A stretch of DNA of 32,248 bases from Bacteroidota bacterium (lineage in GTDB: Bacteria; Bacteroidota; Ignavibacteria; Kapaibacteriales; UBA2268), in the NCBI GenBank assembly GCA_024278075.1, contig JAJRTW010000045.1, forward strand, positions 1 to 32,248, in the 5' to 3' direction. Below, piece by piece: positions 1-32,248 of this stretch. A program made the position numbers and the translations under genes. Below the pieces are notes generated by a model that was not told the DNA's origin, searched no databases, and saw nothing but the letters and a program-made list of their open reading frames with translations. Position 1 is the stretch's first letter. Each line of letters begins with the position of its first letter.

Positions 1-101
1 AAGCACTAACTGTTTATTATTATAGTAGTTACAAAAGATATTCAATTAGAAAGTGCAAGGAAATTGATTTATTATGCTCTTATACCTTGCAGATTGTAGG
101 A

Positions 102-191
102 CAACCCCCTGCTCGCCTGGCTCACTTCCCCTTTTTTAAGGGGGAATAGTTGATCAAATTCCCCCTTAAAAAAGGGGGATTTAGGGGGTTG
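102..191. repeat. MITE-like palindromic element, about 90 bp
   Basis: A perfect 20-bp inverted repeat, CCCCTTTTTTAAGGGGGAAT at 128-147 and its reverse complement at 158-177, encloses a 10-nt loop. An outer 9-bp inverted repeat, CAACCCCCT at 102-110 and AGGGGGTTG at 183-191, brackets it. There is no coding capacity. The nested symmetry suggests a non-autonomous mobile element or a repeated extragenic palindrome. No target-site duplication could be identified with confidence. Confidence 0.7.
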
Positions 192-262
192 TTATTCTAC
201 TTAAAGCATAAGCACTAAAATCTTTTTCTCCGACTACTTTTTGAGGAAACCCTATTTTGTTA

Positions 263-380
263 TAGTTCAATCAATGTATGTGTAGTGGCAGGTTCGCAAC
301 CTGCCTGAATTTATGTTCTGCCAGTTGTTACAACTGGCGATATAAAAACTGCCGCCATTTGCCAGTTGTAACAGAACGTT
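263..380. repeat. Dispersed repeat copy A (pair with 13979-14103)
   Basis: This stretch closely matches 13979-14103 from the shared start TAGTTCA to the shared end GAACGTT. It contains a hairpin GGCAGGTT-CGC-AACCTGCC, a near-perfect 19-nt palindrome GCCAGTTGTTACAACTGGC at 320-338, and a later arm GCCAGTTGTAAC (361-372). That arm can pair instead with GTTACAACTGGC (327-338). Outer GTTCTG/CAGAAC (315-320, 371-376) extends the symmetry. No coding capacity is seen. Confidence 0.75.
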
Positions 381-449
381 GAATAATAATTTATTGTGAG
401 ATGCCGTAGTAGTTATGTTACAATACATCTACGTCGGAAATGATTTTGA

Positions 450-484
450 TTCCCCTTCTTGATAAGCAGGGGCCCGGAGTGGTT
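450..484. repeat. Diverged single copy of the 35-bp TTCCCCT...GGTGGTT element
   Basis: The segment begins TTCCCCTTCTTGATAAG and continues into GCAGGGGCCCGGAGTGGTTC. It matches, with several changes, the three tandem copies at 24646-24756, which run TTCCCC...AAGGA...GGCCAGG...GTGGTT. It is therefore a dispersed member of that family. Confidence 0.5.
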
Positions 485-495
485 CTTCCTTGCAG

Positions 496-2817
496 CTAAG
501 AAAAAATACTAATGCTGTTGGTTTTAGTCAGCGAGACCTCGAGTGCCGTCAGAGCATTGGCTATCAGCCTGTCGACGGAATTCACATTCGCCGCGCCGGC
601 AATTCCGCCGGAAATTGTAACGGTGAAGCTTTTCCCATCCATATCAATCAGCGTATTGGCAATTTCATTTCGAATTCTATCGGCCCTCATCTTGGCATCT
701 TTCGGATCGGTGTTGACAAAGCCAATTGCAAATATGTCGTTGCCGGCCTTGCCGAAAACATCATAAACCTTTATTTTATTTCTGACTATATCGATTACAT
801 GATACACCATCTTCTCCACACGCTCGCGGAATTGTTCCGGATCGAAAGAGGTATATTCGTCCAATTTAAATAAAAACAGCGCCATAGGCTCGCCATAAGC
901 CGTGCACCGGAACAGCTCCTCCTCGATTCTTCTGTTGAAGGCCGGTGTGTTTAATATTCCGGTGGATGGATCAATCAAAGAACTATTATTGATCATATCC
1001 ATAAAATACAGCTTTTCCAGGGCAGATCCCGCCTGGTCTGCAATGGTTTCCAATAGTAAAATATCAAGCGACGAAACAGCAGCCGGATTGCGGTCCGCTA
1101 TATACAAAGCCCCGAATGTTCCGGTCATGGACATAACGGAAACAGAACAGAAAATGCCGCCCGAAATATCATCTTCTCCGGAATGTATCCTGATAATATC
1201 CTGCTTAACCGGAACGAACGTATTGGTAGCGGATGTCATAATCGTATTGCCCAGCACTGTGCTGTTCAGGCTCACACGGGTGCCTATGATTTTATTCTTG
1301 CCTCCGTCTTTCGAATTGGCCGATTTAATCATCCATGCCCCGGAATTATCGTCAAAGGCACAAAAGCCTATGGACTCGCAGTCAATAATTTGCGAAACAG
1401 ACTCGATAATCGAATTGGAAATATCATCGGGTGTTGCACCGGGATTATTAGAAAACTGGTGGAAGATATTTACAGCGTCGAGGGTTCTCGAGGCCTGGAT
1501 AAGGTCGAATTTCTCCGTATAACTATGCACCAATCCGGCAATTAATTTAGTGAAATGCCCTAAAAAGCCAACCGTTAACGAATCATAAGCATCAACAATA
1601 TCGGAATCGGCGCACAGAACACCGGTTATCATATTATTATAAAACACCGGAACACCGATAAACGACGCAGTGCCAACTGATTTTTTGTAATATGGAATCA
1701 AGTCAAGCTCGGCCGATGGGTTCATTTCCGATAATATCTCCGGCTTTAGATTCACTGCAATCTGGCTGACCACATCATTGGTAATCGCAAAACGCCTGTT
1801 GGCTGTGATATTGTCAGGCACGTCCGTAACAACCGACTCAAGCACAAATTCTCTTTTCGATGAATTTACCAAAAAGAATACAGCCGTACGTGTGTTGGTC
1901 ACAGACCTGATAATCATAAGCACACGTTGCAGAAAATAGTCGAATTCCTTTCTGGGTTCGTGGTTTAATACGGGCGCTTCCTCAATTAAAACGGAAAAAG
2001 GAATATTGAGGTCTTTTTTCCGGTAAGGCCTTTCCTTGGATTTCGTATCGATTCTAACAGGTTCGTTTTCCGCAATATTTTTCTCCTTTCGAACCTGTTG
2101 TTGTTGGGCTTTTGCATCAAAATCCAATCGTATAGTGCCGGAATCATCAGGGGTTGCTTCATTTTCATCGGCAACATTAAATTGAAGCCCGGGATTTGCT
2201 GGGCCGCTTTTCGGGATAGGCTGCTTTTTGCTTTTGCCTACAATCCGCATACCGGAATTCTCATCATCAAAACGAAAATTCGGATCATAAGATTCCGTCT
2301 TCTTGACGCCCCGATTGCTGAAATTAGTTAATCCGTCAGCTACGGTTTCCGGTTGGGGCTGGCCTTTAGGCGATATATTTTCAACCGGTTGGCCGGACTT
2401 TATTCTGAAACCTTCATCATCGCTAATAAAATCATCGGCCTTGGTTTGGTCTTCGGTTGACTCAATATCGGAATTAATCTCATTACTAATAATATCGGAG
2501 CCAATAATATCGGAGCCAAATTCAGATTCAAAATCTTCGATTACCGTCCTTTTGGCATGGTCGTCTTGCTTAACTGTCATTTTAAAGGATGGCGGAGGGC
2601 TCGAGGGCTTGAACCTCGATTCCACCATTTCCGACAATCGCTGCGATATGAGCATTACCAATGCAACCGAGCCAAGAATAGCAACGCATATCCCAATCAA
2701 ACGGATAGCCACCTCGGTGAGAAATATGGCTATTAACAATCCGACAATGATTACCACAACGGCAACGGCATCGGTTGGTGTGATTACTTTTTTTAGTTTT
2801 ATACTTCTTTTGGGCAT
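496..2817 (-). CDS. Membrane-anchored double-GAF protein with degenerate GGDEF domain
   Basis: The 773-residue protein starts at an ATG. Two hydrophobic segments (about residues 17-34 and 38-57) anchor it in the inner membrane. Residues about 75-270 are acidic, polar and low in complexity, a likely disordered linker. Two GAF-like sensor domains follow (about 290-440 and 450-605). The C-terminal 160 residues have the GGDEF fold pattern: IDPSTGILN at 615-623 stands for the usual DxLTGLxN, and SGGIA near 736-740 is also typical. The diguanylate cyclase signature itself reads AGNDI (691-695) instead of GGDEF, so c-di-GMP synthesis is unlikely. I infer a ligand-sensing scaffold, or a GTP- or c-di-GMP-responsive protein, rather than an active cyclase. 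It is a single gene transcribed away from its neighbours, and no EAL or HD-GYP partner is nearby. Confidence 0.85.
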   Translation of the reverse strand: MPKRSIKLKKVITPTDAVAVVVIIVGLLIAIFLTEVAIRLIGICVAILGSVALVMLISQRLSEMVESRFKPSSPPPSFKMTVKQDDHAKRTVIEDFESEFGSDIIGSDIISNEINSDIESTEDQTKADDFISDDEGFRIKSGQPVENISPKGQPQPETVADGLTNFSNRGVKKTESYDPNFRFDDENSGMRIVGKSKKQPIPKSGPANPGLQFNVADENEATPDDSGTIRLDFDAKAQQQQVRKEKNIAENEPVRIDTKSKERPYRKKDLNIPFSVLIEEAPVLNHEPRKEFDYFLQRVLMIIRSVTNTRTAVFFLVNSSKREFVLESVVTDVPDNITANRRFAITNDVVSQIAVNLKPEILSEMNPSAELDLIPYYKKSVGTASFIGVPVFYNNMITGVLCADSDIVDAYDSLTVGFLGHFTKLIAGLVHSYTEKFDLIQASRTLDAVNIFHQFSNNPGATPDDISNSIIESVSQIIDCESIGFCAFDDNSGAWMIKSANSKDGGKNKIIGTRVSLNSTVLGNTIMTSATNTFVPVKQDIIRIHSGEDDISGGIFCSVSVMSMTGTFGALYIADRNPAAVSSLDILLLETIADQAGSALEKLYFMDMINNSSLIDPSTGILNTPAFNRRIEEELFRCTAYGEPMALFLFKLDEYTSFDPEQFRERVEKMVYHVIDIVRNKIKVYDVFGKAGNDIFAIGFVNTDPKDAKMRADRIRNEIANTLIDMDGKSFTVTISGGIAGAANVNSVDRLIANALTALEVSLTKTNSISIFS

Positions 2818-3400
2818 GATTCAGTTAATATATTAGAATTATTCGCATTCGCATCCAAGGCTATAAATCAAAGGTTAAGAATATGGCCTATGAGGATAAA
2901 AAAATACTCGTTGAAAGTAATTTACCCGGATAATCTATGCTGCAATATATAATATAATGAAATAACAAATCTTATCAAAGCATGGAGATTCAATGATTCG
3001 ACTCTCAGCATGAAAAAACAGGTATTTCTACTGAAACAATATATCCGGAATTATTTCTATTTTTATTTTATTATTTTTAATTCAATTTAATATTAAATCT
3101 TTTTCATTTTTTTTTGTAACTTCTATCCTATTGATTATCACAAGCATATAGATTCATAAATTAATATGCACAGCCTAAGGAATAATCTTCCCCACACGCC
3201 CTATTTCTATGCTGTTATTTGGGTTCCATGAATATCAACGAGATATTATTTAGTTTTGTGGAAAACCATATTATTTCTATATTACTATTATTGTTAATTT
3301 ACCATACCTGATTCAACTATATTATGAGCAGATTTTAATATTCTACTTAAGAATTATCATAAATAATTTATTTGATTATTAATTCTACAGGAGGAATTGT
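2818..3400. other. AT-rich intergenic region between divergent genes
   Basis: This stretch of roughly 580 bp separates the divergently transcribed GAF/GGDEF gene and the DUF1800 gene. It contains homopolymeric A/T tracts and no supported gene. A TAGTTTTG box at 3251-3258 resembles a Bacteroidota -7 element but has no TTG at the expected spacing. The 15-mer TTACCATACCTGATT at 3299-3313 recurs in the terminator of the downstream operon. Confidence 0.5.
3389..3396 (+). promoter_or_regulatory. Strong Shine-Dalgarno site of the DUF1800 gene
   Basis: AGGAGGAA lies 4 nt before the ATG at 3401 and fixes that start. Strong Shine-Dalgarno sites are uncommon in this window, so the operon is probably well translated. 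Confidence 0.7.
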
Positions 3401-5014
3401 ATGAAACGTCGTGACTTTTTTGGAATAGGCAATTCGAAAGCTGAAGTTGAGCGGGAATATGATAACCAACCGCTTTCAACGGCAGCACTCGATAAACTTA
3501 CCACACCGCTGACAAGGCAACAGGCCATTCATTTGCTGCGAAGGGTTACTTTCGCCCCAACGCCCGAGCAAATCGATAGCTTCACCGGCCTTACTCCCGA
3601 TGAAGCAATTGCACAAATATTGGGGCCGAACGACCATCCTCTGCCGGAGCCGTCTGCTGCCATTCAGAATTGGATGGACACACAGGAAGAGAATCCATTG
3701 ACTGTTGGCAATCAACTTATCCGGGCGGAAATCGAAGGCCGCTTGCGCACTCGCTATTTCCAGTTTGCCGATTGGTGGCTCGACCTTATGAGAGAGGAAA
3801 CTATGCCGGCAACAGAAAAACTGACTCTGTTCTGGTCTTCGGTATGGTGCATTAACTTTAATTACGATACGCTTGCACTATTGCCACCCGCGCTGCTTTA
3901 TAGAAACAATCAAACGCTAAGAAGTAACAGGTATGGCGATTATAAGAAGTTCGCCGAGGATATTGCAATGGACGGTGCTATGAATATGTACCAAAGTATG
4001 TACTATAATACTAAAAATGCCCCTAATGAAAATTTCGCCAGAGAATTGATGGAGCTTTTTTCGATGGGTACGCACAACCTGAAAACGGGCGAAGCTAATT
4101 ACTCCGAAGGCGACATTCAGGAAAGCACCCGAACACTGACCGGGTGGAAAGCAGCAGCATACGAATATGATCCTAAGCCCAAGGGAGAATTCAAGGTCTA
4201 TTTCCTGCCGAATCTTCACGATACCAATGCAAAGACTTTTATGAATCAAACGATTCCGGCTCGCGACCCTGAAACTGAGAATACCGAGCAGCAGGTACTG
4301 GATGAAGAAATCCGAAACGGAATATTAAGGATTATGTTCGAGGAGCGCTCCGAAGCTATCGCATATTTTCTATGCTCGAAAATCTATCGCTTTTTCGTAT
4401 ATAGCAATCAAGGTGCAATCGATTGGGACTTCGTTGGCGAGCTTGCCCAAATATTTATCGACAACAATTTCACGTTGAGGCCTGTTTTCGAAGCACTATT
4501 CACCAGTGAGTATTTCTTCGACGAATCAATTAGGGGCATTCAAATAAAGACACCTCCCGAGTACATCGTCGGACTCGAAAGAGCACTTGGAGTGGACTAT
4601 GCAAAGGCTCAGGAAGCTGTCGTAAATTTAGAGCAAATACTCTACAACCCGCCGAACGTTGCCGGATGGGATGCTTATAGAACCTGGATTTCTACGAATA
4701 CCTATCCCCTGCGCGTCAAATACTGTCGCGGCATATTGGAAGCAGCAGACAATCCTGGCCTGGTCGCATTTGCAAAGAAATTCGCTGGCAGCGATGACAT
4801 TGATACTTTAACAGATGCACTTGTTGAATATTTCTTGCCTGTCCCGATAGCGGCAGAACGTACACAGCGGTTTAAGCAAGCTATCCTCGATGGTGCCGGC
4901 ACCACCGAAGGCGAGTGGGGAGGTTTGATGGCAGCTAATGACCCGAATGCAGGCGAAGGCATTCGCGCTTTAATTGAAGAGTTGATTTTATCACCAGATT
5001 TTAATTTATCCTAA
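3401..5014 (+). CDS. DUF1800 family protein
   Basis: The 537-residue protein belongs to the DUF1800 family, whose biochemical function is not established. Diagnostic segments are LLRRVTFAPTPEQIDSF (45-61), NENFARELMELFSMG (about 208-222) and YSEGDIQESTRTLTGW (about 234-249), all close to family consensus. DUF1800 genes are typically encoded next to DUF1501 genes, as here: the next gene begins 12 nt downstream and its Shine-Dalgarno overlaps this stop. The N-terminus MKRRDFF has the twin arginine of a Tat motif, but no hydrophobic stretch follows and there is no obvious signal peptide or T9SS tail. It may be carried out with its DUF1501 partner or stay inside the cell. Family assignment is secure; role and location are inference. 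Confidence 0.92.
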   Translation: MKRRDFFGIGNSKAEVEREYDNQPLSTAALDKLTTPLTRQQAIHLLRRVTFAPTPEQIDSFTGLTPDEAIAQILGPNDHPLPEPSAAIQNWMDTQEENPLTVGNQLIRAEIEGRLRTRYFQFADWWLDLMREETMPATEKLTLFWSSVWCINFNYDTLALLPPALLYRNNQTLRSNRYGDYKKFAEDIAMDGAMNMYQSMYYNTKNAPNENFARELMELFSMGTHNLKTGEANYSEGDIQESTRTLTGWKAAAYEYDPKPKGEFKVYFLPNLHDTNAKTFMNQTIPARDPETENTEQQVLDEEIRNGILRIMFEERSEAIAYFLCSKIYRFFVYSNQGAIDWDFVGELAQIFIDNNFTLRPVFEALFTSEYFFDESIRGIQIKTPPEYIVGLERALGVDYAKAQEAVVNLEQILYNPPNVAGWDAYRTWISTNTYPLRVKYCRGILEAADNPGLVAFAKKFAGSDDIDTLTDALVEYFLPVPIAAERTQRFKQAILDGAGTTEGEWGGLMAANDPNAGEGIRALIEELILSPDFNLS

Positions 5015-5020
5015 AGGAGG
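5014..5020 (+). promoter_or_regulatory. Shine-Dalgarno of the DUF1501 gene overlapping the upstream stop
   Basis: AAGGAGG begins at the last base of the DUF1800 stop codon and sits 6 nt before ATG 5027. This is strong evidence for translational coupling within a two-gene operon. Confidence 0.75.
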
Positions 5021-5026
5021 CTGAAA

Positions 5027-6616
5027 ATGAAAAGAAGAAATTTTATTAAATCAACAGCAGCAGTTTCAGCCGGAGCAGCATTTGCACCTTATATACTGAA
5101 AGGAATTCCTCAGAAAAAAGTGCCTATGGAGTCGCTTGATTTTATCAACAGCGATACGATATTCATTTATATTGAACTGCTTGGCGGTAATGATGGATTG
5201 AACACAGTTATCCCGTTGGCTGACGAAGCCCGGTATATGGAGTTAAGGCCAACAGTACATATTACCCGCGATGATGCCGTCAGGTTTTCGGATTCAGATG
5301 TATATTTCCATCCTTCAATAGTTGAGAATATTCACCGCGATGGAATTCTTGGGCTTTTGGACCGCGGCAACCTTGCGGTTGTGGAGGGTGTCGGATATGA
5401 CAATCCTTCGCTTTCGCACTTTTCCTCCCAGAAAATCTGGCTCAGCGGCATCAACAGCAAGGATCCAAGAGATCCCAGACTGCAGGAAGGTTGGCTGGGA
5501 AGATATCTCTTAAGCAAGTTGCCCGACTATCCAACTATAATCCCCGATCATCCTTTGGCAATTGCATTGGGCGGCAATACTCCTTTGCTGTTTAAAAGTG
5601 CAATGGGTCACATGGGCATTTCGCTCACAGACCCCGAAGAATTCTACGAAAAAGGAAAAGGGCTGTCGCCGGTTGATCCTGCACTAACAGGTACGGATAC
5701 TTATGATAATGAATATAATTTTATACATACGATGGCCAGGCAGTCTCAGCAGTATTCCGAGGAGGTATTTAACGCTTATGAAGCTGGAAAGGATAAATTG
5801 CAGGTTCCCTATAGCGATGGGCTGGCACAGAAATTCAAATTAATCTCTACTTTAATTGCAGGCGGATTAAAAACTAAAGTATATTTCATCAATCAGAGTT
5901 TTTACGATTCACACGCACAGCAATTTGAGGATGATCCACGCAAAGGTCAGCACCCAACTCTGCTCAGCGACATAGCTACCGGAATTTCCGAATTTATGGA
6001 CGATGCCATAAAGCAGGGTTTTGCCGATAGAGTTGTTGGAATGACAACATCGGAATTTGGCAGAAGGGCGCATGACAATGGCAGCCGCGGCACCGACCAC
6101 GGAACTTCATCGAATCTGTTCATGTTTGGCTCCGACAAATATGTGAATGCCGGCGCCCATGGCCAGCCGCCCAACCTTAATGACCTCGAGAATGGCAACT
6201 TAAGGCATGAATTCGACTTCCGCCGAACTTTCGCCAACGTGCTTAATGCCTGGTTTGGCGCAGAGCAAGAGGAAATCAACCAGCTATTTGGCGAGCCGAT
6301 CGACCCTATGTCGGTAATAAATCCATGGGTAACAAGCGTCGAGGACAAGCTGGCTGGCACCACAAGCGGAAAGCTAAGTATTCATCCTAATCCGTCAATG
6401 GGGACAGCCAACCTGACATTTGAGCTGAAGGCTCCGGCGAATGTGGACATTTATATATTCAGGAATGACGGCAGATTAGAGCAAAAAGTCAGATCGGGAA
6501 GACTCGAAGCCGGCGTCCATAATTATCCATTAAATGTTGCAAAATCAGGAAGTTATAATTGTGCCGTAATAGTAAACGGCAGAAGGAATCTGGCAAAATT
6601 TAGTGTAATCAGGTAA
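5027..6616 (+). CDS. DUF1501 family protein with Tat-like signal and T9SS sorting domain
   Basis: The 529-residue DUF1501 protein belongs to the alkaline-phosphatase/sulfatase-like superfamily. The N-terminus MKRRNFIKSTAAVSAGAAFA matches the Tat consensus RRxFIK followed by a mildly hydrophobic Ala-rich stretch. Family hallmarks are ELLGGNDGLNTVIP (about 50-63), YDSHAQQF with a downstream histidine (about 290-305), TSEFGRR (about 340-346) and GTDHGT (about 355-360). From about residue 445 a typical T9SS type A C-terminal domain follows: KLSIHPNPSMGTANLTFE, a beta-rich middle, and a final NLAKFSVIR. The protein should therefore cross the inner membrane, possibly folded, and be placed on the cell surface. 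It is the second gene of an operon with DUF1800 and ends in a hairpin terminator. The enzymatic substrate is unknown. Confidence 0.93.
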   Translation: MKRRNFIKSTAAVSAGAAFAPYILKGIPQKKVPMESLDFINSDTIFIYIELLGGNDGLNTVIPLADEARYMELRPTVHITRDDAVRFSDSDVYFHPSIVENIHRDGILGLLDRGNLAVVEGVGYDNPSLSHFSSQKIWLSGINSKDPRDPRLQEGWLGRYLLSKLPDYPTIIPDHPLAIALGGNTPLLFKSAMGHMGISLTDPEEFYEKGKGLSPVDPALTGTDTYDNEYNFIHTMARQSQQYSEEVFNAYEAGKDKLQVPYSDGLAQKFKLISTLIAGGLKTKVYFINQSFYDSHAQQFEDDPRKGQHPTLLSDIATGISEFMDDAIKQGFADRVVGMTTSEFGRRAHDNGSRGTDHGTSSNLFMFGSDKYVNAGAHGQPPNLNDLENGNLRHEFDFRRTFANVLNAWFGAEQEEINQLFGEPIDPMSVINPWVTSVEDKLAGTTSGKLSIHPNPSMGTANLTFELKAPANVDIYIFRNDGRLEQKVRSGRLEAGVHNYPLNVAKSGSYNCAVIVNGRRNLAKFSVIR

Positions 6617-6642
6617 TAAATTACCATACCTGATTTTTTTTT
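6608..6642 (+). terminator. Rho-independent terminator of the DUF1800-DUF1501 operon
   Basis: An 8-bp stem, ATCAGGTA (6608-6615) with TACCTGAT (6627-6634), is followed by an unbroken T run (6634-6642). The left arm overlaps the last codons and stop of the DUF1501 gene. The right arm contains a 15-mer also found upstream of the operon at 3299-3313. Confidence 0.75.
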
Positions 6643-7150
6643 CATCAATTCAGCGAGCGTCGTGTAGCCATCCAATATCATTATTGAGATTGCAGCACTT
6701 CGCTTGCTTTTTTATTAATTTATGATTTTTATTAATTTACGATATGTCTTCAGTAATGTACGGTTAAAAAATGAATCGTTCCAAATACTTGCCGATATTC
6801 AATGTACTGTCATCCTGAGCCCTTCGGCAGTTTATCCTGAGCGAAGTCGAAGGACTCAGGATAAGCTATGTCGAAGGATCCAGTGTTTACGGCTCATTTG
6901 GCAGTATTAAGATGGATTCATCACTACGCCATAAATGGCTTCGTTCTGAATGACGCGCTTTAAATATAATATTTCACTAATTTAAAAATCGCATCCATAA
7001 TAGCACAATATAGGCCAAAACGGAGTTTAATGCTGCAATTATCACAAATTGGCTGCTTTTACACCGGACACAACTGTTTAGTTATCAATGATCTTACTTA
7101 TAGCCTAAAAATGTGACAAAAAACAGGAAAAAGGATTTGCTATGAAAATA
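6643..7150. other. Intergenic region with repeat remnant between convergent genes
   Basis: The gap lies between the end of the DUF1501 operon and the 3' end of the sigma-factor gene. It holds the dispersed repeat at 6809-6954. The rest is AT-rich without a supported gene. The short open frame around 6722-6910 translates the repeat itself and is not a gene. Confidence 0.55.
6809..6954. repeat. Dispersed element bounded by GTCATCC and GAATGAC
   Basis: The element begins GTCATCCTGAGC and ends CTGAATGAC, giving short imperfect terminal inverted repeats. Its interior contains CCTGAGCGAAGTCGAAGGA and TCGAAGGATCCAGT. The segment from TCCAGT through CTCATTTGGC to GATTC aligns with the shorter element at 24551-24634. 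It is non-coding and looks like a non-autonomous mobile-element family. Confidence 0.6.
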
Positions 7151-7765
7151 CTAATCCGAAAGAAAAAGGTATTCATGTTTCTTCAGGGTTGTGTAGAGAA
7201 TTTTCCTGGCCCTGAAAAGATGAGCCTTAACTGTGCCGAGCGGAATATCCAGCATTTCGGATATCTCCTTATAATCCAGTTCCTTTTCGTGGCGCAGCAT
7301 AATAATCCGGCGGTAATTATCCGGCAGGCTGCTGATTGCATCCCGGATGGCTGCTCTCCGCTCATCATTAATTACAAGCACATCCGGCAAATGGCTGTCG
7401 TCCACAATCTCCATCTCCATATCCTCGGTTTCGCCCGGCGTATGCTTTGTTAGCGATATTACAGTGAATCGCTTTTTACGCAGGAAATCTATGCAAGTGT
7501 TGGAGGCAATTCTGTATATCCAGGCCGAGAATGAAAACCCGAATTGAAATTTTCGCAAAGCCCTGAAAGCCTTGATAAATGTTTCCTGTGTCAGATCATC
7601 TACATCGTCTTCATTTTTCACCATTCTTCTTATCAGTGCAGCAATTAGTTTGGCATACTTCTTCTGCAGAATTTCAAACGCCGCATTGTCACCTCCGAGC
7701 ACCTGCCTTATTGCACGGTAATCTTCTTCTTTTGAAGCAATATTTTTTTTGTTTTGGTCTTGCAT
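7151..7765 (-). CDS. ECF-type RNA polymerase sigma factor (sigma-70 family)
   Basis: The 204-residue protein has the two-domain extracytoplasmic-function sigma architecture. Region 2 (about 28-97) includes DDVDDLTQETFIKAFRAL and FSFSAWIYRIASNTCIDFLR, which bind core polymerase and the -10 element. Region 4 (about 140-198) includes ISSLPDNYRRIIMLRHEKEL and the helix-turn-helix DYKEISEMLDIPLGTVKAHL that reads the -35. The length is usual for the family and the ATG start leaves a natural short N-terminus. No zinc-finger anti-sigma gene sits beside it: the upstream same-strand gene is the frameshifted hydrolase, 140 bp away. How it is regulated and which genes it controls cannot be read from the window. 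Confidence 0.95.
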   Translation of the reverse strand: MQDQNKKNIASKEEDYRAIRQVLGGDNAAFEILQKKYAKLIAALIRRMVKNEDDVDDLTQETFIKAFRALRKFQFGFSFSAWIYRIASNTCIDFLRKKRFTVISLTKHTPGETEDMEMEIVDDSHLPDVLVINDERRAAIRDAISSLPDNYRRIIMLRHEKELDYKEISEMLDIPLGTVKAHLFRARKILYTTLKKHEYLFLSD

Positions 7766-7905
7766 TTAAAGAGAATGTAGCGATTGGCCCAACAAGAAAC
7801 TTTTGGCTTGTGCAATTGGACAAGAATGCAATTGCAACAATATATAAATTACTCAATAATAATTGAAAATTAAACTGAAATTGCAAAGTGGTTCCGATTT
7901 GCTTT

Positions 7906-8644
7906 CTATTTAATTGATTTTATCCAGTTGGATATGTCTAATATTACTTCTTCGGAAATATTGCCTGCCGTATTGTATTCATCCGGGGTTGAAGCCGAAC
8001 TGCCTTCTATAAATAAATGATTCAGCGCCGGATACACCTTGAAATCAACCCGTTCTTTTCCGGATAAAGCTGTTTTAATCATAAAGAAATCTTCGGTAGT
8101 CACCTGATAGTCCCTGACGCCCTGGAGAATTAGCATTGGCCGGCTGACCTCCGTTATTTCAATAACAACAGGGTGTTTCAGCAGATCGAGCCAATAAGCA
8201 GGGGGAACATTCAGCGGCAAGGAATCCGCCGGAATATTCGCATTCGAACTAAGTTTCTGTATATTGTCAATTTTCACCTGTAAAATGTCAAGTTCTTCCT
8301 GTTCCTCTTTTGTAAATTCCCCATCAACATTGAAAATATAATTATACTGTGCCCAAATTGTCTCGCCAAGCGGCCTTGCAAGAGCCGCCATTAACACATA
8401 GCCTGCCGAAATATTATCGGATTGAGCTATGCGGGGAATCACAGTTGCACCAAGGCTGTGGCCCAGGACGAATATTCTTTTCGGATTGATTTGATTCCTG
8501 CCGGCGAGAAATTCCGCAGCCAAAACAGCATCATCAATCGTTTCCTCTTTTACAGTGAATCGCTCAGCGGCTGCACATTTCTCAGGATATTTATAAGTTC
8601 GCTTATCGTAACGCAGCACAGCAATGCCATAGGAGGCCAGCCCC
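7906..8644 (-). CDS. Alpha/beta hydrolase, C-terminal part (2 of 2, frameshifted)
   Basis: This is the C-terminal half of the hydrolase whose N-terminal half lies at 8645-9275 in another frame. It reads on as GLASYGIAVLRYDKRTYKYP, the expected strand and loop after the oxyanion region. It contains the nucleophile elbow GHSLGA, the acid within QGVRDYQV and the histidine in ALNHLF, so the full Ser-Asp-His set is present. The lid region between about 8150 and 8400 is helical and charged. With one base restored, the two halves make a normal-looking protein of about 456 residues. An isolated product starting at an internal GTG (8619) would lack a signal peptide and the first hydrolase strands. An assembly error or a recent mutation are both possible. 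Confidence 0.8.
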
Positions 8645-9275
8645 AGGCCAAATCCCTGAACGGTTTGTTCTTGCCCACGGTTTCGTCCATATCGTTCGGC
8701 CCGCTGCCATGAACCAGCACCACTGCCGGGAAAGGCCCCTTGCCACGGGGAATTGTCAATAAGCCCGGCAATTTCCAGCCGTCATGTCCGAATTCAATTT
8801 TATGTTCGCTAAAAGAACTCTTGTCGGCGTAGGCCGGCTTGATGAAGCCGGATTCCTCCGTATAGGGCGAAAAGAACAGCCCGCTGATTTCCAATTTGTC
8901 ATTAAAAACTATCTTGGCAATAAGTTTATTTTTCTCAAATTCCAGAGTGCTGCTGGTAACAACATAGCCATCTTTATCCTTAGCGGTTGATTTGTTGACG
9001 CCTTTATAATCTCCGAATTGCGTAATTAGTGAAGGCCAGATTGCGGACAGGCTGGCTACCGGAAGATTTTGCTTTACTGTCTCATCAAAATTTTCGGCCG
9101 CTTTCTCGTTTTCACCGTTTTGAAGCAATTGGATAAAATCCCTTGCCTTTGAGATTTCTTTCTTGAATTTAGTTTGATTAGAATTTATTGCCTGGGCATT
9201 TCCTTCCAGCAAATATATAGTCGAATGGGATAAAAACACAAAGAGAATGGCAACGATTATCCTGATAGTTTTCAT
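8550..9275 (-). CDS. Secreted DUF3887-alpha/beta hydrolase, N-terminal part (1 of 2, frameshifted)
   Basis: An ATG start gives a Sec signal peptide (residues 1-29, MKTIRIIVAILFVFLS, cut near NAQA). A DUF3887-like domain (about 40-135) contains RDFIQLLQNGENEKAAENF. The alpha/beta hydrolase core then begins with FPAVVLVHGSGPND (about 182-194), the oxyanion-hole region. After FRDLAWG (about 206-212) the frame goes astray and the remaining residues to position 241 are out-of-frame. The correct continuation lies in the other frame from about 8644 down to 7906. One extra G in the GGGG run (complement of 8641-8644) would restore a single protein. Proteins of this layout are periplasmic or exported serine hydrolases, often annotated as acyl esterases or peptidases of unknown substrate. 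Confidence 0.8.
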   Translation of the reverse strand: MKTIRIIVAILFVFLSHSTIYLLEGNAQAINSNQTKFKKEISKARDFIQLLQNGENEKAAENFDETVKQNLPVASLSAIWPSLITQFGDYKGVNKSTAKDKDGYVVTSSTLEFEKNKLIAKIVFNDKLEISGLFFSPYTEESGFIKPAYADKSSFSEHKIEFGHDGWKLPGLLTIPRGKGPFPAVVLVHGSGPNDMDETVGKNKPFRDLAWGWPPMALLCCVTISELINILRNVQPLSDSL

Positions 9276-9503
9276 AATAAAGCCTGAATTAATAGACAGA
9301 AATAATGGTGTGTAATATATTATTTTATTATTATTATTTTATTATTAAAGAACGAGGTAGAAAGTAGTGGAATGCCCCTCGAGTTCAAGAGAATTCAAGG
9401 GTTGGGTATTCTTGTTTAATTATTATTATCCACAAGCTAAAGCACTTGGCAATTAACAATGAGATAAGCAGAAGAGGCGTAACACCTGATTGGTCAAATC
9501 AAT

Positions 9504-11519
9504 CTATACATCAAGATTCTTGACATACTGGGCGTTTTTCTCAATGAATTCCCTGCGGGGTTCCACCTTGTCGCCCATCAGGGTCTGGAATATCTTCGTG
9601 GCCGCTGCGGCATCTTCTATTGTCACCTGAAGCAAAGTTCTGGTTTCGGGGTTCATGGTAGTGTCCCATAGCTGCACCGGATTCATCTCGCCCAGGCCTT
9701 TGAACCGCGACAGTGCAATGCCGTCGACCTTCTGAGTGCCGTCGGGGCCTAAAGTAGTCTTGCTCTTGGCCCGCGGATTTTCTTTCCTGATCCTGTCGAT
9801 TATCCCATCGCGTTCCTGATCGTTATAGGCATAATACTCGTGCTTGCCTTTTTTCAATTTATAAAGTGGCGGTTGGGCAATATATAGTTTTCCCTGAAAG
9901 ATCAAATCCCTCATGTAGACAAAAAACAATGTAAGCAGCAGCGTCCTGATATGCGAGCCGTCAATATCGGCATCGGCCATTAATATTATTTTGCCGTACC
10001 GCGATTTGGAGGCGTCGAATTCATCGCTGAACCCAGCGCCGATGGCCGTGAATATTGCCCTGATTTCATCATTTTCCAATATCTTGGTCAGGCGTGCTTT
10101 CTGCACATTCAAAATCTTGCCTTTGAGCGGCAGTATAGCCTGGAAGCGACGGTCCCTGCCTTGCTTTGCAGACCCGCCGGCAGAATCACCCTCGACCAGG
10201 TATATCTCGCAATCCTCCGGCGTCCTCAAAGAGCAATCGGCAAGCTTGCCCGGCAGAGTGGAAGATTCGAGCACGTTTTTGCGCCGCACCAGTTCGCGGG
10301 ATTTCTTGGCTGCTATGCGGGCCTCGGCGGCAAGCGTGGCTTTCTCTAATATCTTCTTGGCCTGTGCCGGATTAGCATCAAGGAATTGGCTGAGCTGCAC
10401 GTTAAGTATCGTGCGCACAATGCCTTCGACTTCGCTATTGCCAAGTTTCGTTTTGGTCTGCCCTTCGAATTGCGGTTCGGCAACTTTCACCGAAATAATT
10501 GCCGTTAGGCCTTCGCGGAAATCATCTCCGGTTAATTGCAGCTTCTGGTTCTTTGCGGATTTATTCGATGCGGCGTAGGCATTCATTGTGCGGGTGAACG
10601 CCGACCTAAAGCCGGTCACGTGAGTTCCGCCCTCGACCGTATTGATGTTATTCACATAAGATAATACATTTTCGCTGAAACCGCTGTTGTATTGAAAACA
10701 AATGTCTACTTGCGTTTCCATGTCAAGTCCGCCGGTATCGGAACCGGATACAAAACAAGGCGGGACAAATACGGTGGCGGCCTCGTCTACATACTTCACA
10801 AAATCGACCAATCCACCTTCATAATGGTGAATTACTTCCTCGCCTTCGATTTCGTCTATTATTTTAATTGTCACCTCGGGGTTCAGGAAAGCCAATTCCC
10901 TTAGTCTGTCGGATGTTTTGTAGAACCTAAATTTAGTGACTTGAAAAATCGTTTCGTCTGGATAGAAACGGATCATGGTTCCGGTGCTGTCGGTTGTGCC
11001 TATAATTTCCACACTCGAGGTTGGTTTGCCCTCGCTGTAAGTCTGTTTATAGATATTGCCGTTTCTTTCTATTACCGCTTCGGCGTAGGAGGACAGGGCG
11101 TTCACGCACGAAACTCCCACTCCGTGCAAGCCGCCGGATACTTTATAGGAAGATTTATCGAACTTGCCGCCGGCGTGCAAAGTGCACATCACAACCTCGA
11201 GGGTCGAGATTTTCTTAACCGGATGTGGCCCGGTCGGGATTCCCCTGCCATCGTCCTTAACTGAGCATGAGCCGTCAGAATGCAGTGTGACGACAATAGT
11301 TTTGCAGTACCCGGCCAGCGCCTCGTCGATTGAATTGTCTACCACTTCGTTGATTAAATGGTGCAGGCCCCGCTCGCTTAAATCACCAATATACATGGCG
11401 GGCCTTTTCCGCACTGCCTCCAGGCCTTCTAATATCTTAATGCTCTCTTCGCTATAATTTCCCTCAATCGGCTTGTTCTCAATCGGTTGGGTGTCAAGAG
11501 ATTTGTTTTCGTTATCCAT
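9504..11519 (-). CDS. gyrB: DNA gyrase subunit B
   Basis: The 671-residue ATPase subunit of DNA gyrase introduces negative supercoils together with GyrA. The GHKL ATPase domain shows EGLEAVRKRPAMYIGD and NEVVDNSIDEALAGY with the magnesium-binding Asn. It is followed by DDGRGIP and GGLHGVGVSCVNAL. The TOPRIM domain contains EGDSAGGSAKQGRDR (about 443) and MADADIDGSHIRTLLLT (about 515). The C-terminal motif GLGEMNPVQLWDTTM is present. There is no large insertion like that of enterobacterial GyrB, and the length fits the short form. The start at 11519 leaves about 20 extra polar residues before the first conserved segment. The gene lies 87 bp after the DciA-like gene on the same strand, and a Bacteroidota-type promoter lies between the two starts. 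Confidence 0.98.
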   Translation of the reverse strand: MDNENKSLDTQPIENKPIEGNYSEESIKILEGLEAVRKRPAMYIGDLSERGLHHLINEVVDNSIDEALAGYCKTIVVTLHSDGSCSVKDDGRGIPTGPHPVKKISTLEVVMCTLHAGGKFDKSSYKVSGGLHGVGVSCVNALSSYAEAVIERNGNIYKQTYSEGKPTSSVEIIGTTDSTGTMIRFYPDETIFQVTKFRFYKTSDRLRELAFLNPEVTIKIIDEIEGEEVIHHYEGGLVDFVKYVDEAATVFVPPCFVSGSDTGGLDMETQVDICFQYNSGFSENVLSYVNNINTVEGGTHVTGFRSAFTRTMNAYAASNKSAKNQKLQLTGDDFREGLTAIISVKVAEPQFEGQTKTKLGNSEVEGIVRTILNVQLSQFLDANPAQAKKILEKATLAAEARIAAKKSRELVRRKNVLESSTLPGKLADCSLRTPEDCEIYLVEGDSAGGSAKQGRDRRFQAILPLKGKILNVQKARLTKILENDEIRAIFTAIGAGFSDEFDASKSRYGKIILMADADIDGSHIRTLLLTLFFVYMRDLIFQGKLYIAQPPLYKLKKGKHEYYAYNDQERDGIIDRIRKENPRAKSKTTLGPDGTQKVDGIALSRFKGLGEMNPVQLWDTTMNPETRTLLQVTIEDAAAATKIFQTLMGDKVEPRREFIEKNAQYVKNLDV

Positions 11520-11590
11520 AGATTTTTCGATCTGAATATTATTGTGAATATGCTGCTTTACTATTTAATTTTGGCCGTTGTAACCAACTA

Positions 11591-11620
11591 CAAATTTAAT
11601 CATTTTTCACCGAACTACAA
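11591..11620 (-). promoter_or_regulatory. Candidate Bacteroidota-type promoter for gyrB
   Basis: Read on the minus strand, a TTG (complement of 11618-11620) and the box TAAATTTG (complement of 11591-11598) are separated by 19 bp. This agrees with the Bacteroidota primary-sigma pattern of TTTG at -33 and TAnnTTTG at -7. The predicted start would leave a leader of about 65 nt before the gyrB ATG. The upstream box overlaps the 3' end of the DciA-like gene. Confidence 0.4.
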
Positions 11621-11906
11621 TCGTTGTGACCGTATTATTATTAAGAATTTTATTAATTTTTTTTATTAATTGTTCCTCTCTCAGCAAAATCTCAGTTCTA
11701 AGTGTAGAAGACTCTGCCTGCAAGATAAGCACGCCTTTGTTCAGCTTTCTGATTTTAGTAAATTCTGCAATTTTTTCACCGACAATACTATCCCAATTTT
11801 CAGCAATAACCGATTGGCTTAGTTCATCATCGAGTCCCTTATCTTTCACTATCTGATCGATAATGGATTTGATGGATTTCGGCTTTCTATTGATTGATGA
11901 AGACAT
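11607..11906 (-). CDS. DciA-like protein (DUF721)
   Basis: The 99-residue protein matches the DUF721/DciA family, whose characterised members help load the replicative helicase DnaB in bacteria lacking DnaC. Conserved features are VIAENWDSIVGEKIAEFTKIRKLNKGVLILQAESSTLRTEI, with the Trp, the VG and the A-E-S-S-T-LRTE block. The length is typical of FCB members, which are short. It sits directly upstream of gyrB on the same strand, an arrangement common in this lineage near replication genes, although recF and dnaA are not in this window. The ATG at 11906 is the only sensible start. Confidence 0.88.
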   Translation of the reverse strand: MSSSINRKPKSIKSIIDQIVKDKGLDDELSQSVIAENWDSIVGEKIAEFTKIRKLNKGVLILQAESSTLRTEILLREEQLIKKINKILNNNTVTTIVVR

Positions 11907-12261
11907 ATTATATTTTAATATATTTTATTTTATCTTATCTTATTTAACTCATGTTACGTAGTACCATGAGATATAATTGTAAAAATACTAATATTTTCGT
12001 CTTAGTCAACTTTTTGAGTAAGCACTATGCAATTGCCGTTGTGAAATTCCAGAGGCATCTTCCTCGAAAGCTCCTATCGGAAAAATCAATATATTCCGGA
12101 TGACTGAAACCGAAGTATTATATTCCCCTTGCGCATTCGCAATGAATTATCCCATGACAATCTTAATACATATAAACATTGATATATTTTTTAAATGAAC
12201 GAAAATTACTTAAATTGTTCATATTCCATGCAGTATAAATTTCTATTATAATCTAAATCCG
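11907..12261. other. Divergent intergenic region
   Basis: About 355 bp of AT-rich DNA lies between the DciA-like gene (minus) and the 549-residue envelope protein gene (plus) and should contain promoters for both. No motif could be assigned with confidence, and no gene, RNA or repeat is evident. Confidence 0.45.
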
Positions 12262-13911
12262 ATGAAAAACAGGCCTTATTATAACATCATAATTCCAATT
12301 ATTCTGTTATCAATTGCTTTGCCATTGAAATCACAATCACAGGTAATCCTTAACAGAACAATCGTTACTGATAAAGGCAGGGCAATTCTCTATTTCGATG
12401 GGATACCGGAGTTCCGGTCATCCCTATCCGATGATAAGAAAAAGGTGGTCATAAGCATTAATAGTGCCGACGCCCAAGAGGAAGCCAGGGTAGTCAATTC
12501 TTCCGGATTGATAGAATCGGTATATGCACAAACATTTGATGGGGATTTAACAATTTCTGTTTTGCTTAAAGAAGAAGCCGGTTATACGATAGCACCGATG
12601 CCTTTTTCGAACTCGCTAATTGTCGAAGTATTTTCCTGGGACAAACTGTCGACGGCGGAGGACAACTACAGAAGCGGCCTGCTTGCATTGGAAAATAATA
12701 TTTATCCCACCGCACAGAAATATTTCGAAAAGGCTGCTAAAGCAGGCCATGTCAACTCCAAAGCATTGTTAGGAATTTTGAAATTAAAGAATAGCAAACT
12801 GGACAGCGCCCTGCTTCTGCTTAAGGAAGCCGAGAAAGGCAGCTCCGACATATACGATATTTTTGCCGCAATCTCACAGATTTATGAGTTGAATGGCGAC
12901 CAAAAAAATGCGAATAAATATAATACTCTGTTTGCCGGGAAAACCTCGTTGAATGATTTCCCGAGGTTAGTTGTGGATTATGCCGGAGAAAGCGATGGTT
13001 TGCAGGAAGAGCCGATGTCATTTCTGCGGGCCATTACTGATGACGAGCAAGAAGCTGCCACCGGTATTGAACAGGATACGGCCAAAGACACCTTGTCCGA
13101 ATCAAAGCAATTCGAAAATCTTTTCAAAAATGACACCGCCCGGGCGAATAAGTCCGCAAATGACACGGCAGAGTATTCCCTTTTCGAAAACGGAATCGAT
13201 ACTTTATTAACTTATGCTTTTTCATTTATCATTGGCCTGGCTATACTGATAGTATATTTATTCGTCCGCTGGAGAAAGAAGCAGATGTCCCTTGCAAGCA
13301 AGGAAGACAGGCAGGAATTCAAAAAAAGGCTTGCCGAAGCCCGCGAGGAAGTTCAGTTAAGAAAGGAGTATGCAGCAAGAACCAAAGCCGAGAAAGAGGA
13401 GAAAGCAGGAAAGCTAATCGACAAAACGACCGAATCGGCATCTGGAGATTTTGAAAAGAATTCTGAGCAGGAAAAATACATGCAGGCTGCCAAACGATCG
13501 CAAATTCAATCTAAGAATGATGAAAAATCCGACAAACCCGGGCCGGTCGAAACCGAAGGCAGGGATACTGAAATATTAGATAATATTGGATCAATCGAAG
13601 AGGTTGACTTAACCGGCGGCTCGAATCAACTAATTGAGAAAAAGCCTGCGGCGTCTGCAAGAATAGAGATGGCATTGAACCTTGCCGAGGAGCAAAGGAA
13701 AGTTAAGACCAAGAAATTAGAGTCGCTTCAATCACGGCCGCTGCCGGTTGTCACGGATAAATTAAGTGATGTGGCTAAGAAACTCGGAATAGAGCAAGGC
13801 GGGCTGGAAATTAAAATGAAAGTCGAAAAAATGCTTGCCGATAAGAAGTCCCTATCGAAACTTGCTGATAAATTTTCCGTAGATAAGAATAAAAGTAGTG
13901 GCGGTACGTGA
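12262..13911 (+). CDS. Envelope protein: AMIN-like and TPR-like periplasmic part, one TM helix, charged cytoplasmic part
   Basis: I do not recognise this 549-residue protein as a named family. Residues 1-26 are a signal sequence ending SQSQ. Residues about 27-125 are beta-rich and resemble an AMIN-type domain. Residues about 130-225 form a helical repeat of TPR or Sel1 type (AEDNYRSGLLALENNIYPTA and following). An acidic linker leads to one strong transmembrane helix (about 312-335), then WRKKQ. The rest is highly charged, partly coiled coil (350-385) and disordered. A conserved-looking helical tail (about 497-542) contains DVAKKLGIEQGGLEIKMKVEKML. A periplasmic sensor-like part joined to a cytoplasmic helical part recalls FimV/SwrB-type hub proteins, but that is analogy only. 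It is followed on the same strand by T9SS genes. Confidence 0.75.
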   Translation: MKNRPYYNIIIPIILLSIALPLKSQSQVILNRTIVTDKGRAILYFDGIPEFRSSLSDDKKKVVISINSADAQEEARVVNSSGLIESVYAQTFDGDLTISVLLKEEAGYTIAPMPFSNSLIVEVFSWDKLSTAEDNYRSGLLALENNIYPTAQKYFEKAAKAGHVNSKALLGILKLKNSKLDSALLLLKEAEKGSSDIYDIFAAISQIYELNGDQKNANKYNTLFAGKTSLNDFPRLVVDYAGESDGLQEEPMSFLRAITDDEQEAATGIEQDTAKDTLSESKQFENLFKNDTARANKSANDTAEYSLFENGIDTLLTYAFSFIIGLAILIVYLFVRWRKKQMSLASKEDRQEFKKRLAEAREEVQLRKEYAARTKAEKEEKAGKLIDKTTESASGDFEKNSEQEKYMQAAKRSQIQSKNDEKSDKPGPVETEGRDTEILDNIGSIEEVDLTGGSNQLIEKKPAASARIEMALNLAEEQRKVKTKKLESLQSRPLPVVTDKLSDVAKKLGIEQGGLEIKMKVEKMLADKKSLSKLADKFSVDKNKSSGGT

Positions 13912-13978
13912 TAATAGAGTTAATAATCTCTATTATGCGTAGTGCAGCATCTCATAAATAATTAATAAATATTTGTTG

Positions 13979-14103
13979 TAGTTCATGCAATGTATGTGTA
14001 GTGTCAGGTTCGTAACCTGCCTGAATTTATGTTCTGCCAGTTGTTACAACTGGCAATATAGAAACTGCCGTCACTGGCCAGGTGTAACAACTGACTGAAC
14101 GTT
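13979..14103. repeat. Dispersed repeat copy B (pair with 263-380)
   Basis: It starts TAGTTCATGCAATGTATGTG and ends GAACGTT, closely matching 263-380. It carries the palindrome GCCAGTTGTTACAACTGGC at 14036-14054, identical to copy A. A second, imperfect 19-mer, GCCAGGTGTAACAACTGAC, lies at 14077-14095. It lies between the envelope-protein gene and the short T9SS gene, so it may form part of the latter's leader. Confidence 0.75.
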
Positions 14104-14119
14104 AGATATTTTGCTTCAA

Positions 14120-14138
14120 GTCAGTTATAACACCTGAC
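14120..14138. repeat. 19-nt palindrome family member
   Basis: GTCAGTTATAACACCTGAC is an imperfect palindrome related to the 19-mers at 320-338, 14036-14054, 14077-14095 and 19401-19419. It lies about 60 bp before the favoured start of the short T9SS gene. Confidence 0.5.
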
Positions 14139-14201
14139 TTGACATTGAATATGAATTGTGCTATTAGAATATCAGAGTTTGGCAATAGACGAAAAAAGAA
14201 T

Positions 14202-14759
14202 ATGACAGAATTCACAAAAATAAAATATGACAGCGGATTGAATAATTGCTCCCGAATAAGTTCGGGTTTTATGTTTATTGTTCTGCAGCTAATCATCATT
14301 ATTTGTTTCCAACTTGCCGGCAGCGATTTATTTTCTCAGAATTATAAATATCCATACCTGAATTATGATTCTTCCACGAAAACCTATAAGTTCCAAATAC
14401 CTGATATATTAAGGCCTAAGCAAGATGATGGCATGATATTTGATAGTTCCTTAAGAGGTAGCAAAAGTAGAAATAGAGTGCTTGAAAACTCAGATACGGC
14501 CAAAAATCGCATAGTGAATTTGTGGTATGCCAATGATGAACTCAATGTGAAAATTCTTCTTGATAATGAAAAAAGCCATATTGAAATATTTGTTATAAAC
14601 CTGCTTGGTAAAAAGGTTTTGCCCGTTTATAGCGGCCCTGCAAAACCGAAAGAAGAAATTTATACTGAAGTTGCCTCAACGTTGCCGCAAGGAGTTTATC
14701 TGTGTATGTTGCAGGGAAAGAACTTCCGGCATGGAAGGAAATTTATAGTTTCGAGGTAA
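14202..14759 (+). CDS. Very short T9SS cargo-like protein
   Basis: The favoured ATG at 14202 gives about 185 residues. Alternatives in frame are ATG 14151 and ATG 14271; the last places MFIVLQLIIIICFQ as an immediate signal peptide. After a hydrophobic signal ending near DLFSQ there are about 60 polar residues of no recognised domain. The last 80 or so residues look like a T9SS type A sorting domain: IEIFVINLLGKKVLPVY, then STLPQGVYLCMLQ and the closing HGRKFIVSR. The mature protein is thus little more than a sorting domain. The PorV-like gene starts 5 nt after its stop, so the two are probably co-transcribed. It could be a small surface protein or a remnant of a larger cargo gene. Confidence 0.7.
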   Translation: MTEFTKIKYDSGLNNCSRISSGFMFIVLQLIIIICFQLAGSDLFSQNYKYPYLNYDSSTKTYKFQIPDILRPKQDDGMIFDSSLRGSKSRNRVLENSDTAKNRIVNLWYANDELNVKILLDNEKSHIEIFVINLLGKKVLPVYSGPAKPKEEIYTEVASTLPQGVYLCMLQGKNFRHGRKFIVSR

Positions 14760-14763
14760 ATAA

Positions 14764-15882
14764 ATGTATATTATTCGACAATCCGAACCTGAATTTCAGG
14801 ATTTACTATATGATACGAATGTTTTGTACACCAAAAGAATTTATGGAATAATAATTAAGATACTTATCTATGCAAGCCTGTTTTTAGCAGGCTTATCGTT
14901 TCAATTATATTCACAATCAACCGGCGGCGGATATGCCGAATCGTATTTATACAGGAACGTAGGTGCCAGGGCTGTTGCCATGGCCGGTGCCTACACCGCA
15001 ATTGTGAATGAGCCCGGGGCAATATTCTACAACCCTTCGGGTTTGGGCTTTTTTGCGAACCAGCCGATGGTTGCTACCACATTCTCTCCGATTGGGTTTG
15101 GCCGCACACACGCATCGATGGCCTGGGGGCAAACAGTAGATGAAAATATCGGCGTCGGGTTTGGGATTAACAGCTACTCGTCGGGCGCATTCCAGGGGCG
15201 CGACGTGCGGGGAAACAAAACTGTTGATTTGCAGTCCTGGCAATATTCCCTTACCGGTTCGGCAGCCTATAGAATTGAATCGGCAAGTATCGGCGCTTCG
15301 GTAAAATATCTGCGAAACCAGGTTTCCGGCACCAATACTTCCGCCGATGGTTTCGCACTCGATATTGGAACTAAATTTAATGTGATGGATTTGTTCTCCG
15401 TTGGGATGGCTGTAAATAATATTTCGGGCATGATGATGTGGAACACAGCCGATGAGGAGCAGGAGTTCCTGCCTTATTCCGTCCGAGCCGGCATAGCTAT
15501 GGAATTCGGGTTAAACGAGGAATCCCGCACAACCCGTTCGACAATTACCGGCGAGCTGGAGAATGTTTATGTGCCCGCCACGAGGTATGTGCTTGTAGCT
15601 TTGGATGCTATACTGACTCAGTTCGAGATGTCGCCGAGCATTGTTTTGGGTGTTGAGGTTTCGGCCCACGAACTTCTGGCATTCCGCGGCGGGATTGCAA
15701 TATATGGCGAAGATATGGGGCAGCCGAAGATTTTCCCAATGACAACCTGGGGTGGTGGAATTTCACTTAGGCCCGAACTTGACGGCCTTCCGTTTAAAAC
15801 TCACCTGGACTATACTATTTCGAACGAATATATCACCAACAGTGGAATTGGCCACCACATATCACTATTGTTCGAATTCTAA
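14764..15882 (+). CDS. PorV/PorQ-family outer-membrane protein
   Basis: The 372-residue predicted outer-membrane beta-barrel belongs to the PorV/PorQ (UPF0164-like) group. Members of this group act in type IX secretion as shuttles or anchors for cargo. The family signature near the mature N-terminus is clear: GARAVAMAGAYTAIVNEPGA followed by IFYNPSGLG (about 66-94). The rest alternates amphipathic strands and ends in ISLLFEF, an aromatic-terminated last strand typical of outer-membrane barrels. A signal-like segment (about 30-50, ending LYSQS) is preceded by an unusually long polar stretch, so a TTG start at 14824 is a plausible alternative. It follows the short T9SS cargo gene almost without gap, which supports a shared role in secretion. 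Confidence 0.88.
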   Translation: MYIIRQSEPEFQDLLYDTNVLYTKRIYGIIIKILIYASLFLAGLSFQLYSQSTGGGYAESYLYRNVGARAVAMAGAYTAIVNEPGAIFYNPSGLGFFANQPMVATTFSPIGFGRTHASMAWGQTVDENIGVGFGINSYSSGAFQGRDVRGNKTVDLQSWQYSLTGSAAYRIESASIGASVKYLRNQVSGTNTSADGFALDIGTKFNVMDLFSVGMAVNNISGMMMWNTADEEQEFLPYSVRAGIAMEFGLNEESRTTRSTITGELENVYVPATRYVLVALDAILTQFEMSPSIVLGVEVSAHELLAFRGGIAIYGEDMGQPKIFPMTTWGGGISLRPELDGLPFKTHLDYTISNEYITNSGIGHHISLLFEF

Positions 15883-15956
15883 TCCGCCGATTCATTAGCC
15901 GTTTAATAGCTTCTATTTTGTTTTCTTTTTAACGATTGCCACCTGCCAGAAACCCT

Positions 15957-16754
15957 ATGAAAAAAATCACAGACATTAACGACCATAGGATTGAATACTA
16001 CCGAAACCTAAGGGGAACCCCTTCCCTACATTCAAAGAGCAAAGTATTTATTGCCGAAGGTGAAAAAGTAGTCAGGAAATTGCTGAATAGTGATATAGAG
16101 ATTATTTCTGTTTTCATGGATTCGAAATATAGCGCAATATTCAGCCAGGCCATTGCAGCCCGGCAAATACCCGGTGATAAAGTATTGATAGCCGACAAAG
16201 GATTAATGAATCTAATAGCTGGGTTTAGATTGCACCAGGGTATAATGGCAATCGGCCGGCAACCAGCCGAGACGCATCCCGATAATTTTAGCGATAGGAT
16301 TGCTGTTTTGAACGGGATAGTCAATTCAGAGAATGTGGGGTCAATTGCAAGAAATTGTGTTGCCTTCGGGATTGACGCCTTAATCTGCGACAGCGATTCG
16401 AGCAGCCAATATCTGCGCCGAGCGGTGCGGGTGTCCATGGGGGCGGTTTTTCAGCTTAAACATCTTCACTACAAAAACAATATCGAAAACTTAATTCATG
16501 ATTTGAAACAGCGCAATTACTCAATAATCAGTTCGGAAATAACCAAAACATCTGAAGACGTTAATCAATTCAAGTTTCCGTTGAAATTTTGTTTGATATT
16601 TGGTTCGGAAGGCGTCGGAATTTGCCAAGAGATATTGAGTTCTTCGGATGCGATTATTCATATCAACATAAAACAAGCAGTCGATTCGCTTAATGTGGCA
16701 GTTGCCAGTGCCGTTATACTTTCGAGAATATCTGATTCGCAGCAAATCCGATAG
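15957..16754 (+). CDS. SpoU/TrmH-family RNA methyltransferase
   Basis: The 265-residue SPOUT methyltransferase probably methylates a ribose 2'-hydroxyl in rRNA or tRNA using S-adenosylmethionine. An N-terminal RNA-binding subdomain (1-105; FIAEGEKVVRKLL) precedes the trefoil-knot catalytic domain. Motif 1 is NSENVGSIARN (123-133) with the conserved Asn and Arg. Motif 2 is IFGSEGVGI (214-222) and motif 3 is DSLNVAVASAVIL (243-255). The ATG at 15957 is preferred over an upstream TTG at 15936, because the extra seven residues are not family-like. It lies about 75 bp after the PorV-like gene on the same strand, and the pairing does not suggest a joint function. The exact RNA target cannot be told from sequence alone. 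Confidence 0.93.
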   Translation: MKKITDINDHRIEYYRNLRGTPSLHSKSKVFIAEGEKVVRKLLNSDIEIISVFMDSKYSAIFSQAIAARQIPGDKVLIADKGLMNLIAGFRLHQGIMAIGRQPAETHPDNFSDRIAVLNGIVNSENVGSIARNCVAFGIDALICDSDSSSQYLRRAVRVSMGAVFQLKHLHYKNNIENLIHDLKQRNYSIISSEITKTSEDVNQFKFPLKFCLIFGSEGVGICQEILSSSDAIIHINIKQAVDSLNVAVASAVILSRISDSQQIR

Positions 16755-17469
16755 TGGGTTAATGCTTTTTTTCGGCGGCCAGTAATATATTATTATCAAG
16801 CCGTTATCAATGGCGACATGCTGTTCCCGGACGAATCTAAATCTTTTTTGTGAAAAAGCTGAGACCTTTTGCTAATTGATGTGTTATTAATATTGGTGGG
16901 AAATGCGAATTCGTATCAGCTTGCATCATGGTAATGTGAATTCATTTAAAATTAATTGTTAATTAATATATTTACGATTTTTGTTATTTCTTTAATTATA
17001 ATTCATTATATTTAATGTTGTTAATAATATTTAATATTCGAATAGAATTATTAATATTGATTAAATTCGGGATTCTTCATAGCATTCTTAATGCCTTGGG
17101 ATTAATTATTTCTCTGAATTAATACTCGAAGAACAATAATTAAATAAAAATTTATGTTTTTCTGAGACCTTTTTATAAGTAATGTGTCATTGCAAGTAGT
17201 AATGAAGTTGTTTCTAACATAATGATACGTTTTAAATCAGCTATAAAAATCGAAATATAGAATTTTAGTTCTTTGGCAATTGAATCTCCATAGTGAAAGC
17301 AGAAGCAAATAAGTGTAAATCACAGCAGAATTAGTTACGATCTCTTTAATCTTTATTTGGGAAAGTATTTGGGAAAGTATTTGGGAAAGGATTTGGGAAA
17401 GGATGCTGAATTTATTAATTTACAAAGATTAAGTTAACTCGATTCGGTTTATTAAACATACGGGAAAAT
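16755..17469. other. Long AT-rich intergenic region with short repeats
   Basis: This gap of 715 bp has no supported gene. It contains two related 30-nt segments beginning CTGAGACCTTTT (16859-16888 and 17162-17191). It also holds four 12-bp tandem repeats (17354-17401) just before the dehydrogenase-like gene. The remainder is A/T-rich runs. Confidence 0.55.
17354..17401. repeat. Four 12-bp tandem repeats upstream of the dehydrogenase-like gene
   Basis: Three copies of TATTTGGGAAAG and a fourth reading GATTTGGGAAAG run without spacers and end 68 bp before ATG 17470. They could be a regulatory iteron or slippage-generated DNA. The sequence alone does not decide. Confidence 0.75.
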
Positions 17470-19161
17470 ATGCAGATAAAAGGTTCGAAAATAATGGTTT
17501 TAGGCGGATGGGGTTTAGTTGGGGCTGCAATATGCAGGAAAGTCCTTGAATTTTCCCCGTCGAAGTTGATTATTACCTCTTTGAAGAAATCCGAGGCTGA
17601 GGATACGGTCAGGATTTTACAAGAGGAATTCCCGAACAAAGACCCAAAGATGTTTGTTGCCAAAGGTGGTAATATATTCACTCGGGACGACTGGAGAAAT
17701 GAGAACTGGATGAATGTAATCGATGACGATGTTAGGAGAATGGGAGCGATCGAGGATATTTTCATGGAGCTTGACGGCGATATTCTCAGAAGGTCGGCTC
17801 TGTACCAGATGATACAGGAAGAGAAGCCCGATGTCGTAATTGATTGCATAAATACCGCAACAGCCTTTGCTTACCTGGATACTTATAGGGCAACCCTCGA
17901 GGTGGTGAACAAGATAAAAAATGACAAACTCGACAATGTTAGTGTTGAAAGGTTGATTGTTAGCACTTATATTCCCCAGCTTATCAGGCATGTTCAGATA
18001 TTGCATAAAAGCCTGACGGATGCCGAATCGACTCTCTACCTGAAGGTCGGCACCAGCGGAACCGGCGGTATGGGGCTGAATATTCCATATACTCATAGCG
18101 AAGAAAGGCCTTCGAGGGTTTTGATGTCGAAATCAGCTTTGGCCGGGGCGCAAACTATGCTTCTTTATTTGATGGCAAGGACCCCTGGCGGGCCGATTGT
18201 GAAAGAGATAAAACCTACTGCTGCGATAGCTTGGAAGCGGATAGCATATGATACAGTGATGAGAAAAGGCTCGCCGATAATGCTTATGGACATGGACATT
18301 GAAAGTGCCCGGTCTGTTGATAATGATTTCAGGTTTGATGACAATCATGACGTTATCGACAGGAACAAAGAATTTAAATCGGTGTTCATCGATACGGGCG
18401 AAAATGGGATATTTTCCCGAGGTGAGTTTCAGGCAATCAGTTCTTTGGGGCAGATGGAAATTGTTACACCCGAAGAGATAGCCGAATATGTTGTTTATGA
18501 GCTTCGCGGCGGCAATACCGGATATGAGGTAATGCAGGGGTTGGACAGTTTTACTTTAGGCCCGACCTACCGTGGCGGAATGCTTCAGAACGTGGCCATC
18601 AGGAAAATCAAGCAGCTTGAGAAAGAGCACGGCGTTGATAGTATTGCTTTCGAACTATTAGGGCCGCCAAGATTGTCGAAACTATTGATTGAGGCTTACT
18701 TAATTAAAAAGATTGCAAAATCCATGGCCGCTGCGTCCGGCTTTAGCAAAAAGGAACTGGCAAAGAAAGCTTTAGAGTTGATTCGAGAGGATGAGGAGCT
18801 AAGATCGCAGATACTTTCGATCGGCCTTGTGATATTATTTCCCGACGGTGAGAATTATATAAGGGGCGATGTTGTTAATATACCTGTTAAAAGGGAAACC
18901 GGCCGGCTGGAAATCAATAAAAAGAGAATTAATCAATGGTGTTATGAAGGATGGATTGACTTGCGGCCTTCAAATTTCCTGAAATGGAAAGAAAGAATAG
19001 ATGACATTATTAAGCATTCGAATTTGGTTCCGTTGGACGAAACAAGCTCAAGATATACTTATACAAAGGATTATTGGGACAATTACGAAACTATCGATCC
19101 CGGGAAAATTGCCGGCTGGATATTCGAATTCGAAGATAAGGGATGGAGATTCAAACGTTAA
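17470..19161 (+). CDS. Rossmann-fold NAD(P)-dependent dehydrogenase/epimerase-like protein
   Basis: The 563-residue cytoplasmic protein starts at ATG. The N-terminus KIMVLGGWGLVGAAICR (7-23) has the GxxGxxG dinucleotide-binding loop of extended short-chain dehydrogenases/epimerases. DVVIDCINTATAFAY (121-135) fits strand 4 and the following loop. The catalytic YxxxK of the superfamily is not evident: PYTHSEERPSRVLMSKSA (206-223) sits about where it would be expected. The C-terminal half (about 370-563) is helical, rich in charged and aromatic residues, and I do not recognise it as a known domain. It stands alone, with repeats upstream and the large T9SS gene downstream. Oxidoreductase activity is inferred from the fold only, and the substrate is unknown. 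Confidence 0.75.
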   Translation: MQIKGSKIMVLGGWGLVGAAICRKVLEFSPSKLIITSLKKSEAEDTVRILQEEFPNKDPKMFVAKGGNIFTRDDWRNENWMNVIDDDVRRMGAIEDIFMELDGDILRRSALYQMIQEEKPDVVIDCINTATAFAYLDTYRATLEVVNKIKNDKLDNVSVERLIVSTYIPQLIRHVQILHKSLTDAESTLYLKVGTSGTGGMGLNIPYTHSEERPSRVLMSKSALAGAQTMLLYLMARTPGGPIVKEIKPTAAIAWKRIAYDTVMRKGSPIMLMDMDIESARSVDNDFRFDDNHDVIDRNKEFKSVFIDTGENGIFSRGEFQAISSLGQMEIVTPEEIAEYVVYELRGGNTGYEVMQGLDSFTLGPTYRGGMLQNVAIRKIKQLEKEHGVDSIAFELLGPPRLSKLLIEAYLIKKIAKSMAAASGFSKKELAKKALELIREDEELRSQILSIGLVILFPDGENYIRGDVVNIPVKRETGRLEINKKRINQWCYEGWIDLRPSNFLKWKERIDDIIKHSNLVPLDETSSRYTYTKDYWDNYETIDPGKIAGWIFEFEDKGWRFKR

Positions 19162-19400
19162 AATCAATTTAATTATGATCTGTAAATAAGAAATATTTAG
19201 TGATAGAATAGTTTTGAATTGAGAAGAGATTTCTGAGGAATATATATTGTCATTACCGTTAACACGAGGTGGCAACAAAGCTCAAACCGGAACCCAACAT
19301 TTATCCGAGGAGCAAATTCCTGTTGGAGCTTATATATTAAGAAGATAGTATTATAAGGAAGATGATATTAAAAAAAATGAAGATAGTATTTTAACGTTCA

Positions 19401-19419
19401 GTCAGTTGTTATAACTGAC
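19401..19419. repeat. 19-nt palindrome family member with a paired change
   Basis: GTCAGTTGTTATAACTGAC has the same design as GCCAGTTGTTACAACTGGC at 320-338 and 14036-14054, but its second and second-last bases are both changed so that pairing is kept. Together with the preceding AACGTTCA it matches, in reverse orientation, the end of repeat copy B (about 14083-14103). Confidence 0.65.
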
Positions 19420-19451
19420 AGATGTTAATAATAGAAAATCGTAATGAACAG

Positions 19452-19491
19452 CCCCGCCGCAATCAGCGGGGAATTAAACCCACAATGTGGG
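19452..19491 (+). repeat. Two adjacent GC-rich hairpins
   Basis: CCCCGC/GCGGGG (19452-19457, 19466-19471, 8-nt loop) is followed by CCCAC/GTGGG (19479-19483, 19487-19491, 3-nt loop). No T run follows, so neither is a convincing terminator. They stand out against the AT-rich surroundings and look like a dispersed extragenic repeat or a structured leader. Confidence 0.45.
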
Positions 19492-19556
19492 ATTAAAGAT
19501 AATTTATTTCTCTTGATAAATAACTTTTTATGTACCATTAATTAATGGAGTGCTTA

Positions 19557-22500
19557 ATGAAAAGGTTTTTTCTACTAATCGCCATCGTTTTCTGCCTGGT
19601 TGGGACATTGTCCTATGCCCAGGGCGATGACATTCTCCGAAGAAGTGAGATGTACGAACCTCCCACATTCGGACCAATTCCGTCGAGTTTCCCGCAGAGG
19701 TTTACCGAGATCGGCCAAAACCCGACTCAGCCTCAGATTTCGACAGGCTATTATTTCGTCGACAGTGATGACGACGCCCCTGATTATTGGCGTCCGACCC
19801 CTGAAATCATCGATACGTTAACGGAACCAACGCTATGGCGTAGGATTGTTCAAGGCCCGCGTATTCTTCCGAAGGAATACTGGGATGACAACCCGCGTGA
19901 AGGGCATCGCTTCTTCCACAACCCTGCGAAACAGGGTGTAGGTGTTGTTGACTTTTTTGAACATGGCGCAACTACGGCTGTTGACTCTACGGACAACGCT
20001 ATAGCAGGCCCAATACCAATCGGGTTCGGATTCTATTTTAACGGGCTTCGTTATGATAGTTTCTATGTAACAACAAACGGCCTTATTGCCCTGACAAACA
20101 GGCGTTATTTCTATAACTCAAATGGAGATCGCTCGATTCCAACCGGTGGAGCTACTTGCTATGATCCTATGAGTATGGACTGGTTTGTTCGCGCAAGGGT
20201 CGGCGATGGCCTTACCGATGCGAATGATGATAACTTTGGCTACACAGTATCTGTACTGGGAAATGCCGCCGGTAGTTACCTTGGTGGTATCAGGACTCCG
20301 AACGGCCCTTTGAATGGGCTGAATCCCTCTCATAGAGCAGCAGTTATTGCACCTTTCTGGGGCGACAACCATTTGTCTCAATATTCAACTGAAATTAACC
20401 AACCGGATGATTGGGGCAAATGCTTCTTCAAACGCTCCAATGCGGCCGACAAACTCATTATTTATTATGTTAACATTGCACCGGTCGGGCTAAAAGCAAC
20501 TCCATCAGGAATGTATACCGCCCAGGCAAACTTAAGGCGCGGCGAATCCAATTATATTTCAGCAAACGCCCAGGTTATCCTCGATCGTACCGATAGCTCT
20601 GTTACCATCGTTTATGAAAGGTTCGACGGTGTTGCAATTGTGAATAACCGCGCTCAGACGGCTATGACAATTTTCCGCTATAACACGACTTGTGGTGTTC
20701 GCGGATTTGCACGCCATGTAAACTACGGACAACCCGGCGGGCCGAACTATCCCTGGGATACGGAATATGAACAGTTTACACACTATTTCCATAAATATGC
20801 TAATCCGTATGTAAACTATCCTCATAACCAATTGGCTATTAAATTCAAACAATGGCAGAACTCATTAAGGGTTGTTGACATTCAGTACATAATTAGGAAG
20901 CCTGATGAAAATGCCAGTTTGGACTTTACCGATATCGTACCGTCGACCAGAGTTAATGACTATGAATTATTAGCCGGCGAAGAAAGAATCGGTGCAATTC
21001 AGCCAGTGGTTCTGATACAAAACCTGACTAATGAAATTCAGGGCCCAACAGGAGTGAACTTTGTGCCCCAGGACTTCAATTTCCGTGCAAGGTTTAGAAT
21101 TATCAACTTAGCCACGGAAAGAATTATTTATAGCAGATTGGTTCCTATTGACAGCACTTGTCTTGCCACTCCGGATGCCACGTCGGAAAATTGTACCGGC
21201 GACCCTGATGTAAAGGTAAGACTATCAACAGTAACAGTTAAGAATGGTGACTATACGGCAGCTCCGAAAGATTTCCCCGGCCAAGAGGGATATAACGGAA
21301 TACCGCCTTACGAATTCGTACAGGTCTATTTTCCGCCATTCGAGCCGAATGAATTCGTGGAAAACCATATTGGCCGAATGCGAGCCTTTATTATCGCAGA
21401 CCCAACTAACCCTTCAACAGGCGAAGGGGTTGGCGATGAATGGCCATTCGATGATACGTCAAGTGTAAGATTATTCGTTATGAGAAGGCTTGACAGATTT
21501 AATGAGGATATTACAGAATTTCACTTTGTTGAAAGAGTAGCAATGCCTTCGGTTTTGAAATGGGTAAATATAGATGCTGAAGTTGTTACGGGCGATGATG
21601 TATCGCACCATCCTTTGCCACCGCGTGGCGAATATGCAGCCAGGAATAATGAGAATTATACATTGACATCGCCGGTTATCCGTATGACTCGTAGGACACT
21701 TACTGGCCAAGAACCAGCAAAATCACCCGGCGGTGACGAATTAAGGTCATTCCCAATCAATATGCGCAATAAATACGATGCGGTTATTTCATTGTCTGTT
21801 CAGAGAACCGCTGCAGACGATGATTGGGAAAGAGGCTGGAGTGATCAGCAATTGATCGGAGCCGAGCCTAGGTCGGTTCTTAATTCTAATGTGTTCAATG
21901 TTTGGACACGAAACCGCAATGCTGCTTCATACAGGCCGGACGAGTTAAGGGTCGAAATAGCACAGCCAAGCCCTGATGGAATCAGATATATCACAAATAT
22001 TGATGATAAGAGATGGCAAAACCATCCGAGGCGTGAAGGTGCCAAACCCGTGACAGATGTGCCGGCATTGACTATATATGGCGCTGGCGGCTATATGACC
22101 GGATTTTTAGAGGCAGACAAGGACTCTTCGTTGTCATTGCCAGCAGCCGGCCAGTTAAATGCCCTTCGCCCGAATCTTTATGACGATGGTATTGACTGGG
22201 TATACAAAAGATATTTCATCGCTATTCCCGATACATTTATTAGAGCTGAGAACGAAGGCGCTAAGAACTTCAGGTTCAGGTTGAAAATTCACGCGACTAA
22301 CGACAAGAAATGTATTGTTTGTATACCTGATGATGATGATGCCTACTTTGTTGACAACATTAGGCTGTTGTTCTATTCAAAGGAAGCAACAGACATCGGC
22401 GTTACATCAGTGATGCTTGACTGGCCGTATACGATGGCACCAGCTTCACAGGCAACCAACATCCCGATAAGAGTTAGATTGAGCAATAATACAAGCAACG

Positions 22501-24227
22501 ACGCACCTTCTTATATAATTACGACTGCTATTTGGAGGAAAAGCGAGTTTAGGGATTTAACGAAAATAATTTATTGTCGTTCAAAAGTTATGTCGAGCCA
22601 TCCGGGTACACGAGAACTTCCAATGGATATGCCTGCATGGAATGCCCGTAAGGCCGGTCCCGGTGAATACATTCTCGAAGCAGTAGTTTATGTGCCGGGC
22701 GGCGATCTTGAAGAATTGAATGACACTACTTTCAAAGAAATAACAATCAGATTTGGCGATGCATTCGCTTATGATCCCGTAGACAACCCACAAAATAATG
22801 TTCCCGAAGCAGCATTCTCCAACACACCAGGCAGAGGCCTGAACATGTTTGGATTTGCTTATGGCGCCAGCGGCAATGACAGAGGGCCAAGGGAAACTTA
22901 TAACGAAGACGTATTCGGCGCCGGGTATGTCGGTGGCAGTGGTTCCGGCCGGATTGCTGCGAAATTCGAATTGATGAGATCTGATACGATTTATGGTTTC
23001 CGGGTTTTCTTCGGAACATTGAACCAGGCTTGGGATGATATTTCACTGTCAGTTTTCACCGATGTGGGCGGGCAACAGCCTGGTACCCAAATCCCCGGTT
23101 CGAATATTTGGAGGCAGCGTGGATTTGACGATCTTAGAAATGATTACTTCTGGGGCGAATACATGACATACGCTTATGATGGCGATCCTTTGATTCTTCC
23201 TTCGGGAACATATTGGGTAGCAATCACCCAGTTGGGCGAGACTGGCCTTGAACTTGGCGCTTCCAAATCACGTGTTGGTATGAGAACTACGAATATCTTT
23301 ATTCCCCCTCCAACCGGCCTTGGCGGCCCAACCGGCGGCGGTGGCTACTCTCTTATGATTGAGAAAACATTCAGAAAGTATGTCGGGAATAACTTGATTA
23401 ATAAGAACTTCTTTGCCCTTGAAAATTCAGCCGGAAACGGCACGTGGCTGGAATTTATGCCATCGGTCGGCAACCCGGCTTATGCTCACTTGCACCACTT
23501 TGGTATTTCTCCGGCGGATTTCACTACTGCTACACTCTCACGCGGTACATGGATCCCGATGATACGCCCATACCTTGGTGAAAGGTCATATGAAAACCCT
23601 GTTTATTTAACAGACAACTGTATTCATATTCCGATTGAACTGTCGTACTTCACCGGTGAAGTTCGCACTAATGGTATTGACCTTGAGTGGGAAACAGCAT
23701 CCGAAGAAAACAATTACGGCTTCTATGTAGAAAAACGTGAATTCAACAGGGATGTTGAAAACGAATGGGATGCAATTGGATTTGTTCCCGGCAGTAATAA
23801 TTCTAAAGTTGCTAAGAAGTATAACTTTACCGATAACGATGTTGTATTGAGCAGAACTTATCAATATCGCCTGCGCCAGGTTGATTTCGATGGTACTTAT
23901 GACTGTACTTCATCAGGAATTGTTACGCTTAAATTCGGCGAGTATGTACCTTTGGTATTAGAACAAAACGGGCCTAACCCCGCTAATGAGTCTACTACTT
24001 TCTGGTTTCACCTTCCGACGGGCGGAGATGTTTCCCTTGAAGTATCCGACATCTTTGGCAATGTTGTTAAAACATTTAAGCAAAACTTTGCTGCCGGAGA
24101 TAGAAGGAGTATTATATGGGATAATTGTACCGATAACAATGGTATGATGCTCCCGAGTGGCACTTACATCTACAAGCTTACAGCCGGTGATGAAACTGCT
24201 ACACGCAAGATGACAATTGTACGTTAA
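19557..24227 (+). CDS. Giant T9SS-secreted surface/extracellular protein
   Basis: The favoured start is ATG 19557, giving about 1556 residues: GGAG lies 6 nt before it and the signal peptide MKRFFLLIAIVFCLVGTLSYAQ begins there. An upstream ATG at 19545 would add four residues. The mature region is beta-rich, with many Asp, Asn, Pro and aromatic residues, and I recognise no named catalytic domain. About 1357-1460 carries the FN3-like stretch that often precedes T9SS tails (IPIELSYFTGEVRTNGIDLE). The last 90 residues are a FlgD-like/T9SS type A sorting domain: EQNGPNPANESTTFWFHL, then LEVSDIFGNVVKTF and the final TRKMTIVR. It should be exported by Sec and the type IX system. A CIVC motif followed by a run of Asp occurs near residue 920. 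A strong terminator follows. A structural or adhesive role is plausible but unproven. Confidence 0.9.
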   Translation: MKRFFLLIAIVFCLVGTLSYAQGDDILRRSEMYEPPTFGPIPSSFPQRFTEIGQNPTQPQISTGYYFVDSDDDAPDYWRPTPEIIDTLTEPTLWRRIVQGPRILPKEYWDDNPREGHRFFHNPAKQGVGVVDFFEHGATTAVDSTDNAIAGPIPIGFGFYFNGLRYDSFYVTTNGLIALTNRRYFYNSNGDRSIPTGGATCYDPMSMDWFVRARVGDGLTDANDDNFGYTVSVLGNAAGSYLGGIRTPNGPLNGLNPSHRAAVIAPFWGDNHLSQYSTEINQPDDWGKCFFKRSNAADKLIIYYVNIAPVGLKATPSGMYTAQANLRRGESNYISANAQVILDRTDSSVTIVYERFDGVAIVNNRAQTAMTIFRYNTTCGVRGFARHVNYGQPGGPNYPWDTEYEQFTHYFHKYANPYVNYPHNQLAIKFKQWQNSLRVVDIQYIIRKPDENASLDFTDIVPSTRVNDYELLAGEERIGAIQPVVLIQNLTNEIQGPTGVNFVPQDFNFRARFRIINLATERIIYSRLVPIDSTCLATPDATSENCTGDPDVKVRLSTVTVKNGDYTAAPKDFPGQEGYNGIPPYEFVQVYFPPFEPNEFVENHIGRMRAFIIADPTNPSTGEGVGDEWPFDDTSSVRLFVMRRLDRFNEDITEFHFVERVAMPSVLKWVNIDAEVVTGDDVSHHPLPPRGEYAARNNENYTLTSPVIRMTRRTLTGQEPAKSPGGDELRSFPINMRNKYDAVISLSVQRTAADDDWERGWSDQQLIGAEPRSVLNSNVFNVWTRNRNAASYRPDELRVEIAQPSPDGIRYITNIDDKRWQNHPRREGAKPVTDVPALTIYGAGGYMTGFLEADKDSSLSLPAAGQLNALRPNLYDDGIDWVYKRYFIAIPDTFIRAENEGAKNFRFRLKIHATNDKKCIVCIPDDDDAYFVDNIRLLFYSKEATDIGVTSVMLDWPYTMAPASQATNIPIRVRLSNNTSNDAPSYIITTAIWRKSEFRDLTKIIYCRSKVMSSHPGTRELPMDMPAWNARKAGPGEYILEAVVYVPGGDLEELNDTTFKEITIRFGDAFAYDPVDNPQNNVPEAAFSNTPGRGLNMFGFAYGASGNDRGPRETYNEDVFGAGYVGGSGSGRIAAKFELMRSDTIYGFRVFFGTLNQAWDDISLSVFTDVGGQQPGTQIPGSNIWRQRGFDDLRNDYFWGEYMTYAYDGDPLILPSGTYWVAITQLGETGLELGASKSRVGMRTTNIFIPPPTGLGGPTGGGGYSLMIEKTFRKYVGNNLINKNFFALENSAGNGTWLEFMPSVGNPAYAHLHHFGISPADFTTATLSRGTWIPMIRPYLGERSYENPVYLTDNCIHIPIELSYFTGEVRTNGIDLEWETASEENNYGFYVEKREFNRDVENEWDAIGFVPGSNNSKVAKKYNFTDNDVVLSRTYQYRLRQVDFDGTYDCTSSGIVTLKFGEYVPLVLEQNGPNPANESTTFWFHLPTGGDVSLEVSDIFGNVVKTFKQNFAAGDRRSIIWDNCTDNNGMMLPSGTYIYKLTAGDETATRKMTIVR

Positions 24228-24250
24228 TATTTTTCCGTACACATAAATAT

Positions 24251-24286
24251 AAAGCCTTCGGTGATTTCACCGGGGGCTTTTTTTTT
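24251..24286 (+). terminator. Rho-independent terminator after the giant T9SS gene
   Basis: AAAGCC (24251-24256) pairs with GGCTTT (24275-24280), and CGGTG (24259-24263) with CACCG (24268-24272), around an ATTT loop and a 2x2 internal mismatch. An uninterrupted T run follows to 24286. It lies 24 bp after the stop codon. Confidence 0.9.
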
Positions 24287-24298
24287 GGTGTGCCGCCC

Positions 24299-24361
24299 GG
24301 CATGGGGATGCCGGCTGCTCGGATGGGGAGATTGGCTGTGAGGATGGGGGGCTCGTCTGCT
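24299..24361. repeat. Three imperfect 21-bp repeats with ATGGGG core
   Basis: ATGGGG recurs at 24302, 24323 and 24344, exactly 21 bp apart, each followed by diverged G-rich sequence with a later CTG(C/T) or CTGC. The period equals seven codons, which could reflect decayed coding repeats, although no open frame supports a current gene. Confidence 0.5.
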
Positions 24362-24430
24362 ACAACAAACTAATTTTCCACAATTAATAAAATGTTAGTA
24401 AGTATTCAACAAATATTCGTTGGGATTTGA

Positions 24431-24498
24431 TATATTTGTATGACAAGTATTTTAATGTGGAGGAAAGAATGGCAGATATTAAGACTTCAAGGCAGTAG
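24431..24498 (+). pseudogene. Orphan gene start: -7-like box, Shine-Dalgarno, nine codons
   Basis: TATATTTG (24431-24438) fits the Bacteroidota TAnnTTTG box. GGAGG (24459-24463) lies 5 nt before ATG 24469, which opens MADIKTSRQ and stops at TAG (24496-24498). The sequence TGTCCGGTAAAA, resembling a mobile-element end, follows at once (24499 onward). A real expression signal leading into almost nothing suggests that a gene was cut by insertion or deletion. A genuine nine-residue leader peptide is the alternative. Confidence 0.35.
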
Positions 24499-24550
24499 TG
24501 TCCGGTAAAAAAAGAGAACACTCAGAATATGTACCTGAATATTATGACTT

Positions 24551-24634
24551 GTCATTCTGAACTGGTTTCAGAATCCAGTATTCACGGGCTATGTGGCCAT
24601 ATTGAGATAGATTCCGGATCAAGTCCGGAATGAC
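24551..24634. repeat. Dispersed element bounded by GTCATTC and GAATGAC
   Basis: The ends GTCATTC (24551-24557) and GAATGAC (24628-24634) are exact inverse complements. The interior TCCAGTATTCACGGGC to TTGAGATAGATTCC aligns with 6871-6919 of the longer element at 6809-6954. No coding capacity is seen. Confidence 0.6.
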
Positions 24635-24645
24635 AATCATTTTAC

Positions 24646-24756
24646 TTCCCCTCTTTCTCAAGGAGGGGCCAGGAGTGGTTTCTTTCCCCTCTTTCTTAAG
24701 GAGAGGCCAGGGGTGGTTTACTCCCCCTCTTTCTTAAGGAGAGGCCAGGGGTGGTT
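24646..24756. repeat. Three tandem 35-bp elements, 38-bp period
   Basis: Copies lie at 24646-24680, 24684-24718 and 24722-24756, each separated by 3 nt. All run from T(T/C)CCCC through CTTTCT(T/C)AAGGA to GTGGTT. Copies 2 and 3 are almost identical and copy 1 differs at a few positions. A diverged single copy lies at 450-484. The family is apparently dispersed in the genome. Confidence 0.8.
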
Positions 24757-24818
24757 GAACTCTGGATCCTTCGACTCCGCTCAGGATGACATTCATATTA
24801 AAAAACACACGTAGTATG

Positions 24819-26633
24819 TTAACTCCTCGTCTTCACTTTCCTTTTATTCTCATCTAATTCCATCTTGCGCAGGCGTATGCTTTGCGGCGTGATTTCAACG
24901 AGTTCATCTTCGGCGATAAATTCAATGGACTGGTCGAGGGACATAAGCCTCGGCGGGCGAAGCGTAACGGTGGCATCTGCGGCGGCGGCACGCATATTAG
25001 TCAGCTTCTTAGTCTTTGTGATATTCACCGTCAGGTCGGTCATTTTGTTCCGTTCGCCAATCACCATACCATTATAGACCTGCGAACCCACGGCTACGAA
25101 AATCTCGCCGCGGTCTTCCATAGCATAGCTGGCATAGGCGGTCACCTGGCCAGGGCGGTCGGCAATGAGAGTGCCGGAATTCCGCTGCGGAATAGGTCCG
25201 AACCACGGCTCGTAGCCATCAAAGAGCGTGTTCATAACGCCACTGCCGCGGGTATCGGTCAGAAACTGGCTGCGAAAGCCAATCAACCCGCGCGAAGGCA
25301 CCATAAATTCCAGATTGGCCCGTCCGCTGCCGGTATTCGTCAAGTTGACCATACGGCCTTTTCTTTTAGATAGCTTCTCGGTAATAACACCCGTGAATTC
25401 TTCCGGCAGGTCAACGAAAACTTGCTCGACCGGCTCTGACTTAATGCCATCAATTGCCTTTGTAATCACCTGCGGTTTGGACACCATAAACTCATATCCC
25501 TCACGGCGCATAGTTTCTATCAGGACGGCCATTTGCAGCTCCCCCCTGCCTGCCACTTCGAAGGCATCGGTACGCCCCGATATTTGATCTACACGCAAGG
25601 AAACATTCGTTAGCATCTCCTTTTGCAGCCTGGCTTTGATATGGCGTGAAGTAAGGAACTTACCTTCGGTTCCGGCGAACGGGCTTGTATTCACATAAAA
25701 TATCATCGAGACCGTCGGCTCGTCAATATCAATCCTCGGCAATGGCTTCGGATTCTCCAGATCGGAAATCGAATCGCCGATATTGACATCCTCAATTCCG
25801 GCAACGGCAATAATATCTCCGGCCTCAACGCTATCCACCATTTTCTTGTCTAAGCCATGGAAAGTATAAATCGCCGAGAATTTCACTCTGCTCCTGTTGC
25901 CGTCCTTTCCGCACAGCGTATACTGTTTGTTCATTTCCAGGATACCGTTTTGCAGTCTGCCAATGAGTATCTGCCCAACATAGGAATCATAATCGAGGCT
26001 TGTTACGAGGAACTGAGGCACCTGTCCCTCATCGATTTCCGGCCCCGGGATTGTTTTAATTATCTCTTCGAACAATGGCTTAAGGTCGGTGGAGCCGTCT
26101 CCGAGTTCGTTGTGCGCGACACCCTCCTTGGCATTTGTGTAAAGGATTGGGAAATCGATTTGCTCGTCGTTGGCGTCGAGGTCGATGAACAGGTCGTAGA
26201 CATCGCTGATGACTTCGTCGATTCTGGCGTCATGGCGGTCAATTTTATTAATGATGAGAATTACCGGCAGCTTGCGGGCGAGAGCTTTCTTGACGACAAA
26301 ACGCGTTTGCGGCAAGGGGCCTTCGCTGGCGTCGACTAGCAGTATAACGCCGTCCACGAGGTTCAGCCCACGCTCCACTTCGCCGCCGAAATCGGCATGG
26401 CCGGGAGTGTCCATAATGTTGATTTTAATATCTTTATACCAAATCGAAGTATTCTTTGCCATGATTGTAATCCCGCGTTCCCGCTCGAGGTCCATGGAAT
26501 CCATAACGCGATCTTCTACTGCCTGGTGCTGCCGGAATGTTCCGCTTTGGCCGAGCATACCGTCAACGAGTGTGGTTTTGCCGTGGTCAACGTGGGCTAT
26601 GATGGCGATGTTTCTGAAGCTCTCTTTTCTCAT
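24819..26633 (-). CDS. typA: Translational GTPase TypA/BipA
   Basis: The 604-residue ribosome-associated GTPase of the EF-G/LepA superfamily is involved in ribosome assembly and stress or low-temperature growth. The G domain shows G1 AHVDHGKTTL (13-22), the switch I region MDLERERGITI (47-57), G3 DTPGHADFGGEVERGL (75-90) and G4 NKIDR. The BipA-specific segments TKAIDGIKSEPVEQVFVDLP and FLTDTRGSGVMNTLFDGYEPW are present, together with the C-terminal RPPRLMSLDQSIEFI. Length and ATG start are standard. It stands alone on the minus strand, with a repeat-dense region downstream and the OmpA-like gene 265 bp upstream. Confidence 0.97.
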   Translation of the reverse strand: MRKESFRNIAIIAHVDHGKTTLVDGMLGQSGTFRQHQAVEDRVMDSMDLERERGITIMAKNTSIWYKDIKINIMDTPGHADFGGEVERGLNLVDGVILLVDASEGPLPQTRFVVKKALARKLPVILIINKIDRHDARIDEVISDVYDLFIDLDANDEQIDFPILYTNAKEGVAHNELGDGSTDLKPLFEEIIKTIPGPEIDEGQVPQFLVTSLDYDSYVGQILIGRLQNGILEMNKQYTLCGKDGNRSRVKFSAIYTFHGLDKKMVDSVEAGDIIAVAGIEDVNIGDSISDLENPKPLPRIDIDEPTVSMIFYVNTSPFAGTEGKFLTSRHIKARLQKEMLTNVSLRVDQISGRTDAFEVAGRGELQMAVLIETMRREGYEFMVSKPQVITKAIDGIKSEPVEQVFVDLPEEFTGVITEKLSKRKGRMVNLTNTGSGRANLEFMVPSRGLIGFRSQFLTDTRGSGVMNTLFDGYEPWFGPIPQRNSGTLIADRPGQVTAYASYAMEDRGEIFVAVGSQVYNGMVIGERNKMTDLTVNITKTKKLTNMRAAAADATVTLRPPRLMSLDQSIEFIAEDELVEITPQSIRLRKMELDENKRKVKTRS

Positions 26634-26898
26634 TATTATCCTGTTGTTTCAAATATTTACAAAGACAGGATTCTATAACGATTATATGATGGTTTTAGTT
26701 GGGTGGCGGGAATATGTAGTGTTCCCCGGTTTGCTCATTTGCGGAATTCATTCCTCATCCTTTTACAAATATCTTATAGCCATATTCGCAATCGGCAAGA
26801 ACATCTCTTACAGCTTTTATTTCAGCAATGGCAAGCCGCACTTAACATCGAATTCTGGGTGGCTTGTTACATCCCCTGTAAAATAGTATATTGGCAAA

Positions 26899-29097
26899 TC
26901 ATTCCACCTTAGTTTCCACGACAATATCAACCGTCCGGCAGTAGAACCTTCCCTCGGGCAGGTCGTTATCGTACAGCAGCCTGCTGCTGCCAACGCCCCG
27001 GACTCCGGCATCGGTTCGGTTTATTGCTGCGGCAGTTACCTGCGCCCGGCGAAGTGAAAGGATTCTGTTGTGTTCATCATCGCCAGTCCTGTCGGTATAA
27101 CCCGAAATTGAAATCTCCGAATCTGCATTTATTCTGCTCTTAATGAAATCAATTATCTTATTGTTAATTCCTGCTATATCGGATTTATCGAAATCGAACA
27201 AAATCATACTGTAGCGGTCAATTATTTTATCCTCAATTTTCTCTTGCCTTTTCTTACGAATGCTGATTAAATCAATAGGCAAGGATCGCTTCTCGGTTAT
27301 CTTTTCCCTGCCGGAGCTGTCCAGAACTGTAAATGAATAGCTAATGGATTCATCAAAGCGAGGTGTAAGCAATTGATTTTGTGACAAGTTCCAGTCGACA
27401 AATTCGGGGAAATCAACGGTAATCGTAGTGTCGAAATTGTTACTGATTCCCTGGGATACCTGCGATGCATTAATCACGGCCATCTTTACCACTGCCCCTG
27501 AATTGGCATAAATGCGGAATCTCGCTATTGCCGGAGTTGCCACACGAAAAGTATCGGATGCAAAGACAGGAGCGAGAATTTCGTATACATTGGAAGATAT
27601 CTCCACGCGGCGGTTTTCTGCCGATTTATCGGGCTCTTCCTCAGGTACGGATGCTTTTTGCGGTAGATTTGCCGCTATTACTTTCATTCTTCTACCGCCG
27701 ATTCCCCATACGGATGAAAGATAATTCCTAATGCTTTCGGCCCTGTTTTTCGACAGCACTTTATTGTTCCTTTCCGTTGCCTGGCCATCGTTGCAGCCAA
27801 TGAGAGTCAACCTTGCCCGCGGATGGTTTCGCATTCTTTTGCCGATTATGTTCAAGGCATTGTAATATGTTGGCAATGTCCGGTTATAGTATAGTCTGCC
27901 AATATTGAAATCGGCTGTATCTGATTTATTAAGTTTAATATACCGCCCGGGAATTACCGATGAATTCTCTTCAAAAAAAATATAATTAAGCAGAGGCTGC
28001 TGCCGCGAAGAGATGAATTCCTCGATTCTGAACACCGGGTTCTTGATTTCTTTGCCGGTCGAATCAACACCGTATAATTCTATTTCCGCAGTAAATTCAT
28101 TTTTTTTCTTTATGAAGATAGTGTCAGTAATGCTAACGTTCTCTGTGATTATCCTTGTATTGCCAATCTCACTGGAAGTAATTGACGTTATCGGAGCGCC
28201 TTGTCTGTAGGTCTTTTCCGCAATGAAATCAGATTCGATAATTATGGTATCGATAATTATGGTATCGATAATTATGGTATCAATGATTCGGATTGTTCTA
28301 TGCTCTTCGCTGATTGGTGGTACGGGCAAGGGGGAATACTTTATTGCAAGCCCCAATTTCAAACTATTAGCCTGCCAGTCGAGGCTGTTCACCACATTGG
28401 TCAATCCTAACGAGTAGAAAAGCTCTGGCGCAAGTCTCAATGTATTTGATTTATTAAGGGGCAGTTCGTAGCCGACGCCAGCCAGAACAGCAACATACAT
28501 GCCTGACGGATCGGGCAAATCACCGGAGAATTCATTTCGAGTGCGTTTTTCGGTATCGACGCCGTTGGAATCTAAGAAAGTGGCACCACTGGCCGGTTTT
28601 ATGATTTGCTCGGCCTGGCTGTATGTTGGGGCCCGGACAACCCCCATCCGAAATCCTCCATATAGAGTTAGCCTGTTGGCCACACGCCAACCCAACATTG
28701 ATTCTATCCCGATATTAGATAATTGTGCATCGATGGAATGTTCGAACTCGCCATCGCTTGCCCTGCCATTTCTTATTACTTTTGTCTTCTCAATTTCAGT
28801 CAGTTCCGCATCGAGCACCGAATAGCCCGCCCGAAATCCGATTAATAATGATTTGGCTATGGGAAATTCATATAGCAGGCCCAATGAAAAGCCGGTGCCA
28901 AAGCCAGATTGGAACCGCTCGCAACAATTTGGAATGCCAGGCAGTTCGGGGAAATCCGCAGAATGAAGGTTTAAATTTAAATTGACATAGCCGCCATTAC
29001 TCGTGCGTAATTCACTCGTGGCAGGCTTTTTATCCTGACTGTTTGATGTGGCAGGTAAAAGAATTAATAATAGAAAGACAAACGCCAAGATTCTCAT
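26899..29097 (-). CDS. Outer-membrane protein with two OmpA-like domains
   Basis: ATG 29097 is preferred over a TTG at 29160 because a signal peptide, MRILAFVFLLLILLPATSNS, begins there, giving 732 residues. Residues about 25-260 look like an outer-membrane beta-barrel of OmpA/PorT type. A linker (about 265-360) contains three DTIII repeats. Two OmpA-like peptidoglycan-binding domains follow: about 370-495 (TLIGCNDGQATERNNKVLSKNRAE, ENRRVEI) and about 625-732 (DKSDI, SGYTDRTGDDEHNRILSLRRAQ, CRTVDIVVE). A beta-sandwich-like segment separates them. The second domain keeps the Asp of GYTD and the Arg near the end that contact diaminopimelate in OmpA; the first has GCND and ENRR. It probably links the outer membrane to the wall at two points. 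Confidence 0.88.
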   Translation of the reverse strand: MRILAFVFLLLILLPATSNSQDKKPATSELRTSNGGYVNLNLNLHSADFPELPGIPNCCERFQSGFGTGFSLGLLYEFPIAKSLLIGFRAGYSVLDAELTEIEKTKVIRNGRASDGEFEHSIDAQLSNIGIESMLGWRVANRLTLYGGFRMGVVRAPTYSQAEQIIKPASGATFLDSNGVDTEKRTRNEFSGDLPDPSGMYVAVLAGVGYELPLNKSNTLRLAPELFYSLGLTNVVNSLDWQANSLKLGLAIKYSPLPVPPISEEHRTIRIIDTIIIDTIIIDTIIIESDFIAEKTYRQGAPITSITSSEIGNTRIITENVSITDTIFIKKKNEFTAEIELYGVDSTGKEIKNPVFRIEEFISSRQQPLLNYIFFEENSSVIPGRYIKLNKSDTADFNIGRLYYNRTLPTYYNALNIIGKRMRNHPRARLTLIGCNDGQATERNNKVLSKNRAESIRNYLSSVWGIGGRRMKVIAANLPQKASVPEEEPDKSAENRRVEISSNVYEILAPVFASDTFRVATPAIARFRIYANSGAVVKMAVINASQVSQGISNNFDTTITVDFPEFVDWNLSQNQLLTPRFDESISYSFTVLDSSGREKITEKRSLPIDLISIRKKRQEKIEDKIIDRYSMILFDFDKSDIAGINNKIIDFIKSRINADSEISISGYTDRTGDDEHNRILSLRRAQVTAAAINRTDAGVRGVGSSRLLYDNDLPEGRFYCRTVDIVVETKVE
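28237..28281. repeat. Three exact 15-bp tandem repeats inside the OmpA-like gene
   Basis: GATAATTATGGTATC occurs three times in direct succession. On the coding strand each copy adds five residues (DTIII register) in the linker between barrel and first OmpA domain. The unit is a multiple of three, so copy-number change would alter linker length without breaking the frame. Confidence 0.9.
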
Positions 29098-29280
29098 AGG
29101 ATTTTCAAAAGTAATCTTTTTTTGACCCGGAACAATTCCATTTAGAGACTTCTTAGTCAAAGACTTATTGCCATCCCCGCGTTAATGAAATAGAAGTGGC
29201 TGCTATATAAATTATATTATGGTCAGGCAGATAGAACAGAAATCACGAATGATCCGTTCGCCAGCCACTGATACAATAAT

Positions 29281-31356
29281 TTAATCTATGTTTTTAATCT
29301 TGTTTATTTTTTCGACTTCACCGGCAAGAATCAGGGAATCATTTTCAGCAATTCGGTAATCAGCTCGCGGGATAGCTTTAATATTGTTTCCGGTTTCGGA
29401 TTCGTTTTTAATCGATAAAACATCCACACCGTATTGCGACCTGATGCCCAGCTCTTTAATCGATTTCCCGATGAAGCTTTTCGGAGCCGGAATCTCAGTT
29501 ATGACATATCCCTCCAGGAATTTAATGTCCTGATCGGCGTTCGATAATGTGATTTTAGTTGCCAGATCCGAGGTGAACTCTATCCTGTCCATTTCCTGCT
29601 GGTATGTATCATTGATGTCCTTTCTCCAGATAGTACCAATCTGCTTTTTAGGGTTCTTCTCATCCATAACCGGCAGGCCGTTATAATCGCACATACTCAT
29701 CCATTTAAGCACCTGGCGGCAGTTATCATTTACAGTGCAGGTTATGATGTCCTTGTCCACCACATCGCCGGCAATTATTAAATATTTCAATGCATCCCTA
29801 TCGAAAGTAAGCAGGAAATCCTTAATGCTGTTCAGCGATATTATTCCCATGAAATCTCCGTTCTTATGATTGACGGCCACGTAGGGCAATTTCCTCGAGA
29901 TTATCATGTTAATTACTTCGCTGAAATTCGAATCCTCCGGAATGCTCTCAAATCTACTCCTGTAAACATCTTTTACGTGCAGAGATTTCATCACATTTAC
30001 CTCTGCCCTTTCCTTGATTTTGATATTCCTGCGTAATAATTTCAGCGTATAAATCGATTCGCGGGAGAGTTTGGACGATACCATCATACTAATCGTACAG
30101 GTAATCATCAGGGGCAAAATAATTGCATTTTCCTTGGTGAGCTCAAAGACTATTATGATTGCAGTTATCGGAGCTCGGGTTGTGCCAGCGACCATCCCAC
30201 CCATGGCAACCAAAGCATACGCCCCGGGCGAGGCGGTATACTCCGGGAAAAGCAAATGAACAAAATGCCCGAAGAAAGCCCCTATCATCGCCCCCATGAA
30301 CAGAGCCGGGGCAAAGATGCCCCCCGAGCCGCCCGAACCCAATGTTATGGATGTTGCAAATATCTTAACGAAAATCAATACAATTGCAAGCTCCCATACT
30401 TCCTTGCCGTTCAAAGCAAGATTTATCGAATCATATCCGACACCCATAATTTCGGGATATACTATCGCAATGCAACCGATAATTACCCCGCCTATTGTTG
30501 CCTTCAGATATGCCGGTATCTTAAGTTTGTTGTCCCATAGGTCTTCTGAAGCGTATAGTACCTTAATAAATAAGTAAGAAACCAGGCCGCTAAGCAGCCC
30601 CAGAACAAAGTAAAAACCAATTTCATAGGGGCTGGCCAAAGTATAGTGTGGCACCTGAAATGCGGCAAAATCACCCTCGAACGTATGCGATACGACGGTG
30701 GCCATTACAGACGAAATCACAATTGGCGAGAACTGGGCCACAGCAAAATCCATTAATATTATTTCCACCGCAAATAATGCCCCTGCAACCGGCGCATTGA
30801 AAGCTGCGGCAATTCCGGCAGCCGCTCCGCATCCTACTAATGTTTTCATTCTCTTGGACGGAACCCGGAAGAATTGCCCGATGGAAGAGCCGAGGCTTGC
30901 TCCTATCTGGATAATCGGCCCCTCTCTGCCAACCGACCCGCCCGTGCCAATCGTAACGGCCGAAGCAAATGCTTTTACGAATGCTACACGCGGCCTTATC
31001 GCCCCGCCTTTCAGCAGTATTGCCTGCATCACCTCAGGTACGCCATGCCCTTTGGCCTCAGGAGCAAAGAAATATATTACAGGGCCGACTATCAATCCGC
31101 CAATCGCAGGTATCAGTATTTTGATGTACCACGGCATATCCATTATATTCTGCAAAAGCGAACCGTCGCCGGGAAATGATAAATCAGACATCCACGAGAT
31201 CATCGCCCTTATGCCAACAGCCCCCAACCCGCCCAGGATACCGATAATGATGGCAAGTATTATCATGAAGAGATGCTCGGTCATGTGGGCTTTTCTGATC
31301 AAACGGCTCACCAGAAGGGAAGCCTGAATATTGATATTCCGGAAGAAATTCGGCAT
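29281..31356 (-). CDS. ClC-type chloride channel/transporter with CBS pair and RCK_C-like domain
   Basis: The 691-residue integral membrane protein has an N-terminal ClC domain (about 25-435) with GHGVPEV (103-109), GTGGSVGREGP (137-147, gating Glu145), GSGGSGGIFAP (340-350) and a Tyr at 436. Two CBS domains follow (about 463-590; LHVKDVYRSRFESIPED, GLPVMDEKNPKKQIGTI). The C-terminal 75 residues (about 612-691) look like a TrkA/RCK_C domain (EIPAPKSFIGKSIKELGIRSQYGVDVLSI ending SLILAGEVEKI, given here by its ends only). The position of the internal proton glutamate of E. coli ClcA is Ile199, after the conserved Glu198. This pattern resembles chloride channels rather than exchangers. It is a single gene. 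Nucleotide or other ligand control through the CBS and RCK_C parts is inferred. Confidence 0.92.
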   Translation of the reverse strand: MPNFFRNINIQASLLVSRLIRKAHMTEHLFMIILAIIIGILGGLGAVGIRAMISWMSDLSFPGDGSLLQNIMDMPWYIKILIPAIGGLIVGPVIYFFAPEAKGHGVPEVMQAILLKGGAIRPRVAFVKAFASAVTIGTGGSVGREGPIIQIGASLGSSIGQFFRVPSKRMKTLVGCGAAAGIAAAFNAPVAGALFAVEIILMDFAVAQFSPIVISSVMATVVSHTFEGDFAAFQVPHYTLASPYEIGFYFVLGLLSGLVSYLFIKVLYASEDLWDNKLKIPAYLKATIGGVIIGCIAIVYPEIMGVGYDSINLALNGKEVWELAIVLIFVKIFATSITLGSGGSGGIFAPALFMGAMIGAFFGHFVHLLFPEYTASPGAYALVAMGGMVAGTTRAPITAIIIVFELTKENAIILPLMITCTISMMVSSKLSRESIYTLKLLRRNIKIKERAEVNVMKSLHVKDVYRSRFESIPEDSNFSEVINMIISRKLPYVAVNHKNGDFMGIISLNSIKDFLLTFDRDALKYLIIAGDVVDKDIITCTVNDNCRQVLKWMSMCDYNGLPVMDEKNPKKQIGTIWRKDINDTYQQEMDRIEFTSDLATKITLSNADQDIKFLEGYVITEIPAPKSFIGKSIKELGIRSQYGVDVLSIKNESETGNNIKAIPRADYRIAENDSLILAGEVEKINKIKNID

Positions 31357-31471
31357 TGAAAAATAATTTCCAAAAAGTGTATCGGGTACGAAGTCAAAAT
31401 TAAGATATTATAGCTACTAAATAAAGAAATGATTTGATTCTTTCTGTCATTCGGCGCAAGCAGGGATTCAT

Positions 31472-31873
31472 TCACGCGGCAATTGATTTTAGCCTGGCCA
31501 CAAATTCATCGGGCAACCGCACCTTTTGACCCGAAGCTTTATCAACAGCTATATGCACGGTTGATGCCTTCCCGGCCAGCTTTCCCTTTTTCGATAATTC
31601 ATATTCGAGTGTGAAAGATGATTCGCCAATTCGGCCTAATACGATACGGATTTCAATATTATCACCGATTGTTATTGGCAGGTAAAAATCCGATTCTGCG
31701 TGAATGACAGGCAGAGAAAATGAAGACTCTTCCAAAATAAACTTAATGCTAAACCCGGCCTCAGTTAGCATTCCTTCGTAGGCCCGATGGATAATATCAA
31801 ACTGCCGTGCAAAATAAATTACGCCGGCAGCATCGGTATCTCCAAGATTTATCAATGTGTTATATTCAAACAT
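31472..31873 (-). CDS. Hot-dog fold acyl-CoA thioesterase (4HBT/YbgC-like)
   Basis: The 133-residue single-domain hot-dog thioesterase hydrolyses acyl-CoA or aroyl-CoA esters. The signature GDTDAAGVIYFARQFDIIHR (11-30) holds the catalytic Asp14, equivalent to Asp17 of 4-hydroxybenzoyl-CoA thioesterase. The later strands IRIVLGRIGESSFTLEYEL and KASTVHIAVD are typical. The variant DxDAAGVxYF is also found in 1,4-dihydroxy-2-naphthoyl-CoA hydrolases of menaquinone or phylloquinone synthesis, so that role is possible, but no men genes are in the window. ATG 31873 is the natural start. It lies 115 bp upstream of the ClC gene on the same strand, and a tandem minisatellite begins 88 bp before it. 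Confidence 0.9.
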   Translation of the reverse strand: MFEYNTLINLGDTDAAGVIYFARQFDIIHRAYEGMLTEAGFSIKFILEESSFSLPVIHAESDFYLPITIGDNIEIRIVLGRIGESSFTLEYELSKKGKLAGKASTVHIAVDKASGQKVRLPDEFVARLKSIAA

Positions 31874-32248
31874 AGACGTCTTAATAATCTAATTTGCTGT
31901 ATCTTACATAATAAAATTACAAAAAAATGAATTAACAGAATCAATTAATTTCAATAAATGGTTTTAACGAATTCCTATTATTGATTTTAACGAATTCCTA
32001 TTATTGATTTTAACGAATTCCTATTATTGATTTTAACGAATTCCTATTTATTGATTTTAACGAATTCCTATTTATTGATTTTAACGAATTCCTATTATTG
32101 ATTTTAACGAATTCCTATTTATTGATTTTAACGAATTCCTATTTATTGATTTTAACGAATTCCTATTATTGATTTTAACGAATTCCTATTATTGATTTTA
32201 ACGAATTTCGTAAATTGCAGGCATTCGGAACCAGACATGAATCATAAC
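31874..32248. other. Right-end intergenic region
   Basis: No gene is seen. The first 88 bp should hold the thioesterase promoter and are A/T-rich. The rest is the tandem array at 31962-32207 and 41 bp of flank. Confidence 0.6.
31962..32207. repeat. Tandem minisatellite, ten 23/24-bp units plus partial
   Basis: Each unit begins TTTTAACGAATTCCTATT and ends ATTGA. The ten full copies are 23, 23, 23, 24, 24, 23, 24, 24, 23 and 23 bp long, differing only in one T of the TATT(T)ATTGA part. A partial eleventh ends at 32207. There are no spacers, so this is not a CRISPR. Near-perfect identity points to recent expansion. Confidence 0.95.

What the first reader, a model, noticed from the sequence alone, without database searches (positions are those of the whole stretch)
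3401..6616. DUF1800/DUF1501 pair: possible Tat export followed by T9SS surface display, with a hitchhiking partner
The DUF1501 product has a Tat-like RRNFIKS start and a T9SS tail. Its DUF1800 partner starts MKRRDFF but lacks a hydrophobic signal core and a T9SS tail. The genes are translationally coupled. A folded complex might cross through Tat and then be secreted through the type IX system on the tail of one subunit. That route is not established for these families, whose function is unknown.
Basis: partly seen in the sequence, partly recalled or inferred. Interest (0 to 1): 0.5.

Follow-up and report, generated by a model that had tools for sequence, protein, structure and literature searches.

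The report
Tat-to-T9SS cargo with hitchhiking partner
Two neighbouring genes encode a pair of proteins of unknown function that probably fold together inside the cell and leave it as one unit, using export tags carried by only one of the two, which would combine two protein-export machines in a way I found no report of.

Summary
The window encodes DUF1800 (3401-5014) and, 12 nt downstream, DUF1501 (5027-6616). DUF1501 has a twin-arginine start with a weak hydrophobic core and a T9SS-type tail. DUF1800 has neither, and an in-frame stop 21 nt before its ATG rules out a missed signal. 'Translationally coupled' is not shown.

The pattern is widespread in Bacteroidota. The tail is on 120 of 155 distinct DUF1501 genes surveyed and on no DUF1800. 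RRx-hydrophobic starts 153 of 159 DUF1501 rows. By contrast, of 39 other tailed proteins sampled from this genome, 35 look Sec and none Tat. Some DUF1800 homologues have their own Sec signal, but none of their readable partners has the tail (0 of 9). The two families co-inherit as cognate pairs, and an AlphaFold model of the read-through chain has pTM 0.82.

Best reading: a folded DUF1800-DUF1501 pair hitchhikes through Tat; T9SS then displays DUF1501, probably with its partner. DUF1501 has the alkaline-phosphatase-superfamily fold. No export was tested. The window protein lacks a clear signal-peptidase site, and a few tailed DUF1501 lack the RR. My searches found no report of a Tat-exported T9SS cargo.

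The parts
3401..5014 (+). DUF1800 gene (537 aa), no export signal core and no T9SS tail; probable passenger
   Evidence: PF08811 273.4 bits; N-terminus read; model pLDDT 92.6
3389..3394 (+). Shine-Dalgarno AGGAGG of DUF1800
   Evidence: sequence
3401..3421 (+). MKRRDFF start of DUF1800: twin-arginine-like peptide without a hydrophobic core
   Evidence: similar M..RR starts in 25 of 40 own-family DUF1800 rows
5015..5020 (+). Shine-Dalgarno AGGAGG of DUF1501, directly after the DUF1800 stop (5012-5014)
   Evidence: sequence
5027..6616 (+). DUF1501 gene (529 aa), carrier of both export signals
   Evidence: PF07394 48.2 bits
5027..5113 (+). Tat-type signal of DUF1501 (about residues 1-29); cleavage site unclear
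   Evidence: PF10518 21.8 bits, cut-off 22.7; hydropathy; cleavage motif check
5144..6334 (+). alkaline-phosphatase-superfamily fold of DUF1501 (residues 40-436)
   Evidence: VIA Z 16.0 to 6f2y_A over model residues 582-978
6374..6613 (+). T9SS type A-like C-terminal domain (about residues 450-529)
   Evidence: TIGR04183 18.5 bits, cut-off 23; Foldseek match to mirolase C-terminal domain 8qb1_A

Best explanation
DUF1800 and DUF1501 fold and pair in the cytoplasm. The pair crosses the inner membrane as a folded complex through the Tat translocase, guided by the twin-arginine signal of DUF1501 alone (hitchhiker export). The C-terminal domain of DUF1501 then directs it to the type IX secretion system, which displays DUF1501, most likely with DUF1800 still bound, on the cell surface. 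There the alkaline-phosphatase-superfamily domain would cleave a phosphate or sulfate ester, with DUF1800 as its obligate helical partner. Shown here by computation: the gene pair, the two signals and their distribution, co-inheritance, predicted folds, and the Tat and T9SS genes. Inferred: complex formation in vivo, Tat dependence, joint passage through T9SS, catalysis. Rough odds: working Tat signal 0.9, working T9SS tail 0.85, complex 0.75, co-export by Tat 0.65, joint crossing of the outer membrane 0.45.
For: Signals: RRx-hydrophobic in 153 of 159 DUF1501 rows, 5 more with RK or KR; Tat by a fixed rule in 141 of 159, against 17 of 766 other ORFs. Tail on 120 of 155 distinct DUF1501 genes (29 without, 6 cut off or masked) and on no DUF1800; in 80 named loci on 46 of 65 readable paired DUF1501 and 0 of 87 DUF1800 ORFs. 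Contrast: of 39 other tailed proteins of this genome 35 Sec, 0 Tat, 4 undecided; of 31 intact tailed ORFs near surveyed pairs 26 Sec, 0 Tat. Machinery: TatC, SprA, PorU in the genome. DUF1800 without own signal in 203 of 222 classifiable rows, Sec in 13, full Tat in 6, so relatives of DUF1800 can be exported. Complex: tree distances r 0.927 over 138 pairs; swapping partners within 30 multi-pair genomes lowers r from 0.925 to a mean of 0.223, 0 of 500 reach it; read-through model pTM 0.82. Of 126 genomes with DUF1800, 123 have SprA over cut-off; the three without (G002, G201, G269) have tail-less DUF1501 (L134, L176, L188).
Against: No export was measured. The window's DUF1501 lacks a clear [AVS]xA cleavage site, as do most own-family members (13 of 40 have one; for example 11 of 14, 7 of 8 and 7 of 8 in f3, f2 and f4, but 0 of 3 and 0 of 2 in f44 and f25); an uncut signal would hold the protein in the inner membrane. 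Some tailed DUF1501 lack RR: L233 (NRHDF), L264 (SRAEF), and RK variants in L140, L147, L159, L175. Tat-like DUF1501 also pairs with Sec-type DUF1800 (9 rows), so Tat need not be there for the partner. Many signal-less DUF1800 go with tail-less DUF1501 (36 of 182 readable rows). Signal and tail states are clumped on the tree and the independent-pair test has no power. The pTM comes from a joined chain with 24 paired rows, without PAE. The tail fold also resembles an unrelated beta-sandwich (alpha2-macroglobulin domain 2p9r ranks above 8qb1). No gene fusion of the two was found. A passage of PMC4452313 reads signal peptides in planctomycete-type DUF1501 clusters as Sec.
Confidence: 0.5

Rival explanations
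1. The pair hitchhikes through Tat but separates in the periplasm: DUF1800 stays there and only DUF1501 is displayed by T9SS.
For: Tail-less pairs with signal-less DUF1800 exist (36 rows), so a periplasmic DUF1800 is a possible end state. No passenger without a tail is described for T9SS in the passages read.
Against: The partners co-inherit tightly and are modelled as one body, and the tail is kept on DUF1501 in the own family (34 of 34 readable). Nothing here separates this from the main reading directly.
Confidence: 0.2
2. DUF1800 is a cytoplasmic chaperone or maturation factor of DUF1501, in the manner of Tat-substrate chaperones; only DUF1501 is exported.
For: DUF1800 lacks a signal in 203 of 222 classifiable rows and is mostly helical; it pairs strictly with a Tat-like protein.
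Against: 19 of 222 DUF1800 rows have Sec or full Tat signals, so the family is not confined to the cytoplasm. No chaperone fold was matched, which is weak evidence.
Confidence: 0.18
3. DUF1501 is in fact exported by Sec; the RR is incidental.
For: Some tailed DUF1501 have RK, RH or RA in place of RR; T9SS cargo is described as Sec-exported (PMC9251779, passages). Signal peptides of planctomycete-type DUF1501 clusters were read as Sec (PMC4452313, passages).
Against: R3, R4 and F6 are invariant in 41 relatives. Core hydropathy is low: median 1.62 over 135 distinct DUF1501 N-termini against 2.89 for 35 other tailed proteins of the genome (these 35 had been picked by the rule as Sec, which needs at least 2.0, so the contrast is partly circular).
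Confidence: 0.07
4. The two proteins are only co-regulated neighbours and do not form a complex.
For: No fusion of the two was found; no interaction data exist here.
Against: Partner-swap control and joint model; both genes in 154 of 161 loci.
Confidence: 0.05

Closest known systems
Tat hitchhiker complexes: HybOC and PaoABC of E. coli (PMC4273604, abstract and passages)
   Same: One subunit carries the Tat signal; partners without any signal are exported in complex with it.
   Different: Those stay inside the outer membrane; here the signal-bearing subunit also has a T9SS tail, and the proteins are unrelated.
Tat-then-T2SS exoproteins of Pseudomonas aeruginosa such as PlcH and PlcN (PMC4899797, passages)
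   Same: Two-step route, Tat across the inner membrane and then an outer-membrane system for folded proteins; phosphoesterases among the cargo.
   Different: Type II, not type IX; no C-terminal sorting domain.
T9SS type A cargo (gingipains and others; PMC4804311 and PMC9251779, passages)
   Same: C-terminal beta-sandwich sorting domain; T9SS genes in the genome.
   Different: Described cargo enters by Sec; here the N-terminus is Tat-like and a tail-less partner may ride along.
DUF1800-DUF1501 genes beside bacterial chitin synthases (PMC5122149, passages)
   Same: The same two families, adjacent; DUF1501 there predicted as Tat-exported by PRED-TAT.
   Different: The passages read concern other bacteria and mention no T9SS tail; among the window genes that I scanned I saw no chitin synthase.

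Membership tests
Tat substrate (DUF1501) | twin-arginine motif followed by a weakly hydrophobic core | tested here: met
   MKRRNFIK plus core of 1.53; PF10518 21.8 bits, just under cut-off 22.7; R3, R4, F6 invariant in 41 relatives
Tat substrate (DUF1501) | signal-peptidase site after the core | tested here: inconclusive
   no [AVS]xA site in the window protein by a simple motif; 13 of 40 own-family rows have one
Tat substrate (DUF1501) | Tat translocase in the genome | tested here: met
   TatC 221.7 bits; TatA was not searched
Tat substrate (DUF1501) | export depends on TatC | not testable with these tools
   needs a tatC mutant
T9SS type A cargo (DUF1501) | C-terminal sorting domain | tested here: met
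   window protein under the TIGR04183 cut-off (18.5 against 23 bits), but 34 of 41 relatives match TIGR04183 at E up to 0.05 and the fold matches 8qb1_A, TM 0.61 by target
T9SS type A cargo (DUF1501) | T9SS machinery in the genome | tested here: met
   SprA 928.9 bits, PorU 863.6 bits
T9SS type A cargo (DUF1501) | Sec signal, as in described cargo | tested here: not met
   Tat-like instead; so it is a variant rather than a typical cargo
T9SS type A cargo (DUF1501) | secretion lost in a T9SS mutant | not testable with these tools
   needs a mutant
Tat hitchhiker complex | partner has no export signal of its own | tested here: met
   DUF1800 N-terminus fixed by the upstream stop, hydropathy 0.27
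Tat hitchhiker complex | the two form a stable complex before export | tested here: inconclusive
   pTM 0.82 for the joined chain and cognate co-inheritance favour it; no PAE, no experiment
Tat hitchhiker complex | partner export needs the signal-bearing subunit | not testable with these tools
   needs deletion of DUF1501
DUF1800 (PF08811) | match over the family cut-off | tested here: met
   273.4 against 26.1 bits
DUF1501 (PF07394) | match over the family cut-off | tested here: met
   48.2 against 27 bits, mainly residues 285-387
alkaline phosphatase superfamily (DUF1501 domain) | fold | tested here: met
   Z 16.0 to 6f2y_A, rmsd 4.0, 253 residues; Foldseek best E 2.8e-4
alkaline phosphatase superfamily (DUF1501 domain) | metal ligands and nucleophile in place | tested here: inconclusive
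   D56, S130, H131, D294, H296, E343, D357, H358 are invariant in 41 relatives; no superposition could be inspected
Tat-substrate chaperone (TorD/DmsD type, recalled) for DUF1800 | fold | tested here: inconclusive
   no usable match at all for the DUF1800 model, which excludes nothing

The most novel reading that the evidence does not exclude
A preassembled folded heterodimer crosses both membranes of Bacteroidota cells in relay, Tat and then the T9SS translocon, with all targeting information on one subunit. A further layer, which I rate at about 0.1, is that the RR-x-hydrophobic start of DUF1800, kept without a hydrophobic core in front of a variable linker, is a working second Tat docking or proofreading element rather than a relic.
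Probability: 0.42. Interest if true: 0.75.

Novelty: new variant of a known kind. Interest (0 to 1): 0.58.

Why it matters
T9SS cargo is described as entering by Sec and as carrying its own tail. A widespread, conserved cargo with a Tat-type signal and a tail-less partner would mean that T9SS accepts folded, Tat-delivered proteins and perhaps whole complexes. It offers a defined pair in named isolates (for example the tailed pairs of Aquimarina amphilecti, L217, and Pseudarcicella hirudinis, L215) with which to test whether T9SS can carry a passenger without a tail. It also gives two large families of unknown function a testable cell location, and for DUF1501 an enzyme superfamily.

Tried and rejected
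The first Pfam call failed because I had joined ORFs of different frames; repeated with other ORFs. Two mixed alignments of joined and single proteins were misaligned at the junction (checks 49, 52) and dropped; A6 passed the same check and was used. Fold of DUF1800: Foldseek's best E was 0.64 and VIA's best Z 4.1 over 81 residues; no usable relative, which does not show a new fold. Sequence search of solved structures: nothing credible for either protein. Fusion of the two genes: none found. TatC co-occurrence is uninformative (295 of 296 genomes). The independent-pair test had no power. My RR_noH label can also catch RR inside the DUF1800 domain start (HLLRR), so I use the M..RR start counts. 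Corrections before the counts: L056 and L081 set to no signal, L110 set to Sec, one mis-paired L166 row dropped, rows with under 330 aligned residues dropped. Named and unnamed loci overlap in part (for example L242 and L131, L216 and L122, judged from contig lengths), so rows are not all independent. The two 'Sec with CTD' rows are, as I judge them, L081 (spurious upstream start) and the mis-paired L166 row; they are counted accordingly. The genome searches list only part of their matches and I took 160 stretches, so the survey is a sample. The 39 control proteins were picked by me from the list, not drawn at random. Neighbour counts by single-query BLAST (laminin-G gene downstream in 8 of 36, OmpA gene upstream in 7 of 34 own-family loci with room) are lower than by clustering.
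Full report
1. What is there. The window (contig C273 of an unnamed 3.74-Mb genome) encodes DUF1800 at 3401-5014 and DUF1501 at 5027-6616. Each has its own Shine-Dalgarno AGGAGG; the gap is 12 nt. The start of DUF1800 is fixed: an in-frame TAA lies 21 nt upstream with no start codon between. The genome has one match each to DUF1800 and DUF1501, one TatC, SprA and PorU, and at least 150 matches to the T9SS tail profile (150 of 193 candidates were scored).

2. The two signals of DUF1501. The start MKRRNFIKSTAAVSAGAAFAPYILKG has the twin arginine and a weak hydrophobic core (1.53, Kyte-Doolittle over 12 residues). As a control I read 39 other tailed proteins of the same genome, picked by me from the list: 35 start Sec-like, none Tat-like, 4 undecided. 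All 35 are more hydrophobic than any of 40 own-family DUF1501, partly by construction, because the rule asks Sec for at least 2.0. Of 31 intact tailed ORFs near the surveyed pairs, 26 are Sec, none Tat, 5 undecided. The tail is under the TIGR04183 cut-off in the window protein (18.5 against 23 bits), but 34 of 41 relatives match that family, a profile grown from this tail finds tails on many other proteins, and the modelled tail matches the solved tail of mirolase (8qb1_A, E 9e-3, rmsd 3.6), though an alpha2-macroglobulin domain ranks a little higher.

3. The survey. DUF1800 occurs in 126 and DUF1501 in 137 of 296 genomes drawn across the phylum, and DUF1800 in 28 of 54 genomes of the own family. 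I took 160 stretches. With the window, 154 of 161 hold both genes. Of 166 DUF1800 rows, 157 have DUF1501 next on the same strand, 2 show the reverse order at over 2 kb (the neighbouring pair's gene), 7 have none nearby. DUF1501 is Tat by a fixed rule in 141 of 159 rows; 153 of 159 have RRx-hydrophobic, 5 RK or KR, and 1 has a doubtful start. The rule calls Tat in 17 of 766 other ORFs. The tail is on 120 of 155 distinct DUF1501 genes: own family 34 of 39 (4 cut off or masked at the end, 1 broken by masked bases), order 38 of 40 (1 cut off), class 14 of 14, rest of phylum 34 of 62 (1 cut off). No DUF1800 has it. In 80 named loci the tail is on 46 of 65 readable paired DUF1501 and on 0 of 87 DUF1800 ORFs.

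4. Signals of DUF1800. Both sets together, 237 rows: 203 without own signal, 13 Sec, 6 full Tat, 15 undecided (corrections under Tried and rejected). Sec-type DUF1800 are mostly a longer form (about 650-760 aa) whose readable partners are short, Tat-like and tail-less; three more lie in records labelled Planctomycetota (L225), Alphaproteobacteria (L238) and Bordetella (L249). Where the tail could be read, it goes with Sec-type DUF1800 in 0 of 9 rows, with Tat-type in 6 of 6, with signal-less in 146 of 182. So members of the DUF1800 family can be exported proteins, and no classifiable tailed pair has a DUF1800 that would arrive by Sec. These states are clumped on the tree, and the independent-pair test is powerless. 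Against the reading: a few tailed DUF1501 lack RR (L233, L264; RK in L140, L147, L159, L175).

5. The odd start of DUF1800. M..RR-x-hydrophobic begins 25 of 40 own-family, 21 of 44 order, 7 of 14 class and 9 of 64 other rows, against 10 of 766 other ORFs. In 23 aligned own-family sequences, chosen for having RR, the motif is mostly RR, then D, E, N or Q, then F or L and a further hydrophobic residue, followed by a linker of varying length and letters. Among rows without own signal it is seen only with tailed partners (56 of 146 against 0 of 36), but it changes at least 26 times on the tree, so it is not indispensable. Since a few relatives have a full Tat signal there (L124, L127, L130, L131, L202), the plain reading is a Tat signal that lost its core; why the RR stays is unexplained.

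6. Do they form a complex? Tree distances of the two families correlate at 0.927 over 138 pairs and at 0.912 for 52 within-genome comparisons of paralogues. Swapping partners inside 30 multi-pair genomes (69 pairs) lowers the correlation from 0.925 to 0.223 on average, at most 0.658 in 500 draws. The two genes share a frame, so the read-through chain (TAA as Q, 1071 residues, 47 rows of which 24 paired) could be modelled as one: pLDDT 86.0, pTM 0.82. Under pLDDT 50 are only the DUF1800 start, three short loops, the linker with the DUF1501 signal, and scattered residues. With roughly 505, 400 and 85 ordered residues in the three domains, my arithmetic is that 0.82 needs DUF1800 and DUF1501 to be placed relative to each other. 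No PAE or coordinates were returned. DUF1800 alone gives pLDDT 92.6 and pTM 0.91, mostly helical.

7. What they may do. The DUF1501 domain aligns with the alkaline phosphatase superfamily (VIA Z 16.0 to NPP3, rmsd 4.0, 253 residues; Foldseek best E 2.8e-4). Invariant D56, D294, H296, E343, D357 and H358 (41 relatives) suggest a metal site, not checked by superposition. DUF1800 has no usable match in solved structures; 11 of 37 relatives weakly match PSD2/DUF1585. In relatives the pair often lies beside surface genes: a cluster of 14 upstream genes (11 in the own family), OmpA-type in the two annotated, and a cluster of 18 mostly downstream large genes (16 downstream; 14 in the own family), with laminin-G and ASH-type domains in the two annotated. 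The window genome has the laminin-G gene elsewhere (C8), in a frame with a T9SS tail match. I favour a surface phospho- or sulfoesterase acting on an envelope or extracellular polymer; this last step is a guess.

8. Cleavage. A simple [AVS]xA motif after the core is absent in the window protein and present in 13 of 40 own-family rows, but in 11 of 14, 7 of 8 and 7 of 8 in families f3, f2 and f4 of the same order. Either own-family signals are cut elsewhere or some stay uncut, which would conflict with T9SS export. This is the weakest point of the reading.

9. Consistency with the machinery. Of 126 genomes with DUF1800, 123 have SprA over cut-off; of the other 170 genomes, 105 have it. The three without (G002, G201, G269) have tail-less DUF1501 (L134, L176, L188). 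Relatedness was not corrected for. TatC is in 295 of 296 genomes, so it discriminates nothing.

10. Literature. Searches for DUF1501/DUF1800 by name or accession and for Tat with type IX secretion showed no title or abstract start reporting a Tat-exported T9SS cargo; the held library lacks most subscription papers. I saw only passages, no whole paper: PMC5122149 (pairs beside chitin synthases; DUF1501 predicted Tat), PMC4452313 (signal peptides in DUF1501 clusters, read as Sec), PMC9251779 and PMC4804311 (T9SS after Sec), PMC4273604 (hitchhiker export), PMC4899797 (Tat then T2SS), PMC6946804 (both COGs among abundant SAR202 genes), and PMC5445135, PMC9127263, PMC5121618, PMC6549377, PMC6653060 and PMC7563939, where the passages shown do not report a Tat-T9SS route.

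11. Verdict. Real, widespread and coherent. Tat-then-T9SS for DUF1501 is well supported at the level of signals; hitchhiking of DUF1800 is a good inference; its joint passage through the outer membrane is open.

Noticed in passing
L032:2254-2712 (own genome, contig C219): Directly downstream of tatC lies a small ORF (about 150 aa) with a Sec-like start and a T9SS tail.
   Followed up: no
L063:8124-11492, L077:8053-11424; own genome C8:23050-26400: A large laminin-G/ASH-domain gene often follows the pair in relatives; in the window genome its homologue (46% identity) lies on another contig.
   Followed up: partly
L085:6585-8585, L067:3286-4878: An OmpA-family gene often precedes the pair in relatives.
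   Followed up: partly
L084:523-3414 and other f3 loci: In family f3 a roughly 1000-aa gene follows the pair in 8 loci, 6 with a T9SS tail; the one annotated has a CBM_4_9 carbohydrate-binding domain.
   Followed up: partly
L110, L116: Long Sec-type DUF1800 (744 and 756 aa) with no DUF1501 found in the stretch taken.
   Followed up: no
L124, L127, L130 (family f14): DUF1800 with a complete Tat-like signal beside a tailed DUF1501: both partners may target Tat.
   Followed up: partly
window 6820-6890: Intergenic inverted-repeat-like sequence (cctgag...tcgaagg, seen by eye), possibly a dispersed repeat.
   Followed up: no
window 14139-14759, 14764-15882, 19545-24227: A PorV/PorQ-family protein (14764-15882) directly follows an ORF whose C-terminus matches the T9SS tail profile; a 1560-aa tailed protein lies further on.
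   Followed up: no
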